A stretch of 64,000 bases of DNA from Brachybacterium sp. SGAir0954 (GTDB taxonomy: Bacteria > Actinomycetota > Actinomycetes > Actinomycetales > Dermabacteraceae): the NCBI RefSeq assembly GCF_005490785.1, contig NZ_CP027295.1, positions 1,674,001-1,738,000 of the forward strand. The letters run 5' to 3'. Within the stretch, counting starts at the first letter, position 1. Every line of letters begins with the position of its first letter. Below, one piece after another: positions 1-64,000 of the stretch. The translations under genes were made by a program, and so were the position numbers. The notes below the pieces were generated by a model. That model did not search any database. It was not told the DNA's origin and saw only the letters and a list, made by a program, of their open reading frames with translations.

Positions 1-389
1 AAGGCGCCGAGCTCCTCGGGGACCTCCATGCCCTCGGAGAGCTTGAGGCCCACGGCGCGCTTGCCGCCCTCCTCGCGCGTCCACAGCACGTTCAGCGCGA
101 GGCCGGACTCGTGGAAGACATGCACCCAGAGGATCCCCTCGACGTCGTTGACACTGACCTCGAGCGCGGGGGAGGCGATCACCATGTCCCGCTCGCTGCG
201 CAGGATCTCCTGGACCCAGGCGAGGGTCTCCGGCGCCTCCGCGGCGGGCACGACGGTGAACGTGTGCTTGTACTTCGTGTGGAAGTAGCGGGCCTCGTTG
301 GCGCGCAGGCCGGCGAGGGCCTCGGTGACGGGGGAGGACTCGAGGCCCTCGGTGGAGACATCGGTGAACGAGACGGCCTGACCAGGCAT
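1..389 (-). CDS. Conserved hypothetical protein (5' part only; runs off the window)
   Basis: Open frame of about 129 codons from ATG at 389 to the window edge with no stop. A strong ribosome binding site (aaggaggccc) directly precedes the ATG, which fixes the start. The visible protein begins MPGQAVSFTDVSTEGL and is a soluble, mixed alpha/beta sequence with no signal peptide, membrane segment or motif I recognise. It is divergent from the hydrolase/acetyltransferase gene at 470. I do not assign a function; the remaining C-terminal part lies outside the window. Confidence 0.75.
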   Translation of the reverse strand, partial: MPGQAVSFTDVSTEGLESSPVTEALAGLRANEARYFHTKYKHTFTVVPAAEAPETLAWVQEILRSERDMVIASPALEVSVNDVEGILWVHVFHESGLALNVLWTREEGGKRAVGLKLSEGMEVPEELGA

Positions 390-469
390 GGGGCCTCCTT
401 GGGACGGTGGGGGAAGCGTACGCTGAGCGCCGCCCGTCCGTCTGACAGTCCCCGAGGAGCCCCGCCGCG

Positions 470-1870
470 ATGACCGATCCCGTGCCGCACATCGTCCGCC
501 GCGGGCAGGGGGCGCCGCTGCTGCTCGTGCACGGCAACGAGGTGGACCACCGCTTCCTGCTCGACCTCGAGGACCTCTTCGACGAGAGCTCCCCGTGGGA
601 GCGGCTGCACCTCGACCTCGCGGGCTTCGGCCGGACCCCGGCGCTGCCCGCGCCCGGCGGGCTGCCGCAGCTCGCCGACTGGCTGGACCGCGTGGCCGGC
701 GAGCTCCTCGACGGGCGACCCTTCGCGGTGATCGGCTCCTCTCTCGGCGGACTGCTCGCCCGGGACCTCGTCGCGCGCCGACCGGAGCGCTGCCTCGGCA
801 TCGCCCTGCTCGCGCCCGTGGTGGACCCGGTGCACGCCCACCGCACCCTGCCGCCGGGCGACGTGCTCGAGCCGGATGCCGGGCTGCTCGCCTCCCTCGC
901 CCCCGAGGACGCCGCCCTCTACGCCGAGCTCGCCGTCGTGCCGTCGCAGGAGAACTGGGAGCGGTTCCGGGCCACGGCCCTGCCGGGGCTGCGCGCCGCG
1001 GATCGTGGAGCCGTCGCGTGCCTCGCCGCGGACTACACGCTCCCGCGCCTTCCCGACGCCGCGCTCGAGGAGCTCGATGCCCCGGTGCTCCTGGCCATGG
1101 GGCGCCAGGACGCCGTCGTCGGCCACGAGGACCAGCTCGCCCTCGCACGACGCCTCCCGCGCGCCACGACCGCGGTGCTCGACCGCGCCGGGCACAATCT
1201 CCACCTCGATCAGCCGGTCGCGGTGCGGGACCTGCTGCGGCACTGGCTCGCGGCCGTCGGCGAGCCGCCCCGGCCTGCGGCGACCGTCGGCACGGCGTCC
1301 GTCCGCGCGGCGACCTCGGCGCCCGCGACGCTCCGCCGCCTGCGCCGCGGCGACGCCCCGGACGTCCTCGCCGCCTTCGCCTCGCACCCCGACATGGCCC
1401 GGCAGGGCACGGTGCGCAGCCCGGAGGAGGCGGAGCGGTACGTGGCCCGGTTCCTCGACACCGGGGCCGACGGGCGCCCCTCCCCGCACGAGGCGTGGGT
1501 GATCGACGAGGAGGGGAGGGCCGTCGGCCTCGTCGGCCTCACGGTCGACGAGGCCGAGCGCAGCGGATGGTTCTGGTACTGGCTGCATGCGGAGGTCCGC
1601 GGCCGCGGGCTCATGGCACGCGCGGCAGCCACGGTCGCGCAGTGGGCGCTCACCGATCGGGGTCTCGAGCGGCTCGAGCTCGGGCATCGCGTGAACAACC
1701 CGGCCTCGGGGGCGGTGGCCCGTGCCGCGGGCTTCGTCCCGGAGGGGACCGAGCGCGGGAAGTTCATCGTCGACGGCGTGCGGGTCGACGTGCGCACCTA
1801 CGGCCGTCTGCGCACCGACCCCGCCCCGGTCGTCGAGCCGCTGCCCCTGGACCCCGGGCCCGAGCGGTGA
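470..1870 (+). CDS. Alpha/beta hydrolase fused to a GNAT N-acetyltransferase
   Basis: A 466-residue, two-domain cytosolic protein. Residues about 1-265 are an alpha/beta hydrolase: LLLVHGN oxyanion-hole motif, nucleophile elbow GSSLGG (about residue 87), acid in GRQDAVVG and catalytic His in AGHNLHLDQP. Residues about 285-455 are a GNAT fold of the RimJ/RimL sort, with acetyl-CoA loop VRGRGLMARAAA and the closing NNPASGAVARAAGF motif. Both catalytic sites look intact, so the protein may hydrolyse and acetylate related substrates; those are unknown. The domains are usually separate proteins. ATG 470 gives a full hydrolase N-terminus. The MarR gene follows after 23 bases. Confidence 0.85.
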   Translation: MTDPVPHIVRRGQGAPLLLVHGNEVDHRFLLDLEDLFDESSPWERLHLDLAGFGRTPALPAPGGLPQLADWLDRVAGELLDGRPFAVIGSSLGGLLARDLVARRPERCLGIALLAPVVDPVHAHRTLPPGDVLEPDAGLLASLAPEDAALYAELAVVPSQENWERFRATALPGLRAADRGAVACLAADYTLPRLPDAALEELDAPVLLAMGRQDAVVGHEDQLALARRLPRATTAVLDRAGHNLHLDQPVAVRDLLRHWLAAVGEPPRPAATVGTASVRAATSAPATLRRLRRGDAPDVLAAFASHPDMARQGTVRSPEEAERYVARFLDTGADGRPSPHEAWVIDEEGRAVGLVGLTVDEAERSGWFWYWLHAEVRGRGLMARAAATVAQWALTDRGLERLELGHRVNNPASGAVARAAGFVPEGTERGKFIVDGVRVDVRTYGRLRTDPAPVVEPLPLDPGPER

Positions 1871-1893
1871 CTCGTAGGATCGAGGGACGGAGC

Positions 1894-2391
1894 ATGGCGA
1901 CGGGAGCGGAAAGCGTGATGGCGGTGGATGCGGAGGGTGAGGCCGTGAAGGACCCGCTGGCCCTCGAGAGCCAGGTGTGCTTCGCGCTGTCCCTCGCCTC
2001 GCGCAGCGTGATCGCCGCCTACCGGCCCGTGCTCGAGCCGCTGCACCTCACGCACCCGCAGTACCTCGTGATGCTCGCGCTGTGGGAGCGGGCGCCGCTC
2101 TCGGTCAAGGGGCTGAGCGGCCTCCTGCACCTCGAGCCCGCGACGCTCTCGCCGCTCATCAAGCGGCTCGAGGCCCTCGGCTACGTGCTGCGCACCCGGG
2201 ACAGCGCGGACGAGCGCTCCCTCGCGATCGTGCTGACCGACGAGGGCGCCGCGCTGCGGGCGGAGGCGGAGAAGATCCCCGCCGCGATGATGCGGCGGCT
2301 GCGCATGGACGAGCAGGAGCTCACGGCCCTGCACGCGAGCATGATGAAGCTGATCACCGTCGCGCTCGAGGACGAGGTGCCCGGGGGCTGA
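1894..2391 (+). CDS. MarR-family transcriptional regulator
   Basis: A 165-residue winged-helix regulator. The core reads LTHPQYLVMLALWE, LSGLLHLEPATLSPLIKRLEALGYV (helix-turn-helix with recognition helix, about residues 70-95) and the wing RTRDSADERSLAIVLT, all typical of the MarR/OhrR family. It has no redox Cys in the N-terminal position used by OhrR, which argues against peroxide sensing. ATG 1894 is used; GTG 1915 or ATG 1918 are possible. The next gene is preceded by a perfect 12-base palindrome that would suit a MarR dimer, so it probably represses the small membrane-protein gene at 2518. Its ligand is unknown. Confidence 0.88.
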   Translation: MATGAESVMAVDAEGEAVKDPLALESQVCFALSLASRSVIAAYRPVLEPLHLTHPQYLVMLALWERAPLSVKGLSGLLHLEPATLSPLIKRLEALGYVLRTRDSADERSLAIVLTDEGAALRAEAEKIPAAMMRRLRMDEQELTALHASMMKLITVALEDEVPGG

Positions 2392-2433
2392 CCGACGTCG
2401 CCGACGGGACGGGGATCACTCCGAGGCAACTAG

Positions 2434-2445
2434 TTAGTGCACTAA
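2434..2445. promoter_or_regulatory. Palindromic operator candidate for the MarR regulator
   Basis: TTAGTGCACTAA is a perfect 12-base palindrome in an AT-rich patch between the MarR gene and the small membrane-protein gene. A -10-like TACAGT lies at 2455-2460, so the palindrome overlaps the -35 position and could block polymerase. MarR dimers typically bind such TTAG-TGCA-CTAA sites; binding by this particular regulator is inferred from adjacency. Confidence 0.55.
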
Positions 2446-2517
2446 TCGTTCGCGTACAGTTCCTGAGGTCGGCCGACGGCCGCCACCACGAGTCCCGCCG
2501 ACCCAGGAGAACGCACC

Positions 2518-2697
2518 GTGAGCATCCCCGGCCTCGTCATGACCATCGTCTCCGGGATCCTGCTGTTCCTGGGCTCTGTGTGGATCTACTCCACCACCAT
2601 GACCTTCGGCCGCAGCCGCGCCTCGAGGGCCGCGATCGCCATGGTCTCCGTCGGCGTCGTGCTCGGGACCGTCGGCGTCTTCCTCCTGCTGGGCTGA
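2518..2697 (+). CDS. Small two-helix membrane protein
   Basis: A 59-residue protein starting at GTG 2518 behind an AGGAGA ribosome binding site. It has two hydrophobic segments (residues about 5-25, GLVMTIVSGILLFLGSVWIY, and 40-58, ending VGVVLGTVGVFLLLG) joined by a short basic loop FGRSRASRA, predicting a hairpin in the membrane with the loop in the cytosol. I do not recognise the family. It sits directly downstream of the MarR gene and its palindrome and is likely that regulator's target. It is short, so coding status rests on the start signal, hydrophobic pattern and context. Confidence 0.6.
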   Translation: MSIPGLVMTIVSGILLFLGSVWIYSTTMTFGRSRASRAAIAMVSVGVVLGTVGVFLLLG

Positions 2698-2731
2698 CCG
2701 GCGCGGCCCGGGCGAGCGCGGCTCAGCCCCG

Positions 2732-2856
2732 TCACCGCCAGGCGCCGACCCGGCACCGGCCGTCCTCGTCCGAGCCGGCGGCGAGCACCGTGCCGTCCTC
2801 GCGACACGCGACCGAATGCTGGAGCCCTGCGTCGATCACGGCCCGGTGCGCGTCGA
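2732..2856 (-). pseudogene. Remnant of an RCC1-repeat protein (C-terminal repeat only)
   Basis: On the minus strand just behind the tag stop, one frame reads VIDAGLQHSVACREDGTV then LAAGSDEDGRCRVGAWR and a stop. This is a near-textbook single RCC1-type repeat (AG-HS/T-V-L-DGTV-A-G-N/D-G-C-V-W). No start codon or further repeats remain, and the frame upstream runs into tag in a different register. Seen: one repeat with a stop. Inferred: the tail of a deleted RCC1-family gene. Confidence 0.4.
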
Positions 2857-3480
2857 TCAGTCGTCCCAAACGCCCGAGCTGCCCCGGCGGTGCGAGCCCA
2901 GCAGGTGCGTGTCCACGATGCCCACGGCCTCCATGAGCGCGAACATCGTCGTGGGGCCGACGAAGGCGAAGCCCTCCTTCCGCAGCCGCTTCGACAGCGC
3001 CACGGACTCCGGGGAGCGGGTCGGGACCTCCGCCGCGGTGCGCGGTCGCGGCGTGACCTCCGGCCGGTAGGACCACACGAGCTCCACGAGGCCGCCCCGC
3101 TCGCGCACATCCAGCGTGGCGCGGGCGTTCGTGATCGTCGCCGCGATCTTCGCGCGGTTGCGCACGATCCCGGCGTCGGCCAGCAGGCGCTGCTCGTCGG
3201 CCTCGTCGAAGCGCGCGACGATCTCGGGATCGAAGCCCGCGAAGGCCTCGCGGAAGGCGGGACGCTTGCGCAGGATCGTCGCCCACGAGAGCCCCGCCTG
3301 GAACGCCTCGAGGCTGATCCGCTCGTACATGCCCTGCTCGTCCCGCACGGGCATGCCCCACTCGGTGTCGTAGTACGCCTGCAGCAGGGGATCGGTCGCG
3401 GCCCAGGCGGGGCGCGCCAGGCCGTCCTCGCCGAGGACCGTCCCGGCGTCGGGGGCGGTGTCGGTATCGGGGGTGCTCAT
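2857..3480 (-). CDS. tag: DNA-3-methyladenine glycosylase I (Tag family), zinc ligands missing
   Basis: A 207-residue base-excision enzyme expected to remove 3-methyladenine from DNA. Family landmarks are present: LEAFQAGLSWATILRKR, FDPEIVARFDE, DAGIVRNRAKIAATITNARA, LVWSYRP, ALSKRLRKEGFAFVGPTT and VDTHLLGSH. Against E. coli TagI, the N-terminal Cys of CGW is replaced (ARPAW), the His of YHDNEWG is Tyr (YYDTEWG), and the C-terminal Cys after VxxHxxG is Ser, so the structural zinc site seems lost while the base-binding core is kept. It is the last gene of the ECF sigma-ogt-tag operon; its ATG overlaps the ogt stop by 4 bases. Confidence 0.9.
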   Translation of the reverse strand: MSTPDTDTAPDAGTVLGEDGLARPAWAATDPLLQAYYDTEWGMPVRDEQGMYERISLEAFQAGLSWATILRKRPAFREAFAGFDPEIVARFDEADEQRLLADAGIVRNRAKIAATITNARATLDVRERGGLVELVWSYRPEVTPRPRTAAEVPTRSPESVALSKRLRKEGFAFVGPTTMFALMEAVGIVDTHLLGSHRRGSSGVWDD

Positions 3481-4082
3481 GCGGTCCTCTCGAGGGTGAG
3501 CAGGGTGGTCTTCGCATCGGTGCCGCCCACGTAGCCGCCGGGGGAGCCGTCGCCGCGCAGCACACGATGGCACGGGATGACGATCGGCAGCGGGTTCGTC
3601 GCACAGGCGGTGCCCACCGCGCGCGAGGCCCGCGGGTTCCCCACCTGCGCGGCGACCTGCCCGTAGGAGAGCGTGCTGCCGTAGCCGATGCTCGGCAGGA
3701 ACTCCTGCACCTCGAGGCGGAAGCCGCGGGACAGCGCATGGTCCAGCGGCAGGTCGAAGCCGCGCCGGCGGCCCGCGAAGTATTCCTCGAGCTCCCGGGC
3801 CGCGCCGTCCAGCCGTGCGGGTGCCCGCAGGATCCGGGGGCTGACCTTGGTCGCGACCGTCTCGAGCACGGTGTCGAAGCCCTCGCGCTCGAAGGCGATG
3901 CGCACGAGGCCCCGCTCGGTCGCGGCGAGCAGCAGCGGGCCGACGGGGGAGTCGACGGTGCGGGTCGCGACGTCGAGCAGCTGCTCCTGGCCGGCCCGCT
4001 CGGCGAGCCGGGCGCTCAGGTGCTCGAGGACCGCGGGGTCCACGGGGAGTGCGGCGCTGAGATCGGGATCGGCGGTGGTCAT
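3477..4082 (-). CDS. ogt: Methylated-DNA--[protein]-cysteine S-methyltransferase
   Basis: A 201-residue suicide repair protein that takes methyl groups from O6-methylguanine onto its own Cys. The acceptor motif is IPCHRVL (about residue 170), preceded by the DNA-binding helix YGQVAAQVGNPRASRAVGTA and followed by GGYVGGTDAKTTLL, as in Ogt/Ada C-terminal domains. About 45 N-terminal residues precede the usual RNase-H-like domain and carry no known motif. There is no Ada N-terminal phosphotriester domain, so it is not itself a regulator. It overlaps the sigma factor gene upstream and tag downstream by 4 bases each, indicating coupled translation. Confidence 0.93.
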   Translation of the reverse strand: MTTADPDLSAALPVDPAVLEHLSARLAERAGQEQLLDVATRTVDSPVGPLLLAATERGLVRIAFEREGFDTVLETVATKVSPRILRAPARLDGAARELEEYFAGRRRGFDLPLDHALSRGFRLEVQEFLPSIGYGSTLSYGQVAAQVGNPRASRAVGTACATNPLPIVIPCHRVLRGDGSPGGYVGGTDAKTTLLTLERTA

Positions 4083-4597
4083 CGGTCAGCTCCTTCGGGG
4101 GAGAGGGCGCGGGACGGTGCGGGATGTCCGGCGAGGCCGCGGCGCAGGGCGGCCACGCCGTCCGCGGCGGCGCGCCGCACGGCCGCCGGGGTGCTGCCGG
4201 TGAGCTCCGCGGTCTCCGCATGGGGGAGTCCGCCCAGGTAGTGGTAGGCGACGGCGAGGCGCTGCTTCTCGGGCAGCGCCGCGACCTCCGACCACAGCCC
4301 CTCGTCGGCCCCCGGCCCGCCCGCGGTCGAGGCCCATTCGGGCAGGGACTCCACGGGCAGCGGAGCGCGGGATCGCCGACGGATCACGTCGATCGCCCGC
4401 CGCTGGGCGACCCGCACCAGCCACGCCTCCACGTTCGTCGACGCCGGCAGTTCCGGCCAGGCGCGCAGGGCGGAGAGGAAGGTCTCGGACCAGGCGTCCT
4501 CCGCGTCCGCGGGGTCCAGGAGCACCGCACGGCACACCCGCATCACGGCCGGGCCGTGGCGGGCGACGGCCTGCTCGAAGGGCTCACGCATCATCAT
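4079..4597 (-). CDS. ECF-type RNA polymerase sigma factor
   Basis: A 172-residue sigma-70-type extracytoplasmic-function factor. Region 2 spans about residues 8-75 (RVCRAVLLDPADAEDAWSET to VAQRRAIDVIRRR) and region 4 about 108-155 (LPEKQRLAVAYHYLGGLPHAETAELTGSTPAAVRR). Three consecutive ATG codons (4597, 4594, 4591) can start it. No anti-sigma factor gene is adjacent; instead ogt and tag follow with 4-base overlaps, so it probably directs an alkylation-damage or stress regulon including its own operon. How its activity is controlled is not visible. Confidence 0.88.
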   Translation of the reverse strand: MMMREPFEQAVARHGPAVMRVCRAVLLDPADAEDAWSETFLSALRAWPELPASTNVEAWLVRVAQRRAIDVIRRRSRAPLPVESLPEWASTAGGPGADEGLWSEVAALPEKQRLAVAYHYLGGLPHAETAELTGSTPAAVRRAAADGVAALRRGLAGHPAPSRALSPEGADR

Positions 4598-4743
4598 GTC
4601 CCGCAGTCGCCGGGGCGCGGCGGGATGTGAGGCGGTGATCGGGGACGCTCATCCGCCGCACGCTACCGGGGTCGCTCATTCTGCGCTCACTCTCGCCCCC
4701 GAGGCTCTCTCCCGCAGGCCACCGATCCCCGAAGGAGATTCCC

Positions 4744-5982
4744 GTGAGCAGTCCCGTCCCGCAGCACCGACCCCGGGTCGACACCCTCCCGTTCCGCGCC
4801 CTGACGCCCGAGCGGATGATGAAGGTCCCGATCATCACGGCGACCTTCTGGACCATCAAGATCCTCTCCACCACCGTCGGCGAGACCTTCGCCGACTACC
4901 TCGCGGTGAACGTGGGCCTCGGGCCGATGGTCACCACCGGCATGATGCTCGTGCTGCTCGCCGCCGCGCTCGTGCTGCAGTTCCGCTCCCGCGCCTACAC
5001 CCCCTGGATCTACTGGACCACCGTGGTGCTCGTGAGCATCGTCGGCACCCAGATCACCGACTTCTTCACGGACACCCTCGGGGTGAGCCTGTACGTCTCC
5101 ACCGCCGTGTTCACCGTGCTCCTCGCGGTCGTGTTCTCCGCCTGGTACGCGCAGGAGCGCACCCTCGCGATCACCTCGATCGACACGGTGCGTCGCGAGG
5201 CCTTCTACTGGGGAGCCATCCTCACCGCCTTCGCCCTCGGCACCGCCGCCGGTGATCTCGCCACCGAGGCCCTGGGGCTCGGGTTCCTGCTCGGCGCGAT
5301 CATCTTCGGCGCGCTGATCCTCGCCTGCGCGGTCGCCGCCCGCGCCGGGGTCTCGGTCGTCGCGTCGTTCTGGATCGCCTACGTCCTCACCCGCCCGCTC
5401 GGCGCCTCGATCGGTGACCTGCTCACCCAGGACCGCGCCTACGGCGGCATGGGCCTCGGCGCGAGCCTGACGAGCCTGCTGTTCCTCGCCATCATCGTGG
5501 TCCTCGTGATCCGCGAGCAGCTCCTCGTGCACCGTCACGGCGTCCAGGTCAAGGGCCAGGGCGTGCCCGGTGGGCGACTCCGCGACGTGGTCTGGGCCGG
5601 CGCCGGCGCGCTCGCCATCGTGGCCGCCGCCGGCACCGCCACGGCCTTCCACCCGGCGCAGCCCGCACCGGCCGCGTCGTCGGCCGCCGCCTCCCAGGGC
5701 CCGCTCGGCGACCTCTCGAGCTTCCAGATGATCGTCGACGACGTGAACACGAAGATCGAGGCCGGGGACCTCTCCGGCGCCCGCACCCGGGTGAAGGACC
5801 TCGAGACGGCGTGGGACTCCGCGGAGGCCGGTCTCAAGCCGCAGTCGCCGCAGGACTGGAGCACGATGGACCAGGCGATCGACGCGGAGCTCACCGCCCT
5901 GCGCGCCGACCACCCGGACCAGGCGACCAGCCTGCAGGCCTCCCACGACCTGCAGAAGGTCATCACCTCCCTGCAGGGCTGA
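4744..5982 (+). CDS. Multi-pass membrane protein of the DUF347/COG4705 type
   Basis: A 412-residue integral membrane protein. Repeated motifs of the family, KILSTTVGETFADYLAVNVGLG and YWGAILTAFALGTAAGDLATE, occur twice at equivalent positions, giving about eight membrane helices through residue 260. A further helix (about 285-305) leads to an Ala/Ser-rich linker and a 90-residue extracytoplasmic helical tail. GTG 4744 follows GAAGGAGA. The family has no firmly known activity (transport is often suggested). The two-component pair 76 bases downstream may sense or control it. Confidence 0.8.
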   Translation: MSSPVPQHRPRVDTLPFRALTPERMMKVPIITATFWTIKILSTTVGETFADYLAVNVGLGPMVTTGMMLVLLAAALVLQFRSRAYTPWIYWTTVVLVSIVGTQITDFFTDTLGVSLYVSTAVFTVLLAVVFSAWYAQERTLAITSIDTVRREAFYWGAILTAFALGTAAGDLATEALGLGFLLGAIIFGALILACAVAARAGVSVVASFWIAYVLTRPLGASIGDLLTQDRAYGGMGLGASLTSLLFLAIIVVLVIREQLLVHRHGVQVKGQGVPGGRLRDVVWAGAGALAIVAAAGTATAFHPAQPAPAASSAAASQGPLGDLSSFQMIVDDVNTKIEAGDLSGARTRVKDLETAWDSAEAGLKPQSPQDWSTMDQAIDAELTALRADHPDQATSLQASHDLQKVITSLQG

Positions 5983-5999
5983 CCGACACCGCGCATGAT

Positions 6000-6039
6000 G
6001 GGCCTGCCCCGTCCCGGCTCCCCGGGACGGGGCAGGCCC
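6000..6039 (+). terminator. 18-bp perfect stem hairpin, 4-base loop
   Basis: GGGCCTGCCCCGTCCCGG at 6000-6017 pairs without mismatch with 6022-6039 across loop CTCC. It lies 18 bases after the DUF347 stop and 19 bases before the response-regulator start. There is no T run, as is common for GC-rich actinobacterial terminators. It may end the DUF347 transcript or act as an attenuator for the two-component genes. Confidence 0.7.
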
Positions 6040-6058
6040 GCGAGAAGGAGGAGCCGCC

Positions 6059-6724
6059 ATGAGGATCCTGCTGGCGGAGGACGACCCGATGATCGCGGGC
6101 GTCCTCGTGCAGCGCCTCGTCGAGGACGCCCACGTCGTCGAGCACGTGGACGACGGCCCGACCGCAGCCGCCTTCGCCCCGCTCGGCGACTTCGACGTGG
6201 TCCTGCTGGACCTCGGCCTGCCGGGTCTCGACGGGATGGACGTGCTGCGGTCGCTGCGAGCGGAGGAGGCCGGCCCCGCCGTCATCGTCATGACGGCCCG
6301 CGGCCGGCTCGAGGAGAAGGTCGCGGGCCTCGACGCCGGGGCCGACGACTACCTCGTCAAGCCCTTCGCCTACGAGGAGCTGCGGGCCCGGCTGCGGGCC
6401 GTCGGCCGACGGGGGACCGCGCACACGAGCGCCGTGCTCCGCGCGGGCGGCATCACGCTGGACGAGACCGCCGTCACGGCCACGGGCCCGGGCGGGGAGG
6501 TGGTCCCGCTGACCCGTCGCGAGCTCGCCCTGCTGCGGGCGCTCATGATGCATCCGGGCATGGTCCTCTCCCGCGGCCAGCTCGAGGCGCAGGTCTACGA
6601 GGGGGAGGTGGAGATCGAGTCCAACGCGATCGACTTCCTCATCCGTCGCCTGCGCGGGAAGCTCGGGCCCGAGTCGATCCGCAACGTGCGGGGCCTGGGC
6701 TGGACGATCCCGAGGCTGCCGTGA
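6059..6724 (+). CDS. OmpR/PhoB-family response regulator
   Basis: A 221-residue two-component response regulator. The receiver domain (residues 1-115) has acidic pocket EDD, phospho-acceptor Asp51 in VVLLDLGLPG, Thr in MTARG and Lys in VKPF. The winged-helix DNA-binding domain (about 130-218) shows LTRRELALLRALM, IDFLIRRLRGKL and VRGLGWTI. It is QseB/TctD-like in length. An AGAAGGAGGA ribosome binding site precedes ATG 6059. Its stop overlaps the kinase GTG start (GTGA), so the pair is co-translated. Confidence 0.93.
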   Translation: MRILLAEDDPMIAGVLVQRLVEDAHVVEHVDDGPTAAAFAPLGDFDVVLLDLGLPGLDGMDVLRSLRAEEAGPAVIVMTARGRLEEKVAGLDAGADDYLVKPFAYEELRARLRAVGRRGTAHTSAVLRAGGITLDETAVTATGPGGEVVPLTRRELALLRALMMHPGMVLSRGQLEAQVYEGEVEIESNAIDFLIRRLRGKLGPESIRNVRGLGWTIPRLP

Positions 6725-8001
6725 GGGCGCCCCGCGGTGCCGGCGCCTCCCTGCGCACCCGGCTGGTCACCGCGCTGACCCTGCTGGTGCTCGTCGTCGC
6801 CGCGCTCGCCGCGGTCGGGTCGACGCTCCGCGCGCGGCAGGAGGCCGCGGAGACCCAGGACGAGCTGCTCACGCGCATCTCCGAGCTCGCCGCCGTCCCG
6901 GACCCCTCCGCATCGGCCGACGTCGCGAGCACCGGGGCGGGCGCGGGGATCGTCGTCGAGGAGATCTCCGCCGGCTCCGGCCACGACCTCCCCTCCTCGC
7001 TCCCGGACGGCCTGTCCACGTCGACCACGGATGACGGGCCGCAGCGGGTCGCCGTGCGGACGCTGCCCGACGGTCGCCGGCTCGCGGCGGCGCAGCCGAT
7101 CGCCGTGCGAGACGACGCCGTGCGCGAGACCGTGACCTCCACCCTCGTGCCGATCGTGGTCGCGGTGCCGCTGCTCGTGCTCGGCTCCGTGCTCGTGGTC
7201 TCCTGGGCGCTGCGCCCGGTCGAGTCGCTGCGTCGCGAGCTCGCCTCCCGCGGCGGTGACCAGCTCGAGCCCCTACCCCGGGACGGCGTGCCCGACGAGC
7301 TCACGGGCTTCCTCGACGCCGTCGACACCCATCACGCCCGCGCCGCGGGTGTGCTCGAGGGCCGGCGCCGCTTCGCCGCGGAGGCCGCCCACGAGCTGCG
7401 CACCCCGATCGCCGCCGTGTCCTTCCAGGCCGAGCACCTGCTCGCCGCCCGGGACGAGGAGGAGCGGGAGAGGCGCGGGCGCACCCTCGAGGGTGGGCTG
7501 GCCCGGCTGCGGACCCTCGCCGACCAGCTCCTCGTGCTCGGCGACGAGTCGGCCCCCGAGGACCACGGCCAGAGCGTGGAGGACGTGGTGCGCGCGCTCG
7601 CCGGGGACCTGCTGGGCACCCCCGAGGGAGCCCGGGCCGATCTGCGCTTCGACCTCGAGGCGGCCGACGGGGCGCTCGTTCCCGCGACGGCCGCGACCAC
7701 GGTGCTGCGGAACCTGGTCGGCAACGCCCTGCGGCACGCCGCGGGGGCCGGACCGATCGAGGTGCGGGCGATGGCGGTGGGGGAGGCGGTGCGGCTCGAG
7801 GTGCTGGACCGCGGTCCCGGGATCCAGGACCCGGAGCAGGTCCTCGCGCCCTTCCACCGGGAGGCGGGGCAGGAGGTGCCCGGGCACGGCCTCGGGCTCG
7901 CGATCACGGTGCGCACCCTCGAGCGTCAGGGCGGCACCCTCGCGCTGCTGCCCCGCCCGGGCGGCGGCACGATCGCCCGCGCCACCCTGCCCCGCGCCTG
8001 A
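6721..8001 (+). CDS. Two-component sensor histidine kinase
   Basis: A 426-residue membrane kinase partnered with the preceding regulator. Transmembrane helix 1 is about residues 15-37 and helix 2 about 143-165, enclosing an extracytoplasmic sensor of roughly 100 residues with no recognised fold. The H-box is FAAEAAHELRTPIAAV (phospho-His about residue 224), followed by N-box RNLVGNALRHA, G1 DRGPGIQDPEQ and G2 GHGLGLAI. GTG 6721 overlaps the regulator stop. Neighbouring DUF347 suggests the signal or output concerns that membrane protein. Confidence 0.92.
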   Translation: MRAPRGAGASLRTRLVTALTLLVLVVAALAAVGSTLRARQEAAETQDELLTRISELAAVPDPSASADVASTGAGAGIVVEEISAGSGHDLPSSLPDGLSTSTTDDGPQRVAVRTLPDGRRLAAAQPIAVRDDAVRETVTSTLVPIVVAVPLLVLGSVLVVSWALRPVESLRRELASRGGDQLEPLPRDGVPDELTGFLDAVDTHHARAAGVLEGRRRFAAEAAHELRTPIAAVSFQAEHLLAARDEEERERRGRTLEGGLARLRTLADQLLVLGDESAPEDHGQSVEDVVRALAGDLLGTPEGARADLRFDLEAADGALVPATAATTVLRNLVGNALRHAAGAGPIEVRAMAVGEAVRLEVLDRGPGIQDPEQVLAPFHREAGQEVPGHGLGLAITVRTLERQGGTLALLPRPGGGTIARATLPRA

Positions 8002-8057
8002 CCTCCGCCTGGCCCGGCCCTGCCGCCCCGCCGCGTTCATCCCGCGGCCATCCTGCC

Positions 8058-8094
8058 GGGAGCGCACCCACCACGTCGTGGGAGCGCGCCCACC
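8058..8094 (+). repeat. Two 15-base direct repeats spaced 22 bases apart
   Basis: GGGAGCGCACCCACC (8058-8072) and GGGAGCGCGCCCACC (8080-8094) differ at one base. The 22-base period is two helical turns, so a protein could bind both on one face of the DNA. It lies about 175 bases upstream of the secreted phosphoesterase gene. Confidence 0.4.
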
Positions 8095-8149
8095 CTGCGC
8101 TGACCTGCGGCCCCTCCGATGATCAGGCATTCCGGGCATGTGAGGCGCG

Positions 8150-8171
8150 GGTCACCTTCCGTCCACCTGTC
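8150..8171 (+). promoter_or_regulatory. PHO-box-like 11-base direct repeats
   Basis: GGTCACCTTCC followed immediately by GTCCACCTGTC resembles the tandem 11-base PhoP sites (consensus close to GTTCACC) described in Streptomyces. A weaker pair, GTTCATCCCGC/GGCCATCCTGC, sits at about 8035-8056. The gene downstream encodes a secreted phosphoesterase, which makes phosphate control plausible. The match is only partial and GC-rich background favours such words. Confidence 0.3.
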
Positions 8172-8267
8172 CCACCCCGAAGCTTCGCCTGCGCGGCACG
8201 CCCCCGTCCTCCTCGCTCCCTAGCGTCGAGCCCGGCCCTGTCCTCCTCCTCGACCCCTGGAGCCCCC

Positions 8268-11200
8268 ATGTCGCCCCGTCCCCGGCGCTTCTCCCCGCTC
8301 GCCCTCGCCGTCACCGTCGCCCTCGGACTCACCCCCGCCCTCGCCCTCGGGCCGACCCCGGCGCAGGCCGCCCCGGTCACCGCCCCGGCGTCCCCGTCGA
8401 CCCCGGCCGCCCCCGCCCAGCGCGACCCGCTGCCCACCCCCGCCGTCGAGGCGCCCACCCCGGACGTCCTCGACGTCGACATCGACGCGACCGGCCTCGA
8501 CGAGCAGGCCCAGCAGCGCACGCAGACTCCCTTCGGCACCGCCCCGACCGTCGGCGAGGACGCCGCGCTCGGCCGCCAGGTCGCCTCCTACGATGGCACC
8601 GGCGCCACCCGCTACGACTTCGCGGACGGCTTCGAGAAGACCGCGAAGGCCCTCACCCTCGAGTGCACCGTCCGCTTCGACGACGGCCTCTCCGACGGCG
8701 GCGACGAGTCCCGCGGCAACTTCTGCGGCGCCAAGGAGGGCGGCGGCTACTCGCTCACCGTCTACGGCTCGACCCTGAAGATGATGGTCAACGTCGACGG
8801 GAAGTACTACGGCGCCGGCGTGCCCATCGAGCAGGGCGTCTGGTACCACGCGACCGGCGTCTGGGACGGGAAGTCCGTCTCCCTCTACCTCGACGGCACG
8901 AAGGTCGCCGAGACCCCCACCACCGGCTCCGCCATCAGCGCCCCGCCGAAGACCGCCGCCCACCAGTTCTTCCTCGGCGCGGACACCAACGGCTCCGGCA
9001 ACCCCCAGTTCCACGGCACCGTCTCCCTCGCCGGCGCCGGCATCTACTCCCGCGCCCTCAGCGGCGAGGAGATCACCGCCCGCTACGCGAGCACCTTCGC
9101 CGGCCGCACCGAGGACCAGGCCTCCTTCACCCTCACGAGCCCTGCCCCCGGCTCCCGCCTCACCGCGCCGACCACCCTCGAGGGGACCCACGAGCACGAG
9201 AAGCTGCTCGCCCGGCCCCTCGCCTACACCCTCGACGGGGAGCCCGTCTCCCTCGGCGACGAGGTGGGCCCCGGCCTCGCCGCCGGCGAGCACACCCTCG
9301 CCTGGACCGGTCTCGACCAGTTCGGCGAGGACGTCTCCGGACAGGAGACCTTCACCTCCACCAGCATCCCCACGGCGGGCGGCGTCGAGCAGTCCAGCGG
9401 CAGGGGCAGCGCCCAGCTCACCGCGCGCGCCACGAGCCCCACCGGCGAGGACCTCCGCACCACCTTCCTCGCCGGGGAGATCTCCTCCGCGACGGGCACC
9501 CGGCAGGGTGTCATCGAGGCGGCCGACGTCGCCGAGGACGGCTCGGTCGCCGGTGACGTCACCCTCCAGGACGCGAAGAGGACCGGCGAGAAGCTCGCCC
9601 CGGGCGACGGCAAGGACCTCGACTCCCCGGTCACCGCGAAGGTGCCCGCCCTGCGCACCGAGATCCCCTTCACCGAGGCCGGCCAGCAGGTCGCCTGGAG
9701 CGGCCAGGTGGACCCGGCGCGCTCCGTGAGCCTGCTGCTGCTGAACCCGGAGACCGGCCGCTACGAGGTGACCGACACCGCCCGCGGCAGCTCCGAGGGC
9801 GACACCGAGCTGCTCGCCTCGGCCACCGCCGCCCAGGGCGCCGGCGGCACGCTGCGCGCCCTGGTCATCGGCACCGACCCCTTCGCCGACGACCTCGACG
9901 AGCCCGTCAAGGACGGCTTCGAGGACCCCGACGACTACGACTTCTCCCTCATGCACATCACCGACACCCAGTACCTCAGCCAGGGCGCCACCCAGAAGGC
10001 GACCGCGGCGGAGCGCGAGGAGTGGGCGAGCGCCTACGAGGACTCCTACCGCTGGGTCGCCGAGCACGGCGAGGAGCACAAGCTCGCCTACGTCGCCCAC
10101 ACCGGGGACATCATCGAGGACTGGAACACCGGCGCCACGGACCGCGGCAAGGCGGAGGAGGAGATGCAGTTCGCCTCCGAGACCCAGAAGATCCTCGAGG
10201 ACACGGGCGTGCCCCACTCCGTGCTCCCCGGCAACCACGACAACCTCGGCGGCGGGGACACCGGCACCGACAGCCTCTACAACCAGTACTTCGGCGCGGA
10301 GCGCTACGAGGCCCTCGCCCAGCAGGACTCCTGGAAGGAGGCGGGCGCCGAGTACCACCCGTGGAAGGAGGGGGACAACGACAACAGCTACACCCTCTTC
10401 AGCGCCGGCGGCCAGGACTTCATCGCCCTGAGCCTCGGCTACATCGTCACCGACGAGGAGGCCGCCTGGGCGAGCGACGTGCTCGACCAGTACGCGGGCC
10501 GCGACGCCGTCCTGCTCACCCACGCGTACAACAAGCCGAGCTCCGAGCCCGACGGCCGCGGCGGGACCTTCTCCCAGGACGGCCAGATCATCCGCGAGCA
10601 GATCCTCGAGAAGCACCCGAACGTCGCGCTCGTGCTCTCCGGGCACGAGCACGGCGTCTCGATCGGCGTGCGCACCGACGTGGGAGAGGCGGGCAACGAT
10701 GTCGTCGAGCTGCTCGCCGACTACCAGTTCTACGAGGTGGGCTCGGACCAGCTGGGCCTGACCGAGGAGGGCGGCTACGGGAAGGACACGGGCCTGCGCT
10801 TCGGTGCGGCGTTCTTCCGCCTGCTCCAGTTCGACCTGGACCGCGGCGAGGTCTCCGTGGACACCTACTCGCCGTACATGGACGAGTTCGGCGCCACCGA
10901 GTACGACACGAAGGACCGCTACGACGGCCGTGAGGACGACTTCCGCCTCCCCGTGCAGTTCCAGGGCCGCACGACCGCGTTCACGACCGACGCGCTCGTC
11001 GGCATCACGCCGACGGACGAGGTGATCGGCGAGGTCAACCACGCCTCGGGAGAGGACGCGAGCGTCACCTGGAAGGGCCTGAAGAACAAGAAGGTCTACG
11101 GCTGGATCGCGGTGAGCCGCGACGCCGCCGAGGTCTCGGGCGACGAGGAGGCCGTGAGCGAGGAGGCCCGCTCCCTCGCCCTGGATCCCACGAAGGACGG

Positions 11201-11303
11201 CGGCATCGTGCAGGTCAGCGCGTTCACGGCCTTCAAGAAGCCGCTCAAGGACAAGGCCCCCGGCGTGACGTCGTCCACGGACGGGTCCACCGCGGCCGAG
11301 TGA
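8268..11303 (+). CDS. Large secreted metallophosphoesterase with LamG domain
   Basis: A 1011-residue exported protein. A signal peptide with basic n-region (MSPRPRRFSP), hydrophobic core and AQA-A cleavage site covers residues about 1-36. Residues about 100-280 form a LamG/concanavalin-like beta-sandwich, then Ig-like stretches to about 550. The calcineurin-like phosphoesterase domain has the metal-binding series HITDTQY (about 561), GDIIEDW (about 613), GNHDN (about 654), LTHAY and SGHEHG (about 791). A roughly 170-residue beta-rich tail follows with no sortase motif or membrane anchor. Probably hydrolyses phosphoesters outside the cell; the substrate is unknown. It stands alone, with PHO-box-like repeats upstream and a large hairpin downstream. 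Confidence 0.9.
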   Translation: MSPRPRRFSPLALAVTVALGLTPALALGPTPAQAAPVTAPASPSTPAAPAQRDPLPTPAVEAPTPDVLDVDIDATGLDEQAQQRTQTPFGTAPTVGEDAALGRQVASYDGTGATRYDFADGFEKTAKALTLECTVRFDDGLSDGGDESRGNFCGAKEGGGYSLTVYGSTLKMMVNVDGKYYGAGVPIEQGVWYHATGVWDGKSVSLYLDGTKVAETPTTGSAISAPPKTAAHQFFLGADTNGSGNPQFHGTVSLAGAGIYSRALSGEEITARYASTFAGRTEDQASFTLTSPAPGSRLTAPTTLEGTHEHEKLLARPLAYTLDGEPVSLGDEVGPGLAAGEHTLAWTGLDQFGEDVSGQETFTSTSIPTAGGVEQSSGRGSAQLTARATSPTGEDLRTTFLAGEISSATGTRQGVIEAADVAEDGSVAGDVTLQDAKRTGEKLAPGDGKDLDSPVTAKVPALRTEIPFTEAGQQVAWSGQVDPARSVSLLLLNPETGRYEVTDTARGSSEGDTELLASATAAQGAGGTLRALVIGTDPFADDLDEPVKDGFEDPDDYDFSLMHITDTQYLSQGATQKATAAEREEWASAYEDSYRWVAEHGEEHKLAYVAHTGDIIEDWNTGATDRGKAEEEMQFASETQKILEDTGVPHSVLPGNHDNLGGGDTGTDSLYNQYFGAERYEALAQQDSWKEAGAEYHPWKEGDNDNSYTLFSAGGQDFIALSLGYIVTDEEAAWASDVLDQYAGRDAVLLTHAYNKPSSEPDGRGGTFSQDGQIIREQILEKHPNVALVLSGHEHGVSIGVRTDVGEAGNDVVELLADYQFYEVGSDQLGLTEEGGYGKDTGLRFGAAFFRLLQFDLDRGEVSVDTYSPYMDEFGATEYDTKDRYDGREDDFRLPVQFQGRTTAFTTDALVGITPTDEVIGEVNHASGEDASVTWKGLKNKKVYGWIAVSRDAAEVSGDEEAVSEEARSLALDPTKDGGIVQVSAFTAFKKPLKDKAPGVTSSTDGSTAAE

Positions 11304-11309
11304 GCCGGC

Positions 11310-11379
11310 GCGTCTCCTCCGCCGGCCGGCCCTGCGCGAGGGCCCGGCACCCGCAGCAGTCATCCGGCGGAGGAGACGC
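11310..11379. terminator. Long inverted repeat after the phosphoesterase gene
   Basis: GCGTCTCCTCCGCCGG (11310-11325) is perfectly repeated in inverse at 11364-11379. The enclosed 38 bases contain a second small hairpin (GGCCC...GGGCC). The structure starts 7 bases after the stop codon, so it most likely terminates that transcript. Confidence 0.6.
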
Positions 11380-11520
11380 CAGGGCCTCACCCGTCCATCT
11401 CACGATCAGCCCCATCGAGCACCCGACGCGGGTCCCTGAGCTTCGGGCCCGGCCCGGACGGGGAGAGGGTCAAGGAGAACCAGCTGGCCTTCCCGCTCCC
11501 CGCCCGAGTCGCGGGCGGGC

Positions 11521-11961
11521 TCAGTCGCCGCTCGGCCGGCGGCGCTGCTGCTTGGTGAGCGAGCGCTGCCGCTTCCCTTCGAGACGGCGGCGCTGCGACC
11601 CGCGCGTGGGCTTCGTGGCGCGGCGCGGCACCGGGGGAGCGATCGCCTCCCGGAGCAGGGCCGCGAGCCGTTCCCGCGCGGCCGCGCGGTTCCGACGCTG
11701 GGAACGGTTCTCCGCGGCCGCGACGGTGAGCACGCTCCCCACCAGCCTCGGGGCGAGCGCGGTGAGCGCCCGCTCCCTCTGCGCCGGAGTCAGCGCCGTG
11801 GTGGTCGCGAGGTCCCAGCGCAGCTGCACCCGGGAGTCGGCGGTGTTCACGCCCTGGCCGCCGGGGCCGGAGGCGTGGGAGAACTGCTCCGTGAGCTCCG
11901 CGGCGGGGATCCGCAGGCCGCGCGGGGCACCGGGCCCCGGGGGCACGTGCATGTCGTCCAT
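11521..11961 (-). CDS. arfB: Alternative ribosome-rescue factor / peptidyl-tRNA hydrolase ArfB
   Basis: A 146-residue release-factor-like protein that frees stalled ribosomes by hydrolysing peptidyl-tRNA. The catalytic GGQ is seen in SGPGGQGVNTADSRVQLRWD (about residue 33). After the globular part, the C-terminal tail (GSQRRRLEGKRQRSLTKQQRR) is strongly basic, as needed to enter the empty mRNA channel. Length matches YaeJ/ArfB rather than full release factors. It stands alone; three 10-base tandem repeats lie directly upstream of its ATG. Confidence 0.93.
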   Translation of the reverse strand: MDDMHVPPGPGAPRGLRIPAAELTEQFSHASGPGGQGVNTADSRVQLRWDLATTTALTPAQRERALTALAPRLVGSVLTVAAAENRSQRRNRAAARERLAALLREAIAPPVPRRATKPTRGSQRRRLEGKRQRSLTKQQRRRPSGD

Positions 11962-11962
11962 C

Positions 11963-11992
11963 GCCCCAGGATGCCCCAGGATGCCCCAGGAC
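11963..11992. repeat. Three tandem 10-base repeats (GCCCCAGGAT) upstream of arfB
   Basis: GCCCCAGGAT occurs twice exactly and a third time with one change, starting 2 bases upstream of the arfB ATG. It covers the region where a ribosome binding site or leaderless -10 box would be. It may simply be slippage, but copy number would alter start-site spacing. Confidence 0.6.
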
Positions 11993-12084
11993 GCCCGGCG
12001 GGACCCAGGTTGCGCTCAGCGGGACCCGTCCCCGGGGAGTCGGGGCACATCCCGGTCGCGGTCGGCGGTGGAGCGGATCCGCGC

Positions 12085-12681
12085 TCAGGCGCCGGCGGCC
12101 CCCTGGTCGCGGGGCTCGTCCTCCTCGCGCAGGCGCGGCTCGACCCGCTGCTCGGGATGCCAGCCGGCCTTGTCCGCGTAGAACGCACGGATCGTGTCCA
12201 TGTCGCCGCGCAGGTCCTCCGTCATCGCGAGGGACGGGCCGAGGCCCGTCGTCATCGTCGTGCGGTCCACGTAGCCGAGCGTGACGGGCAGGCCCGTGCG
12301 GAGGGCGATCCGATGGAAGCCCGACTTCCACAGGTCGTGGTCCCCGCGGGTGCCGTCGGGCGTGACGACGAGGCTGAAGACCTCGCCGGAGTCCACGCGG
12401 GCGACGACCTCCTCCACGACCCGGCCCGGGTCCGAGCGGTCCACGGGGATCCCGCCCAGGCGCCGCATGATCGGCCCCTTCCATCCCGTGAACAGGCTGT
12501 TCTTACCCAGCCAGTGGATGCGGATCCCGAGCTCCCACGCGATCGCGAGCATGAGCATGAAGTCCCAGTTGGAGGTGTGGGGCGCGCCCACGAGCACCGT
12601 GGGCCGCGGGGAGGCGGGCTCGGTGACGAGGCGCCACCGGCTCAGACGCCAGAACGCTCCGGCGATCAGGCGTCGGATCAT
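12085..12681 (-). CDS. PlsC-like 1-acyl-glycerol-phosphate acyltransferase family protein
   Basis: A 198-residue acyltransferase-fold protein. The HX4D-type motif is APHTSNWDF (about residue 38); the binding motif is GGIPVDRSDPG and the downstream segment VVTPDGTRG matches the PEGTR block of the PlsC family. It probably moves a fatty acyl chain onto a lipid acceptor at the membrane face; the substrate is not evident. ATG 12681 is chosen because a TACGGT -10 box (12688-12693) ends 6 bases upstream, fitting a leaderless transcript; GTG 12714 would add 11 residues. It has no operon partners. Confidence 0.78.
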   Translation of the reverse strand: MIRRLIAGAFWRLSRWRLVTEPASPRPTVLVGAPHTSNWDFMLMLAIAWELGIRIHWLGKNSLFTGWKGPIMRRLGGIPVDRSDPGRVVEEVVARVDSGEVFSLVVTPDGTRGDHDLWKSGFHRIALRTGLPVTLGYVDRTTMTTGLGPSLAMTEDLRGDMDTIRAFYADKAGWHPEQRVEPRLREEDEPRDQGAAGA

Positions 12682-12687
12682 GGGTGA

Positions 12688-12693
12688 ACCGTA
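12688..12693 (-). promoter_or_regulatory. Leaderless -10 box of the acyltransferase gene
   Basis: TACGGT on the minus strand, 6 bases before ATG 12681, so transcription would begin at or next to the start codon. No ribosome binding site is present. Confidence 0.5.
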
Positions 12694-12754
12694 GAGCACG
12701 GCGGGCCGGGGCACTCCCAGGTGCCGGATCCCGGTCCGCCGGCCTGGGGCGGGA

Positions 12755-13645
12755 TCAGGCCTCGCCGTCCGCGGAGGGCCAGGGGTTCGCCCGGCAGCCG
12801 CCCAGGTCCATCGACTGCTGGAGCATCACCGGTGCGGCCTCGCCCTCGCCGCCGCAGGTCTCGTGGCCGTGCCCCAGGAAGTGGCCCACCTCGTGGTTGA
12901 CCATGTAGGCGCGGTACTCGCCGAGGTCGTCGAAGACTGGCGTCATGAGCGTCCAGCGGTCCGCGTTGAGCACCACCTCCTCCCCGATCCGGCAGCTCCA
13001 CAGGCCGTTGGTCCGGGCCGGCGCGCAGAGCTCGTCCACGGTGGGCGGGGAGGCGAGGGAGATCGTGAAGTCCGCCTCCGCGGGCTCCGTGACCTGACGG
13101 AAGGCGACGTGCTCGAGGGGCTCCCAGCCGCGCTCGTCGGCGAGGACCTCGGCGACGACGCCGGCGACCTCGCCGGCCTCCAGGTCGATGCCGTCCTCGA
13201 CGCGCAGGAGGTAGGAGCGCACGTTCCCGTCCGACGCACTGCCCTCCGACGCGGCGCCGTCGGTCGCCGGCTCGGCCACGGTCCAGGTGCCCTCGCCGGT
13301 CATGCCCGAGCGGGGGATCTCCGTGCTCGCCGCCGTGATCTCGGCCGTGACCCCGCCCGTCGCCGCCGCGGCGACCGGGCTGCCGTCGGAGGCGCCGCCG
13401 CCGTCCGACCCACCACCGTCGGACGCCCCGCCGCCGTCGCTCGGCACCGGGGCGGGAGACGGGGTCGTGGGGGAGGAGGGATCGCCCGGGGGCTCCGCGG
13501 GGCTCGCGAGGGCGCGCACCCCGAGCACCACGACGAGGATCAGCAGCACGGAGAGCAGGGTTACCACGATCGTGCGGGCGAGGCGTCCCCGGCGCGTGAG
13601 GACGAGACGCGGGCGGTCAGGGGGTGGCGGAGTGGCGTCGGTCAC
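12755..13645 (-). CDS. Membrane-anchored DUF3152 zinc metalloprotease-like protein
   Basis: A 296-residue protein. One transmembrane helix (about residues 27-48, TIVVTLLSVLLILVVVLGV) anchors it with the C-terminus outside; a low-complexity linker of Pro, Gly, Asp and Ser (about 52-95) follows. The external domain ends with HEVGHFLGHGHETC (about residue 247), matching the HExxHxxGxxH zinc motif of metzincin-type proteases, and has paired Cys residues (ELCAP/WSCRIG, TCGG/GGCRA) that may form disulfides. DUF3152 proteins are common in actinobacteria and uncharacterised. The GTG start sits 6 bases behind a TACGGT -10 box. Confidence 0.85.
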   Translation of the reverse strand: MTDATPPPPDRPRLVLTRRGRLARTIVVTLLSVLLILVVVLGVRALASPAEPPGDPSSPTTPSPAPVPSDGGGASDGGGSDGGGASDGSPVAAAATGGVTAEITAASTEIPRSGMTGEGTWTVAEPATDGAASEGSASDGNVRSYLLRVEDGIDLEAGEVAGVVAEVLADERGWEPLEHVAFRQVTEPAEADFTISLASPPTVDELCAPARTNGLWSCRIGEEVVLNADRWTLMTPVFDDLGEYRAYMVNHEVGHFLGHGHETCGGEGEAAPVMLQQSMDLGGCRANPWPSADGEA

Positions 13646-13651
13646 CAGGAC

Positions 13652-13657
13652 ACCGTA
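13652..13657 (-). promoter_or_regulatory. Leaderless -10 box of the DUF3152 gene
   Basis: TACGGT on the minus strand, separated by 6 bases from the GTG start at 13645; no Shine-Dalgarno sequence precedes the start. Confidence 0.5.
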
Positions 13658-13750
13658 GGAGGTCCGAGGCCTGCCCGCTCGGCGCCACGCTCGACGTCAC
13701 CGGGCTCGGGCGGAATGGCGCCGCGCCGCCGTCGCTCCGGGGCCGCCGCC

Positions 13751-14422
13751 TCAGCTCACCCGCAGGCGGTGCTCCCCGGGTCCGGCCGGGACGAGCACGC
13801 GCGCGCCCTCACGGGTGAGGGAGGTGCGGGCGCCGTCGACGACGACCTCGACGTCGAGCTCCTCGGGCACCCAGAACTCGCTCGGCGCGGAGGCCTCCGC
13901 GCCGTCCCAGGCGGCCTTCCAGCTGCCGCCCGCGGACCGACCGCTGCGCAGGGAGGTCCCGGCGACCGCGACGGGCCGGGGCCGGCGCAGGGTCCGGGCG
14001 ACCTCCGAGGTCGCGAAGCCCGGCTCCCACCGGTGGTAGATCCATCCGGTGACGTCCTGGTCCAGGGCGTCCAGGAGCTCCTCGTCCAGGGGCTCCTCGC
14101 CGCTCAGCTCGCGCAGGGCGAGACCGGAGACGTCGAGCAGCGCCGGGTGGCCCGCTCCCGCCTCGGGGGCGTCGGCGAGGATCACGGAGAGCCCCTCGCC
14201 CTCGGCGAGGTCGAGCAGCTCGCGCGCCTGCTCCGCCGAGCCCGCGCCGACGATTCGCACGGCGTCGAGGCCGAGCTCCGCCAGCTGTCGCAGGTCCTGG
14301 GCGGTCACGGGGGCAGTGCCGCCGGCGCCCCCCGCCTCGATGTCCACGCCGTGGACCACGCGCAGGCGGCCCTCGGCGTCGGTGTGCTCGGCCGTATCGA
14401 TCATCCGGGTCATGACTGCCAC
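13751..14422 (-). CDS. Shrunken endoglycoceramidase-like (GH5) protein, probably not catalytic
   Basis: A 223-residue cytosolic protein with a GGAAGG ribosome binding site. Its first 55 residues (GRLRVVHGVDIEAG...DLRQLAELGLDAVRIV) resemble the opening of endoglycoceramidases, and its end (GWIYHRWEPGF, RPRPVAVAGTSLRSG, then a small beta-domain with FWVPEELDVEVVVDG) resembles their C-terminal part. Full enzymes are about 450-500 residues; the middle of the barrel is replaced by about 90 residues, and neither catalytic Glu motif (NEP, E near strand 7) is visible. The frame is open throughout. It may be an internally deleted relic or a repurposed binding protein. Resemblance is by eye only. Confidence 0.5.
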   Translation of the reverse strand: MAVMTRMIDTAEHTDAEGRLRVVHGVDIEAGGAGGTAPVTAQDLRQLAELGLDAVRIVGAGSAEQARELLDLAEGEGLSVILADAPEAGAGHPALLDVSGLALRELSGEEPLDEELLDALDQDVTGWIYHRWEPGFATSEVARTLRRPRPVAVAGTSLRSGRSAGGSWKAAWDGAEASAPSEFWVPEELDVEVVVDGARTSLTREGARVLVPAGPGEHRLRVS

Positions 14423-14656
14423 CTTCCGCGGACTCCGCTGTCCGCTGCTGCCGCGAACCTAGCAGGAGAAGCACGACGGCGCGCCGGTGGGTCGGCGTCG
14501 TCTCATGACCAGGCGAGGGCGCCCGCCCGCGCGCCGGCTCCTGCCCTCGCTCCCGCCCACGGAGAGGCCGCTGCGGCACGGGTCTCGCGCGACCGGTCCG
14601 CGGCGAGTCGATGCCGCATGACGGGCGGGCGTCCGTGCGGTGGGAGGATGCTCCCC

Positions 14657-16321
14657 ATGACCGCCACCCTCGTCGCCCATGGCCTCTCCGGCGGCCACGG
14701 CCACCGGGTCCTGTTCGAGGACCTGGACCTCACCGTCGCACCGGGCGACGTGATCGGGGTGGTCGGCGCGAACGGGGCCGGCAAGTCCACCCTGCTGCGC
14801 CTGCTCGCCGGCGAGACCGCGCCGATGGCCGGCCGCGTGACCCTGAATCCCGGCGACGCCTTCGTCGGCCACCTCCCGCAGGAGCACGAGCGCGTCGAAG
14901 GCGAGAGCATCGCCGCCTACATCGCGCGCCGCACCGGCTGCGCCGAGGCGACCGCCCGCCACGACGCGGCCGCCGCCGCGCTCGCCGCGCCCGCCCCCGC
15001 CCGGGGCGGCCCGGACCCGGCCGACGTGTACGCCGCGGCCCTGGACCACTGGCTCGCGACGGGCGCCGCGGACCTCGAGGAGCGCATCCCGCCGATGCTC
15101 GCGGACCTCGGCCTCGCGCTCGGCCCCGAGGACGCCCGGCGCACGATGATGACCTCCCTCTCCGGCGGGCAGGCCGCCCGGGTGGGCCTCGCGGCGCTGC
15201 TGCTCTCCCGCTTCGACCTCGTGCTGCTCGACGAGCCCACGAACGACCTCGACCTCGACGGACTCGCCCGGCTCGAGACCTTCGTCCAGGGCCTGCGCGG
15301 CGGCGCCGTGCTCGTGAGCCACGACCGCGAGTTCCTCTCCCGCTGCGTCACCACCGTGCTCGAGCTCGACCTCGCCCAGCACAGCAACCGCGTCTACGGC
15401 GGCGGCTACGACGCCTTCCTCGAGGAGCGCGCGACCGTGCGCCGCCACGCCCGCGAGAGGTACGAGGAGTACGCCGCGACCAAGGCGGATCTCGTCTCCC
15501 GCGCCCGCACCCAGCGCGAATGGTCCAGCCAGGGCGTGCGCAACGCGATGCGGAAGTCCCCGGACAACGACAAGGTGCGCCGCCGCGCGCAGTCCGAGTC
15601 GAGCGAGAAGCAGGCCCAGAAGGTGCGCCAGATGGAGAGCCGCATCAGCCGCCTCGAGGAGGTCGAGGAGCCGCGCAAGGAATGGCGGCTCGAGATGAGC
15701 ATCGGCGCCGCGCCCCGCTCGAGCACCGTCGTCGCGACGCTCTCCGGGGCCGTGGTGCGCCAGGGCGAGTTCACCCTGGGACCCGTCTCCCTGCAGGTGA
15801 ACGCGGGGGAGCGGATCGGGATCAGCGGCCCCAACGGCGCTGGGAAGTCGACCCTGCTGCGCGTGCTGCTGGGCCGCCGCACCCCCGACGAGGGCAGCGC
15901 GAGCCTCGGCACCAGCGTGCAGATCGGCGAGATCGACCAGGCCCGCTCGCTGCTCGCGGGCGCCGTGCCGCTCGCGGAGGCCTTCGGCGCGCAGGTCCCC
16001 GAGATGACCCCGGCGGAGGTGCGCACCCTGCTCGCGAAGTTCGGCCTGCGCGCGGACCACGTGGGCCGCGGCATGGACGAGCTCTCCCCGGGGGAGCGCA
16101 CCCGCGCGGGCCTCGCCCTGCTGCAGGCGCGCGGCGTGAACCTGCTCGTGCTCGACGAGCCGACGAACCACCTGGACCTCCCGGCCATCGAGCAGCTCGA
16201 GCAGGCGATCGACGCCTACGACGGCACGCTCGTGCTCGTCACCCATGACCGCCGGATGATCGAGGCGGTCCGGATCGACCGCCGCTGGCAGGTCGATGGC
16301 GGGCGGGTCACCGAGCGCTGA
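14657..16321 (+). CDS. ABC-F family ATPase (ribosome-associated)
   Basis: A 554-residue soluble protein with two ATP-binding cassettes and no membrane domain. Cassette 1: Walker A GANGAGKST (about 35), signature LSGGQAAR, Walker B LVLLDEPTNDLD. Cassette 2: Walker A GPNGAGKST (about 393), signature LSPGERTR, Walker B LLVLDEPTNHLD. The linker between them (about 265-345) is highly charged and helical, the part that reaches the tRNA site on the ribosome in ABC-F factors. It could be a housekeeping translation factor or an antibiotic-resistance ABC-F; the sequence does not decide. ATG 14657 follows GGGAGGA. Confidence 0.9.
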   Translation: MTATLVAHGLSGGHGHRVLFEDLDLTVAPGDVIGVVGANGAGKSTLLRLLAGETAPMAGRVTLNPGDAFVGHLPQEHERVEGESIAAYIARRTGCAEATARHDAAAAALAAPAPARGGPDPADVYAAALDHWLATGAADLEERIPPMLADLGLALGPEDARRTMMTSLSGGQAARVGLAALLLSRFDLVLLDEPTNDLDLDGLARLETFVQGLRGGAVLVSHDREFLSRCVTTVLELDLAQHSNRVYGGGYDAFLEERATVRRHARERYEEYAATKADLVSRARTQREWSSQGVRNAMRKSPDNDKVRRRAQSESSEKQAQKVRQMESRISRLEEVEEPRKEWRLEMSIGAAPRSSTVVATLSGAVVRQGEFTLGPVSLQVNAGERIGISGPNGAGKSTLLRVLLGRRTPDEGSASLGTSVQIGEIDQARSLLAGAVPLAEAFGAQVPEMTPAEVRTLLAKFGLRADHVGRGMDELSPGERTRAGLALLQARGVNLLVLDEPTNHLDLPAIEQLEQAIDAYDGTLVLVTHDRRMIEAVRIDRRWQVDGGRVTER

Positions 16322-16364
16322 GCCGCCCGCGCCCTCCTGTCCCAGCCTCCGGCGGGAGACCCCG

Positions 16365-17207
16365 TCAGAGGTTGATCGTCACGTCCCCGCTCTTCTCGAG
16401 CTCGTCGGCGATGCTCTGCGCGGCCTCGCCCTCCTCCTGGGCCTTCACCTGCTGGGCGAGCTGGTCCTTGACGTCCTCGAACGCCGGGGTCTGCGCCTGC
16501 TCGCCGCCGGACTCGCTCGTCTGGGCGGCCGCCTGCTCCTGCTGCTGCACCATCTGGTCGTAGGCGGTCTTCAGCTCCTCGTCCGTCGGATCGCCGATCC
16601 CGGCCTTCTTGTCGATGAAGGTCGTGATCGTGAACTGCTTCGCGGCCTCGCTGCGGATCTGCTCCTCGTCCATGCCCTGCTGCTCGAGCGCCTTCACGAC
16701 CTCGTCGGCGGAGGTCATGCCGTTCTGCGCGCCGATCTGCTCCAGCGTCGCATCGATGTCGTCGTCGCTCGCCTCGATGCCGGCGTCCTCCGCACCCTGC
16801 TGGAGCAGGAGGTTGTCCACGAGCCGCTGGGCGACCTGCTGCTTCAGCTGGTCCTCGTCCACGGACTGGCCGGTGCTCTGCTGCTGCATCGCGGCCTGCT
16901 CGTACTGCTGCTCGAAGGAGGTCGAGAAGTCCTCCTTCGAGATCGTCTCCCCGTTGACCTCCGCGACCGGGTCGGGGACGTCGGAGAGGTCCGGCGCGGC
17001 GCCCTGGGCGCCGCCGCCGTCGGACGCCTGCTGCTGGCTCTGCTGCTGGCCGCCGGCGTCGCTCGCTCCGCCGGCGTCGGAGGCGCCGGAGGAGTCGGAC
17101 TGCTGGGTGCAGCCGGTGATCGCCACCGCGGCGGCGAGGGAGACGGCGGCGAGGGTCCGTCGCAGGGCGACGGTCCGGGGGAGCTTCGGGGTGGTGCGGG
17201 ACGTCAT
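16365..17207 (-). CDS. SurA-N-domain lipoprotein (putative extracytoplasmic chaperone)
   Basis: A 280-residue exported lipoprotein. The signal peptide ends in lipobox AVAITGC (Cys about residue 34). A Gln/Ser/Gly/Asp-rich spacer precedes a SurA-like N-terminal domain: DPVAEVNGETISKEDFSTSF, then long Gln-rich helices (about 110-270). No parvulin prolyl-isomerase core follows, so it likely acts as a holdase for exported proteins rather than an isomerase. ATG 17207 is preceded by GGAGG. It converges on the ABC-F gene with 43 bases between stops. Confidence 0.82.
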   Translation of the reverse strand: MTSRTTPKLPRTVALRRTLAAVSLAAAVAITGCTQQSDSSGASDAGGASDAGGQQQSQQQASDGGGAQGAAPDLSDVPDPVAEVNGETISKEDFSTSFEQQYEQAAMQQQSTGQSVDEDQLKQQVAQRLVDNLLLQQGAEDAGIEASDDDIDATLEQIGAQNGMTSADEVVKALEQQGMDEEQIRSEAAKQFTITTFIDKKAGIGDPTDEELKTAYDQMVQQQEQAAAQTSESGGEQAQTPAFEDVKDQLAQQVKAQEEGEAAQSIADELEKSGDVTINL

Positions 17208-17444
17208 GGTGCTGGCCTCCTGGGAGGGGAGTCGGCGGGATGCGGCGGGCGACGCTACCGCAGGCGTCTCACCACGGCGGTGAGGAAGCGTCCAGGCTCC
17301 GGTCAGGCCGGGCATTCCGGTGTGCGACGGCCGATGACGGACACCTGTCCGGATATCCCGGGGAGCCGCTGCGGTGCTGGGCAGGGGAGTGCCGAGCGGG
17401 TGGATGCCGGCTGGAGTGAATCACGTCTCCTCGCCCGGACGCGA

Positions 17445-17479
17445 GACGCCCGGCACCCCTCGCGGGGGTGCCGGGCGTC
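17445..17479 (-). terminator. Hairpin terminator after betA
   Basis: GACGCCCGGCACCCC (17445-17459) pairs perfectly over 15 bases with 17465-17479 across a 5-base loop. It lies 13 bases beyond the betA stop in the direction of transcription and ends the bet operon. Confidence 0.75.
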
Positions 17480-17492
17480 CTCGTTGGTCGGC

Positions 17493-19085
17493 TCAGGCGT
17501 CGAGGTCGGCGCGCAGCAGGTCCGCCGCGCGCTCGCCGATGAGCATCGTCGTGATGTTGGGGTTCACGGCGACCAGCTGCGGCATGACCGAGCCGTCCAC
17601 CACGCGCAGCCCCTGCACGCCCTTGACGCGAAGCTGCGGGTCCAGCGGCGAGTCCGGGTCGTCGACCGCGCCCATCCGCACGGTGCCCGCGGGGTGGTAG
17701 ACGGTGTTGTGGGTCCGGGAGACGTAGTCGGCGATCTCCTCGTCCGTCTGCACGTCCTCCCCGGGGAACAGCTCCCGGCCGCGGAAGCCGTCCATGGCGC
17801 TCTGCGCGACGATCTCCCGTGCCCGGCGGATGCCGGCGAGGGCGACCCGCATGTCGTGGCCGTCCTCGTCGGTGAAGTAGCGCGGGTCCACCTTCGGCTT
17901 GTCGCGGTAGTCGATCGTGCGCAGCCGCACCGTGCCCCGCGAGCGGGCGTGGGTGATGTTCGGGGTCAGCGCGAAGGACTCCGGCGAGGTGGGGTAGCCC
18001 TGGCGGCGGGTGTGCATGTCGAAGGGCACCGAGCCGTAGTGCATCATCAGGTCCGGCAGGTCCAGGCCCTCCTCGGTGGCGGCGAAGATGCCGATCTCCC
18101 ACCACTGGGTGGTGTCGCGGGTCATCTTCTGCGTCGACTCCCACGAGATGACGGCCTCGGGGTGGTCCTGGAGGTGGGAGCCGACGCCGGGGGAGTCGAC
18201 GCGCACGTCGATCCCGACCTCGCGCAGGTGATCGGCGGGGCCGATGCCGGAGAGCATGAGCAGCTTCGGCGAGTCGATCGCGCCGGCGGAGAGGATCACC
18301 TCGCGGCGGGCCCGCAGCACCGAGGAGCGGTCGAAGGCGTTGTCGATGTACTCCACGCCCGTCGCGCGCTGCTCCTCGTCGAAGAGCACCCGCATGACCT
18401 GGTGGCCGGTGAGCACGTGGAGGTTCTCGCGCTCGAGCACGGGGTGCAGGTAGGAGACCGAGGAGGAGGACCGGGTCCCGTCCTCGCGGCGGTTCACCTG
18501 GAACCAGCTCGCGCCGTCGACGACCGTCTCGAAGTCGTTGAAACGCGCCCGGGGGATGCCCGCCTGCTCGCACGCCTCGAGCAGGGCGATCCCGACCGGG
18601 TCCTCCGCCGGGGCGTCCATGAGGTGCACGGGGCCGTCGGTGCCGTGGCCGGGACCGGTGCGGTCCTTGTTCGTCTCGAGCCGCTCGATGAGGGGATGGA
18701 TCGTCGCGGCGTTCCACCCCTCCGCGCCCAGGCTCTCCCAGAGGTCCATGTCCTCCGCCGGCGGGTGGAAGGCGATGCACGAGTTGTGGGAGGAGCAGCC
18801 GCCGAGGACCTTCGCGCGGGCGTGGCGCATGAAGGAGTTGCCGTTCTCCTGCGGCTCGATGGGGTAGTCCCAGTCGAGGCCGGACTCGAGAAGCTCGGGC
18901 CAGCGCTTCAGCTGCAGGACCTCGTCGTGCTCGCGGTCGTCGGGGCCGGCCTCGAGCAGCGCCACCTGGAGCTGCGGGTCCTCGCTCAGGCGGGATGCGA
19001 CGACGGCGCCGGCGGAGCCTCCGCCCACGATGATGTAGTCGTACTCGGCGATCGGGTTCTCGGACGTCAGGGGCTGATCGGTCAT
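17493..19085 (-). CDS. betA: Choline dehydrogenase / GMC-family oxidoreductase
   Basis: A 530-residue flavoenzyme oxidising choline to betaine aldehyde. The FAD-binding fold begins YDYIIVGGGSAGAVVASRLSE (about residue 15); GMC signatures are KVLGGCSSHNS and GAIDSPKLLMLSGIGP; the C-terminal active-site region is HTVYHPAGTVRMG and VAVNPNITTMLIGERAAD. The His in TVYHPAGT and the Asn in NPN are the expected catalytic pair. It is third in the betT-betB-betA order, 29 bases after betB. Without assays, an oxidase or an alternative alcohol substrate cannot be excluded, but the neighbours favour choline. Confidence 0.88.
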   Translation of the reverse strand: MTDQPLTSENPIAEYDYIIVGGGSAGAVVASRLSEDPQLQVALLEAGPDDREHDEVLQLKRWPELLESGLDWDYPIEPQENGNSFMRHARAKVLGGCSSHNSCIAFHPPAEDMDLWESLGAEGWNAATIHPLIERLETNKDRTGPGHGTDGPVHLMDAPAEDPVGIALLEACEQAGIPRARFNDFETVVDGASWFQVNRREDGTRSSSSVSYLHPVLERENLHVLTGHQVMRVLFDEEQRATGVEYIDNAFDRSSVLRARREVILSAGAIDSPKLLMLSGIGPADHLREVGIDVRVDSPGVGSHLQDHPEAVISWESTQKMTRDTTQWWEIGIFAATEEGLDLPDLMMHYGSVPFDMHTRRQGYPTSPESFALTPNITHARSRGTVRLRTIDYRDKPKVDPRYFTDEDGHDMRVALAGIRRAREIVAQSAMDGFRGRELFPGEDVQTDEEIADYVSRTHNTVYHPAGTVRMGAVDDPDSPLDPQLRVKGVQGLRVVDGSVMPQLVAVNPNITTMLIGERAADLLRADLDA

Positions 19086-19114
19086 GTGTCCTGCTTCCTG
19101 TCGGGAGGGTCGGG

Positions 19115-20599
19115 TCAGTGCGTGCGGGGGAACCAGCCGGAGACGGCGGGCTCGGTGTTCTCGTAGATGTGCTTGGCCTCGGTGTACTCCTCGAGGCCGC
19201 TCGCGCCGAGCTCGCGCCCCACGCCGGACATCTTGAAGCCGCCCCACTCCGCCTGCGGGAGGTAGGGGTGGTAGTCGTTGATCCAGATGGTGCCGTGGCG
19301 CAGGCGGCGGGAGACGCGGTGCGCGGTGCCGCGGTCGGAGGTCCACACGGCGCCGGCGAGCCCGTACTCGGTGTGGTTCGCGATCGCGATCGCCTCCTCC
19401 TCGGTGGAGAAGGTCTCGACCGTGATGACGGGGCCGAAGCCCTCCTCGATCACGGCGGGGTTCTCGGCGTCGCAGCGGTCCAGCACGGTCGGGGCGAAGA
19501 AGAAGCCCGCCTCGTGCTCGGGGCCGCCGCGATGGCCGCCCGTGCGCAGCCGGGCGCCGGCCTCGACGCCGCGGCGCACGTGCTCGGTGACCTTCTCGAG
19601 GTGCGCGGCGGAGATCAGCGGGCCGGTCTGCGCGGCGTCGTCGAAGGGACCGCCCATGACGATCCCCTCGGCGCGGGCCACGAGGTCGTCGACGAAGCGC
19701 TCCGCGATCGAGTCCTGCACGATCAGGCGGGCACCCGCGGAGCACACGAGCCCCGAGTCGAGGAATCCCGCGTTCAGGGCGTTGTCGAGGGCGGCCTCGT
19801 AGTCGGCGTCGGCGAAGACGACGTTGGGGTTCTTGCCGCCCAGCTCGAGGGCCACCTTCTTGATGCCGGTCGCCGCGGTCTCCGCGATCCGGCGTCCCGT
19901 GACGAGCCCGCCGGTGAAGGAGACGAGGTCCACGTCCGGGTGGGTGGAGAGCGGCGCACCGACCTCGGCCCCGTCGCCGAGGACGAGGTTGCCGACGCCG
20001 GCGGGAAGGCCGAGGCCGTCGAGCACGTCCAGGAGCAGGATCGAGGTGTGCGGGGTCAGCTCGGCGGGCTTGAGGACGAAGGAGTTCCCGGTCGCGAGGG
20101 CCGGCGCGACCTTCCACGCGGCCTGCAGCAGCGGGAAGTTCCAGGGCGTGATCATGCCGCACACGCCCACGGGCTCGCGCACCACGCGGGAGAGCACCGT
20201 CGGGTCGCCCGCGTCGACGAGCCGGCCTGGGTGCTGGTCCGCGATCTTCCCGAAGTAGCGGAAGCAGGCGGCGATGTCGTCCATGTCGATGCGGGCCTCG
20301 ACGAGGCGCTTGCCCGTGTCCAGGGCCTCCGCGCGGGCGAACTCCTCCTTGCGCTCCACGAGCGCGGCCGCGACCGCGAGCAGGAGGTCGCCGCGCTCGG
20401 CGGCGGGGACGTCGGCCCAGACCCGGGACTCGAAGGAGCGCTTGGCGGCGGCGATCGCCCGCTCGGTGTCTGCGGCGGTCGCCTCGGAGACCACACCCAC
20501 CTCGGTGCCGTCGGCCGGGCAGGTGATCGTGCGGGTGCCGCCCGCCGCGGCGGCGCTCCAGGCGCCGTCGATGTACAGGGTGGTGATGTCGGTGCTCAT
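19115..20599 (-). CDS. betB: Betaine-aldehyde dehydrogenase
   Basis: A 494-residue NAD(P)-dependent aldehyde dehydrogenase making glycine betaine. Seen: ITPWNFPLLQAAWKVAPAL, KPAELTPHTS, cofactor motif FTGGLVTGRRI, catalytic Glu in LELGGKNPNV (about 253) and catalytic Cys in DSGLVCSAGARL (about 287), plus closing GPVITVETFS and GVGRELGASGLEEYTEAK. The ATG overlaps the betT stop by 4 bases, so uptake and oxidation are translationally linked. Confidence 0.9.
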   Translation of the reverse strand: MSTDITTLYIDGAWSAAAAGGTRTITCPADGTEVGVVSEATAADTERAIAAAKRSFESRVWADVPAAERGDLLLAVAAALVERKEEFARAEALDTGKRLVEARIDMDDIAACFRYFGKIADQHPGRLVDAGDPTVLSRVVREPVGVCGMITPWNFPLLQAAWKVAPALATGNSFVLKPAELTPHTSILLLDVLDGLGLPAGVGNLVLGDGAEVGAPLSTHPDVDLVSFTGGLVTGRRIAETAATGIKKVALELGGKNPNVVFADADYEAALDNALNAGFLDSGLVCSAGARLIVQDSIAERFVDDLVARAEGIVMGGPFDDAAQTGPLISAAHLEKVTEHVRRGVEAGARLRTGGHRGGPEHEAGFFFAPTVLDRCDAENPAVIEEGFGPVITVETFSTEEEAIAIANHTEYGLAGAVWTSDRGTAHRVSRRLRHGTIWINDYHPYLPQAEWGGFKMSGVGRELGASGLEEYTEAKHIYENTEPAVSGWFPRTH

Positions 20600-22776
20600 G
20601 ACTCTCCTCGGGTCGGGGTGGTCTCTGCAGGGAGCGGGACGCCGGCGTCGTCCCATTCCTCGGGGACGACGGCCGAGACCGCGCCGGTCGCGGTGCCGAG
20701 GTCCCCGCTCATGGTCAGGTAGGTGAGATGGGCGTCGTAGGCGTCGAGGACGTCGGCGATGACCTGATCCTTCGTGGTGCCCATGATGTCGCGGCCGCGG
20801 GAACCGAGGATCGAGAAGATCTCGATCCGGTAGAAGGTGTCCCGCACCGCGGAGATGTTCGCCGCGAAGCTCGGGACCGCGTAGGCGACGGGGTAGGCCT
20901 GGTACTTGAAGTCCTCGCCCTCCGGGAAGGAGACCACGAGGTCCACGTACGGGATGCCGCTGTCGGGGTGGACGCCGCGGTGACAGGCGACCTCCGCGCC
21001 CAGGTCCCGCAGCTCGGAGGCGACCTCCTCCACCGCGGGCGCGGCGACGTCGTCGACGAAGGCGGTCGCCTGGGCGGCGTCCGCATAGCTCATGCGGTGG
21101 CGCAGGCGCTGGCGCCAGGAGACCTTCTCCCCGCCCTCGCGGACCCGGCTGGTGAGCAGCGAGGGCAGCGCCGCGCGGCGCGAGTCGAGGTTCGCGCGCT
21201 CGGTGCGCAGCACCTTCCAGAGGCTGAACATGACGAGGTAGATGAGCACGGAGAGCGGCAGCCCCACGACGACCGTCGCCGCCTGCAGCGTGTACACGCC
21301 GTTGATGAACAGCATCACGACCGTGAGGGCGCCCGTGATGACCGCCCAGACGACACGCAGCCACGGCGGGCCGTCGGCGTCGGACACCGAGGCCTTCGAG
21401 GTCATGTTCGCCATCACGAGCGAGCCGGAGTCCGCGGAGGTGACGTAGAAGAACAGGCCGGTGAGCAGCGCGAGGGACATCGTGAAGATCGCCCCCGGGT
21501 ACTGCTCGAGCAGCAGGAAGAACCCGGCCTCCGGCTGGTTCGCCGCGGTGTCCAGGAACGTCGGGTCGTCGAAGAAGCTCATCGCCGCGTTCCCGAAGAT
21601 CGAGACCCACAGGAGGATGAAGGAGAACGGGATCAGCAGGACCCCGACCACGAACTGGCGCAGGGTGCGGCCGCGGGAGATGCGCGCGAGGAACAGGCTC
21701 ACGAAGGGCGCCCAGGCGATCCACCAGGCCCAGAAGAACAGGGTCCAGTCCGCCATCCACTGATCCGCCGGGTACCCCTCGGCGGCCGCCCCGTCCGTGT
21801 AGGCCATCGTGTTCATGAGCATCCCCGGGAAGCGGGAGAAGAAGTCGCCGATGTTCTGCACGAGCGCGTCGAGCAGGCGGTGCGTGTTCCCGGAGATCAG
21901 CACCCACAGCATGAGCACGATCGCGAGCAGCACGTTGAGCTCGGAGAGCCGCCGGATGCCCTTGTCCACGCCGGTCACGGTCGAGGCGATCGTGATGAAC
22001 ACGGCGAGCGCCATGAGCGCGATCTGCACGGCGAGCGAGCTGGGGATCCCGAACAGCGCGGTGAGGCCCGAGTTGAGGAAGACGACGCCGATGCCGAGGG
22101 AGACGGAGATGCCGAAGATCGTGCCGATCGTCGCGCCGATCTCCGCGGTGTGGCCGACGGCCCCGTGGATGCGGCGGCCGAAGATCGGCGCGAGCGCCGA
22201 GCGGATGCTGAGCGGCAGGTGGTAGCGGTAGGCGAAGAGGCCGAAGGCCATGCCCATGAGCGCGTACATCGCCCAGCCGGGGATGCCGTAGTGGAAGATC
22301 GTCCAGATCGGCGCCATCCGTGCGGCCTCGTCGGAGCCGACGGGGGCCTCCGGCGGGGTGAGCACGTTCGTGGCCGGGCCGGAGATCCCGAAGAACATGA
22401 GGTCCACGCCGATCCCGGCGGCGAAGAGCATCGCCGCCCAGGTGAACATGTTGAACCGCGGGCGCGAATGGTCGGGGCCCATGCGGGTCTCACCCACCCG
22501 CGAGAACGCGACGACGAGCACGAACACGACGACCACCGCGGCGGTGAGCACGTAGTACCAGCCGAAGTGCGTCGCGATCCAGCCCATCGCCCCGAAGATC
22601 GCGGTCGCCGCGGCGTCGGGCTGCAGCGCCGCCCAGGCGACGAACGCGACGATGATGACCGAGGTCCCCAGGAACACGGGCCAGTTGACGGGGGAGCGGG
22701 TGGTGGCGGGCTCGTCGCCCCCGCCTCCGGATGCTCGTGTCGACGCGGGCGGTGGGCTCTCGGCTGCTCCGGTCAT
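20596..22776 (-). CDS. betT: BCCT-family choline/betaine transporter
   Basis: A 726-residue sodium- or proton-coupled transporter with 12 predicted membrane helices. The BCCT signature around the substrate site, FFWAWWIAWAPFVSLFLARISRGRTLRQFV, is complete (about residues 355-385). About 205 residues follow the last helix as a hydrophilic C-terminal domain (from RTERANLDSRR), characteristic of BetT-type proteins, where such tails are involved in osmotic regulation. It heads an operon with betB and betA. A TTGACA promoter element sits upstream; no BetI or GbsR regulator gene is adjacent. Confidence 0.92.
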   Translation of the reverse strand: MTGAAESPPPASTRASGGGGDEPATTRSPVNWPVFLGTSVIIVAFVAWAALQPDAAATAIFGAMGWIATHFGWYYVLTAAVVVVFVLVVAFSRVGETRMGPDHSRPRFNMFTWAAMLFAAGIGVDLMFFGISGPATNVLTPPEAPVGSDEAARMAPIWTIFHYGIPGWAMYALMGMAFGLFAYRYHLPLSIRSALAPIFGRRIHGAVGHTAEIGATIGTIFGISVSLGIGVVFLNSGLTALFGIPSSLAVQIALMALAVFITIASTVTGVDKGIRRLSELNVLLAIVLMLWVLISGNTHRLLDALVQNIGDFFSRFPGMLMNTMAYTDGAAAEGYPADQWMADWTLFFWAWWIAWAPFVSLFLARISRGRTLRQFVVGVLLIPFSFILLWVSIFGNAAMSFFDDPTFLDTAANQPEAGFFLLLEQYPGAIFTMSLALLTGLFFYVTSADSGSLVMANMTSKASVSDADGPPWLRVVWAVITGALTVVMLFINGVYTLQAATVVVGLPLSVLIYLVMFSLWKVLRTERANLDSRRAALPSLLTSRVREGGEKVSWRQRLRHRMSYADAAQATAFVDDVAAPAVEEVASELRDLGAEVACHRGVHPDSGIPYVDLVVSFPEGEDFKYQAYPVAYAVPSFAANISAVRDTFYRIEIFSILGSRGRDIMGTTKDQVIADVLDAYDAHLTYLTMSGDLGTATGAVSAVVPEEWDDAGVPLPAETTPTRGES

Positions 22777-22906
22777 GGGGGCCTCTCGGTCGGCGGGCGC
22801 GAGTCGGACGCCCGGAGGCAGGGCCTCCCGGGTCCGTGCGCGGGGACGGTGCCGGCGTCGCCCTGCCCTCCAGCGGATCGCGAGGGCGCGGCGTCGCGGC
22901 CCCTTG

Positions 22907-22937
22907 ACCATAGGGGGACGCTCCGGCGACCTGTCAA
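22907..22937 (-). promoter_or_regulatory. Promoter candidate for the bet operon
   Basis: On the minus strand a consensus -35 TTGACA (22932-22937) is followed after 19 bases by TATGGT (22907-22912). The spacing is 1-2 bases long, so activity may be low or need an activator. The leader to the betT ATG would be about 125 bases. Confidence 0.45.
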
Positions 22938-23053
22938 CCGGCTGGTCGGCTCTCCGTCGAGGGCATGTCGCCGGCATCGTCGCAGGTCATGGCGGCGACT
23001 CGGGTGCGGGTGCCGTCGGTCGTCCGACGTGACCGGCCTCATGCAGGACGCGG

Positions 23054-23099
23054 ACGAGGCCCGTCGGCCCCGGTCATGCGCGGGGTCGACGGGCCTCGT
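23054..23099 (-). terminator. 19-bp stem terminator after the isomerase gene
   Basis: ACGAGGCCCGTCG (23054-23066) pairs with 23087-23099, and the stem continues inward through a G-T pair and CCCCG/CGGGG to an 8-base loop. It follows the sugar isomerase stop by 28 bases in its reading direction. Confidence 0.7.
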
Positions 23100-23126
23100 G
23101 GAGGTGCGGCCCGGGGCCGCGCGGGA

Positions 23127-23975
23127 TCAGTAGCCGATCGAGCGCAGGTATTCGCGGGACTCGCGGATGCAGTCGATCGGATCGCGGCCGTAGGTGTCGT
23201 CCTGCTCGATGAGGAAGTACTCCGCGCCGGCGGCCTCCGCGGCAGGCAGCAGCTCGGGCCAGTTCATGTTGCCCTGGCCCACCTCCGCGAACTGGGCGAG
23301 TCCGAGGAAGACGTCGTAGAAGTCCTTGCCCTCGAGCTCCTTCGCCTCGAACTTCGCGTAGACCTCCGCGGGCAGCGGGGCGATGCGGAAGTCCTTCACG
23401 TGGATGAGCTTGCAGGCGCCGGTGTACGCCTTGAGCATGTCCAGCGGCGCCATGCCGCCGCGCTGCACCCAGTGGAGGTCCACCTCGAACAGCAGCGACG
23501 GCGCGACACGGCGCACGATGTCGAAGATGCGCTCGCCGTCGAACCGGATGAGGTCCACGTGGTGGTTGTGGTAGCAGAGCGTCACACCCTGCTCCGCGAG
23601 CCGGGCCGCGTACGGCTCGACCTCCGCGGCCCACGCCTCGCAGGCCTCCTTCGAGACCATCGCGGAGAACGGCATCATGCCGATCCGCAGGTAGCGCGAC
23701 CCCGTCCGGCGGCAGGCGTCGACGGCGCGGTCGAACTCGGTCTCGAGCGCGAAGCCGTTGCCGCCGGGCGCGATCGAGGCGCTCATGGCGGCGGTCTCCA
23801 CGCCGAGCTCCTCCTTGCCGCGCACGAGGTCGTCGATGAGCTCGTCGGTCATCGTGACCTGCGAGACCTCGACGGCCGTGATGTCGAGGTCGTGCACCTG
23901 GCGCAGCACCTCGAACATCCCCTTCTCGTTGATCCGGTCCTTGAGCATCATCAGCTGCAGTCCGAGCACAGGCAT
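23127..23975 (-). CDS. Sugar phosphate isomerase/epimerase (xylose-isomerase-like TIM barrel)
   Basis: A 282-residue AP-endonuclease-2-type TIM barrel. Expected metal-ligand strands are seen: VEVSQVTM, TLCYHNHHVDL (about 150), LLFEVDLHWVQRGG (about 178), KLIHVKDF (about 205) and YFLIEQDDTYG (about 258). Such proteins isomerise or epimerise keto-sugars or inositol derivatives. It follows the Gfo/Idh/MocA gene after 46 bases with a strong GAAGGAGAG ribosome binding site, so the two probably act in one catabolic route (inositol- or glucoside-type oxidation). The exact substrate is not deducible. Confidence 0.85.
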   Translation of the reverse strand: MPVLGLQLMMLKDRINEKGMFEVLRQVHDLDITAVEVSQVTMTDELIDDLVRGKEELGVETAAMSASIAPGGNGFALETEFDRAVDACRRTGSRYLRIGMMPFSAMVSKEACEAWAAEVEPYAARLAEQGVTLCYHNHHVDLIRFDGERIFDIVRRVAPSLLFEVDLHWVQRGGMAPLDMLKAYTGACKLIHVKDFRIAPLPAEVYAKFEAKELEGKDFYDVFLGLAQFAEVGQGNMNWPELLPAAEAAGAEYFLIEQDDTYGRDPIDCIRESREYLRSIGY

Positions 23976-24021
23976 GGTTCTCTCCTTCGAGCGGTGTGGG
24001 GGAGCGGTGGCGGGGCGGCGG

Positions 24022-25203
24022 TCAGGACCGCGTGGGGAACTGGCCCTCGGCCTCGATGCGGGCGTTGAGCTCGGCGAGGTACTCCTCCGCCGGGTAGTCC
24101 ACGAGGTCGATCTCGCGGCCGGTCCACGCGCTCAGCTGCATGCCGGAGGCGAGGCGCACGCCGTTGATCCCCTCGGCGCCGTCCGCGATGAGCGGGGTCC
24201 CGTCGAGCACGTGCGCGGCGAAGTTCTCGAGGACGGCGACGTGCTGGTGCCCCCACTGGGACTCGTAGTCCTTCTCCTCGGTGGTGAAGAGCTCCGAGGT
24301 GTCGATCATGCCGCGGAACAGGCGGCCCACGTCCTCCGCGGACATGCCGTCGGAGAGCGAGCGCTCGTCCTTCGTGAGCCGCGTGATGGTGACCTTCTTC
24401 GAGCCCTCCACGACGATCTTCCCGGCGTCGAACAGCATTTCGAGGCGATCGGTGCCGATGATGTCGTTCGTCGAGGTCATGAAGTGGCCGGTCGCGCCGT
24501 CGCCGAAGTCGACGACCGCATTGACCTCGTCCTCGGTGGCGATGTCGCGCTGGAAGCCGAAGGCGAGCTTCGCGAAGACCTTCTTCGGGGTGCCCGCGAG
24601 CCACTGCCACAGGTCCAGCTGGTGGGGCGCCTGGTTGACGAGCACGCCGCCGCCCTCGCCGCCCCAGGTCGCGCGCCACGCCGACTGGTCGTAGTACGCC
24701 TGAGGACGCCACCAGGTCGTGATGATCCACGAGGTGTGGCGCAGCTTCCCGAGCTCGCCGGAGTCGATGAGCGCCTTGAGGTCCGTGTACACGGGGTTCG
24801 TGCGCTGGTTGAACATGATCGCGAAGGTGGTCTCCGGATGCGCCGCCGCGAAGGCGTTCATCTCCTCGACCTGCTTCGTGTACACGCCCGCGGGCTTCTC
24901 GGTGAGGGCGTGGATGCCCTTGCCGATCGCGGCGATCGTGATCTCCGCATGGAGGAAGTGCGGCACCGTCGTGACGATCGCGTCGACGTCCCCGGAGTCG
25001 AGCATCGCCTCGTAGTCCTCGTACACCGGCACGCCCGGGTGCTTCTCGGCGGCGAGCTCGCGCTTGGCGGGATCGATGTCGGCGACCGCGCCGAGGCTCA
25101 TGCCCGCGACCTTGCCCTCCTGGAGGAGGCCGGCGTACATGCCTCCCTGCGCGCCGAGCCCGATGATGCCGAGCCGGACCGTCCTGTCCTGGGTCTCCGT
25201 CAT
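24022..25203 (-). CDS. Gfo/Idh/MocA-family NAD(P)-dependent sugar/polyol dehydrogenase
   Basis: A 393-residue oxidoreductase. The Rossmann fold starts LGIIGLGAQGGMYAGLL (about residue 10), followed by VADIDP, and the family active-site Lys motif TEKPAGVY (about 102). The C-terminal alpha/beta domain contains GGGVLVNQAPHQLDLWQWL with the conserved His (about 196). It oxidises a sugar or inositol-like hydroxyl to a ketone, which the downstream isomerase could then rearrange. The start has GAAGGAGA upstream. No transporter is adjacent in the window. Confidence 0.87.
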   Translation of the reverse strand: MTETQDRTVRLGIIGLGAQGGMYAGLLQEGKVAGMSLGAVADIDPAKRELAAEKHPGVPVYEDYEAMLDSGDVDAIVTTVPHFLHAEITIAAIGKGIHALTEKPAGVYTKQVEEMNAFAAAHPETTFAIMFNQRTNPVYTDLKALIDSGELGKLRHTSWIITTWWRPQAYYDQSAWRATWGGEGGGVLVNQAPHQLDLWQWLAGTPKKVFAKLAFGFQRDIATEDEVNAVVDFGDGATGHFMTSTNDIIGTDRLEMLFDAGKIVVEGSKKVTITRLTKDERSLSDGMSAEDVGRLFRGMIDTSELFTTEEKDYESQWGHQHVAVLENFAAHVLDGTPLIADGAEGINGVRLASGMQLSAWTGREIDLVDYPAEEYLAELNARIEAEGQFPTRS

Positions 25204-25705
25204 GGTGTCTCCTTCTCGTGCTTCATCGTCGATGGGCGCTGGTGGCCCAGGGTTCGGTGGTCCCGCCGGGACCGGAGCTGCTCGCCGTCCGCGCGGCGGG
25301 CGGTCGGGCACGGGGTGGCCGACGGCCGCGCCGGTGCGGTCCGGGAGGGCGCGCGGTGCCGGTTCGTTCCGGCACGTGCGCTCGCTGCTGAGGGGTCGGT
25401 GCTGATGGGTCGATCCTTCCTGCCCGGCGGGGAGGACGGGGCTTGTTGCCGGAGTTTGCAGTCGGCGTGTCGCCGCCGCCACCCGGCGGTGCGGGCCACG
25501 TCGTCGCCGGTCCGCGGCCGTGCACGGAGATGCTCCCCGACGGACGCTCCCGGGGCGCAGGGGACGCTGCGGTCGCCCCGCGGACCGCCGATCCGCTCAC
25601 GCCGACCGGAGGGCAGCGGGTGCGCAAGGAGGATTCGCCGGACGCTCCGATCGGTATTCGCGGAGTGCGGCCCGCGGATAGTGATGGGGTGCTCATGGAA
25701 CGTCT

Positions 25706-25730
25706 CCGGGTATGCCGCGTGCATATCCGG
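25706..25730. promoter_or_regulatory. Inverted-repeat operator candidate
   Basis: CCGGGTATGC, 5-base spacer CGCGT, GCATATCCGG: 10-base arms with one mismatch, inside an AT-rich island about 500 bases upstream of the dehydrogenase gene. The shape suits a LacI- or GntR-type repressor, but no such gene is nearby. Confidence 0.35.
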
Positions 25731-26105
25731 AAATTTGTGGTCCGTTTATCTCTGGGTCGTCGATCGGATATTCCGGTTCGGCGGATCTGGAAGTTCCGGG
25801 TGCTCCTGTCGGGAGCGATCCGTCGGGTCGCCCGAGGGTGAGCCAGGGGCTGGGGGGGCGGGTGTGGGGCAAGGGTGTTCCGGAGGTGACCGCCGGAGGT
25901 CCTTGAGGCGTCGGCGAGTGTGGCGCCTGGTGGTCGGGCATCGGCCCCTCGCCGCTTGCGGGGAGGGGCCGGCGGCGCGGGGGTCGGTGGGTCGACGGTG
26001 GGGCGGCGGTCGGTGGCGCGCCGGTGGGGCGGCGGTGCTGCCGTCGTCCGACATGTCGCCCTCCCCGCCGCGCATCGCCGACGGTCGTTCCTCCCCACTC
26101 CATGG

Positions 26106-26114
26106 TTATCCACA
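26106..26114 (+). promoter_or_regulatory. DnaA-box-like 9-mer
   Basis: TTATCCACA matches the consensus DnaA box TTATNCACA exactly and lies next to an AT-rich stretch. It is a single copy, with no cluster and no dnaA or dnaN nearby, so it is not an origin. It could be a DnaA-responsive site for the DUF222/HNH gene or chance. Confidence 0.35.
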
Positions 26115-26162
26115 ATTTTCGTCGATCTGCCCGTGGGTCTGGTCTCGGGCGGTGCGACGGCA

Positions 26163-26168
26163 TAAAAT
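26163..26168 (+). promoter_or_regulatory. -10 box candidate for the DUF222/HNH gene
   Basis: TAAAAT is an excellent -10 hexamer in otherwise GC-rich DNA, about 110 bases upstream of the ATG. No consensus -35 sits at 17 bases. Confidence 0.35.
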
Positions 26169-26280
26169 GGTGGCACGGGATCGATGGTTCCCCGGATGTA
26201 CTCATGTGTGTCGTCGCGGAACGGTCCCCTTCTGTCATTCGGGGGATTTTGCGGATATCGGAGCGGGGGGAGGTGGGTCG

Positions 26281-27990
26281 ATGACGGCGACGGAGCTCGG
26301 GCGTGCCACGCAGCCGGTCAACGCGGGGGCCTGCCCCCAGCCGGAAGGCTCGGTGCCCGTTCCTGCCCGCCGTCCTGCCCGCCGTCCTGGCGCGGCTCTG
26401 CCGCGCGAGCTGCGCCGGCCGGTGCGGGGACGCAGCGAGGTCACCACCGAGAACATCGCGCGTCGTGCCCTCGTCGCCGAGGACTCCTCCGATGCCCTCG
26501 TGCTGCGGCGGATCCTCGAGCGTCGCCGCACCGCGCACGCCGCCCTGTACGTCGCCGAGCTCCGTGACCTCGCGGCGCTCGCTGACCCGGAATCGCTGGG
26601 CGACCCGGACCCGGGACCCTCGCACGAGACGAACGCGATCGCCGCGGGGATGGTCCTGCGCACGAGGCTCGGCCGTGCCGGACTGCGCCTCCGTGATGCC
26701 GGCATCGCGATCCGCGACCTCCCCCTCTGCCTCGACCGGGTCGAGTCCGGTGACCTGCCGTCGGAGTGGTTCGACCAGCTCATCCGCTCCGTCCGCGACC
26801 TCCTCCCCGAGCAGCGGCACCAGGTGGACGAGAAGGTCTCCGCCTGGCAGCTGGAGGCCCTGCCGCCGGAGCGCTTCCGCACCTTGTTGCGGCACCTGGT
26901 CCTGTGGTGCGGGCCCGAGGCCGCGGCCGCGACCCCCGCCGCGTCGCGCCACGTCAGCACGGATCTCACCGCCTCGGCGGACGGCACCGCCTGCATGACC
27001 GTCACCGGTCCGATCCCCGAGATCCTCGACCTCACGAAGCGCCTGGACCGGGCGGCGCACTCGGTGCAGGACGCCCAGCGGCAGGCGCTCGCGCGGATCG
27101 CCGAGGGTGGCCAGGACCAGCACATCCCCTGGGACCTCCACGGCGAGGCCGCGGCGACCGGGCGGCCGATGAGCCTCGGCGCGATCCGCTACGTGCTCAT
27201 GACCCGTTCGGAGATCGGGACCGACGGCGTCCCCGTACCCAGGATGCCGCTGCGCATGAACCTCGTGGTGCCCGTCCTCTCCCTGCTGGGGCTGTCCGAC
27301 GCCCCCGCCACCCTCGAGGGCGTCCACCCCGTCCCGATCGCCATGGCGCGGGATCTGTGCGCCGACGCGGCCGTCTGGCACCGTGTGCTCACCGACCCCG
27401 TCACCGGGGAGTTCCTCCCCGTGGCCGCGCAGCAGTACCGGCCGACGGCCGCGATGGTCGAGCACGTGAAGCTCATCGACCCGACCTGCGCCCTCCCGGG
27501 CTGCACCCGGCGCCTCGCCGACGTCGGCGAGGTCGACCACATCGAGGAGTTCGACCACCTCCACCCCCGAGACGGTGGGCCGACGACCCCCGCCAACCTG
27601 CACGGGCTGTGCCGTGAGCACCACCGCGCGAAGACCCGCGGCGACCTCGACCCGGATGTCACGGCGGGCGGGCGCTCCACCCGTTGGAGCGTGCACGGGA
27701 CCCACTGGATGGACGTCGCGCGCAACCGCGACCTCGTCACCCAGACCCTCGCCCGGGACCTCGCGCGGGCATGGAGGGTGTTCCAGGAGCGGCTCCACGA
27801 GGCCGAGGTCTTCGCCCAGATGCGGAGAGAGGGGGTGATCCCCGTGACCCCCGCGGATCACGCCGCTGAGCGCCGGCGGCAGCGGTGGGGCGACCATCTC
27901 GTCGCCCACTACACGCACTGGGAGGGGCCGCCCGGGACGGACCCGCCGCCACCGCCGCCGCTGCCCGAGGACGAGCCGCCGCCGTTCTGA
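26281..27990 (+). CDS. DUF222 / HNH endonuclease-domain protein (13E12-repeat family)
   Basis: A 569-residue protein. The DUF222 region spans about residues 100-330 (helical, e.g. DQLIRSVRDLLPEQRHQVDEK). The C-terminal HNH nuclease reads DPTCALPGCTRRLADVGEVDHIEEFDH...TTPANLHGLCREHHRAK (about 400-465), with the zinc Cys pairs and His residues intact. The last 20 residues are a Pro/Glu tail. These multicopy actinobacterial proteins have no settled role; group-mobile, repair and defence functions have been suggested. A purine-rich GGGGGGAGGTGGG precedes the ATG, which gives the full family N-terminus. Confidence 0.85.
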   Translation: MTATELGRATQPVNAGACPQPEGSVPVPARRPARRPGAALPRELRRPVRGRSEVTTENIARRALVAEDSSDALVLRRILERRRTAHAALYVAELRDLAALADPESLGDPDPGPSHETNAIAAGMVLRTRLGRAGLRLRDAGIAIRDLPLCLDRVESGDLPSEWFDQLIRSVRDLLPEQRHQVDEKVSAWQLEALPPERFRTLLRHLVLWCGPEAAAATPAASRHVSTDLTASADGTACMTVTGPIPEILDLTKRLDRAAHSVQDAQRQALARIAEGGQDQHIPWDLHGEAAATGRPMSLGAIRYVLMTRSEIGTDGVPVPRMPLRMNLVVPVLSLLGLSDAPATLEGVHPVPIAMARDLCADAAVWHRVLTDPVTGEFLPVAAQQYRPTAAMVEHVKLIDPTCALPGCTRRLADVGEVDHIEEFDHLHPRDGGPTTPANLHGLCREHHRAKTRGDLDPDVTAGGRSTRWSVHGTHWMDVARNRDLVTQTLARDLARAWRVFQERLHEAEVFAQMRREGVIPVTPADHAAERRRQRWGDHLVAHYTHWEGPPGTDPPPPPPLPEDEPPPF

Positions 27991-28024
27991 GCCGTTCCCG
28001 GCCGAACCCTGCCGCGCTGACCCC

Positions 28025-28516
28025 TCAGCCGGCGGCAGGCTCCGCGACGGGCAGCTCGAGCGTCATGAACACGCTGTGCGGGTCCTCGACATAGCTGCCG
28101 AACGGTCCGCACACCGTGAAGCCCCGCCGTGCATAGAGCCGCCGCGCCGGATCGAACAGCGGCGCGCTGCCGGTCTCGAGCGACACCCGGCCCAGCTGCC
28201 GCGAGCGCGCGTCGTCGAGCGCCACCTCGAGCAGCAGCGCGCCGATCCCGCGGCCGCGCAGCGCCGGGGAGGTGCGCAGCGACTTCAGCTCCGCATGCCC
28301 CGGGCCGAGGTCCGCGAGCGCGATCGTCCCGGCGACCTGCCCGGCCACCCGGGCCTCCCACATCCGCACCGCGGGGGAGCGGAGCCCCTCGAGGTCCAGC
28401 GCGTGACGGGACTCCGGCGGGGCGGTGGGCTCCAGCTCCGCGAGATGCGCTGCCAGGAAGGCGACCAGGTCAGGGTCCTCGAGATCCGCCGCGCGGACCG
28501 TCACATCGGTGCTCAC
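28025..28516 (-). CDS. GNAT-family N-acetyltransferase
   Basis: A 163-residue single-domain acetyltransferase. The acetyl-CoA-binding motif is SLRTSPALRGRGIGALLLEVAL (about residues 88-110), followed by VSLETGSAPLFDPARRLYARRGF, a combination common in small-molecule GNATs. It would transfer an acetyl group from acetyl-CoA to an unidentified amine. The GTG start at 28516 lies 6 bases behind a TACCGT box, consistent with a leaderless message. Confidence 0.85.
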   Translation of the reverse strand: MSTDVTVRAADLEDPDLVAFLAAHLAELEPTAPPESRHALDLEGLRSPAVRMWEARVAGQVAGTIALADLGPGHAELKSLRTSPALRGRGIGALLLEVALDDARSRQLGRVSLETGSAPLFDPARRLYARRGFTVCGPFGSYVEDPHSVFMTLELPVAEPAAG

Positions 28517-28522
28517 GGGGAG

Positions 28523-28528
28523 ACGGTA
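28523..28528 (-). promoter_or_regulatory. Leaderless -10 box of the GNAT gene
   Basis: TACCGT on the minus strand, 6 bases upstream of the GTG start at 28516; no ribosome binding site is visible. Confidence 0.5.
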
Positions 28529-28656
28529 GCCGCCGGTCGCCCACCGCCGGTCCTCCGCGGGCCGGTGCGATCGGATCGTGACCGGCTCACATCGAGCGGA
28601 GCTCGGGGCCGCCATCGGTGCAGCCGACGACGGGCCCGAGCGCTGTGCCGTGCGGC

Positions 28657-28977
28657 TCAGTCGACCTGGATCTCGCCCATCGGCCCCCATCCCTCGGCCT
28701 GGACCTGCTCCGAGACGATCTGCGGGGTCGCCGTGAGGTACTGCGGGAACTCCTCCTGCATCGCCTTGAAGTGCGCGGACTCCACGTGCGGGCCGGCGCC
28801 CTCGTCGGTGAACGCCTCGATGAGCACATAGGTGCTCGGGTCCTCGACGGAGCGGGACCACTCGAACCACTTGTTGCCCTCCTCGGCGCGGGTGGCCTCG
28901 GTGAAGGGGCGGGAGATCTCCGGCCAGCGATCGGCGAACTCGGGCTTCACGGGGAACTTGACGTTGATGAGGATCAT
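28657..28977 (-). CDS. Antibiotic-biosynthesis-monooxygenase-fold (ABM) small protein
   Basis: A 106-residue dimeric-type alpha/beta barrel protein. It begins MILINVKFPVKPEFADRWPE and contains EATRAEEGNKWFEWSRSVED, TYVLIEAFTDEGAGPHVES and HFKAMQEEFPQYL, the pattern of the YgiN/LsrG-like ABM family. Members oxidise quinols or remove reactive small molecules, usually without cofactor; the substrate here is unknown. An AGAAAGG-type site precedes the ATG. It stands alone, divergent from the lactate dehydrogenase gene. Confidence 0.82.
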   Translation of the reverse strand: MILINVKFPVKPEFADRWPEISRPFTEATRAEEGNKWFEWSRSVEDPSTYVLIEAFTDEGAGPHVESAHFKAMQEEFPQYLTATPQIVSEQVQAEGWGPMGEIQVD

Positions 28978-29111
28978 CCGGGGGCCTTTCTCCTGCGGTC
29001 TCGGTGCATGCCCATCCTCCCACCTCCGCCTCCGTGGTCCCGACGGGCGGCCCCCGGGCCCGGGACCTCGAACACCGACGAAGGTCCCGTGCCGCGCCGC
29101 GGCGCGAGGGC

Positions 29112-29117
29112 TAGATT
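29112..29117 (+). promoter_or_regulatory. Leaderless -10 box of the lactate dehydrogenase gene
   Basis: TAGATT ends 7 bases before ATG 29125, so transcription would start at the initiation codon. There is no ribosome binding site. Confidence 0.5.
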
Positions 29118-29124
29118 CGGTGCC

Positions 29125-30072
29125 ATGAGTGGAACCTCCAAGCTGACCGTGGTCGGAGCCGGCGCCGTCGGATCGAGCGTCGCCTATGCCGCGATGATCC
29201 GGGGCAGTGCCCGGCACATCGCCCTCTACGACATCGCCCCGGAGAAGACGGAGGCGGAGGTCCTCGACCTCGCCCACGGCTCCTTCTTCGCCGGGAGCGG
29301 GGAGATCACCGGCGGCAGCGACGTGTCCGTCGCCGCGGGCTCCGACGTCGTCGTCATCACCGCGGGGGCGAAGCAGAAGCCCGGGCAGACCCGCATCGAG
29401 CTCGCCGCGACGAACGCGCGGATCATGGACGCGCTCATGCCGCAGCTGCTCGAGGTCGCGCCGGACGCGATCTATGTCGTCGTCACGAACCCCTGCGACG
29501 TGCTCACCATGCTCGCTGCGGAGTCGAGCGGGCTGCCGCCGGAGCGGATCTTCGCCTCCGGCACCACCCTGGACTCCTCGCGGCTGCGCTGGGAGATCGC
29601 GCGCCGCGCGGGGGTCGCGACCTCGAGCGTCCACGCGCAGATCGTCGGCGAGCACGGCGACACGGAGCTCGCCCTGTGGTCGAGCGCGACGATCGGCACG
29701 GTCCCGATCCTCGACTGGACGCAGGACGGCGCGCCCCTGTTCATCCGCGAGGACCTCGACGCCATCGCGGCCGATGTGCGTGACGCCGCCTACACCGTCA
29801 TCCGCGGGAAGGGTGCCACGAACTACGCGATCGGCCTGTCCAGCGCGAGGATCGTCGAGGCGATCCTCCGCGACGAGCACGCGGTGCTCCCCGTCGCCCC
29901 CGTCCTGCACGGGGTCCACGGCCTGGACGGGGTGGCCCTCTCCGTGCCCTGCGTGGTCGACGCCGCGGGTGCGCGCCCGCTGCCGGGCACGCCCTTCGCC
30001 CCCGAGGAGCTCGACCGGCTCCACGAGTCCGCGGAGTCCCTGCGTCGCGTCGCGGCCGAGCTGCGCGGCTGA
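29125..30072 (+). CDS. ldh: L-lactate dehydrogenase
   Basis: A 315-residue NAD-dependent enzyme interconverting pyruvate and lactate. The nucleotide loop is VVGAGAVGSSVAYA; NAD specificity Asp lies in IALYDI; the mobile substrate loop is GAKQKPGQTRIEL with its Arg; TNPCDVLT, TTLDSSRLRWEIA (substrate Arg) and VGEHGD (catalytic His about 180) complete the active site. Gln in the GAKQKPGQ loop favours lactate over malate dehydrogenase. Length is normal. It is monocistronic and probably leaderless. Confidence 0.93.
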   Translation: MSGTSKLTVVGAGAVGSSVAYAAMIRGSARHIALYDIAPEKTEAEVLDLAHGSFFAGSGEITGGSDVSVAAGSDVVVITAGAKQKPGQTRIELAATNARIMDALMPQLLEVAPDAIYVVVTNPCDVLTMLAAESSGLPPERIFASGTTLDSSRLRWEIARRAGVATSSVHAQIVGEHGDTELALWSSATIGTVPILDWTQDGAPLFIREDLDAIAADVRDAAYTVIRGKGATNYAIGLSSARIVEAILRDEHAVLPVAPVLHGVHGLDGVALSVPCVVDAAGARPLPGTPFAPEELDRLHESAESLRRVAAELRG

Positions 30073-30106
30073 GCCCGACGAGTCCCGGCCGAGCGCGCGG
30101 AGGAGC

Positions 30107-30889
30107 TCAGCCCGCGGCGAGGGCGACGTCGGCGGCGAGCACCGCCGGCCAGCCGGCGACCTCCGCGCGCGTCGAGGCGATCTGCAGGGACGACTGCGGC
30201 AGGAGCTCGTGCAGGCGCTCCGCCGTCGAGACCGGGTGCCCCGGATCGTCGGTCCAGGCGAGGATCGTCACCGGCACGTCGATCCGGGCGATCGCCTCGG
30301 GGGAGGGGAGGTCGCTCAGCGCCGCCCCGCGGTACACCGAGGGCAGCAGCGCCTCCCGCACCTGCGGCAGGGTCTCCGGCGTGCCGATCTGGGCGGGCGG
30401 TCGGTGCACGTCGCGGCTCGCCGCGAGGAAGCGCTCCATCCCGTGCTGCTCGACGAAGTCCGCGAGACGCTCGTAGTTCTCCGCCTGCGCGACCCGGGTC
30501 CCCCAGGCGGTGGAGGGGATGAGCAGGGTGAGCGAACTGAACCGGCCCGGATCCCGCACGGCCGCGTGCAGCAGCGTCGCGCTCCCCATCGACGGCCCCG
30601 CCCCGTGCACCGCCTCCCCGGGGAAGCGGTCCTCGAGCAGCGCGAGCAGATCCTCCGCGAGCCGCGGCCAGGTGTAGTCCTCCGGGACCGTCCTCCCTGT
30701 CGAGTCCCCGTGGCCGCGCGCGTCGTAGCGCAGCAGCCGCGTGCCGGAGAGCCCGCGCCCCAGGTCCAGGTCGATCATGCGGTCCCGCGCCCGCGACGAG
30801 GTGAGCCCGTGGAGCTGGACCACGGGATGCCCGTGCTCGTCGCTGAAGGAGGTGGCGAGCTCCGCTCCCGGGACACGGAACGATGACAA
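30107..30889 (-). CDS. Alpha/beta hydrolase, TTG start
   Basis: A 260-residue cytosolic hydrolase. Seen: VVQLHGLTSSR (oxyanion region), DARGHGDS, nucleophile elbow GPSMGSATL (Ser about residue 104), acid loop ILAWTDDPGHPVS (about 215). The terminal catalytic His is not in an obvious GH motif: the sequence after the acid is RLHELLPQSSLQIASTRAEVAGWP, so the triad may be incomplete or rearranged. TTG 30889 is chosen because GGAGG sits 5-6 bases upstream and no ATG or GTG fits; the alternative would lack the first strand. It is divergent from the condensation-domain gene, 48 bases away. Confidence 0.78.
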   Translation of the reverse strand: MSSFRVPGAELATSFSDEHGHPVVQLHGLTSSRARDRMIDLDLGRGLSGTRLLRYDARGHGDSTGRTVPEDYTWPRLAEDLLALLEDRFPGEAVHGAGPSMGSATLLHAAVRDPGRFSSLTLLIPSTAWGTRVAQAENYERLADFVEQHGMERFLAASRDVHRPPAQIGTPETLPQVREALLPSVYRGAALSDLPSPEAIARIDVPVTILAWTDDPGHPVSTAERLHELLPQSSLQIASTRAEVAGWPAVLAADVALAAG

Positions 30890-30925
30890 CGCGGCCTCCG
30901 ATGGCGAGGGGGAACAGGTGGCGCT

Positions 30926-30931
30926 TACCGT
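30926..30931 (+). promoter_or_regulatory. Leaderless -10 box of the condensation-domain/GNAT gene
   Basis: TACCGT ends 6 bases before ATG 30938 in the 48-base divergent intergenic space; a second overlapping TACCGT (30931-30936) lies closer. Confidence 0.45.
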
Positions 30932-30937
30932 ACCGTC

Positions 30938-32719
30938 ATGCGGCTCACCCACGTCGATCAGCTCCGGCTCCCCTTCGGTGCCCTGCGCAGCTACCAGGTC
31001 ACGGCGACCCCGGAGCCCGCGGGCTCGGCCGCCGCCGAGCTGCCCGTCTCCTTCGACCAGGCGCGCCACGTGGGTGCCGGGGACCGCCCCGGCTCCTGGA
31101 TGGCCGTGTCGATCCGCCTGCGCGAGCCCGTCGTCCCGGAGGACCTCGCCGCCGCCTGGCTCGCCGTCGTCGCCCGCCACGGCACGCTCCGCACCGGCTT
31201 CGTGCAGGACGAGGACGGCGGCGTGCACCTGCGCCGGCTGCGGATCGGCCCGGGCCGTTGGGAGGACCACGAGATCGCCCCCGGCCGCTCGATGAACGCC
31301 GCGCTGCAGGAGGTGCTCGACGCGAGCTGCCGCCCGCTCTCCGCGCCCTCGCACAGGCTCTGCACGATCGACACCGCCGTCGGCCCCACCCTCGTCATCG
31401 CCTCCGACCACGCCCATGTGGACATGTGGTCGATGCTCGTCCTCGCCCGCGACCTGCTCGCCGCTCTCGCGGACATCCGCGCCGGGAGGGAGCCCACCGA
31501 GGGCTGGGTCCCCGAGTTCGCCGAGCACACCGCCGTGCTCGAGCGGCGCACCGCGGTGCCCGAGGAGGTGCACCGCCGCTGGGCGGAGATCCTCGCCGCG
31601 GGGGAGGACGTCATGCCGCGCTTCCCACTGCCGCTCGGCGACCCGGCCCCGCAGCCCGAGCGGGTCGAGGTGCGCGACGTGCTGGACGTCGACGACACCG
31701 CCGCCCTCAGCGCGCAGGCGCGGGCCGACGGCGTCTCCACCCTCGCCCTCACCACGTCCCTCATGACGCAGGTGACGCGCGACCTCGCTGACGCCCCGCT
31801 GCGCGCCGTGTTCCCCGTGCACAGCCGCTACGACAAGACCTGGCACGACTCCGTGGGCTGGTTCATCACGAACTCCGTGCTCGAGAGCGCCGACGCGTCC
31901 CCGCAGGCGGCCGCCGCCGCGGTCAAGGAGGCCATCGCGCTCGGCTCCTGGCCGCTGCGCGAGGTGCTCGCCCCCTGGGGCGGCATGCCCGAGGCGCCCG
32001 GCATGTTCGCGCTGTCCTGGCTGGACCTGCGGCGCCTCCCCGTGCGGATCGACGACATCGGGCTCGAGGCGCAGTACGTGAGCTCCGGGATCCGCACCTC
32101 CGGCGTCATGCTCTGGTTCATCCTCGACGACGCCGGTGTGCACCTGCGCTGCCGCTACCCGGACACCTCGCAGGCCCGGGAGAGCGTGGGCACCTGGCTC
32201 GACGCGCTCGTCGCGCTGCTGCGCTCGACGGCGCGCGCCTCCGCCGGCACGCGGCTGCTCGCCGGCGGCCGCGAGTACCGCGTCTCCCGTGCCCGGCTGG
32301 CCGACGTCCCCGCGATCGTCGCCCTGCTCACGGACGACGAGCTGGGCCGCACCCGGGAGGGCGCCGACCTCGAGCGGTACGAGGCGGCGCACGAGGTGCT
32401 CTCCCGCGACGGCGCCCACTACCTCGCGGTCGTGCGCGACGCCGAGGAGCGGATCGTCGGCACCATGCAGCTGACGATCATCCCCGGCCTCTCCCGCGGC
32501 GGCACGACCCGCCTGCAGATCGAGGGGGTGCGCGTCGCCAGGGCCGAGCGCTCGCACGGGCTCGGCACGGCGATGCTCACCTGGGCGCACGAGCACGGCC
32601 GCTCCCGCGGGGCCGCGCTCTCGCAGCTCACCACCGACGGCACGCGGACCGCGGCGCAGCAGTTCTACGCGCGGCTCGGCTACGAGGCGAGCCACGTGGG
32701 GCTCAAGCGCCCCCTGTGA
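30938..32719 (+). CDS. Condensation-domain acyltransferase fused to a GNAT acetyltransferase
   Basis: A 593-residue fusion. Residues about 25-430 follow the chloramphenicol-acetyltransferase/NRPS condensation fold: the active-site motif appears as SDHAHVDMWSM (HxxxD, about residue 158) and later FPVHSRYDKTWHDSVGWFITNSV matches the core preceding the solvent channel. No adenylation or carrier domain is present, so it resembles stand-alone PapA-type acyltransferases. Residues about 440-593 are a GNAT domain (VRVARAERSHGLGTAMLTWAHEHG, QQFYARLGYEAS). Two acyl-CoA-type transferases in one chain suggest double acylation of one acceptor; the product is unknown. A possible leaderless promoter is upstream. 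Confidence 0.8.
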   Translation: MRLTHVDQLRLPFGALRSYQVTATPEPAGSAAAELPVSFDQARHVGAGDRPGSWMAVSIRLREPVVPEDLAAAWLAVVARHGTLRTGFVQDEDGGVHLRRLRIGPGRWEDHEIAPGRSMNAALQEVLDASCRPLSAPSHRLCTIDTAVGPTLVIASDHAHVDMWSMLVLARDLLAALADIRAGREPTEGWVPEFAEHTAVLERRTAVPEEVHRRWAEILAAGEDVMPRFPLPLGDPAPQPERVEVRDVLDVDDTAALSAQARADGVSTLALTTSLMTQVTRDLADAPLRAVFPVHSRYDKTWHDSVGWFITNSVLESADASPQAAAAAVKEAIALGSWPLREVLAPWGGMPEAPGMFALSWLDLRRLPVRIDDIGLEAQYVSSGIRTSGVMLWFILDDAGVHLRCRYPDTSQARESVGTWLDALVALLRSTARASAGTRLLAGGREYRVSRARLADVPAIVALLTDDELGRTREGADLERYEAAHEVLSRDGAHYLAVVRDAEERIVGTMQLTIIPGLSRGGTTRLQIEGVRVARAERSHGLGTAMLTWAHEHGRSRGAALSQLTTDGTRTAAQQFYARLGYEASHVGLKRPL

Positions 32720-32723
32720 CATG

Positions 32724-32763
32724 CACGAGGCCGGGCCGTCCTGAAGGACGACCCGGCCTCGTG
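32724..32763. terminator. Bidirectional hairpin between convergent genes
   Basis: CACGAGGCCGGG...CCCGGCCTCGTG, continuing as CGTCCT/AGGACG after one C-A mismatch, with a 2-base turn. It is placed between the ends of the condensation/GNAT gene and the Rpf gene and can serve both. Confidence 0.7.
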
Positions 32764-32820
32764 GTGCCGGAGCCGGCGGGACGTGCCCGCCGCTGCTCAG
32801 GATCCTGGGTTCAGGGGTGC

Positions 32821-33870
32821 TCAGTACAGGTTGAGGAAGGCCTGGAGGACCTTGACGGTGGAGCCGTCGACCTCGTCGGAGCCGGTGTGGCTCGCGCCGA
32901 CCTCGTGCTCGAGACCCTTGACGGTGTCCTTGCCGATGACGCCGTCCTGGTCGGTCTTGACCCAGGCCTGGAGCGCCTTCGTGGTGGTCTCGTCGAGCTC
33001 GCCGGTCTGCTCGACGCCCAGCCAGTCCTGCAGCGCGGTGATGGTCTCGGGGCCCATCTTGCCGTCGACCTCGAGGGTGCCCGCGACCTGCAGGTCGGGG
33101 TTGCCCACGGCGCTCTTCGAGGAGCTGGTGGACTTCTTCGAGGAGGTCGACTCGGAGGTGGACGTCTTCGAGGAGGTGGACTTCTTCTCCGAGGAGGTGG
33201 ACTTCTTCGAGGAGGTCGACTCCGAGGAGGTGGACTTCTTCCCGGTCTTCTTGGTGAAGCCGTTGTCCGTGCAGTTGTCCGCGATGCCGTCACCGTCGCA
33301 GGACCAGTCGCCCTGCTTCTCGGTGGACTTCTTCTCGGTGGACTTCTTCTCGGAGGAGCTCGAGGTGGACGTGCGCTCGGTGGAGCGGTCCGACTTCTTC
33401 TCCGAGGAGCGGGACTCGCTCGAGCTCGAGGAGCTCGAGTCGGAGGACTTCGAGGAATCGGAGTCCGAGGAGCTGGAGTCCGAGGACGGGGAGGACGAGG
33501 TGTCCGCGCCGCCGGTGAGGTACTTGCCGCAGTTGGGCCACGCGCCGGCGCCCTGCTCGGCGAGGACCTTCTCCGCGACGGCGATCTGCTGGCTCTTGGT
33601 GGCCTTGTCCGCGGTGGAGGCGTACTGGCCGCCGCCGAAGCCCTGCCAGGTCGACTTCGAGAACTGGAGGCCGCCGTAGTAGCCGTTGCCGGTGTTGGTG
33701 GACCAGTTGCCGCTGGACTCGCACTGCGCGACCTGATCCCAGCCGCCGGCCGCGTCGGCCTGCTGGGCGGGAGCGGCGGCGAAGGCGCCGGCGGCGACGA
33801 CGGCGCCGCCGGCGAGGGTCAGCGCGGTGCGGCCCAGGAGGGACTTGCGCTCGGTGGTGCTGGTGGTCAT
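32821..33870 (-). CDS. Secreted resuscitation-promoting-factor-like muralytic protein
   Basis: A 349-residue exported protein. Signal peptide: residues 1-41 ending AQQADA-A. The Rpf (transglycosylase-like) domain follows: [39 protein letters not shown], with catalytic Glu in QCESSG (about 51) and the two domain Cys residues (CESS, PNCGKY). A Ser/Asp then Ser/Lys/Thr low-complexity linker (about 122-255) leads to a peptidoglycan-binding-like C-terminus ([18 protein letters not shown]...LQAFLNLY, about 265-349). It should cleave cell-wall glycan during growth or exit from dormancy. ATG 33870 has GAGGAG upstream. It is monocistronic. Confidence 0.9.
33115..33240 (-). repeat. Degenerate tandem repeats coding the Ser/Lys/Thr linker of the Rpf protein
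   Basis: Units encoding variants of [11 protein letters not shown] recur about five times in the linker. The DNA is imperfectly repeated (GAGGAGGTGGACTTCTTC-type units), so linker length may vary between strains. Confidence 0.6.
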
Positions 33871-33971
33871 GGGGTGCTCCTCAGGATGCTCGACGTAGGG
33901 GCCGCGACGCACGGAACCGATCAGCGGGAGCGCTGCGGGTGCGTCCGCGGCGAACGCAGGACTCAACCTAC

Positions 33972-33993
33972 GAGCGCCCCCCGGGGGGCGCTC
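33972..33993. promoter_or_regulatory. Perfect 22-base palindrome upstream of the Rpf gene
   Basis: GAGCGCCCCCC and its exact complement abut with no loop at 33972-33993, about 100 bases before the Rpf ATG. Repeats of GGCTTGA lie just beyond (about 34010-34027). It could be an operator or a leader hairpin. I looked for a c-di-AMP (ydaO) riboswitch, common before rpf genes, and could not convince myself of one. Confidence 0.4.
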
Positions 33994-34161
33994 AAGCGTC
34001 GTGGACGAGGCTTGAAGGAGGCTTGACCAAGCACGTCTGCTCGGTCACAGGAAGGTCACGGCGGAGAGTCGATCCTCGCGTTGTCGCGGCGAAACCGCAG
34101 GTCAGGGTGTCAAGTAAGGAGTGGGAGGTACGGTCTTCGGCGTGTCGGCAGAGGTGGTGAG

Positions 34162-34167
34162 TACCGT
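34162..34167 (+). promoter_or_regulatory. Leaderless -10 box of thymidine kinase gene
   Basis: TACCGT ends 7 bases before ATG 34175, the same arrangement as at the lactate dehydrogenase and GH92 genes. Confidence 0.45.
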
Positions 34168-34174
34168 GTCCGCC

Positions 34175-34840
34175 ATGGGGAGAGCACCAGGTGACGACGG
34201 CGGTTCGGCCGAGGCTGAGAGGGTGCTGGACGACCCGCCGGGGCCGGGTGCCCCGACCTTCCACGATGTGACGACAGTCACACGCACGGGACGGGTCGAG
34301 GTGATCGCGGGTCCCATGTTCGCCGGGAAGTCGGAGGAGCTGATCCGCCGTGTGCGCCGCGCGCACCTCGCCGGGCTCCGCGTCGAGGTCCTCACCCACG
34401 CCCTCGACACCCGCTACGCGGAGGGCATCACCGCGCACACCGGGGACCGGATCCCCGCCCGCGCCGTGGCCGACGCCCCCGCGCTGCGGGACCTGCTCCG
34501 GGCGGGCGCGCCGGATCTCCTCGCGATCGACGAGGCGCAGTTCTTCGGCCCCGACCTCGTCGATCCCGTGCTGGAGGCGGCGCGGGCCGGGAGCATCGTG
34601 GTGGTCGCCGGGCTCTCCGTCACCTTCGACGGCGACCCCTTCCCGCCGTTGCCCGCGCTCATGGCACTCGCCGAGGACGTCCGCAAGCTGACCGCCGTCT
34701 GCTCCGTGTGCGGGCGCGACGCCGCCTACCATCAGCGGATCCGCGCGGGGGACGAGGACGGCCTCGAGATCGGCGTGCGATCCGTGGGCGGTGCGGAGAG
34801 CTACCGGGCGCGGTGCCTGCTCCACCACGAGCGGTCCTGA
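34175..34840 (+). CDS. tdk: Thymidine kinase
   Basis: A 221-residue type II thymidine kinase phosphorylating thymidine in nucleotide salvage. Seen: P-loop AGPMFAGKSEELIRR (about residue 47), Walker B-like LLAIDEAQFFGPDLV (about 121) with catalytic Glu, lasso region, and the zinc-binding CSVCGRDAAYHQR...RARCLLHH. The first 38 residues are extra to the family and disordered. In-frame GTGs at 34121 and 34157 would lengthen it further; the ATG is preferred because a TACCGT box ends 7 bases upstream. A nearly identical fragment of this gene lies at 44329. Confidence 0.88.
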   Translation: MGRAPGDDGGSAEAERVLDDPPGPGAPTFHDVTTVTRTGRVEVIAGPMFAGKSEELIRRVRRAHLAGLRVEVLTHALDTRYAEGITAHTGDRIPARAVADAPALRDLLRAGAPDLLAIDEAQFFGPDLVDPVLEAARAGSIVVVAGLSVTFDGDPFPPLPALMALAEDVRKLTAVCSVCGRDAAYHQRIRAGDEDGLEIGVRSVGGAESYRARCLLHHERS

Positions 34841-34850
34841 GCGCCCTGCC

Positions 34851-35345
34851 TCAGGAGCGAGCGGCCTCCGCGGCGGCCTCGAGCCGTGCGGTGTCCAGGC
34901 GACGCTGCGTGAACATCTCCGCGGTCACCGCGGCCGCGACCCGCGGGGACTCCGCGATCAGGTCGTACAGCCGCTGCGGGACGATCTGCCAGCTCACGCC
35001 CCAGCGGTCCTTGCACCAGCCGCACATGGACTCCTCGCCGCCGTGACCGACGATCGTGTCCCACAGTCGGTCCACCTCCGCCTGCGAGTCCACGATCAGC
35101 TCGATCGAGGCGGACTCCGACTGCGGGAAGGCGGGCCCGCCGTTGAGCAGCGTGTACTGGGCGCCGCCCAGCTCGAGGACGACCGCGAGCGAGCCGCCGT
35201 CGGCCGGTGGGGCGCCGGGGGAGTCCGGCACCTCGGTGTAGGGCATGCGCGAGAGGACGCGCGAGAGAGGCAGCAGGGTGGTGTAGAAATCGGCGGCGGC
35301 GTCGACCCCGCCGTCGAACCAGAGACATGTCCGCACGATGGTCAT
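34851..35345 (-). CDS. VOC-superfamily protein (PhnB/3-demethylubiquinone methyltransferase-like)
   Basis: A 164-residue glyoxalase/bleomycin-resistance-fold protein of the PhnB-like group. Typical blocks: CLWFDGGVDAAADFYTTLLP, LAVVLELGGAQYTLLNGGPAF, SIELIVDSQAEVDRLWD and CGWCKDRWGVSWQIVPQRLYDLI. Such proteins form metal-binding dimers of uncertain activity. An AAGGA site precedes the ATG. It converges on tdk, with stops 10 bases apart. The 3' end of this gene is also duplicated at 44643. Confidence 0.85.
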   Translation of the reverse strand: MTIVRTCLWFDGGVDAAADFYTTLLPLSRVLSRMPYTEVPDSPGAPPADGGSLAVVLELGGAQYTLLNGGPAFPQSESASIELIVDSQAEVDRLWDTIVGHGGEESMCGWCKDRWGVSWQIVPQRLYDLIAESPRVAAAVTAEMFTQRRLDTARLEAAAEAARS

Positions 35346-35387
35346 GACGGGCATCCTTCCCCGGCGCGCCGCTCGCGTCCAGGGCAG

Positions 35388-35393
35388 TACCGT
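35388..35393 (+). promoter_or_regulatory. Leaderless -10 box of the two-component/redox operon
   Basis: TACCGT ends 6 bases before ATG 35400. If functional it would drive the regulator, kinase and possibly the whole redox cluster to 40618. Confidence 0.5.
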
Positions 35394-35399
35394 TCCGCC

Positions 35400-36071
35400 A
35401 TGGATCCTGTCGCCCCTCCCCAGCTCCTGCTCGTCGAGGACGACCCGCAGCTGCGGGACATGCTCTCCGCACTCCTCGAGGACGAGGGGTACGCGGTGAC
35501 GACCGCCGCGGACGGCCATCGGGCCCTGCACCTCGCCCTCACCCGTGACCTCGACCTGATGCTCCTGGACCGCGGACTCCCGGGGCTCGAGGGTCTCGAC
35601 CTGCTGGGCCGACTCCGCGGCGCCGGGGTGGACGTGCCCGTGCTCGTGCTCTCCGCGCGCGGGAACCCCGCGGACCGGGTGGACGGGCTCGACGCCGGCG
35701 CCGAGGACTACCTCGCCAAGCCCTTCGACCTCGCGGAGCTCCTCGCCCGGCTGCGGGCGCTGCGCCGCCGGCACCGCGAGACCGCGGAGCTGCTGCGGAT
35801 CGGTGACGGCCGCAGCCTCGACGTGAGGGCGCACGAGGTGATCGGGGACGGGGCCCGGGTGTCCCTCACCGCGCGCGAGAGCGCGCTGCTCGAGGTGCTC
35901 GCTCGCTCCCCGTCCCAGGTGTTCGAGCGCGAGACCCTCCTGCGTCGGGCGCTCCCCGGGGCGGAGGACCTCGGCGTCGTCGACACCTGCGTCCACTACC
36001 TGCGCCGGAAGCTGGGCCGCGACGCGGTGACGACGGTGCGCGGGGTGGGCTACCGGCTGGGGGCGTCATGA
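35400..36071 (+). CDS. OmpR/PhoB-family response regulator
   Basis: A 223-residue response regulator. Receiver: VEDDPQLRD acidic pair, phospho-acceptor Asp57 in LMLLDRGLPG, LSARG and LAKPF. DNA-binding winged helix at about 130-222: LTARESALLEVLARSPSQVF, DTCVHYLRRKLG, VRGVGYRLG. It overlaps the kinase start by 4 bases (ATGA). It heads a gene string that continues with only 84 bases of spacing into the flavin/haem redox genes, so it probably controls them. Confidence 0.92.
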   Translation: MDPVAPPQLLLVEDDPQLRDMLSALLEDEGYAVTTAADGHRALHLALTRDLDLMLLDRGLPGLEGLDLLGRLRGAGVDVPVLVLSARGNPADRVDGLDAGAEDYLAKPFDLAELLARLRALRRRHRETAELLRIGDGRSLDVRAHEVIGDGARVSLTARESALLEVLARSPSQVFERETLLRRALPGAEDLGVVDTCVHYLRRKLGRDAVTTVRGVGYRLGAS

Positions 36072-37273
36072 TCGAGCGCACCCGACCGCTCGGCGAGGCG
36101 GACGCCCATCAGCTGCGCCGCACCGCCCGGCGCCTCTCCCTGCAGATCGCCGTCGTCATGGCCGCGGTGGTGGCGATCGTCGGGGCGACCGCGTTCGGTC
36201 TCGTCGCCGCCTCCCTGTCGCGCGCCACCGACCAGGAGCTCACCTCCGTGCGGGACGACGCCCGCGGCGACGAGCTCGGTGCCGGCACCTACGTGATCCG
36301 CGAGCACGAGGGGACCTTCACCGCCGCCGAGGACCTCCCGACCGGGCTGCCCGACGAGGACGCCCTCGACCGCGTGCAGGCGGGGGAGCAGCGCGTGGAC
36401 ACCCGCGTCGAGGCCGACGGCCACCGCTACGTGGTGCGCACCAGCCGTGGGGAGGGAGAGATCGTGCAGGTCGCCATCGACACCCGCGGCAACCGGGAGC
36501 AGCTGCAGCGGGTGGGGGCGGCGCTCGGCATCGGCGGCATCGCCGGTGTGGTCGTCGCCGCTCTCGTCGCGGACCGCCTCGCTCGACGGGCCATGCGTCC
36601 CCTCGCCGACGCCCTCGCTCGCCAGCGCCGATTCGTCGCCGACGCCGGCCACGAGCTGCGCACCCCGCTGACCTTGCTCAGCACGCGTGTGCAGATCCTG
36701 CGCCGTCGTCGCGAGCGGGAGAGCGACCCGGAGGCGACGGACCGGGAGATCGCCGCGATCCAGCAGGACGCCGCATCGCTCACCGCTCTCCTGGAGGAGC
36801 TGCTCGAGGCTGCCGACGACCGGGAGGTCGAGCTCGAGGACGTGGACCTCCGCGCCCTCGCCGAGGCGGCGCTGGACTCGGCCGGCGCCGAGGCGGAGCG
36901 TGCCGGGGTCGAGCTCCGTCTCGCCGGGGACAGCGCGGTGCACGTCCGTGCCACCACCGTCGGGGTCCGCCGCATCGTGCAGTCCCTTCTCGCCAACGCC
37001 CTGGACCACACCCGCAGCCGGGTGGAGCTCCACGTCTCCACGGGGCCGCGCGGCGGCGTGCTCCGCATCGCCGACGACGGCCCCGGCTTCCCCGCGGGGG
37101 ACGCCGTCTTCGAGCGCTTCGCCTCCCAGCGCAGCGGTGAGGCGTCACGCCACCACTACGGCCTGGGCCTGTCCCTCGTGGCGGACGTCGTCCGCCGCCT
37201 CGAGGGGGAGGTGCGGATCGATCGCTCCGCGCCCGGCGGTGTGATCGAGGTGACGCTCCCTCCGGCCCCCTGA
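36068..37273 (+). CDS. Two-component sensor histidine kinase
   Basis: A 401-residue membrane kinase. Helix 1 is about residues 25-50 and helix 2 about 153-175, flanking a roughly 100-residue extracytoplasmic sensor that is rich in Asp, Glu and Arg and has no recognised fold. H-box RRFVADAGHELRTPLTLL (His about 195), N-box QSLLANALDHT, G1 IADDGPGFPAGD and G2 YGLGLSLV are all present. It partners the overlapping regulator gene and may respond to redox or metal conditions given the genes downstream; that is inference. Confidence 0.91.
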   Translation: MIERTRPLGEADAHQLRRTARRLSLQIAVVMAAVVAIVGATAFGLVAASLSRATDQELTSVRDDARGDELGAGTYVIREHEGTFTAAEDLPTGLPDEDALDRVQAGEQRVDTRVEADGHRYVVRTSRGEGEIVQVAIDTRGNREQLQRVGAALGIGGIAGVVVAALVADRLARRAMRPLADALARQRRFVADAGHELRTPLTLLSTRVQILRRRRERESDPEATDREIAAIQQDAASLTALLEELLEAADDREVELEDVDLRALAEAALDSAGAEAERAGVELRLAGDSAVHVRATTVGVRRIVQSLLANALDHTRSRVELHVSTGPRGGVLRIADDGPGFPAGDAVFERFASQRSGEASRHHYGLGLSLVADVVRRLEGEVRIDRSAPGGVIEVTLPPAP

Positions 37274-37357
37274 GGCCCGATCCGGAAGAGAACCGGAAGA
37301 CTCCACCGCCACGCTGTGCACAGGATCGGGACGGACCCGATGCCGAAGGAGGCTCCG

Positions 37358-37741
37358 ATGAGCATCAGGGAGAGTGGCCGACGTCATGGCCGCGTGGCGA
37401 CCGGCGTGATCGCGGGCACCGCACTCGCCGCCACCGGGATCGGTGCGGGTGCGCTGTGGATCGGGGAGCAGGGTGCGGCGAGCACGTCGGCCGCCGCGAC
37501 GACCCCGGTCGCCACGAGCAGCGCCGCGCCGACGGACCCCACCACGACGCCGTCGACGCAGTCGACGCAGTCGACGGACACGGCCGGCACGTCCTCGTCC
37601 GGCACGTCGTCGTCGGACACGTCCTCGTCGGACACGTCGTCGTCGGACAGGTCGTCGTCGGACAGGTCCTCGCAGGCCTCCTCGCCGACCGTGTCCCGCG
37701 GCTCCGGCGGCTCCTCCCACGCCTCCAGCCAGGGGTCCTGA
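37358..37741 (+). CDS. Ser/Thr-rich membrane-anchored or secreted protein of the redox cluster
   Basis: A 127-residue protein with GAAGGAGG ribosome binding site. A basic start (MSIRESGRRHGR) and a hydrophobic stretch (about 19-42, GVIAGTALAATGIGAGALWI) make an N-terminal anchor or signal. The rest is almost only Ser, Thr, Ala, Asp and Gly: STQ repeats, then five TSSSD/RSSSD units, ending SRGSGGSSHASSQGS. There is no FMN-binding domain and no Cys. One base separates it from the ApbE-like gene, so the two are co-translated. It could be an ApbE flavinylation target or a spacer for surface electron transfer; function is unknown. Confidence 0.75.
   Translation: MSIRESGRRHGRVATGVIAGTALAATGIGAGALWIGEQGAASTSAAATTPVATSSAAPTDPTTTPSTQSTQSTDTAGTSSSGTSSSDTSSSDTSSSDRSSSDRSSQASSPTVSRGSGGSSHASSQGS
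37590..37669 (+). repeat. 15-base tandem repeats coding TSSSD units
   Basis: Five adjoining copies of a 15-base unit (consensus ACGTCGTCGTCGGAC) encode TSSSG-TSSSD-TSSSD-RSSSD-RSSSD-type units, preceded by a 9-base repeat encoding STQ. Copy number changes would keep the frame. Confidence 0.65.
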
Positions 37742-37742
37742 G

Positions 37743-38645
37743 ATGACCGCTCGGATCAGCTGGTCGCTCTGGAGCGCCACCGCGGAGCTCGTCGTCGTCG
37801 ACCCCTCCGAGCTGCGCATCGCGCGCGAGCTCGCCGACGCCGTCCTCGCGGAGGTCGAGCGCACCTGCTCGAGGCACCGGGACGACGCCGAGCTGCGGGC
37901 GTTCGAGGGGCGCGACCTCGTCGACGCGCCGGTCAGCCCGGTCCTCGCCCGCCTGCTCGAGGACGCGATCGACGCGGCGCGCCGCACGGACGGACTCGTG
38001 GACCCCACCCTCGGCGACCGCCTCGAGGTGCACGGCTTCGCGGGCGCGGCCGGGGTGCGGGCGGCCGTCGTGCACCGGGCCACCTGGCGGGACGTCTCGC
38101 TGCACGCGGGGCGGCTCACCGCCCCCGCCGGCGTGCGCTTCGACCTCGGCGCGACCGGCAAGGCGAGCGCCGCGGACCTCCTCGTCGAGCACCTGCGGGA
38201 CGACCCCCGCATCCACCACGGCGTGCTGGTGTCCCTGGGCGGGGACCTCCGTGCCACCGGCAGCGGACCCGACGGCGGCTGGCAGATCGACGTGCGAGAC
38301 GGCGCCGGCGAGCCCGGCCAGCAGGTCCGACTCCACGACGGCGGAGCCCTGGCCACCTCCAGCACCCTCCACCGGCGCCGCCTGCTCGGGGAACACGAGG
38401 TGCACCACATCCTCGACCCGCGGCACCTCGGACCGGCGACGGACACCTGGCGCACGGTGAGCTGCGCCGCGCCGACCTGTGCCGCCGCCAACACCGCCTC
38501 GACCGCGGCGATCGTGCTCGGGTGGGATGCTCCCGACTGGCTCGAGGCCCGGGGCGTCCCTGCCCGCCTCGTCGCGGCCGACCGCCAGGTGCTGACCACC
38601 TCCTCCTGGCCCAGCCCGGTCCCCGCGGAGGTCCGCCATGGATGA
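37743..38645 (+). CDS. ApbE-like FAD:protein FMN transferase
   Basis: A 300-residue protein of the ApbE family, which attaches FMN covalently to Thr/Ser of exported redox proteins. Seen: FDLGATGKASAADLLVEHL (about residue 137, the DLGGxAKG block), VLVSLGGDLRATG, EVHHILDPRHLGPA (about 221, the HIIDPxTG block) and the metal-binding end AAANTASTAAIVLG. It is shorter than usual and has no visible signal peptide or lipobox, unlike most exported ApbE proteins. It overlaps the haem membrane-protein gene by 8 bases. Confidence 0.85.
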   Translation: MTARISWSLWSATAELVVVDPSELRIARELADAVLAEVERTCSRHRDDAELRAFEGRDLVDAPVSPVLARLLEDAIDAARRTDGLVDPTLGDRLEVHGFAGAAGVRAAVVHRATWRDVSLHAGRLTAPAGVRFDLGATGKASAADLLVEHLRDDPRIHHGVLVSLGGDLRATGSGPDGGWQIDVRDGAGEPGQQVRLHDGGALATSSTLHRRRLLGEHEVHHILDPRHLGPATDTWRTVSCAAPTCAAANTASTAAIVLGWDAPDWLEARGVPARLVAADRQVLTTSSWPSPVPAEVRHG

Positions 38646-39213
38646 GGTGCTGTGGGCGACCGCGCGGGCGAGCGGGGTCGTCGCCCTCGTGCTGCTCACC
38701 CTCTCCGTGGTGCTGGGCATCCTGACCCGGGGCGGCCGGCCGATGATCGGGCTGCCGCGCTTCGCCGTCGCCCACCTCCACCGGGACGCCTCCCTGCTCG
38801 CCACCGCGTTCCTGACCCTGCACGTGGTGACCCTGCTCGGCGACAGCTACGCCGGACTCCGCCTCGTCGACCTGATGGTCCCCTTCCTCGCCGCGCGCGA
38901 CGCGCTCTGGCAGGGGCTCGGCACCACCGCCCTCGACCTGCTGCTCGCCGTCATCGTCACCGCTCTGCTCCGCAGGCGCCTCCCGGCCGCCGTGTTCCGC
39001 ACCGTCCATCTCGCGGTCCTGCCGCTGTGGGGGATCGCGCTGCTGCACGCCCTCGGATCGGGCACCGACGCGGGCACGCTCTGGTTCCGCGTCCTCGCCG
39101 CCGCGTCCGCGGCGATCGTGCTCGCGGCGACCCTCTGGCGGCTGCTCGCCCCCTCCTTCCGCACCCATCCGGCGGCGCGCGCCCGCCGCACCCCCGAACG
39201 GAGCCTCAGATGA
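38638..39213 (+). CDS. Ferric-reductase-like transmembrane haem protein
   Basis: A 191-residue membrane protein with five or six helices. Helix pairs carry His residues in register for two b-type haems: FAVAHLHRDASLLATAFLTLHVVTLL (about residues 41-66) and AVFRTVHLAVLPLWGIALLHALGSG (about 120-145). No FAD- or NADPH-binding domain is attached, so electrons must come from a partner, most simply the NuoF-like protein encoded next. It overlaps that gene by 4 bases. Confidence 0.82.
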   Translation: MDEVLWATARASGVVALVLLTLSVVLGILTRGGRPMIGLPRFAVAHLHRDASLLATAFLTLHVVTLLGDSYAGLRLVDLMVPFLAARDALWQGLGTTALDLLLAVIVTALLRRRLPAAVFRTVHLAVLPLWGIALLHALGSGTDAGTLWFRVLAAASAAIVLAATLWRLLAPSFRTHPAARARRTPERSLR

Positions 39214-40355
39214 GCACTCTCGCCCTCCCGGCCCCCGGCCTGCTCGACCCCGCCCGCCCGGAGCCGCTGCCCAGGGCGGACGACCTGCCCGCGCAGATCA
39301 CCCGCTCCGGGCTGACCGGACGCGGCGGCGCCGGCTTCCCCGTCGGTGCGAAGATCGCCGCGCTGCGACGTCCTCCTGCCGCGATCGTCGCGAACGCGTC
39401 GGAGGGGGAGCCGCTCAGCGCGAAGGACACGGTGCTCCTGCGGGAGTCCCCGCACGCGGTGATCGACGGCCTCCTGCTGCTCTCCGACGCCCTCGCCCCG
39501 CGCGCCGCCCTGACGATCATGGTCCACCCGCGGTCCGCGGCGGGGGTGCGTGCCGCGCTCGCCGCACGCCCCGACGGACACCGGGTGCGGCTGCAGGTCG
39601 CCCAGGAGCGCTTCGTCGCGGGGGAGGCGACCGCGGTCGCCGCGGCGCTCGCCGGCGGTGAGCAGATCCCCGCCGACCACCCGCACCACCTCACCGAGAA
39701 GGGCCTCCGCGGCGGCCCGGTGCTCGTGCAGAACGCCGAGACCCTCGCGCACGTCGCCCGCATCGCCCGTCACGGCGCCGAGGCGTTCCGCTCCGCCGGC
39801 AGCGCGGAGGACCCGGGGACCCGGCTCGTGACGATCGCGCGCCCCGAGGGAGCCGAGAGCGTCCTCGAGGTGCCCGGCGGAGCCACCCTCCGCGAGGTGC
39901 TGCACCTCGCGGGCACGGAGCCCGGCATGCTCGATGCCGTGCTGGTCGGCGGCTACCACGGGCGCTGGGCACGGCCCGAACAGCTCGACCTGCCGCTCGG
40001 ACCTCGCCCCGCCCCGGGCGTGCACGGCGCGGGCGCCGGGGTGCTGATGCTCCTGGACCGGGGCCGCTGCCCGCTGGCCGTGACCACGGCGATCCTCGAT
40101 CATCTCGCCGCGCAGTCCGCGGGGCAGTGCGGCCCCTGCGTGCTGGGCCTGCCGCGCATCGCCGCGTCGATGCACGACCTCGAGGCCGGACACGGCGATC
40201 CCGCACGGCTCCGGCGACGGCTCGAGGCCGTCGCGGGCCGCGGCGCCTGCCGTCACCCCGACGGCACCGCGCAGCTCGCCGCCTCTACGCTCACGGCCTT
40301 CGGTCCTGAGCTCACCGCCCATGCGGCCGGCCGCTGCACGGGGTGGCGGCGATGA
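39210..40355 (+). CDS. NuoF-like (complex I 51-kDa) NADH-dehydrogenase subunit
   Basis: A 381-residue soluble protein. FMN/NADH region: GLTGRGGAGFPVGAKIAAL and ANASEGEPLSAKDTVLL (about 30-75), corresponding to GRGGAGFPTG and NADEGEPG in NuoF. A ubiquitin-like SLBB segment follows (VLEVPGGATLREVLHLAG, about 215). The C-terminal cluster site reads SAGQCGPCVLG plus GACRHPDG; compared with SCGKCTPC of NuoF, the first Cys is Ala, so a 4Fe-4S cluster would lack one usual ligand. It likely takes electrons from NADH for the ferredoxin and haem protein of this operon rather than complex I, since no other nuo gene is present. Confidence 0.83.
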   Translation: MSTLALPAPGLLDPARPEPLPRADDLPAQITRSGLTGRGGAGFPVGAKIAALRRPPAAIVANASEGEPLSAKDTVLLRESPHAVIDGLLLLSDALAPRAALTIMVHPRSAAGVRAALAARPDGHRVRLQVAQERFVAGEATAVAAALAGGEQIPADHPHHLTEKGLRGGPVLVQNAETLAHVARIARHGAEAFRSAGSAEDPGTRLVTIARPEGAESVLEVPGGATLREVLHLAGTEPGMLDAVLVGGYHGRWARPEQLDLPLGPRPAPGVHGAGAGVLMLLDRGRCPLAVTTAILDHLAAQSAGQCGPCVLGLPRIAASMHDLEAGHGDPARLRRRLEAVAGRGACRHPDGTAQLAASTLTAFGPELTAHAAGRCTGWRR

Positions 40356-40618
40356 CGGGGGAGCGCCGGGAGGCCGCCCGCCTCCACCTCGACTGGACCC
40401 GCTGCGAGGCACGCGGCGCGTGCCTCGAGCTCCTCGAGGGCACGCTCGTCGGCGACGAGGACGGCTTCCCCCTCGCCGTCGGTCGGCCGCCCGGTCAGCG
40501 GACCGATGTGCCGATCGCCCGCGAGGAGGTCGCCGCCGCCCGCGAGGCGGTGGGCGCCTGCCCGCGGCTCGCGCTGCAGCTGCTCAGGCCGCGCCGCGGC
40601 CGCGCGGGCGACGCCTGA
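40352..40618 (+). CDS. Small ferredoxin, [3Fe-4S]-type
   Basis: An 88-residue ferredoxin. The pattern RCEARGAC (Cx5C) followed much later by ACPRLAL (CP) gives three Cys ligands, as in actinobacterial single-cluster [3Fe-4S] ferredoxins. The start ATGA overlaps the NuoF-like stop by 4 bases. It probably relays electrons between the NuoF-like protein and the haem membrane protein. Its 3' end overlaps the convergent vWA gene by 35 bases. Confidence 0.78.
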   Translation: MTGERREAARLHLDWTRCEARGACLELLEGTLVGDEDGFPLAVGRPPGQRTDVPIAREEVAAAREAVGACPRLALQLLRPRRGRAGDA

Positions 40619-42577
40619 GGTACTCGCCGACCACCGCCGCGCCCAGGTCATCAGCCTCCGGGGCGACCACGCGCCCGTCGACCCGCCGAGCCAAGGAGTC
40701 CAGGAACCTCGCCAGGTCCGGGTCCTCGCCGAGCCGGAAGAACGTCGTGCGCGCCCCGAGGGCGGCGACCTTGTCGAGCTCCGCGACGGTCAGCGCGATC
40801 GTCCGCGGGTCCGAGGGCCAGTCGAAGAACGCCTGCCCGCCCGGCAGCAGGTGCGCCGTCGGCTCCCCGTCGGTGACCACGAGGACCACCCCCTGTCGGT
40901 CCGGGTTCCGACGCAGGAACCGGTGGGCGAGCATGAGCGCGTGCTGCAGGTTCGTGCCCTGCTCGTGGCGGGGCGGCAGCGCCGTCAGCTCGGCGATGTC
41001 CAGGCGCTGCGCGTACTGGCCGAAGCCGATCACCTCGAGCTCGTCCCCGCGGAACCGGGTGGAGAGCAGGTGGTGCAGGGCGAGCGCGGTCCGCTTCATC
41101 GGCGTCCAGCGGTCCTCAAGCACCATGGAGAAGGAGGTGTCCACGAGCAGCGCCACCGCGGAGCGGGTGCGGGCCTCCGTCTCCTGCACCTGCACGTCCT
41201 CGATGCGCAGGCGCAGCGCGGAGGCGGGATCCCCGCCCTCCGCGGCGGTGCGGGTGATCGCACGGGTCATCGTCGCGGTCACGTCCCACGGCTCGGTGTC
41301 CCCGAAGGCCCAGTCCCGGCTCGCTCCCGACGGCTCCCCGCCCGCCCCGGCCAGCCGTGCGTCGCGCCGGCCCGAGCGGCTCGCGAGCCGCGTCGCCGCG
41401 TCCTGCAGCAGGCTCGCGCCGAGCCGCCGCATGGCCACCGGCGACAGCCGCAGGTCCCCGTCGCTGCCGCGGGGCAGCAGCTCCGAGTCCCGCAGCGCCC
41501 GCTCGAGCCGCGTGAGGGTCGCCGCGTCCGCGGCCGCCTCCGGGCCCAGCTGCCGGGCGAGGGCGTCGAGGTCCAGGTCGCCGAGGGAGGCGCCCGGGTA
41601 GTCCTGGCCCAGCTGCGCGGCGAGGGCGTCGAGCTCGGCGAGGTCGCCCAGCGGGCCCTGGCCGGTCAGGCCGTCGAGGTCCACGTCCTCGCCCCCGTCC
41701 CAGTCCAGGTCGGGGCGCAGCTGCTCGAGGGCCGCGTCCATCCGGGCGAGCTGGTCCATGAGCGCGGGGGAGCCGAAGGCCTGCTGCGAGAGCGCCATGA
41801 GCTCCGCCCGCTGCTCGGCGCTCATGCCGCGGAGCATCCGCTGCGCGGCGGAGGAGCGGGCGGCGAGGATCTCGATGAGCTCCTCCACGTCCTCGGGCTG
41901 CTCGGGGACGTGCTGACCGTGCTTCGCCATGAATGCCCAGAAGTCCTCCGGACCGTCCTCGTCGCGCGCATGCATCTCGAGGAGGGCGGTGAGGTCCGCG
42001 AGCATCTCCTCGATCTCGGCGCGGTCCGCGTCGGTCGCGTTCTCGAGCATCTGCTTCATGCCCTGGAAGCGGGCGTCGAGCAGGTCCTGCCCCAGCAGCT
42101 CCTGGATCTGCTGGTACAGCGCGCGACCCTCCGCGGAGGCCCAGTCGTAGTCGGAGAGCTGCATGACCGCGGCGGGCGTGGATCGCGGGAGGTCCGCGAT
42201 CTGCATCTCCCGGAGGGTCCGGTCGGTGGGGTCCATGGTCGTGTCCCGGGCGAGCTGGCCCCGTTCGGCGAGCACCGCCCGGTCCAGCAGTTCCCGCGCC
42301 TGCGCGAGGGTCGCCCCGAGCCGGTGGCGGGACATCAGGTCCTCCCGGCGCCGTCGCACGGCGCCCGCGAGGCGGTCCAGGCCCTGCCCGTCCCGGCCGC
42401 CGCGCCGCAGGTGCTCCCGGAGCGCCTGCTCGGGGAGTAGCCGGCCATGACGTCGTCGGCGATGACCGCGAGCGCTTCGCCGAGGTCCACGGGCGGGGCG
42501 AGCGGGTCTGGACCGCCCGCGTAGCGGCCGTAGCGCGCCGAGCCCGTGCGGCGGGGGCGCCGCTCCTGCTCAGCCAT
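40584..42577 (-). pseudogene. vWA-domain partner of a MoxR ATPase, split by a one-base frameshift
   Basis: Two frames together make one protein of about 664 residues. The first runs from ATG 42577 (MAEQERRPRRTGSARYGRY to VMAGYSP), the second continues EQALREHLRRGGRDGQGLDRL and on to the stop at 40584. The break is a CCCC run at 42432-42435: one added base would restore the frame. The C-terminal vWA domain has an intact MIDAS (DTSFSM, then TDGEPT), and a helical region fills the middle. It overlaps the AAA+ gene by 8 bases; MoxR/vWA pairs act as chaperones that insert metals or assemble complexes. It may be a sequencing error, a real lesion, or restarting at GTG 42359. Confidence 0.75.
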
Positions 42578-43979
42578 AGATGGTCTCCCCGTCCCCGGAG
42601 TCCTTGGACAGCTGACGGGCGAGGAAGAGGCCCTCGAGGGCGAGCTCGATCGCGCCGGCCCGCTCCCCGTCGCCGCCCTCGCTGCCGGAGCCCATGCGCT
42701 CGGCGATCTCGTCGTACAGCCCGGGCACGGAGAGCTGGGGCAGGTCCGCGAGCAGCGCCGCCGCCGTCACCCGCTCACCGGTGGTGACGGTGCGGGTGCC
42801 GTCGAGCGCGTCCACCAGCGGTCCCATCTCGAGACCGGCGAGGCGCTCGCGGACCGTGTCCGCGGTCGCGCGGCGCAGGGCGTGGCGGAGGATCTCCGCC
42901 TCCCGCCCCTCCTCCCCGGTCTCGAACTCGACCTTGCCGCGCAGCACGTCGAGCGCCGCCTCGAGGTCCACCGGCCGGGCGACGGCCACGTCCCCGGTGA
43001 GCGCCGTGCGCAGGCGCGCCGCCGCGGCGACCGTCTCCGCGCCGGAGATCGCGAAGCGGGCCGAGACGCCCGAGCCCTGGTTCACCGCGCTCGAGACCCG
43101 CAGCAGGCGGGTGAAGCGGGCGAGGACCTCGAGCAGGACGCCCGGCACCGAGGCGGCCGGCTGCGCCTCCTGGCGGATCACCGCCACCTCGTCCTCGAGC
43201 TCGAGCGGGTAGTGGGTGCGGATCTCCGCCCCGAAGCGGTCCTTGAGCGGGGTGATGATCCGGCCGCGGTTCGTGTAGTCCTCAGGGTTCGCGGAGGCCA
43301 CGACGAGCACGTCCAGCGGCAGGCGCAGCACGTAGCCGCGGATCTGCACGTCGCGCTCCTCCATGACGTTCAGCAGCGAGACCTGGATCCGCTCGGCGAG
43401 GTCGGGCAGCTCGTTGATCGCGACGATCCCGCGGTTCGCGCGCGGCACGAGCCCGTAGTGGATCGTCTCGGGGTCCCCGAGGCGCCGACCCTCCGCTACC
43501 CGCATCGGGTCCACGTCGCCGATCATGTCGGCGACCGAGGTGTCGGGGGTCGCGAGCTTCTCCACGTACCGCTCGGATCGGTGCCGCCACACGATCTCCA
43601 GTGCGTCGCCCTGCACGGCAACGGCGTCGAGGGACGCCTGCGTGAACGGGGCGAGGGGGTGCTCGTGCAGCTCGGAGCCCGCGATCGTTGGGGTCCATTC
43701 GTCGAGCAGCCCCGCGAGGGTGCGCAGCAGGCGGGTCTTGCCCTGGCCGCGCTCGCCGAGCAGCACCACGTCGTGCCCGGCGATGAGCGCGCGCTCGAGC
43801 TGCGGCAGCACCGTGGAGCGGAAGCCGTGGAGCCCGGGCCACGGGTCCTCGCCCCCGGTGATCCGGTCGAGCAGGTTCTCCCGCAGCTCCTCACGCAGGG
43901 GCCGGTAGGTGTGTCCCGACTCGCGCAGCGCGCCGAGGGTCGTGAGGGCAGGGTCGGGGGTGGTGGTGCTCTGGGTCAC
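42570..43979 (-). CDS. MoxR/magnesium-chelatase-like AAA+ ATPase
   Basis: A 469-residue AAA+ ATPase. Walker A is LLGERGQGKTRLLR (about residue 72); the Walker B/sensor region is RGIVAINELPDLAERIQVSLLNVMEERDVQIRGY and the sensor 1 stretch VVASANPEDYTNRGRIITPLKDRFG. A helical lid domain follows. Such ATPases work with vWA proteins, here encoded directly downstream with an 8-base overlap. GTG 43979 is 6 bases behind a TAGCGT box. Confidence 0.88.
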   Translation of the reverse strand: MTQSTTTPDPALTTLGALRESGHTYRPLREELRENLLDRITGGEDPWPGLHGFRSTVLPQLERALIAGHDVVLLGERGQGKTRLLRTLAGLLDEWTPTIAGSELHEHPLAPFTQASLDAVAVQGDALEIVWRHRSERYVEKLATPDTSVADMIGDVDPMRVAEGRRLGDPETIHYGLVPRANRGIVAINELPDLAERIQVSLLNVMEERDVQIRGYVLRLPLDVLVVASANPEDYTNRGRIITPLKDRFGAEIRTHYPLELEDEVAVIRQEAQPAASVPGVLLEVLARFTRLLRVSSAVNQGSGVSARFAISGAETVAAAARLRTALTGDVAVARPVDLEAALDVLRGKVEFETGEEGREAEILRHALRRATADTVRERLAGLEMGPLVDALDGTRTVTTGERVTAAALLADLPQLSVPGLYDEIAERMGSGSEGGDGERAGAIELALEGLFLARQLSKDSGDGETIYG

Positions 43980-43985
43980 CCTCCC

Positions 43986-43991
43986 ACGCTA
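43986..43991 (-). promoter_or_regulatory. Leaderless -10 box of the AAA+ ATPase gene
   Basis: TAGCGT on the minus strand with 6 bases to the GTG start at 43979. GGGAGG fills the gap and is too close for a normal ribosome binding site. Confidence 0.45.
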
Positions 43992-44089
43992 GACCCGGTC
44001 GCGGCCCGGTGGGGAGCCCCGACAGCACCACCCTCGGCGGGAATACCGCGACGGCGCGGAGCGGTCTTCTCGAGCGGCCCACCCGGTCG

Positions 44090-44095
44090 TACGGT
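44090..44095 (+). promoter_or_regulatory. Leaderless -10 box of the truncated phosphatase gene
   Basis: TACGGT ends 7 bases before ATG 44103, so the broken gene may still be transcribed into the inserted segment. Confidence 0.4.
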
Positions 44096-44102
44096 GGCCG
44101 CG

Positions 44103-44328
44103 ATGAGCTCCCGCGCCGCCCCCGCCACCACCGTGCTGCTGATCCGTCACGGCACCACCGCCACCACCGGGTCCCTTCTGCCCGGCCGCACCCCCGGCCT
44201 GCACCTCGCCCCGAGTGGCCGGGAGCAGGCGCGCGCCCTCGTCGAGCGCCTCGAGGGGACGCGGATCGACGCTCTCCACGCCTCCCCGCTCGCACGGACG
44301 CGGGAGACGGCCGCCCCGCTCGCCGCGG
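44103..44328 (+). pseudogene. Histidine phosphatase (phosphoglycerate-mutase-like), 5' fragment
   Basis: ATG 44103 opens a histidine phosphatase: TTVLLIRHGTTATTGSLLPGR with the phospho-His in RHG, then LAPSGREQARALVERLEG and ALHASPLARTRETAAPLA. After about 75 residues the sequence switches, at 44329, to a copy of the thymidine kinase gene in another frame. Intact enzymes need about 200 residues including a second His and Glu, so this is dead. Its 3' remainder is not recognisable downstream. Confidence 0.8.
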
Positions 44329-44610
44329 CCCATGTTCGCCGGGAAGTCGGAGGAGCTGATCCGCCGGGTGCGCCGCGCGCACCTCGCCGGGCTCCGCGTC
44401 GAGGTCCTCACCCACGCCCTCGACACCCGCTACGCGGAGGGCATCACCGCGCACACCGGGGACCGGATCCCCGCCCGCGCCGTGGCCGACGCCCCCGCGC
44501 TGCGGGACCTGCTCCGGGCGGGCGCGCCGGATCTCCTCGCGATCGACGAGGCGCAGTTCTTCGGCCCCGACCTCGTCGATCCCGTGCTGGAGGCGGCGCG
44601 GGCCGGGAGC
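44329..44610 (+). pseudogene. Duplicated thymidine kinase fragment
   Basis: These 282 bases match 34313-34594 of tdk with a single substitution. They encode residues from PMFAGKSEELIRR to DPVLEAARAGS: the P-loop and catalytic Glu motif, but not the zinc-binding end. At 44610/44611 the sequence jumps to material equivalent to 34818, so 223 bases of tdk are missing. The fragment is fused in frame to unrelated upstream codons and cannot make a complete kinase. Confidence 0.9.
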
Positions 44611-44815
44611 TGCTCCACCACGAGCGGCCCTGAGCGTCCACCTCAGGAGCGGGCTGCCTCCGCGGCGGCCTCGAGCCGTGCGGTGTCCAGGCGACGCTGC
44701 GCGAACATCTCCGCGGTCACCGCCGTGGCGACCGGTCCGGACTCCGCGAGCTGGTCGTCGAGGCGCTGCGGGACGATCTGCGAGCTCACGCCCCAGCGGT
44801 CCTTGCACCAGCCCC
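44611..44815 (-). pseudogene. Duplicated VOC-protein fragment (3' part)
   Basis: Equivalent to 34818-35021: the tdk tail and, on the minus strand, the last 56 or so codons of the VOC gene (GWCKDRWGVSSQIVPQRLDD to LEAAAEAARS, stop at 44643-44645). There is no start codon. Identity is about nine in ten by eye, clearly lower than the neighbouring tdk fragment, so the two halves have different histories. Confidence 0.85.
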
Positions 44816-44891
44816 ACCGGCCCTCGTCGCCACCGGCGGCGCGGACGGGACGGGCACCGACGGCTCAGCGGGCATCGCCGGCTCAGGGGCC

Positions 44892-45221
44892 TCAGCGGTC
44901 CTCGAGAGCCTGCTCGAGCTCCGCCTTGCTCATGCGGGACCGCCCCTCGATCCCCTCGCGCCGCGCGTCCTGGTAGAGCTGCTCCTTCGTGCGGCCCTGC
45001 GCCCCCTCGTGGGAGCGGCGCCCGCCGCGGCGGGAGGGGGAGTCGTCCTCGAGGGAGGTGCGGGAGGCCTCCTCCGCCTCACCCGCCTGCGCCCGCGTCT
45101 TGTTGACCGTGCGCGCGGCGATCTCCTCCGCCGTGCCCTCGTCCTCGCCCCGCTCGAGGGCGCTGTCCTTCACGTGCTCGTACTGGCGCTCGCGCTTGTC
45201 GCTCCAGGCCTGCTGCGGCAT
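44892..45221 (-). CDS. Small Rho-N-type protein (often named plasmid stabilisation protein)
   Basis: A 109-residue, very hydrophilic protein. It begins MPQQAWSDKRERQYEHVKDS and contains EIAARTVNKTRAQAGE, RRGGRRSHEGAQGRTKEQLY and a C-terminal Rho-N/SAP-like helix pair DARREGIEGRSRMSKAELEQALED. Homologues occur widely in actinobacterial chromosomes under the plasmid-stabilisation label, which has little support; nucleic-acid binding is a fair guess. It lies immediately beside the duplication scar. Confidence 0.8.
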   Translation of the reverse strand: MPQQAWSDKRERQYEHVKDSALERGEDEGTAEEIAARTVNKTRAQAGEAEEASRTSLEDDSPSRRGGRRSHEGAQGRTKEQLYQDARREGIEGRSRMSKAELEQALEDR

Positions 45222-45301
45222 GGCCGCTCCTTCCGTCGGCGGGCGGGGACGGGACGCCCCGTGCCTCGATCCTCCACCGTCGACGCGGGGCTGTCGAGGG
45301 C

Positions 45302-45952
45302 TCAGGCGTGCTCGGCGAGCGGCACGGCGGCCTCCGCGGCGACCTCGCGCCACGTCGCCGCGAGAGAGGCGATCGTGGCGTGGGCGTTCAGACCGCTCGG
45401 CTGGGGCACCACCCAGAGCGTCGGCCCCTCCGGCCAGCCGTCCGGCAGCACCTCCTCCTGGCGGCCCAGCCGCGCCTTCGGCAGGTCGAAGGCCTGGCGG
45501 TACGCGGTGATGCCCGCGATCGCGACGACCCGCGGTGCGAGGGCAGGCAGTCGGGAGAGGAGGCCGGCCCCGCCCTCGCGCAGCTCCTCGCGGCGCAGCT
45601 GGTCGGCGCGCGCCGTCGCCCGTCCCACGAGGTTCGTGACGCCCACGCCGCGGCCCAGCAGGTCCGCGGCGTCCTCGTCCTCGAGTCCGCGCGAGGCGTC
45701 CACCGGGCGGGAGGTGAGACCGGCGGCGTGCAGCGAGGGCCAGAAGCGGTTGCCGGGGCGGGCAAAGGGCGCGTTCACCGCGGCGGTCCACAGCCCCGGG
45801 TTGATGCCCACGATCAGCAGGCGCAGCGCCGGATCGGCCGACGGGTCCGGCAGCAGGTCGTCGATGACGTCCGGATCCGTGGTGGGGACCTCGGCGAGGT
45901 CGTCCTTCGTGGGGCGTCGGCCGCGGAGCGGGGAGGGGCGTCGGGGCATCAC
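45302..45952 (-). CDS. mug: G/U mismatch-specific DNA glycosylase (Mug/TDG family)
   Basis: A 216-residue uracil/thymine mismatch glycosylase. Motif 1 is LLIVGINPGLWTAAVNAPFARPGNRFWPSLHAAG (catalytic Asn in GINPG, about residue 50), motif 2 is VVPQPSGLNAH (about 187), and LEDEDAADLLGRGVGVTNLVGRAT lies between them as in Mug. It excises uracil or thymine opposite guanine. The GTG start 45952 is preferred over ATG 45949 because a TAGGGT box ends exactly 6 bases before it. Confidence 0.9.
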   Translation of the reverse strand: MMPRRPSPLRGRRPTKDDLAEVPTTDPDVIDDLLPDPSADPALRLLIVGINPGLWTAAVNAPFARPGNRFWPSLHAAGLTSRPVDASRGLEDEDAADLLGRGVGVTNLVGRATARADQLRREELREGGAGLLSRLPALAPRVVAIAGITAYRQAFDLPKARLGRQEEVLPDGWPEGPTLWVVPQPSGLNAHATIASLAATWREVAAEAAVPLAEHA

Positions 45953-45958
45953 CCCGGC

Positions 45959-45964
45959 ACCCTA
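45959..45964 (-). promoter_or_regulatory. Leaderless -10 box of the mug gene
   Basis: TAGGGT on the minus strand, 6 bases before GTG 45952. Confidence 0.5.
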
Positions 45965-46031
45965 GCCCGCGTCCCGAGAGGTGCCCGTCCGGAGGGCGGA
46001 CCGCGCGGACGGCCCGGGGAGGGGGCGCCAC

Positions 46032-46037
46032 TAGGCT
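46032..46037 (+). promoter_or_regulatory. Leaderless -10 box of the GH92 gene
   Basis: TAGGCT ends 7 bases before ATG 46045; no ribosome binding site is visible. Confidence 0.5.
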
Positions 46038-46044
46038 CGTCCCC

Positions 46045-49000
46045 ATGATCGTCACCGTCGACGCCGGCCCCCAGGGGACCCCCACCAGCAGGGACGGCGC
46101 GGGCTTCCTCGCGCCCACCGCCCTCGCCTACCGCCTCGCCCCGGGGGAGAGGGCCGAGGCGCCGCTGCCCGCGCAGGACGGGGTCGAGAGCATCGTGGGC
46201 CGCCGCATCGCCCCCGGAGACGTGCTGCGCACCTATCTGTTCCCCGCTCTCGACGAGGCCCAGACCTGGGGTGCGACCCACGTCGCGATCGACCTCGAGC
46301 TCGACGACGGCACCCGCCTCTCCGCTCTCGACCCCCGCGACCAGCACGGCACCCCCGCCACCGCGAGCGGCCTCGGGGAGGGCCGGATCCTCTACGCCGA
46401 CCAGTGGAACGACGTGCAGGTGGACCTCGCCGCCGCCGCGGGCCGCACGATCACCGGGGTGCTCCTCGCGGCGGACGCCCCCGCGGGCGGCGACCCCGAG
46501 CTGCGCGGCTGGATCGACGGCCCGTACCTGGGCCCGCTCCCCGCGGATCCTCCCCTCGACGACCCGGTCGCCTGGGTGGACACCCGCCGCGGCACCTACG
46601 CCTCGGGCGACTTCTCGCGCGGCAACAACCTCCCGCTCACCGCCTGGCCCAACGGCTTCGCCTTCTTCACCCCGATGACCGACGCCCGCACCCGGCGCTG
46701 GGTGTACGAGTACCACCGCCGCAACGGCGCCGACAACCGGCCCCGCCTCGAGGGCCTCGGCATCTCCCACCAGCCGAGCCCCTGGATGGGGGACCGCGCC
46801 CAGTTCCTGCTCATGCCGCTGGACGCCGACGCCGCGGACGCCTCCCCGGCCGCCCGTGCGCTCGGCTTCTCCCACGCCGACGAGGTCGCCCGCCCCGACC
46901 TCTACGCCGTGACCCTCGACGGCGCGCACACCCTGCGCCTCGCCCCCACCGACCACGGCGCCGTGATCGAGGTCGGCGCCCCCGCGGGTCCCGCCCCGCG
47001 GCTCCTGCTCGAGGGCGTCGACGAGCACTCCCGGGTGCTCACCGAGGACGCCGTCGGCCGCGGCCTCGTCCGCGCCTGGGTGGACTCCGGCATCGACGAG
47101 GGGTTCGCTCGGGCCGACGGCACGACCCGCATGTTCGTGCGCGCCGAGCTCGACCCCGCCCCTGTCGCCGTCGAGCCGGCGCCCGGGGCGACGCCCGGCG
47201 CGGCCGTGCTGCGCTTCGCCGAGGGCACCACCGCGGTGACCGTGCGCTGGGTGACGAGCTTCGTGGGCCAGGAGCAGGCCGAGCGGACCTTCGCACGGGA
47301 GCTCGCGGGACGCACCCTCGAGCAGGTGCGCGAGGCCGCCCACTCCGCCTGGACCGAGCGGCTCTCCGTGATCGAGGTGCCCGAGGCCACGCCCCCGCAG
47401 CGCCGCACCCTCACCGGGAGCCTCTACCGCCTGAACCTCTACCCCAACTCCCACTGGGAGGACGCGGGGGAGGAGGGCGCGCCGCGCCCCGTGCACGCGA
47501 GCCCCGTGCTGCCCGTCCTCGGCGAGGCGAGCGACGACGCGACGAACGCGCAGATCGTCGACGGACGCATGGCCGTGAACCACGGCTTCTGGGACACCTA
47601 CCGCACCGCCTGGCCCGCCTACGCGCTGCTCTACCCCGAGCTCGCCGCGCAGCTCGCCGACGACTTCGTCCAGCAGCACCGCGAGGGCGGCTGGATCGCC
47701 CGCTGGTCCGCGCCGGGCTACGCCGACTGCATGACCGGCACGAGCTCCGACATCTCCTTCGCGGACCTCCAGGTGAAAGGCGTCCCGCTGCCGGACCCGC
47801 TCGCGACCTACGAGGCCGGCCTGCGCAATGCGACCGTGACCCCGAGCGCGGGGGAGGTGGGCCGCCGCGGCGGGGAGCGCTCCGTGTTCACCGGCTACGT
47901 CGACACCGACACCGAGGAGTCCGTCTCCTGGGCGCTCGAGGCGCACATCAACGACGCGGGCCTCGCCGCCCAGGCAGAGCTCCTCGCCGCCGGCCCCGCA
48001 CTGCCCGAGGCGCGCCGCCGGGAGATCCGCGAGGAGGCCGCCTACCTGCGCGCCCGCTCCGCGAACTACCCGCTGCTCTTCGACCCCGCCGTGGGCTTCT
48101 TCCAGGGCCGCCGGGCCGACGGCGCCGTCGCGCAGACGCCCGAGGAGTTCGACCCGCTCTCCTGGGGCGGGGACTTCACCGAGACCGACGGCTGGAACTT
48201 CGCCTTCCACGTCCCGCACGACGGCGAGGGCCTCGCCTCCCTGTACGGCGGCCGCGACGGGCTCCGCGCGAAGCTCGAGGAGTTCTTCGCGACCCCGGAG
48301 CGGGCGGACCGCAAGGGCACCTACGGCCACGCGATCCACGAGATGGACGAGGCGCGAGCCGTCAGGATGGGCCAGTTCGGCATGTCCAACCAGCCCTCCC
48401 ACCACATCCCGTTCCTCTTCCACCACGCGGGCGCCCCCGAGCGGGCGATGGAGGTCGTGCGGGAGGTGCAGCGCCGGCTGTTCGTCGGCGAGCAGATCGG
48501 CCAGGGCTACCCCGGCGACGAGGACAACGGCGAGATGAGCGCCTGGTGGCTGCTCACGGCGCTCGGCCTGTACCCGCTGCAGCTCGGCACGCCCCGCTAC
48601 CACCTCGTCGCGCCCCTGTTCGCGCAGGCCCGCGTGCGGCCGCTCGGCGGCGAGGCGTTCACGGTGACCGCGACCGGGCAGGCCCCGGACCACCCCTTTG
48701 TCACCGCGATGACCGTGCGCGGGCAGGACCATCCCCAGGCCTGGATCGAGCACGGTGACCTGCGCGGCGAGATCGCGATGGCGCTCGCCGGGGAGCCGGC
48801 CGGCTGGGGCGAGGTGCCGCCCTCGCCCACGGCGCCCGGCCGGAGCCCCCGCCCGCTGCTCGACCTGCTGCCGCGCGACGGTGCGGATCCGCTCCTGGAC
48901 GACGACTCCCGGACCGAGGTCGAGCTGACCGGGGCCGAGCCGGCCGGGGCCGACAAGATCACGATCGTGCTGCCCGAGCTCGAGGAGCCGTCCGCGGCCC

Positions 49001-49242
49001 GCTTCCTCACCCTCACCTCGGGCGCCGAGGAGGGGGCGGACCCGATCGCCTGGCGGCTCGAGATCTCCTCCGACGGCGCCGCTTGGGAGCTGCTCGACGC
49101 CCGCGAGGGCCTGACCTTCCCGTGGCGGCGGCAGACCCGGCCCTTCGCCCTGCCGGAGCACGCGCCCGTCGCCCACCACCGGATCGTGCTGCGCGGCACC
49201 GGGGCGGCGGTGCGGCTCGCCCAGGCGGAGCTGCTCGCCTGA
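46045..49242 (+). CDS. GH92-family alpha-mannosidase, apparently cytosolic
   Basis: A 1065-residue glycoside hydrolase. An N-terminal beta-sandwich (about 1-190) precedes the GH92 core: VDTRRGTYASGDFSRGNNLP, LPVLGEASDDATNAQIVDG, NHGFWDTYRTAWPAYALLYPE, MTGTSSDISFAD and the hallmark QGYPGDEDNGEMSAWWLLTALGLYPL (about 813). A beta-rich C-terminal domain closes it. The family are calcium-dependent exo-alpha-mannosidases, mostly alpha-1,2, acting on mannans and N-glycans. No signal peptide is present although most members are exported, so imported manno-oligosaccharides are the likely substrate. It is monocistronic. Confidence 0.92.
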   Translation: MIVTVDAGPQGTPTSRDGAGFLAPTALAYRLAPGERAEAPLPAQDGVESIVGRRIAPGDVLRTYLFPALDEAQTWGATHVAIDLELDDGTRLSALDPRDQHGTPATASGLGEGRILYADQWNDVQVDLAAAAGRTITGVLLAADAPAGGDPELRGWIDGPYLGPLPADPPLDDPVAWVDTRRGTYASGDFSRGNNLPLTAWPNGFAFFTPMTDARTRRWVYEYHRRNGADNRPRLEGLGISHQPSPWMGDRAQFLLMPLDADAADASPAARALGFSHADEVARPDLYAVTLDGAHTLRLAPTDHGAVIEVGAPAGPAPRLLLEGVDEHSRVLTEDAVGRGLVRAWVDSGIDEGFARADGTTRMFVRAELDPAPVAVEPAPGATPGAAVLRFAEGTTAVTVRWVTSFVGQEQAERTFARELAGRTLEQVREAAHSAWTERLSVIEVPEATPPQRRTLTGSLYRLNLYPNSHWEDAGEEGAPRPVHASPVLPVLGEASDDATNAQIVDGRMAVNHGFWDTYRTAWPAYALLYPELAAQLADDFVQQHREGGWIARWSAPGYADCMTGTSSDISFADLQVKGVPLPDPLATYEAGLRNATVTPSAGEVGRRGGERSVFTGYVDTDTEESVSWALEAHINDAGLAAQAELLAAGPALPEARRREIREEAAYLRARSANYPLLFDPAVGFFQGRRADGAVAQTPEEFDPLSWGGDFTETDGWNFAFHVPHDGEGLASLYGGRDGLRAKLEEFFATPERADRKGTYGHAIHEMDEARAVRMGQFGMSNQPSHHIPFLFHHAGAPERAMEVVREVQRRLFVGEQIGQGYPGDEDNGEMSAWWLLTALGLYPLQLGTPRYHLVAPLFAQARVRPLGGEAFTVTATGQAPDHPFVTAMTVRGQDHPQAWIEHGDLRGEIAMALAGEPAGWGEVPPSPTAPGRSPRPLLDLLPRDGADPLLDDDSRTEVELTGAEPAGADKITIVLPELEEPSAARFLTLTSGAEEGADPIAWRLEISSDGAAWELLDAREGLTFPWRRQTRPFALPEHAPVAHHRIVLRGTGAAVRLAQAELLA

Positions 49243-49297
49243 GGGCATCGGTACGATCGGGGACCTCGCGCCCCACCGATCCAGGAGCTGTCCCACG

Positions 49298-49807
49298 ATG
49301 ACCCAGGCCTACCACGCCGATTCCTCCGATCTCGCGGAGAAGGAGGTGCTGACCTGGGAGCAGTTCGGCACCGCCTCCCGGGAGCTCGCGCAGAAGATCG
49401 CCGACTCCGACTTCGCCCCGGAGATCATCATCGCGATCGCGCGCGGCGGCCTGCTGCCCGCGGGCTCGCTCTCCTACGCGCTGGGCCTCAAGCTCTCCGA
49501 CGCGATCAACGTCGAGTTCTACACCGACGTCCACGAGACGCTGCCGGATCCGGTGCTGCTCGCCCCGATGCTCGACACCGAGTCGATCGCCGGGAAGCGT
49601 CTGCTCGTCGTCGACGACGTCGCCGACTCCGGGCGCACCCTCGCGCTCGTGCTCGACCTGCTGCGGGAGACCGGCGCGGACGCCCGCAGCGCCGTGCTCT
49701 ACGCGAAGTCCGCCTCGGTGATCGCCCCCGACTTCGCGTGGCGCCGCACCGACCGCTGGATCGTCTTCCCGTGGTCCGCGGAGCCCCCGGTCACCCCGAG
49801 CGCGTGA
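49298..49807 (+). CDS. Phosphoribosyltransferase (xanthine/guanine type)
   Basis: A 169-residue type I phosphoribosyltransferase. The PRPP-binding loop is RLLVVDDVADSGRTL (about residues 100-114), preceded by IIIAIARGGLLPAGSLSYALGL. These small enzymes usually salvage xanthine or guanine by making the nucleotide from PRPP; the base cannot be fixed from the sequence. A CCAGGAG ribosome binding site precedes the ATG and a TACGAT -10 box lies at 49252. It converges on the next gene, overlapping by 17 bases. Confidence 0.88.
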   Translation: MTQAYHADSSDLAEKEVLTWEQFGTASRELAQKIADSDFAPEIIIAIARGGLLPAGSLSYALGLKLSDAINVEFYTDVHETLPDPVLLAPMLDTESIAGKRLLVVDDVADSGRTLALVLDLLRETGADARSAVLYAKSASVIAPDFAWRRTDRWIVFPWSAEPPVTPSA

Positions 49808-50483
49808 ACGGCCAGGTCATCGCCGCCCACACGGCGGCGATGACCGCGGCCTCCACGAGCAGGTACCACGGCCACGGCCCGAGCACGTCGAGCAGGCTCG
49901 GCCCGGCCGGGGCGTGCATGAGGTAGGCGTAGTTCGCGCCGCTCAGCAGGTTGCCGACGAAGGCGACCCCCGCCCAGCCGACGGTCGCCGCATAGGCGAG
50001 GCCGTAGGCGCGCCAGGTGGGCCGGAAGCCGCAGCCCCAGCACAGCACGATCGGCGCGAGCAGCGCCGTGCTGTGCCCGATCCAGTACTCGGCGAGCTCG
50101 AGCGGCGGCCACACGAAGAAGTTGACGTCCGGGGTGAGCACGGACTGCAGGTTCAGCGTGAGCCCCCAGTACCAGCTCACGGCGACCGCCCAGCGGGCCC
50201 GGGTGATGAGCGCGATCGGGGTGAGCACGCGCAGGGCGTCGGAGAAGTGCAGCGGCAGCGACTCGTCGATGTTCCAGGACCACGGGGCGAAGCCCCACAG
50301 GATCCACAGCAGGTTGTTCACGAGCAGCACCCCTCCCGCGCGGCGCAGCACCAGGTCCCGGCGCTCGGCGGGGGTGCGGCGCGCCCAGCGCACGAGCAGC
50401 ACGGCCGCCACGGCGGTGAGGGCGAGCACCACGAGATGCTCGGTGCCGTAGGGGGTCATGCGCGCGAATGGAGCGGGGGCCAC
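49791..50483 (-). CDS. TIGR02206-type (YwaF-like) integral membrane protein
   Basis: A 230-residue protein with about six hydrophobic helices. Family landmarks are EHLVVLALTAVAAVLLVRWAR, NIDESLPLHFSDALRVLTPIAL and HSTALLAPIVLCWGCGFRPTW. Its function is unknown. The GTG start at 50483 is preferred over ATG 50459 because a TAGCCT box ends 6 bases upstream; the longer form adds eight residues. It overlaps the preceding convergent gene by 17 bases. Confidence 0.82.
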   Translation of the reverse strand: MAPAPFARMTPYGTEHLVVLALTAVAAVLLVRWARRTPAERRDLVLRRAGGVLLVNNLLWILWGFAPWSWNIDESLPLHFSDALRVLTPIALITRARWAVAVSWYWGLTLNLQSVLTPDVNFFVWPPLELAEYWIGHSTALLAPIVLCWGCGFRPTWRAYGLAYAATVGWAGVAFVGNLLSGANYAYLMHAPAGPSLLDVLGPWPWYLLVEAAVIAAVWAAMTWPFTRSG

Positions 50484-50518
50484 ACCGGGAGGCTAGCTCC
50501 CCGTGCGGCCCCCGCTCC
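50470..50518 (-). terminator. Hairpin ending the fru operon, overlapping a divergent promoter
   Basis: GGAGCGGGGGCC (50470-50481) is exactly complementary to 50507-50518. It follows the fruA stop by 23 bases in its reading direction. The -10 box and start codon of the TIGR02206-type gene lie within the loop region, so one element serves two genes. Confidence 0.6.
50490..50495 (-). promoter_or_regulatory. Leaderless -10 box of the TIGR02206-type gene
   Basis: TAGCCT on the minus strand, 6 bases before GTG 50483, inside the terminator loop of the fru operon. Confidence 0.4.
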
Positions 50519-50541
50519 GGATGCGGTGGCGGCAGCGCGCC

Positions 50542-52578
50542 TCAGGCGGCGACGGCGGCGGCGGACGTGCGGGCGTGGCGTGCCTTCAGAAGCGTCACGA
50601 GCGCCGCGGAGAGCAGGGTGCCCGCGAGGATCGCGACCACGTAGCCCCACAGCGGGGAGATCGCGAAGAACACGAAGATGCCTCCGTGCGGGGCCTGCGA
50701 GCCGACGCCGAAGGCCATCGTGAGGGCGCCCGTGAGGGCGCCGCCCGCCATCATCGAGGGGATGACGCGCAGCGGGTCGCCCGCGGCGAAGGGGATCGCG
50801 CCCTCGGAGATGAAGGCCGCGCCCAGCAGCCAGGCGGTCGTGCCGTTCTCCCGCTCCACGGGGGAGTAGAGGCGGCGGGCGATCGTCGTGGACAGGGCCA
50901 TGGCGAGCGGCGGGACCATGCCGCCGGCCATGACGGCCGCCATGATCTCGAAGGACGCCTCGGTGCCCTGGGAGAGGCCCGCCGTCGCGAAGAGGTAGGC
51001 CGCCTTGTTGACGGGGCCGCCCAGGTCGAAGCACATCATGAGGCCCAGGATCGCGCCGAGCAGGATCGCGGAGGAGCCGCTCATGCCGGTGAGGGCATCC
51101 TGCAGGGTCGTCATCACCCACGCGAGCGGGCGGCCGATGGCCAGCAGCATCGCCCCGCCCACCACGGCGGAGGTCACGAGCGGGATGATCACCACGGGCA
51201 TGAGCCCCGCGAGCCAGCGCGGCGGGCGGAAGGTCGTCAGCCACAGCGCGATGAGCCCGGCGAGCAGGCCCGTCACGAGACCGCCGAGGAAGCCGGCGCC
51301 CACGAGCACCGAGATCGCACCGCCCAGGAACCCGGGCGCGATGCCCGGCCGCCCGGCGAGGCCGAAGGCGATGTAGCCCGAGAGCGCGGCGACGAGGAAG
51401 CCCATGCCGGTGTTCCCGAGCAGGAAGGCGACCGAGCCCAGGTAGAGCAGCAGGCCCGAGCGCTTCGAGAGGAGCTCGCCCGCAGCGCCGTCGTAGGTGA
51501 CGTGGCCGGGGAGGTCGGTGAGGCTGCTGCCGGTCGCGACGTCCTGCGCCACGAAGGCGACGTCGAAGCCGGCGAGCAGGAAGCCGAGCGCCATCAGCAG
51601 GCCGCCTGCGGCGACGAAGGGGATCATGTAGGAGACGCCCGTCATCACGGCCGCCTGGATCCGCTTGGGCCACGACTGCTGCTGCTCGCCGCCGGAGGAC
51701 GAGGACGCGGCGGCGGCGCCGGTCGTCGCCGGGACGCGCCGCGCGGCGGGGTCCCCGGCCGCGTCGATCGCCTCGTCGATCATCTGCGGGCCGTGGGAGA
51801 TCGCGCGCTTGACGGGATGCTCCACGAGGGGAAGGCCCGCGAAGCGGTCACGGCCCGAGATCGAGACGTCGGCCGCGACGATGAGCGCGCCCGCGCGCTC
51901 GATCTGCTCGGGCGTGAACGGGGTGATGCCGCCCGAGCCCTGCGTCTCGACGTGCAGCTCGACGCCGCGCTCCTTCGCCGCGTTCTCGAGCGACTCGGCG
52001 GCCATGTACGTGTGGGCGATGCCGGTGGGGCACGAGGTGATCGCGAGGAGGACGGGGAGGTCCTCCGCGGTCGCGTCGGCAGGGGCGGCCTCGGCCACGG
52101 GGGCGGCAGCGGGCTGCTCGCCGCGCTGGGCGGGCTCGAGCACGTCGAGCACGAGGTCCGCCGCCTCCTGCGAGGTGGTGGCGGCGCGCAGCGAGGCGAG
52201 GAACTCGGGGCGGATCAGCGCGCGGGATAGCTGGGCGAGCAGCTGGAGGTGCTGGTCGTCGGTCCCGGCGGGGGCGGAGATGCCGATGATGACGTCGGCC
52301 GGGCCGTCCTGGGCGCCGAAGTCCACCGGCTCGCTCAGGCGGATCAGGCCCAGGGCGGCCTCGTGGACCGCCTCGGTGCGGCAGTGGGGGATCGCGAAGC
52401 CGCCGGGCATGCCGGTCGCGAAGGACTCCTCGCGGGCGAGCAGGCCGGCCTCGAGACCGTCCCGCTCGCTGCGGCCGGTGGAGGCGATGAGATCGGCCAT
52501 CTGACCGATGACGGCGAGCTTGTCGCCGGCCGGTGCGACGTCCAGGCGGACGAGGTCGGCGGTGATGAGTGCGGACAT
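50542..52578 (-). CDS. fruA: PTS fructose transporter, fused IIA-IIB-IIC
   Basis: A 678-residue phosphotransferase permease that imports fructose as fructose-1-phosphate. IIA: phospho-His in FAIPHCRTEAVHEAALGL (about residue 65). IIB: phospho-Cys in ITSCPTGIAHTYMAAESLE (about 182). IIC: eight or more membrane helices from about 310 (AAVMTGVSYMIPFVAAGGLLMALGF), with GLMMCFDLGGPVNKAAYLF and the substrate motif ISEGAIPFA. It is the last gene of fruR-fruK-fruA, 74 bases after fruK, with GAAGGAGCT before the ATG. Confidence 0.95.
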   Translation of the reverse strand: MSALITADLVRLDVAPAGDKLAVIGQMADLIASTGRSERDGLEAGLLAREESFATGMPGGFAIPHCRTEAVHEAALGLIRLSEPVDFGAQDGPADVIIGISAPAGTDDQHLQLLAQLSRALIRPEFLASLRAATTSQEAADLVLDVLEPAQRGEQPAAAPVAEAAPADATAEDLPVLLAITSCPTGIAHTYMAAESLENAAKERGVELHVETQGSGGITPFTPEQIERAGALIVAADVSISGRDRFAGLPLVEHPVKRAISHGPQMIDEAIDAAGDPAARRVPATTGAAAASSSSGGEQQQSWPKRIQAAVMTGVSYMIPFVAAGGLLMALGFLLAGFDVAFVAQDVATGSSLTDLPGHVTYDGAAGELLSKRSGLLLYLGSVAFLLGNTGMGFLVAALSGYIAFGLAGRPGIAPGFLGGAISVLVGAGFLGGLVTGLLAGLIALWLTTFRPPRWLAGLMPVVIIPLVTSAVVGGAMLLAIGRPLAWVMTTLQDALTGMSGSSAILLGAILGLMMCFDLGGPVNKAAYLFATAGLSQGTEASFEIMAAVMAGGMVPPLAMALSTTIARRLYSPVERENGTTAWLLGAAFISEGAIPFAAGDPLRVIPSMMAGGALTGALTMAFGVGSQAPHGGIFVFFAISPLWGYVVAILAGTLLSAALVTLLKARHARTSAAAVAA

Positions 52579-52652
52579 GCCAGCTCCTTCACTGGTGGCC
52601 CGGGGGTGTCCCGGGGAGGGGCCGACGGCCGGGAGGCCGACGGCGGGGATGC

Positions 52653-53618
52653 TCAGAGGGCGCGGACGAGGTCCTCGCGGACGGCGACCTGGTCGGGGCG
52701 GGGGATCGTGGTGCCGGGCAGCGCCACCGCGGCGGTGCCGTAGGCGACGGCGCAGGCGAGCCGCTCGGGCTCCTCGCGGCCGCGGACCCTCGCGAGGAGG
52801 TATCCGGCGGCCGCGGAGTCCCCGGCGCCGACGGTCGAGAGGACCTCACCGGAGACGGCCGCGCAGTGCCAGGTCCCCTCCGCGGTGGCGAGCACGGCGC
52901 CCGCGGCGCCGAGGGTCACGAGCACGGCGCCGACGCCCTGGGCGTGCAGGGCGCGGGCGGCCTCCGTTACGGGGGCGAGCTCGCCCTGCTCGGCGGCGGC
53001 CTCGATCGTGGCGCCGTCGGCCCCGGTGAGCTGACCGAGCTCCTCGGCGTTCGGGGTCAGCAGGTCCGGGGCGGCGCAGCGGTCCGCCCGCCAGGCGGCG
53101 GCGAGGGCGGCGAGCGGGGCGTCGGAGGTGTCCACGCCCACCGGGACCGCGGCCTCGTGCAGCTCCTGGATGCGGCGGGCGTACCAGTCCGCGGGCAGGC
53201 CCGGGGCGAGGGAGCCGGAGAGCATGACGAAATCGCCGGGTCGGGTGGCGCCGTGGAGCGCGGTGGCGAGCGTCTCCGCCTCCGCCGGGGTCAGGGCGTG
53301 GCCGGGCTCGTTGATCTTCGTGGTCACCCCGGGCGGGGAGACGACGGTGAGGTTCGTGCGCACGGGGCCCGCGACGGGCACCGTGCGATGGGGGAGGTCG
53401 GCGCCGGCGAGCAGGGCGGTGAAGGGGTCCTGGGCGCCGGCGGGGAGCACGGCGAGAGTGTCCTCGCCGGCCTGGTGGAGGGCGCGGGAGACGTTCACGC
53501 CCTTGCCGCCCGCCTGGGTGGCGTCCTCGGCGATGCGGTGCACGCCGCCGGGGACGAGCGGGGCGGTGAGGGTGACGGTACGGTCCAGGGACGGGTTCGC
53601 GGTGAGGGTGATGATCAT
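52653..53618 (-). CDS. fruK: 1-phosphofructokinase
   Basis: A 321-residue PfkB-family kinase converting fructose-1-phosphate to fructose-1,6-bisphosphate. Seen: TANPSLDRTVTL at the N-terminus, QAGGKGVNVSRAL (substrate motif, about 37), LSGSLAPGLPADWY, LTPNAEELGQLTG and the catalytic STVGAGDSAAAGYL (Asp about 254). Its ATG overlaps the fruR stop by 4 bases, so regulator, kinase and transporter form one operon. Confidence 0.95.
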   Translation of the reverse strand: MIITLTANPSLDRTVTLTAPLVPGGVHRIAEDATQAGGKGVNVSRALHQAGEDTLAVLPAGAQDPFTALLAGADLPHRTVPVAGPVRTNLTVVSPPGVTTKINEPGHALTPAEAETLATALHGATRPGDFVMLSGSLAPGLPADWYARRIQELHEAAVPVGVDTSDAPLAALAAAWRADRCAAPDLLTPNAEELGQLTGADGATIEAAAEQGELAPVTEAARALHAQGVGAVLVTLGAAGAVLATAEGTWHCAAVSGEVLSTVGAGDSAAAGYLLARVRGREEPERLACAVAYGTAAVALPGTTIPRPDQVAVREDLVRAL

Positions 53619-54376
53619 GCGATCACGACCTCCACCCCGGTCGCCTCGAGCTCGCCGCGCAGGGCGGGGGCGAGGCCGTCGTCGGTGACGATCACGTCGA
53701 TCTCCTCGAGGTCGGCGATGCGGACGAGCCGGCGGGCGCCGGCCTTCGAGGAGTCGGCGAGGACCACACGCCGGCCTGCCTGCTGCAGGAGCGCGGTCTT
53801 CACGGCGCCCTCGGAGGGGTCCGGGGTGTAGAGGCCCTCGGCGTCGAAGCCGTTGCAGCCGAGGAAGGCGACCTCGGGGCGCAGGGCGCGGATCGCGTCG
53901 ACGGTCGCGGCGCCGACGGCGGCCCCGGTGCCCGGGCGCAGCCGCCCCGGCAGCAGGTGCACGGGCGGGCCGTCGAGGGCGAGCAGCGCCTGGGCGACGT
54001 CGAGCGCATGGGTGACCACGGCGCCGGTGCGCTCGGAGAGGTGGGGGACGAGGGCGAGGGTGCTCGTGCCCGCGTCGAGCTGCACGGCGGCCTCGGGGTC
54101 CAGCGGCAGGAGCGTCGCGGCGGCCGCGGCGATGCGCGCCTTGAGGTCGGTGCGGGTGTCGCGGCGGGAGGCGAGGTCCGGCTCGAGCACGGCGGCGGCG
54201 CGGGGGATGGCGCCGCCGTGGACGCGGGCGAGGACGCCGCGGCGGTCCAGCTGGTCGAGGTCGCGGCGCACGGTCTCGGTCGTGACCTCGAACTGCTCGG
54301 CGAGATCCGAGACGGCGACCCGGCCCTCGGTCGCGAGGGCGTCGAGGATCGCGCGGTGGCGCTGAGGGGCGTACAT
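53615..54376 (-). CDS. fruR: DeoR-family repressor of the fru operon
   Basis: A 253-residue regulator. The N-terminal DeoR helix-turn-helix is RHRAILDALATEGRVAVSDLAEQFEVTTETVRRDLDQLDRRG (about residues 6-48). The C-terminal sugar-phosphate sensor domain has LDAGTSTLALV, LGCNGFDAEGLYTPDPSEGAVKTALLQQ and VVLADSSK, as in FruR/GlpR. It is expected to release DNA on binding fructose-1-phosphate. It heads the operon, and an inverted repeat overlaps its promoter. Confidence 0.92.
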   Translation of the reverse strand: MYAPQRHRAILDALATEGRVAVSDLAEQFEVTTETVRRDLDQLDRRGVLARVHGGAIPRAAAVLEPDLASRRDTRTDLKARIAAAAATLLPLDPEAAVQLDAGTSTLALVPHLSERTGAVVTHALDVAQALLALDGPPVHLLPGRLRPGTGAAVGAATVDAIRALRPEVAFLGCNGFDAEGLYTPDPSEGAVKTALLQQAGRRVVLADSSKAGARRLVRIADLEEIDVIVTDDGLAPALRGELEATGVEVVIA

Positions 54377-54427
54377 GGGGATCGATCACCTGCGTCGTCG
54401 GAGGAGAGGGTGCTGCGGGGTGTGCCC

Positions 54428-54471
54428 ACCTTAGCCCTGAAGCCCACACAGAGCAACATGTGGATCTGTTG
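54428..54471 (-). promoter_or_regulatory. fru operon promoter with overlapping operator
   Basis: On the minus strand TTGCTC (54451-54456) and TAAGGT (54428-54433) are spaced by 17 bases, a good sigma-70 promoter. CAACA-N8-TGTTG (54454-54471) overlaps the -35 and suits a DeoR-family dimer, implying autorepression. The area is AT-rich relative to its surroundings. Confidence 0.55.
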
Positions 54472-54567
54472 TTTTATGGGGGAGTGTGCGGCGGGCGGGG
54501 CGAGCGACGAGTTCGCGGACCGCCGAACCCCTGCCGCTCGGCGCCGCGCGGTGGCAGGGTGGGTCCC

Positions 54568-55212
54568 ATGAAGATCATGATCGTCGGAGGACATGGCAAG
54601 GTCGCGCTGCTCGCGGAGCCGCTGCTCGCGAAGGCCGGCCACGAGGTGAGCGCGGTGATCCGCAACCCGGAGCATCGCGCCGAGATCGAGGAGGCGGGCG
54701 CGACGCCCGTCGTCACGGACATCGAGACGCTCGACGACTCCGGCTGGGACGCGCTGCTCGCCGGCAGCGACGCCGTCGTGTGGTCCGCGGGTGCCGGCGG
54801 CGGCGCCCCGGAGCGCACGTACCGCGTGGACCGCGACGCGGCCATCGCGTCCATGGAGGCCGCGGGGCGCCAGGGCGCCCGCCGTTACGTCATGGTCAGC
54901 TACTTCGGGGCCGGCCCCGATCACGGCGTGGACCCGGAGGACGGCTTCTTCGCCTACGCCGAGTCCAAGGCCGCGGCGGATCAGCACCTCCAGGGCACCG
55001 ACCTCGACTGGACGATCCTCGGGCCCAGCGGTCTCACCCTCGAGGAGCCCACCGGCCGCATCGACACGCAGGCCGCCGAGGGTGACACCGTGAGCCGCGC
55101 CGACGTCGCCGCCGTCATCGCCGAGGTCGTGGACCGCGAGGACACCCACGGCCGCTTCATCGCCTTCAACTCGGGCGAGACGCCGATCGCGGAGGCCGTC
55201 GGCCGCGCCTGA
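54568..55212 (+). CDS. NAD(P)-binding atypical short-chain dehydrogenase (SDR a5-like)
   Basis: A 214-residue Rossmann-fold protein. It opens MKIMIVGGHGKVALLAEPLL (the GGxGxxG-type nucleotide loop), with VVTDIETLDD, VVWSAGAGGG, a modified active site MVSYFGAGP...FFAYAESKAAADQHL (YxxxK) and DWTILGPSGLT. Such proteins often sense NADPH or reduce quinones or sugars; no substrate can be assigned. The ATG is 7 bases behind CAGGGT, possibly a weak leaderless promoter. It is divergent from fruR. Confidence 0.85.
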   Translation: MKIMIVGGHGKVALLAEPLLAKAGHEVSAVIRNPEHRAEIEEAGATPVVTDIETLDDSGWDALLAGSDAVVWSAGAGGGAPERTYRVDRDAAIASMEAAGRQGARRYVMVSYFGAGPDHGVDPEDGFFAYAESKAAADQHLQGTDLDWTILGPSGLTLEEPTGRIDTQAAEGDTVSRADVAAVIAEVVDREDTHGRFIAFNSGETPIAEAVGRA

Positions 55213-55228
55213 GCCCACCCGCACAGGA

Positions 55229-55264
55229 GAGAGGGCCCCGCACCGTCCGGTGCGGGGCCCTCTC
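55229..55264. terminator. 16-bp stem bidirectional terminator
   Basis: GAGAGGGCCCCGCACC (55229-55244) pairs perfectly with 55249-55264 across a 4-base loop. It sits 17 bases after the SDR stop and 22 bases from the convergent DUF808 stop. Confidence 0.75.
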
Positions 55265-55285
55265 CCTTCGCTCAGGGCTCCGGGC

Positions 55286-56287
55286 TCAGTGGTCGGTGCG
55301 CGGGGCGGCCCCCGCCGCCTCGTCGGTGCCCGCCGCGCCGTGCTCGGACGATCCGCCGTGCTCCTTGTTGCCGAAGGGCAGCACGTGCAGCACCGCGACG
55401 ATGATCGCGCCCCACACGAGCCCCAGCACGAAGCTGAAGAACGTGTTGACCAGCCAGGCGAGCGCCGCGCCCACGCCCGGGACGCCCGCGACGGCCTCCT
55501 CGAGGTGGTGGACCAGGCCGTAGGGCTGGGCGAGACCGAAGTTGTGCAGGCCCTCGAGGATGATGTGGCCGCCCACCCACAGCATCGCGACCATGCCGAC
55601 GTAGCTGATGACGGTCATGACCACCGGCATCGCCCGCACCAGCGCCTCGCCGAGCTTCTGGCTGCCCTTCCGCTCGCGGCGGGACAGGGCCAGGCCCACG
55701 TCGTCCATCTTCACGAGCAGCGCGACCGCGCCGTAGACGGCGACCGTCATGAGGATGCCGACGGAGGCGAGGATGATCGCGCGCATCCAGATCGAGTCCG
55801 CGTCGATCGAGTTCATGGAGATCACCATGATCTCCGCGGAGAGGATGAGGTCCGTGCGCACGGCGCCGGAGACGATCCCCTTCTCCGAGTCCGCCCCCTT
55901 CGCCGCGGCGGGCTGCTCCTCGTGCTCGGCGCCGGAGACGAGCTCCCAGACCTTCTCCGCGCCCTCGAAGCACAGGTAGGTGCCGCCGATCATGAGGATC
56001 GGCGTGAGCGCCCACGGCGCGAGCCACGAGAGCAGCAGCGCGATCGGCAGGATGATCACGAGCTTGTTGATGAACGAGCCCCGGGCGATCCGCCAGATGA
56101 TCGGCAGCTCGCGGGAGGGATTCAGCCCCTTCACGTACTGCGGGGTGACGGCGGCGTCGTCGATGACCACGCCGGCCGCCTTCGCGGACGCCTTCGCGCT
56201 CGCGGCGGCGACGTCGTCCGTGCTCGCGGCCGCCATCTTCGCGATCGCGGCCACGTCGTCGAGCAGTGCAGCCAGGCCTCCGGCCAT
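55286..56287 (-). CDS. DUF808 (YedI-like) membrane protein
   Basis: A 333-residue inner-membrane protein. It opens MAGGLAALLDDVAAIAKMAAASTDDVAAAS, the family hallmark, followed by DDAAVTPQYVKGLNPSRELPIIWRIARGS and several long hydrophobic helices (about 75-100, 150-175, 180-205, 225-260, 280-305). A short His/Glu/Gly-rich tail ends it. The family is widespread and without established function. It is divergent from the MFS transporter, 153 bases away. Confidence 0.9.
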   Translation of the reverse strand: MAGGLAALLDDVAAIAKMAAASTDDVAAASAKASAKAAGVVIDDAAVTPQYVKGLNPSRELPIIWRIARGSFINKLVIILPIALLLSWLAPWALTPILMIGGTYLCFEGAEKVWELVSGAEHEEQPAAAKGADSEKGIVSGAVRTDLILSAEIMVISMNSIDADSIWMRAIILASVGILMTVAVYGAVALLVKMDDVGLALSRRERKGSQKLGEALVRAMPVVMTVISYVGMVAMLWVGGHIILEGLHNFGLAQPYGLVHHLEEAVAGVPGVGAALAWLVNTFFSFVLGLVWGAIIVAVLHVLPFGNKEHGGSSEHGAAGTDEAAGAAPRTDH

Positions 56288-56440
56288 GCGGGTCCCCCTC
56301 GGGAGTCGTCGTGCGCCGGCCCAGCTGGTCGCGGCGGCGGCTCAGGGCCACAGCGTAGTCGGTCGCCCGGCCGTAGGCTTGTCCGCGCTGCGCGCCGCCG
56401 GGGACGGCGGGGCGACGAGGAGCAGGAGGAGCGGGAGCCG

Positions 56441-57595
56441 ATGCGGAAGTGGTCCGGGGTCACGTCCCTCGCGGTGGGGATCTTCGTGCTCATCACGATC
56501 GAGGAGCTGCCGATCGGCGTGCTCCCGGTGATGTCCGCGGAGCTCGGCATCCCCGAGGGGGTCGCCGGTCTCGCGGTCACCGTGCCCGGTCTCGTCGCGG
56601 CCGCGACCTCCGTGACGACCCCCGTCCTCGTGCGGGGCCTGGACCGCCGGCTCGTGCTGGTCCTCGCGCTGCTCTGCGTCGCGGCCTCGTCGCTGCTGAC
56701 CGTCCTCGCCCCGGGCTTCGGCGTGGTCCTCGTGGCGCGGGTCCTCGCCGGGGTGTCGATCGGCCTGTACTGGGCGGTGCTGCCGATCGTCGCCGTGGGG
56801 CAGGTGGACCCCGCCCGGCACGCGACCGCCCTCACCCTCGCCTTCAGCGGCACCGGCGGCGCGCTCGTGCTCGGGGTCCCGCTCGCCACCTGGATCGGCA
56901 CCCACCTGGGCTGGCGGGAGGCCTTCGCGGTGGTCGGCGCCGCCGCCCTCGTCATGGCGCTGCTTGTCGCGGTGCTCGTGCGGCCCGTGCGGGCGGCCGT
57001 CCCCGTGACCCCGGCGATGATGCGGGAGGCCGCGCGCGAGCGCGGGGTGCGCCACGCCGTCGGCCTCACGCTCCTGCTGATCGTCGCCCAGTTCGCCACC
57101 TACAGCTACGTGAGCCCGCTGCTGCAGGAGGCGGGGGTGCCGCTCGGGCGCACGGGCCTGCTCCTGCTGCTCTTCGGGATCGCGGGGATGATCGGGAACG
57201 TCGCGATCGCCCCGGTGATCCGCCGCCGCGGCGCCCCGACCGCCGTGCTCGTCGTCGCCGCAGGGCTCACGCTCTCCCTGCTCGCGGTCGCGGTGCTGCT
57301 GCGCACCCCCGTCGCGGCCGTGCTCCTGCTGCCCACGTGGGGGCTCTTCGCGGGAGCCGCCTCCGTCACCATCCAGTCCTTCGTGGACTCCGAGGCCGGG
57401 GCGCGCGTCGAGGAGGGCACGGCGCTGGACAGCGCGGCCTTCAACGTCTCGATCGCGCTCGGCGCGGCCCTCGGCGGAATCCTCCTGGAGACCGCGGGCC
57501 GTACCGGCATGCTCGCCGTCTCGGTGCTCCTCGGCGCCGCGGGCACCGCGCTCGTCGCCCGCTACCGGGCCCGGCCCGGGCCCCGCACGGCCTAG
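56441..57595 (+). CDS. Major-facilitator-superfamily transporter (AraJ/sugar-efflux type)
   Basis: A 384-residue transporter with 12 predicted helices. The N-terminal half has LPIGVLPVMSAELGIPEGVAGLAVTVPGL and RVLAGVSIGLYWAVLPIVA, the DHA1/AraJ-like pattern of proton-driven exporters of sugars or drugs. AGGAGGAGCGGGAG precedes ATG 56441. Its stop overlaps the acylphosphatase stop on the other strand by 4 bases. The substrate is unknown. Confidence 0.88.
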   Translation: MRKWSGVTSLAVGIFVLITIEELPIGVLPVMSAELGIPEGVAGLAVTVPGLVAAATSVTTPVLVRGLDRRLVLVLALLCVAASSLLTVLAPGFGVVLVARVLAGVSIGLYWAVLPIVAVGQVDPARHATALTLAFSGTGGALVLGVPLATWIGTHLGWREAFAVVGAAALVMALLVAVLVRPVRAAVPVTPAMMREAARERGVRHAVGLTLLLIVAQFATYSYVSPLLQEAGVPLGRTGLLLLLFGIAGMIGNVAIAPVIRRRGAPTAVLVVAAGLTLSLLAVAVLLRTPVAAVLLLPTWGLFAGAASVTIQSFVDSEAGARVEEGTALDSAAFNVSIALGAALGGILLETAGRTGMLAVSVLLGAAGTALVARYRARPGPRTA

Positions 57596-57879
57596 AGCAC
57601 CCGGAAGCCCGACGGGGGAGCGGGGCGCGGTGCCCGCACCGTCACCTCGGTGCGCTCGACCCGCGCCGACGGCGGCCCGTGGCCGAGCCAGTCCACGAGC
57701 GACGCGACCTCGGCGGCCGGCCCCTCGACGTCGGCCTCGACGGTGCCTTCGAGCAGGTTCCGCACCGTCCCCGCGACACCGAGGCGCTCCGCCTCCTGCG
57801 CGGTCGCCCAGCGGAAGCCGACCCCCTGCACCCGGCCGTGCACCCGCACGACCCGGCGCAGGGCGTCGTCACCGCTCAT
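57592..57879 (-). CDS. acyP: Acylphosphatase
   Basis: A 95-residue enzyme hydrolysing acyl phosphates. The signature [35 protein letters not shown] contains the catalytic Arg (GFRW) and Asn (VRNL), and SGFRVL closes the fold. The ATG overlaps the phosphoketolase stop by 4 bases. Because phosphoketolase makes acetyl phosphate, coupled synthesis suggests that acetyl phosphate or a relative is a substrate in vivo; that is inference. Confidence 0.92.
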
Positions 57880-60353
57880 TCGTTGTCGCCGCCGGTGTCC
57901 GCGATGGTGCCCTTCCCGGCGTCGGCCTCGTCGGCGTTGTCGTCCCACTGCCAGCCGGCGACCTCGGGGAGGTCCTCCCCGTGGGCGTAGGCGTGGGCGC
58001 GGGCGCGGATCCGCTCGTCCGCCATCCGCTGGCGCAGCCCGGCGGAGCGGGTGCCCAGGCCGTCCACGCGGTCGATCACGTCCATCACCAGGTGGAAGCG
58101 GTCGGTGTCGTTGCGCATGAGCATGTCGAAGGGCGTGGTGGTGGTGCCCTCCTCCTTGTAGCCGCGCACGTGGATCCGGCCGTTCCGGTCGTGGCGGTAG
58201 GCGAGGCGGTGGATGAGCCAGGGGTAGCCGTGGTAGGCGAACACGACGGGAACGTCCTTCCCGAAGATCCCGTCGAAGTCCTTCTCGGAGAGCCCGTGCG
58301 GGTGCTCGGAGTCGTCCTGCAGGCGCATCAGGTCCACGACGTTGACCACCCTCACCTTCAGCTCGGGCATCTCCTCGCGCAGGATCCGCGCGGCCGCGAG
58401 CACCTCGATGGTGGGGATGTCCCCGGCGCACGCGAGCACCACGTCCGGCTCCACGCCCTCGACCTCGGTGCCCGCCCAGTCCCAGATGCCCAGTCCGCGC
58501 GTGCAGTGCAGCACGGCCTCCTCCATCGTGAGCCAGTTCGGGTTCGGCTGCTTCCCGGCCACCACCACGTTCACGTACTGACGCGAGCGCAGGCAGTGGT
58601 CGTAGGTGGACAGCAGCGTGTTGGCGTCCGGCGGCAGGTACACCCGCACGATCTCCGCCTTCTTGTTGACCATGTGGTCGATGAAGCCAGGATCCTGGTG
58701 GCTGAAGCCGTTGTGGTCCTGCCGCCACACGTGCGAGCTGAGCAGGTAGTTCAACGAGGCCAGCGGCCGGCGCCACTCGATCTCGTTGGTGACCTTGAGC
58801 CACTTCGCATGCTGGTTCACCATCGAGTCGACGATGTGGATGAACGCCTCGTAGGAGGAGAACAGGCCGTGGCGCCCGGTGAGCAGGTAGCCCTCGAGCC
58901 ATCCCTGGCACTGGTGCTCGGAGAGCATCTCCATCACGCGGCCGCTGCGCGCCAGGTGCTCCTCGAGGTCCTCGGGCACGAAGTCCGCGTTCCACTGCTT
59001 GTCCGTCACGTCGTAGACGGCCTGCAGACGGTTCGAGGCGGTCTCGTCGGGACCGAAGATCCGGAAGTTGTCCGGGTTCTGCGCCACCACGTCCCGCAGC
59101 CAGTCGCCCAGCACGCGGGTGGGCTCGGAGACGCTGCCGCCCGGGTGGGGGACGTCCACCGCATAGTCCTGGAAGGCCGGCAGACGCAGGGCGCGCAGCA
59201 CCGCGCCGCCGTTGGTGATGGGGTTGGCGGACATCCGGTGCGTCCCCGTCGGCGCCGCCGCGGCGATCTCCGGTCGCAGGGCGCCGTCCTCGTCGAACAG
59301 CTCCTCCGCCCGGTAGGAGCGGAGCCAGGCGTCGAGGTCCGCGAGGTGCTCGTCAGTGTCGCGGGCGCTCGCGAGCGGCACCTGGTGCGAGCGCCAGGAC
59401 CCCTCGGTCTTCTTCCCGTCGATCTGCTTCGGGCCGGTCCAGCCCTTGGGGGTGCGGAAGACGATCATCGGCCACGCGGGGCGCTCGTACTCCCGCCCGG
59501 CCTCCGCCGCCGCGGCGGCCTCCGCCTTGATCGCGGCGACCCGGTCCAGCACCTCGTCCAGCAGGGCGGCGAAGCGGGCGTGGGTCTCGAGCGGGTCCTC
59601 GTCGTCGAACCCGCCGGTGAACACGAACGGCTCGTGCCCGTAGCCGCGCATGAGCGCCTCGAGCTCCGCGTCCCCGATCCGTGACAGCACGGTCGGGTTG
59701 GCGATCTTGTAGCCGTTCAGGTGCAGGATCGGCAGCACGACCCCGTCGGAGTGAGGGTTGACGAACTTGTTCGAGTGCCACGAGGTGGCCAGCGGACCGG
59801 TCTCCGCCTCGCCGTCGCCCACCACGGTGAAGGCGATCTGGTCGGGGTTGTCGAACATCGCGCCGTAGGCGTGCGAGAGGGCATAGCCCAGCTCGCCGCC
59901 CTCATGGATCGAGCCCGGCGTCTCCGGTGCCACGTGGGAGGGGATGCCGCCCGGGAAGGAGAACTGCGTGAACAGGCGCTTGAGCCCGGCCTCGTCCTGC
60001 GTGATCGCCGGGTACGTCTGCGTGTAGGTGCCCTCGAGGTAGCTCGCCGCCACCAGCCCCGGGCCGCCGTGACCGGGGCCGGTCACGAAGATCGCGTTGA
60101 GGTCGCGCTGCGCGATCGCCCGGTTCGCATGGGCGTAGAGGAAGGTCAGGCCCGGGGTGGTGCCCCAGTGACCCAGCAGGCGCGGCTTCACGTGGTCCCG
60201 GGTGAGGGGGGTGCGCAGCAACGGGTTGTCCATGAGGTAGATCTGCCCCACGGAGAGGTAGTTCGCGGCGCGCCACCAGGCGTGGAGAGCGGTCAGCTCC
60301 TCCGTCGAGGGTGCGTGGGACGGAGAGTTCGGCCAGACGGTAGCGGTGTTCAT
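57876..60353 (-). CDS. xfp: Xylulose-5-phosphate/fructose-6-phosphate phosphoketolase
   Basis: An 825-residue thiamine-diphosphate enzyme that splits xylulose-5-P or fructose-6-P with phosphate into acetyl phosphate and a shorter sugar phosphate. Seen: [43 protein letters not shown] (about 90), [26 protein letters not shown], the ThDP motif [21 protein letters not shown] (about 177), [18 protein letters not shown] and [18 protein letters not shown]. The length is normal and the start has AGGAAGG. It forms an operon with acylphosphatase rather than acetate kinase. Confidence 0.95.
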
Positions 60354-60464
60354 GGTGCCTTCCTGGAGCAGGGGACCGGAAGCGGGCGGGAAGCGTCCGC
60401 GTCGCCAACGCTACGGCTCGAGGACGGTGAGGGGGAAGGCCTTCGGTCCCGGCGCCCTCCTCGC

Positions 60465-61637
60465 TCAGCGCGGGGCGATGACCGGCTCGCCGTCGGCCCC
60501 GCGGTGCATGACCTCCCGGCCGGACTGCCACACGCGCAGGGTCCGGTTCCGGACGTCGAGCGGATCGCCCTCCCAGAGCACGAGATCCGCCTCCTTGCCC
60601 ACCTCGAGGCTGCCCACGCGGTCGTCGATCCCGAGCACCCGCGCAGGGTGCAGGGTGATCGCGGCGAGGGCGTCCGCGGGGTCCATGCCGTGCTTGACCG
60701 CGAGCGCCGCCTGGTGCACGAGGAACTCGATCGGCACCACCGGGTGGTCGGTGATGATCGAGACCTCCACCCCGGCGCGGGTGAGGATCCCCGGCGCGGC
60801 GGGGGTGCGGCGGCGCACCTCGACCTTCGAGCGGGAGACGATCAGCGGCCCGTACAGCACGGGCACCCCGGCGGCGGCGACCCGGTCGGCGATGAGGTGC
60901 GCCTCGGTGCCGTGGTCGAGCACGAGGTCGTAGCCGAACTCCTCGGCCAGGCGCAGCGCGGTGGCGATGTCGTCGGCCCGGTGGGAGTGCTGGCGCCACG
61001 GGATCTCGCGAGCGAGCACCCGCGCGAGCGCCGCGGAGACGAGGTCCACGTCCCGCTCCTCGGGGTCCTCCGCCGCCCAGGCGCGCGCCTTCGCGAGCGC
61101 CGTGCGGATCGTCAGCGCGACCCCGAGCCGGGTCGAGGGGGTCTGCTTCCTCTCGCCGTACACCCGCTTGGGGTTCTCGCCGAGCGCCGCCTTCAGCCCC
61201 GAGGGCTCGCGCAGCACCATCTCGTCCACGACCCGGCCGTGGGTGCGCAGCGCGACCGCGAGCCCGCCGATGGGGTTGCCGGAGCCGGGGTTGATGTTCA
61301 CGGCGGTGACGCCACCGATGATCGCGTCGTCGAAGCCGAGGTCCAGCGGGTTGATCGCGTCGATCGCGCGGGCCGCGGCCATCACCGGATCGGTCATCTC
61401 GTTGGTGTCGTCCCCGGCCCAGCCCTCGCCCTCCTCGTGCACGCCGAGGTGCACGTGCGCGTCGACGAGGCCCGGGGTGAGCCAGGCGCCCGCGGCGTCG
61501 AGCACCTCCGTCCCGGGCGGCGGGGCCACGCCCGCGCCGAGCGCCGCGATCCGTCCGTCCTCGACGATCACGGTGCCGTCCACGGCGGGGGAGGAGACGG
61601 GCAGGAGGCGGGCGTTCGTGATCGCGAGGGTGCTCAT
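60465..61637 (-). CDS. Amidohydrolase-family protein (imidazolonepropionase-like)
   Basis: A 390-residue TIM-barrel hydrolase. The metal site starts TPGLVDAHVHLGVHEEGEGW (about residue 55), followed by GGVTAVNINPGSGNPIGG, the His pair region IPWRQHSHRADDIATAL (about 216), LDHGTEAHLIAD, and the catalytic Asp in SIITDHPVVP (about 299). The C-terminal EVGKEADLVLWEGDPLDVRNR returns to the small beta-domain. It probably cleaves a cyclic or secondary amide; the substrate is unknown. It stands alone. Confidence 0.88.
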   Translation of the reverse strand: MSTLAITNARLLPVSSPAVDGTVIVEDGRIAALGAGVAPPPGTEVLDAAGAWLTPGLVDAHVHLGVHEEGEGWAGDDTNEMTDPVMAAARAIDAINPLDLGFDDAIIGGVTAVNINPGSGNPIGGLAVALRTHGRVVDEMVLREPSGLKAALGENPKRVYGERKQTPSTRLGVALTIRTALAKARAWAAEDPEERDVDLVSAALARVLAREIPWRQHSHRADDIATALRLAEEFGYDLVLDHGTEAHLIADRVAAAGVPVLYGPLIVSRSKVEVRRRTPAAPGILTRAGVEVSIITDHPVVPIEFLVHQAALAVKHGMDPADALAAITLHPARVLGIDDRVGSLEVGKEADLVLWEGDPLDVRNRTLRVWQSGREVMHRGADGEPVIAPR

Positions 61638-61692
61638 CCCCGCACCCTTCCCCGGGGCGCGTCGCAGGTCAAGCGGGGTGAGCGCCCGTGAC

Positions 61693-61698
61693 TAGAGT
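61693..61698 (+). promoter_or_regulatory. Leaderless -10 box of the PPK2 gene
   Basis: TAGAGT ends 6 bases before ATG 61705, which also helps choose that start over GTG 61699. Confidence 0.5.
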
Positions 61699-61704
61699 GT
61701 GCCC

Positions 61705-62577
61705 ATGTCAGCGAAGAAGCAGAAGGACACGGAGGACCCTCCCCGCGGGGTGCTCATCGAGCCGGGCTGGACGGGCACCGTCCGCGACATCGATCCGCGC
61801 TCCACCCCGGGTTTCGACGGGAAGAAGAAGGACGGCCAGCAGCGGCTCACGGAGCTCGACGCCCCGATCGACGAGCTGCAGGAGCGGCTGTACGCCCAGT
61901 CCCGCGCGACCGGCGAGGGCCCCTCGGTGCTGCTCGTCGTGCAGGGCATGGACACCTCCGGCAAGGGCGGCATCATGCGCCACGTCGTGGGCGGCGTGGA
62001 CCCGCAGGGCGTGCAGATCACCGGCTTCAAGGCACCCACCCGGGCGGAGAAGCGCCACGACTTCCTCTGGCGCATCCGCAAGCGCGTGCCCGGCCCCGGC
62101 ATGATCGGCGTCTTCGACCGCTCCCACTACGAGGACGTGCTCATCCACCGCGTGCACGGCTGGGCCGACGGCAACGAGATCCGCCACCGGTACGCCGCGA
62201 TCAACGCCTTCGAGAAGGAGCTCGTCGAGGCCGGGACGACGGTCGTCAAGGTCATGCTCCACCTCTCCCACGCGGAGCAGGGCGAGCGGCTCATGGAGCG
62301 GCTCGAGCGCCCGGACAAGCACTGGAAGTACAACCCCGGCGACGTCGACGAGCGGCTGCGCTGGGAGGAGTACATGGACGCCTACGACAAGGCGCTCGCG
62401 GCGACCTCCACCGAGGCGGCCCCTTGGCACGTGGTCCCCGCGGACCGCAAGTGGTACGCGCGGATCGCCGTGCAGCAGCTGCTGCTCGACGCCCTGCAGG
62501 GGATCGACCCGCAGTGGCCCGCGGCGGACTTCGACATCCGCGGCGAGCTCGAGCGTCTCACGGCGACCCTCGACTGA
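61705..62577 (+). CDS. ppk2: Polyphosphate kinase 2 family protein
   Basis: A 290-residue P-loop kinase that uses polyphosphate to phosphorylate nucleotides. Walker A is VVQGMDTSGKGGIMRHV (about residue 77); the conserved GFKAPTRAEKRHDFLWRI, Walker B VFDRSHYEDVLIHRV (about 141) and lid HLSHAEQGERLMERLERPDKHWKYNPGDVDERL follow. The length fits a one-domain class I or III PPK2 acting on ADP or AMP. The gene is monocistronic. Confidence 0.93.
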   Translation: MSAKKQKDTEDPPRGVLIEPGWTGTVRDIDPRSTPGFDGKKKDGQQRLTELDAPIDELQERLYAQSRATGEGPSVLLVVQGMDTSGKGGIMRHVVGGVDPQGVQITGFKAPTRAEKRHDFLWRIRKRVPGPGMIGVFDRSHYEDVLIHRVHGWADGNEIRHRYAAINAFEKELVEAGTTVVKVMLHLSHAEQGERLMERLERPDKHWKYNPGDVDERLRWEEYMDAYDKALAATSTEAAPWHVVPADRKWYARIAVQQLLLDALQGIDPQWPAADFDIRGELERLTATLD

Positions 62578-62643
62578 CGGGTCCGGGCAGGGTGGGCGCG
62601 GAGCCGGCTTGAGGTTCCCCCGCACGGGGGTGAGGATGGGGGC

Positions 62644-63141
62644 ATGGCTTCCATCACCTTCAAGAACACCCCCGTGACCACCGTCGGTGAGCTCCCCGCC
62701 GTCGGCTCCGCCCTGCCCGCCTTCGAGCTCGTGGGCCAGGACCTCGCCCCCGTCTCGAGCGCGGACCTCGCCGGCAAGCGCATCGTGCTGAACATCTTCC
62801 CGTCGCTCGACACCGGCACCTGCGCCCTGTCCGTGCGCGCCTTCAACGAGATCGCCGCCGGCCTCGAGGACACCGTCGTCGTCTGCGCCTCGAAGGACCT
62901 CCCCTTCGCGCAGGCCCGCTTCTGCGGCGCCGAGGGCATCGAGAACGTCGTCACCGGCTCCGCCTTCCGCTCCTCCTTCGGCGAGGACTTCGGCGTCACC
63001 ATGCAGGACGGCCCGCTCGCCGGCCTGCTCTCCCGCGCGGTCGTCATCGCCGACGCCGACGGCACCGTCACCTACACCGAGCAGGTGGCCGAGGTCTCCG
63101 AGGAGCCCGACTACGAGGCCGCGAAGGCCGCCCTCGCCTGA
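62644..63141 (+). CDS. tpx: Thiol peroxidase (Tpx-type peroxiredoxin)
   Basis: A 165-residue atypical two-Cys peroxiredoxin reducing hydroperoxides. The peroxidatic Cys is in FPSLDTGTCALSVRAFN (about residue 60) and the resolving Cys in LPFAQARFCGAEGIENV (about 94). GEDFGVTMQDGPLAGLLSRAVVIAD matches the family end. TTGAGG and GAGGAT lie upstream at 17-base spacing, with GAGGAT ending 6 bases from the ATG, another possible leaderless start. DUF488 follows one base after its stop. Confidence 0.93.
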   Translation: MASITFKNTPVTTVGELPAVGSALPAFELVGQDLAPVSSADLAGKRIVLNIFPSLDTGTCALSVRAFNEIAAGLEDTVVVCASKDLPFAQARFCGAEGIENVVTGSAFRSSFGEDFGVTMQDGPLAGLLSRAVVIADADGTVTYTEQVAEVSEEPDYEAAKAALA

Positions 63142-63142
63142 C

Positions 63143-63526
63143 ATGGAGATCGATCTCGAGCGCGTGCGGGACGTGCTGGACGACGGCGGCGCCGCGGCCG
63201 GCACGTCCCGCGTGCTCGTGGACCGACTGTGGCCGCGCGGGGTGCGCAAGGACCGCCTCGTGCACGACCGCTGGGACAAGGACGTCGCCCCCAGCACGGA
63301 GCTGCGCACGGCTTTCCACGGCGGGGACCTGGGCTTCGAGGCGTTCGCGGAGCGCTACCGTGCCGAGCTCGCGGAGAGCGGCGCCGCCGAGGCGCTGCTC
63401 TCCGCCGCCCGGGAGGCCGGGACGGAGCGCCTGAGCCTCCTCTACGCCGCGGCCGACGCCGAGCACAACCACGCCCTCGTGCTGCGCGAGGTGCTCGAGG
63501 AGACGCAGGGCTCCCGGGACGCCTGA
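63143..63526 (+). CDS. DUF488 family protein (YeaO-like)
   Basis: A 127-residue soluble protein. The family signature RVLVDRLWPRGVRKDRLVHDRWDKDVAPSTELRTAFHG covers residues about 23-60, and LSLLYAAADAEHNHALVLREVL closes it. Function is unknown; nucleic-acid or heme-related roles have been proposed for relatives. The ATG begins one base after the tpx stop, so both genes are on one transcript, and a role in oxidative stress is plausible. Confidence 0.88.
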   Translation: MEIDLERVRDVLDDGGAAAGTSRVLVDRLWPRGVRKDRLVHDRWDKDVAPSTELRTAFHGGDLGFEAFAERYRAELAESGAAEALLSAAREAGTERLSLLYAAADAEHNHALVLREVLEETQGSRDA

Positions 63527-63548
63527 GCACCCCCGCCGTGGCCGGCGG

Positions 63549-63554
63549 TAGGGT
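63549..63554 (+). promoter_or_regulatory. Leaderless -10 box of the TauE/SafE-like gene
   Basis: TAGGGT ends 8 bases before GTG 63563; no ribosome binding site is visible. Confidence 0.45.
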
Positions 63555-63562
63555 CAGCGGCC

Positions 63563-64000
63563 GTGGATCCCCTCTCCCTGCTCGTCCTGCTGATCATGGG
63601 CACCCTCGCGGGCGCCATCAACGCGGCCGTGGGCTCGGGGTCCCTGCTGACCCTCCCCGTGCTGCTAGCCCTTGGGATCCCGCCGGGCACGGCCGTGCGC
63701 ACCAACACGATCGGCATCCTCTTCTCGACGATCGGCTCGGTCACCGGGTACCGCCGCGAGATCGCCGCCGAGGGCCGCGCCCTGGTCCCGCTGATCGTCA
63801 CGACGGCCGTGCTCGCCGCGACCGGCTCCGTGCTGCTGCTGCTCTCGCCCTCGGACGCGCTCGACGTGGTGGTGCCCGTCCTCATCGTGCTCGCGCTGCT
63901 GCTCGTCGTCCTCCAGAAGCCCATCACCCGGGCGATCGCCGCCCGACGCGCCGGCCGCGTGAGCGCGGAGCACTCCGGCAGCCCGTACCGCTCCCCGCCG
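63563..64000 (+). CDS. TauE/SafE-family membrane permease (N-terminal part)
   Basis: 146 codons are visible from GTG 63563 to the window end with no stop. The start VDPLSLLVLLIMGTLAGAINAAVGSGSLLTLPVLLALGIPP is the family signature, with GTAVRTNTIGILFSTIGSVTGY next and two further helices at about 78-115. Family members move sulfite, sulfonates or other anions across the membrane, usually with eight helices in about 250 residues, so roughly half is here. Confidence 0.88.
   Translation, partial: MDPLSLLVLLIMGTLAGAINAAVGSGSLLTLPVLLALGIPPGTAVRTNTIGILFSTIGSVTGYRREIAAEGRALVPLIVTTAVLAATGSVLLLLSPSDALDVVVPVLIVLALLLVVLQKPITRAIAARRAGRVSAEHSGSPYRSPP

Follow-up and report, generated by a model that had tools for sequence, protein, structure and literature searches.

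A candidate flavin carrier of low complexity, encoded beside an Asn-type ApbE in a redox gene cluster of Brachybacterium

A proposed tethered flavin in a seven-gene cluster

A compact cluster in Brachybacterium sp. SGAir0954 probably encodes, in one operon, a chain of carriers that moves electrons from NADH out of the cell, in which FMN would be held on the last residue (Ser127) of an anchored, disordered tether. The cluster lies at 35400..40618 of the window, which is the 64,000-nucleotide stretch of NZ_CP027295.1 that we analyzed. It contains these features (Pfam matches are in parentheses):

35400..36071, + strand: OmpR-type response regulator (Response_reg, 3.7e-29; Trans_reg_C, 9.1e-17)
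36068..37273, + strand: sensor histidine kinase (HATPase_c, 6.1e-16; HisKA, 1.9e-10)
37358..37741, + strand: anchored low-complexity tail protein, the candidate flavin carrier, 127 amino acids (no Pfam match)
37730..37738, + strand: codons for the C-terminal Q-G-S of the tail protein, the Ser codon being followed by the stop (from the sequence and motif counts)
37743..38645, + strand: ApbE, putative flavin transferase of the Asn type (PF02424, 1.1e-40)
38638..39213, + strand: ferric-reductase-like (MsrQ-like) membrane protein (PF01794, 3.4e-8)
39210..40355, + strand: NuoF-like NADH-binding protein (PF01512, 1.2e-28; PF10589, 1.1e-13)
40352..40618, + strand: three-Cys ferredoxin (Fer4_15, PF13459, 7e-10)

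The response regulator and kinase genes overlap by 4 bases. After a spacing of 84 bases comes the tail gene, which is separated by 1 base from apbE; apbE overlaps the haem membrane gene by 8 bases, and the haem and NuoF-like genes, like the NuoF-like and ferredoxin genes, overlap by 4 bases. (We placed the start of the tail gene at the ATG at 37358, with AGGAGG just upstream; earlier in-frame starts are also present.) The earlier note had described a tight array of these seven genes, and the coordinates and Pfam matches reproduce both the genes and their spacing. It had also set co-occurrence across relatives as a test beforehand, with a lack of conserved gene order as grounds for rejection. 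The order ApbE-haem-NuoF-ferredoxin is kept in 35 of 41 loci of our own choice, mostly ApbE hits, so the arrangement goes beyond chance. Relatives of the response regulator are encoded just upstream of the cassette at L041 (63% identity) and L146. A passing look at the genes flanking the cassettes, without a count, turned up no shared neighbor that would name an acceptor.

The tail protein ends in a conserved motif

The tail protein has zero matches in Pfam at E 0.1, so it lacks an FMN_bind domain (PF04205). Its predicted fold is an N-terminal helix (residues 3–29) and then a tail without modelled structure. Past the helix, 53% of residues are Ser or Thr, and the protein ends in SHASSQGS, with Ser127 as the final residue. 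The tails of its relatives vary freely in length, from 40 to 160 residues past the helix. The N-terminal side of the helix is more positive than the C-terminal side in 46 of 47 tail proteins; by the positive-inside rule, this places the tail outside. A scan for Tat export found RR ahead of the helix in 39 of the 47, while a stricter Tat pattern fits none of them.

We also considered that the tail might lie in the cytosol, with its flavin connecting the ferredoxin and the haem protein from the inside. ApbE has no signal peptide that is visible by eye, so enzyme and target would share one compartment and no export would be needed. However, the charge bias of the helix points to a tail outside, and we consider a cytosolic tail highly unlikely. 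The same feature of ApbE counts against the tethered-flavin explanation that we prefer: if ApbE is cytosolic, then the tail must be exported after it is modified.

In relatives, the ORF upstream of the Asn-type apbE encodes a single-TM, low-complexity protein with [ST]-x-G-S right at the stop. Among 63 Asn-type ApbE loci (the window not included), the motif ends 46 of 52 picked ORFs, with 6 exceptions; at 8 of the 63 loci, our picking rule gave no ORF. With the window among them, 44 of 49 ORFs of an earlier pick had the motif, as compared to a mean of 1.3 and a maximum of 6 in 1000 shuffles. In the held-out set, where the motif was forecast in advance, it is present at 8 of 11 Asn-type loci (3 exceptions). 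The filter for tail ORFs varied between these counts (a hydrophobic share of less than 0.12 or 0.13, later 0.19), and it always skipped the last six residues. The discovery loci were hand-picked, and the motif was noticed first and counted later on overlapping loci, so the independent evidence is limited to the 43 held-out loci. Three plasmid gene tables, which are incomplete by design, list no tail gene even though the ORF is present.

Judging by sequence, this ending is similar to [ST]-G-A-[ST], the ApbE target in which the final residue receives FMN. In the window, the ending (SQGS) differs from SGA[ST], and the full D-x-x-[ST]-G-A-[ST] is absent from it. Some relatives have canonical targets at the same position: DSNTGAS (L066) and DATTGAS (L117), both of which match the full motif, and HATSGATS (L076). 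In L104, THTTTGGS occurs alongside THTTTGAS. According to excerpts of PMC12052999, FMN is attached to DxxTGA[ST] at its final residue, a seven-residue flavinylation tag works best at a terminus, and Ser is a poorer FMN acceptor than Thr.

We had also forecast motifs for Glu-type and Asp-type relatives, in parallel with the Asn type, and both of those forecasts failed. Among the Glu-type discovery loci, 5 of 8 have [ST]GA[ST] at or near the C-terminal end. This suggested a pairing of Asn enzymes with GS tails and Glu enzymes with GAS tails, which broke down in the held-out set and was dropped. Of 23 held-out Glu-type loci, 5 end in [ST]xA[ST] (x is not G), 1 ends in [ST]xGS, 2 have other Ser ends, 5 differ, and 10 have no ORF. 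(On a looser look at these loci, L170 has SSGAS, and several others end in GS, AS, TS, or SS.) Motif scans did not find the canonical motif in any of the 4 held-out Asp-type loci.

An ApbE with asparagine in its triad

The ApbE of the cluster matches PF02424 with 140 bits (the curated cut-off is 25.6). Alignment with solved ApbE chains shows that Ser206 and His222 of the Ser-His-Asp triad are kept and that the Asp is replaced by Asn250. Asn is at this position in 71 of the 72 rows of its ApbE clade, and the remaining row is unclear. (The 72-row tree does not include the window, which was placed in a separate quick tree of 71 rows.) The clade has about 27 family labels, but 15 of the 71 Asn rows belong to one family, f36, so the rows are not independent. 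The triad Ser and the triad His are each kept in 110 of 113 ApbE proteins. A structure prediction for ApbE from two sequences was poor (mean pLDDT of 48.9), and we left it unused. Compared to ApbE, Ftp, and FmnB, as described in parts of PMC12052999 and PMC8906456, the fold family (PF02424) and the triad Ser and His are in common; here, the triad has Asn instead of Asp, and the putative target is a C-terminal [ST]xGS.

The Asn-type ApbE might not be a protein flavin transferase at all. It could be an inactive, FAD-splitting, or flavin-holding subunit, with the end of the tail docking it to the membrane complex. The near-universal Asn in place of a Mg-binding Asp fits this alternative, as does the finding that alanine in place of the triad Asp cripples FmnB, with activity greatly reduced or abolished (excerpt of PMC8906456). 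However, the triad Ser and His are retained, and the end of the tail is target-like and in some relatives canonical. Furthermore, the tail gene accompanies the haem gene where apbE lies elsewhere: at L078, L097, and L099, which are discovery loci whose haem gene has no adjoining apbE, the tail gene is directly upstream of the haem gene. (We did not find an [ST]xGS tail in four held-out loci that have the haem gene and lack ApbE: L150, L151, L171, and L187.) We consider this alternative unlikely.

A different way to account for the Asn is substrate-assisted flavinylation, which we put forward tentatively and consider doubtful. The carboxylate of the C-terminal Ser, at the metal site, would do the job of the triad Asp, so the enzyme's Asp could have changed to Asn. 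The product would be a flavin on a string (40 to 160 residues past the helix in the relatives), swinging between the membrane haem and acceptors that lie within the cell wall or past it.

Four known families of flavin acceptors are missing

The genome encodes one ApbE. We searched it for the acceptor families FMN_bind, NQR2_RnfD_RnfE (PF03116, NqrB/RnfD), DUF2271 (PF10029), and DUF3570 (PF12094) and found no members of any of the four; thus, the genome has no Nqr or Rnf subunit of the PF03116 type. The haem, NuoF-like, and ferredoxin proteins have no shared [ST]G[AG][ST] site, and we dropped these as targets.

The earlier note had claimed that the cluster lacks a gene for an FMN-binding domain, and this holds for the entire genome. 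Nor do homologous clusters always include such a gene, which the note had named as grounds for rejecting its proposal: FMN_bind is missing from 35 of 66 genomes with this type of ApbE, and in the other 31, a comparison of coordinates found no FMN_bind within 10 kb of ApbE (the nearest is about 13 kb away, in G158). The note's suggestion that the low-complexity protein is an unusual flavin carrier is supported as well, by its conservation as a neighbor and its target-like C-terminus, from which we infer the attachment of FMN. The C-terminal motif, the triad Asn, and the missing cluster Cys of the NuoF-like protein (see below) are additions to that reading.

Could this be a standard MsrQ-like system, with the gene for its FMN_bind protein at another site? 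The published MsrQ-like clusters typically, though not always, carry a gene for an FMN-binding domain (PMC8238504, in part). But this genome encodes zero FMN_bind proteins, and over half of the 66 genomes also lack them. We dropped this explanation for Brachybacterium sp. SGAir0954, where it is largely refuted and extremely unlikely.

Alternatively, the tail protein might be a flavin-free cell-wall tether or an assembly factor, with ApbE modifying another protein elsewhere. Long Ser/Thr/Pro/Gly-rich stretches are common in actinobacterial walls, and the free variation in tail length fits this role. However, a bare tether would not need four fixed residues at its end, and known acceptor domains are missing from the genome (in the four-family search described above). 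We consider this role distinctly unlikely.

Targets of ApbE that lack an FMN_bind domain have precedents. Substrates of orphan ApbE proteins include DUF2271 and DUF3570 (excerpt of PMC8238504), and Flavodoxin_4 and FMN_red are substrates as well, with the FMN_red motif in an unstructured C-terminal extension (excerpt of PMC11334425). In those four families, as the excerpts describe them, the motif is added to or lies inside a folded domain, whereas the tail protein has no predicted folded domain.

The proposed electron path

The haem membrane protein matches PF01794 with 34 bits (the cut-off is 28), and its His48, His62, His124, and His137 are conserved in all aligned proteins (68/68 or 67/67). 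The NuoF-like protein has the NADH and FMN motifs and three of the four Cys that bind the 4Fe-4S cluster in NuoF. These features are shared with NuoF, HydB, and NfnB (PF01512, PF10589), but the first Cys of CxxCxxC is lost (it is Ala304 in the window, and Ala in 62 of 64 proteins), and the partner is a three-Cys ferredoxin. In the ferredoxin, Cys18, Cys24, and Cys70 are invariant among 50 aligned proteins.

We propose that the NuoF-like protein accepts electrons from NADH and that the small ferredoxin would carry them on to the haem protein in the membrane, where two b haems may be bound by the four His. The earlier note had put the carriers in this order, which is plausible. The haems would deliver the electrons to FMN on the outside that is not in a folded domain. 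Cytosolic ApbE would have moved this FMN from FAD onto Ser127, and the tail would bear the flavin as a swinging tether towards an acceptor.

The cluster is a putative MsrQ-like flavinylated system. Like the actinobacterial clusters of this kind in Meheust et al. 2021 (PMC8238504, in part), it encodes a PF01794 haem protein along with apbE; a NuoF-like protein is present in 31 of the 1797 clusters in that study. What is new is the candidate carrier and the transferase: unlike the published clusters, as excerpts of that study describe them, this one has a candidate carrier without a domain and an ApbE without a visible signal. The search by Meheust et al. kept genes only if they had a signal peptide or a lipidation site (same excerpts).

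Implications

If confirmed, our proposal would account for flavin-attaching enzymes that have no apparent target. The candidate class of targets is invisible to domain searches because its conservation is chiefly in the last four residues. If the proposal is true, then a covalent flavin can do without a binding fold, with the flexible tether setting the flavin's reach, and many actinobacteria would have a route of electron export that has not been counted.

A putative carrier protein with a C-terminal flavinylation-like motif

An earlier note read seven genes in this window of Brachybacterium sp. SGAir0954: a response regulator, a sensor kinase, a small Ser/Thr-rich anchored protein (the "tail" protein), ApbE, a haem membrane protein (PF01794), a NuoF-like protein, and a ferredoxin. 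All seven are present at the positions proposed. From the tail gene onward, neighbouring genes overlap or are separated by a single base, as the note had described; 84 bases separate the tail gene from the kinase gene. The note also held that an FMN-binding partner was absent. This is true of the entire genome (one contig, 3.41 Mb), which has no matches to FMN_bind, nor to NqrB/RnfD, DUF2271, or DUF3570; a whole-genome search found one ApbE. (Another low-complexity exported protein seems to be encoded at 32821-33966 on the - strand of the window; by eye, the product of this ORF looks like a secreted protein of transglycosylase type whose long linkers are rich in Ser/Lys.)

A single-sequence structure prediction for the tail protein shows one N-terminal helix and no further element. 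The mean pLDDT is 51.9, but low values are expected with single-sequence input. ORFs upstream of apbE were first read in relatives and then selected by a rule that was blind to their last six residues. We considered 63 discovery loci whose ApbE, like the window's, has asparagine at the triad aspartate position (Asn type; the window itself was left out). In 46 of 63, the tail ends with [ST]xGS-stop. Three end with [ST]xA[ST], one has SGAT in the last 15 residues, two end differently, three are cut in sequence, and eight have no ORF by the rule. Those eight include L044, whose tail (ending SRGS) was removed by the filter; L085, with an ORF ending TSGGS at another place in the locus; and the split operons L096 and L110, with the tail before the haem gene.

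In an earlier pick that included the window, 44/49 ORFs end with [ST]xGS; when the last 30 residues are shuffled (1000 runs), the number is 1.3 on average and never exceeds 6. Within the tails themselves, [ST]xGS matches 59 of 1862 four-residue windows. It also ends 6 of 95 other upstream ORFs; these are probably the tails of L009, L044, L075, L093, L095, and L113, which were missed by the first filter yet have ORFs ending in [ST]xGS. (In three plasmid records, the tail ORF occupies a gap with no listed gene: L146, 3715-4107; L147 and L148, both 3785-4060. The gene tables that we used are deliberately incomplete, so it may be listed in the original records.)

ApbE attaches FMN to the last residue of DxxTGA[ST] (PMC12052999; PMC8238504). 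Some relatives have this target at the tail end: DSNTGAS in L066, DATTGAS in L117 (with glutamate at the triad position of ApbE, or Glu type), and HATSGATS, without the aspartate, in L076. In L104 (Glu type), one ORF ends with THTTTGGS and another contains THTTTGAS. Given these sequences, the common tail end looks like an ApbE target that is cut just past the acceptor residue. We found no shared site of this kind in the haem, NuoF-like, or ferredoxin proteins. Our searches of open-access papers, mostly at listing level, did not find a carrier that lacks a folded domain and has its acceptor residue at the terminus.

An unusual ApbE clade

Ser240, His256, and Asp284 of a solved ApbE chain (4xdt, which we take to be Ftp from T. 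pallidum) align with Ser206, His222, and Asn250 of the window's ApbE (positions counted by hand). In the tree of ApbE proteins, whose root is for drawing only, the Asn clade has 72 rows (71 with Asn and one unclear; support 100/93), and 30 of 33 rows on the opposite side have Glu. Asp is found in 6 rows of the whole tree. The conserved catalytic residues are, according to a review, Ser, His, and Asp, and in FmnB, both Mg ions are bound by Asp, where substitution by Ala greatly reduced or abolished activity (PMC8906456). We speculate that the terminal carboxylate of the substrate might stand in for the triad Asp. We did not see a signal peptide by eye at the ApbE N-termini; cytosolic ApbEs are known, such as in Klebsiella (according to the review).

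Held-out loci

We fixed three predictions before inspecting 43 new loci, 5 of which have no ApbE match. Among Asn-type loci, 8 of 11 tails end with [ST]xGS as predicted. The three misses (L157, L160, L161) all come from a single genus label and have a different ending in common, CYxxPSGxxxC[YS], which is perhaps a disulphide loop round a different acceptor site. For Glu-type loci, we had predicted [ST]GA[ST] at the C-terminus or close to it. This failed: the rule found it in none of 23, and a looser look in one (L170). The prediction for Asp-type loci was not borne out in the 4 available, as judged by canonical-motif scans. With a looser look, many held-out tails beyond the window's clade end with GS, AS, TS, or SS. 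So, the motif is firm within the window's ApbE clade and looser elsewhere. (In Glu-type clusters, another exported protein, with an Asp/Glu-rich C-terminus, is often encoded directly upstream: L159, L164, L165, L167, L168, L173, L174, L178, and L186.)

The proposed electron path

In L078, L097, and L099, apbE is not adjacent to the haem gene, and the tail gene is immediately before the latter; this connects the tail with the electron path as well as with ApbE. Four held-out loci with more distant haem proteins and no ApbE (L150, L151, L171, L187) showed no [ST]xGS tail; L171 has a tail ending with TTTTKAS.

The haem protein's four histidines are conserved (68/68 or 67/67), as are three cysteines of the ferredoxin (50 aligned). 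The NuoF-like protein (39210-40355 in the window) retains the NADH and FMN motifs, but the first cluster cysteine (of CxxCxxC) is Ala in 62 of 64 sequences; the remaining two have Thr or Leu. This loss suggests that the subfamily has an altered iron-sulphur cluster. The probable order of electron flow is read from the families to which these proteins belong. MsrQ-like clusters with NuoF-like partners were already noted in 2021 (31 clusters; PMC8238504).

Distribution and plasmid copies

The gene order in the earlier note's reading proved to be conserved: ApbE, the haem protein, the NuoF-like protein, and the ferredoxin are all present and in order in 35 of 41 loci. The other six (L046, which sits at a contig end, L053, L067, L072, L078, and L079) lack one or more of these genes. 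ApbE matches occur in 109 of 394 genomes of the class. We sampled 66 of these (the 65 with E values no higher than about 1e-22, and G049), and 62 encode a relative of the haem protein. FMN_bind is found somewhere in 31 of the 66 genomes; by coordinate comparison, it is never within 10 kb of the window-type ApbE in those 31. In G138, it adjoins a different ApbE, of Asp type (L108).

A search of 35 other genomes of the genus found no clear relative of the haem protein, and partial matches in two (E about 1e-3). The haem protein also matched seven plasmid records, and all three that we inspected (from Cnuibacter and Rhodococcus) carry the complete cassette. By path in a quick tree, the Cnuibacter plasmid copy is the closest one to the window's ApbE, and the smallest supported group that includes the window's ApbE consists of two rows (98). 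The patchy distribution and the plasmid copies suggest that the cassette was gained horizontally. On the Cnuibacter plasmid (L146), the cassette is surrounded by metal genes (a VIT family protein, a CDF transporter, ArsR regulators, and a P-type ATPase), which hints at a role in metal-related redox.
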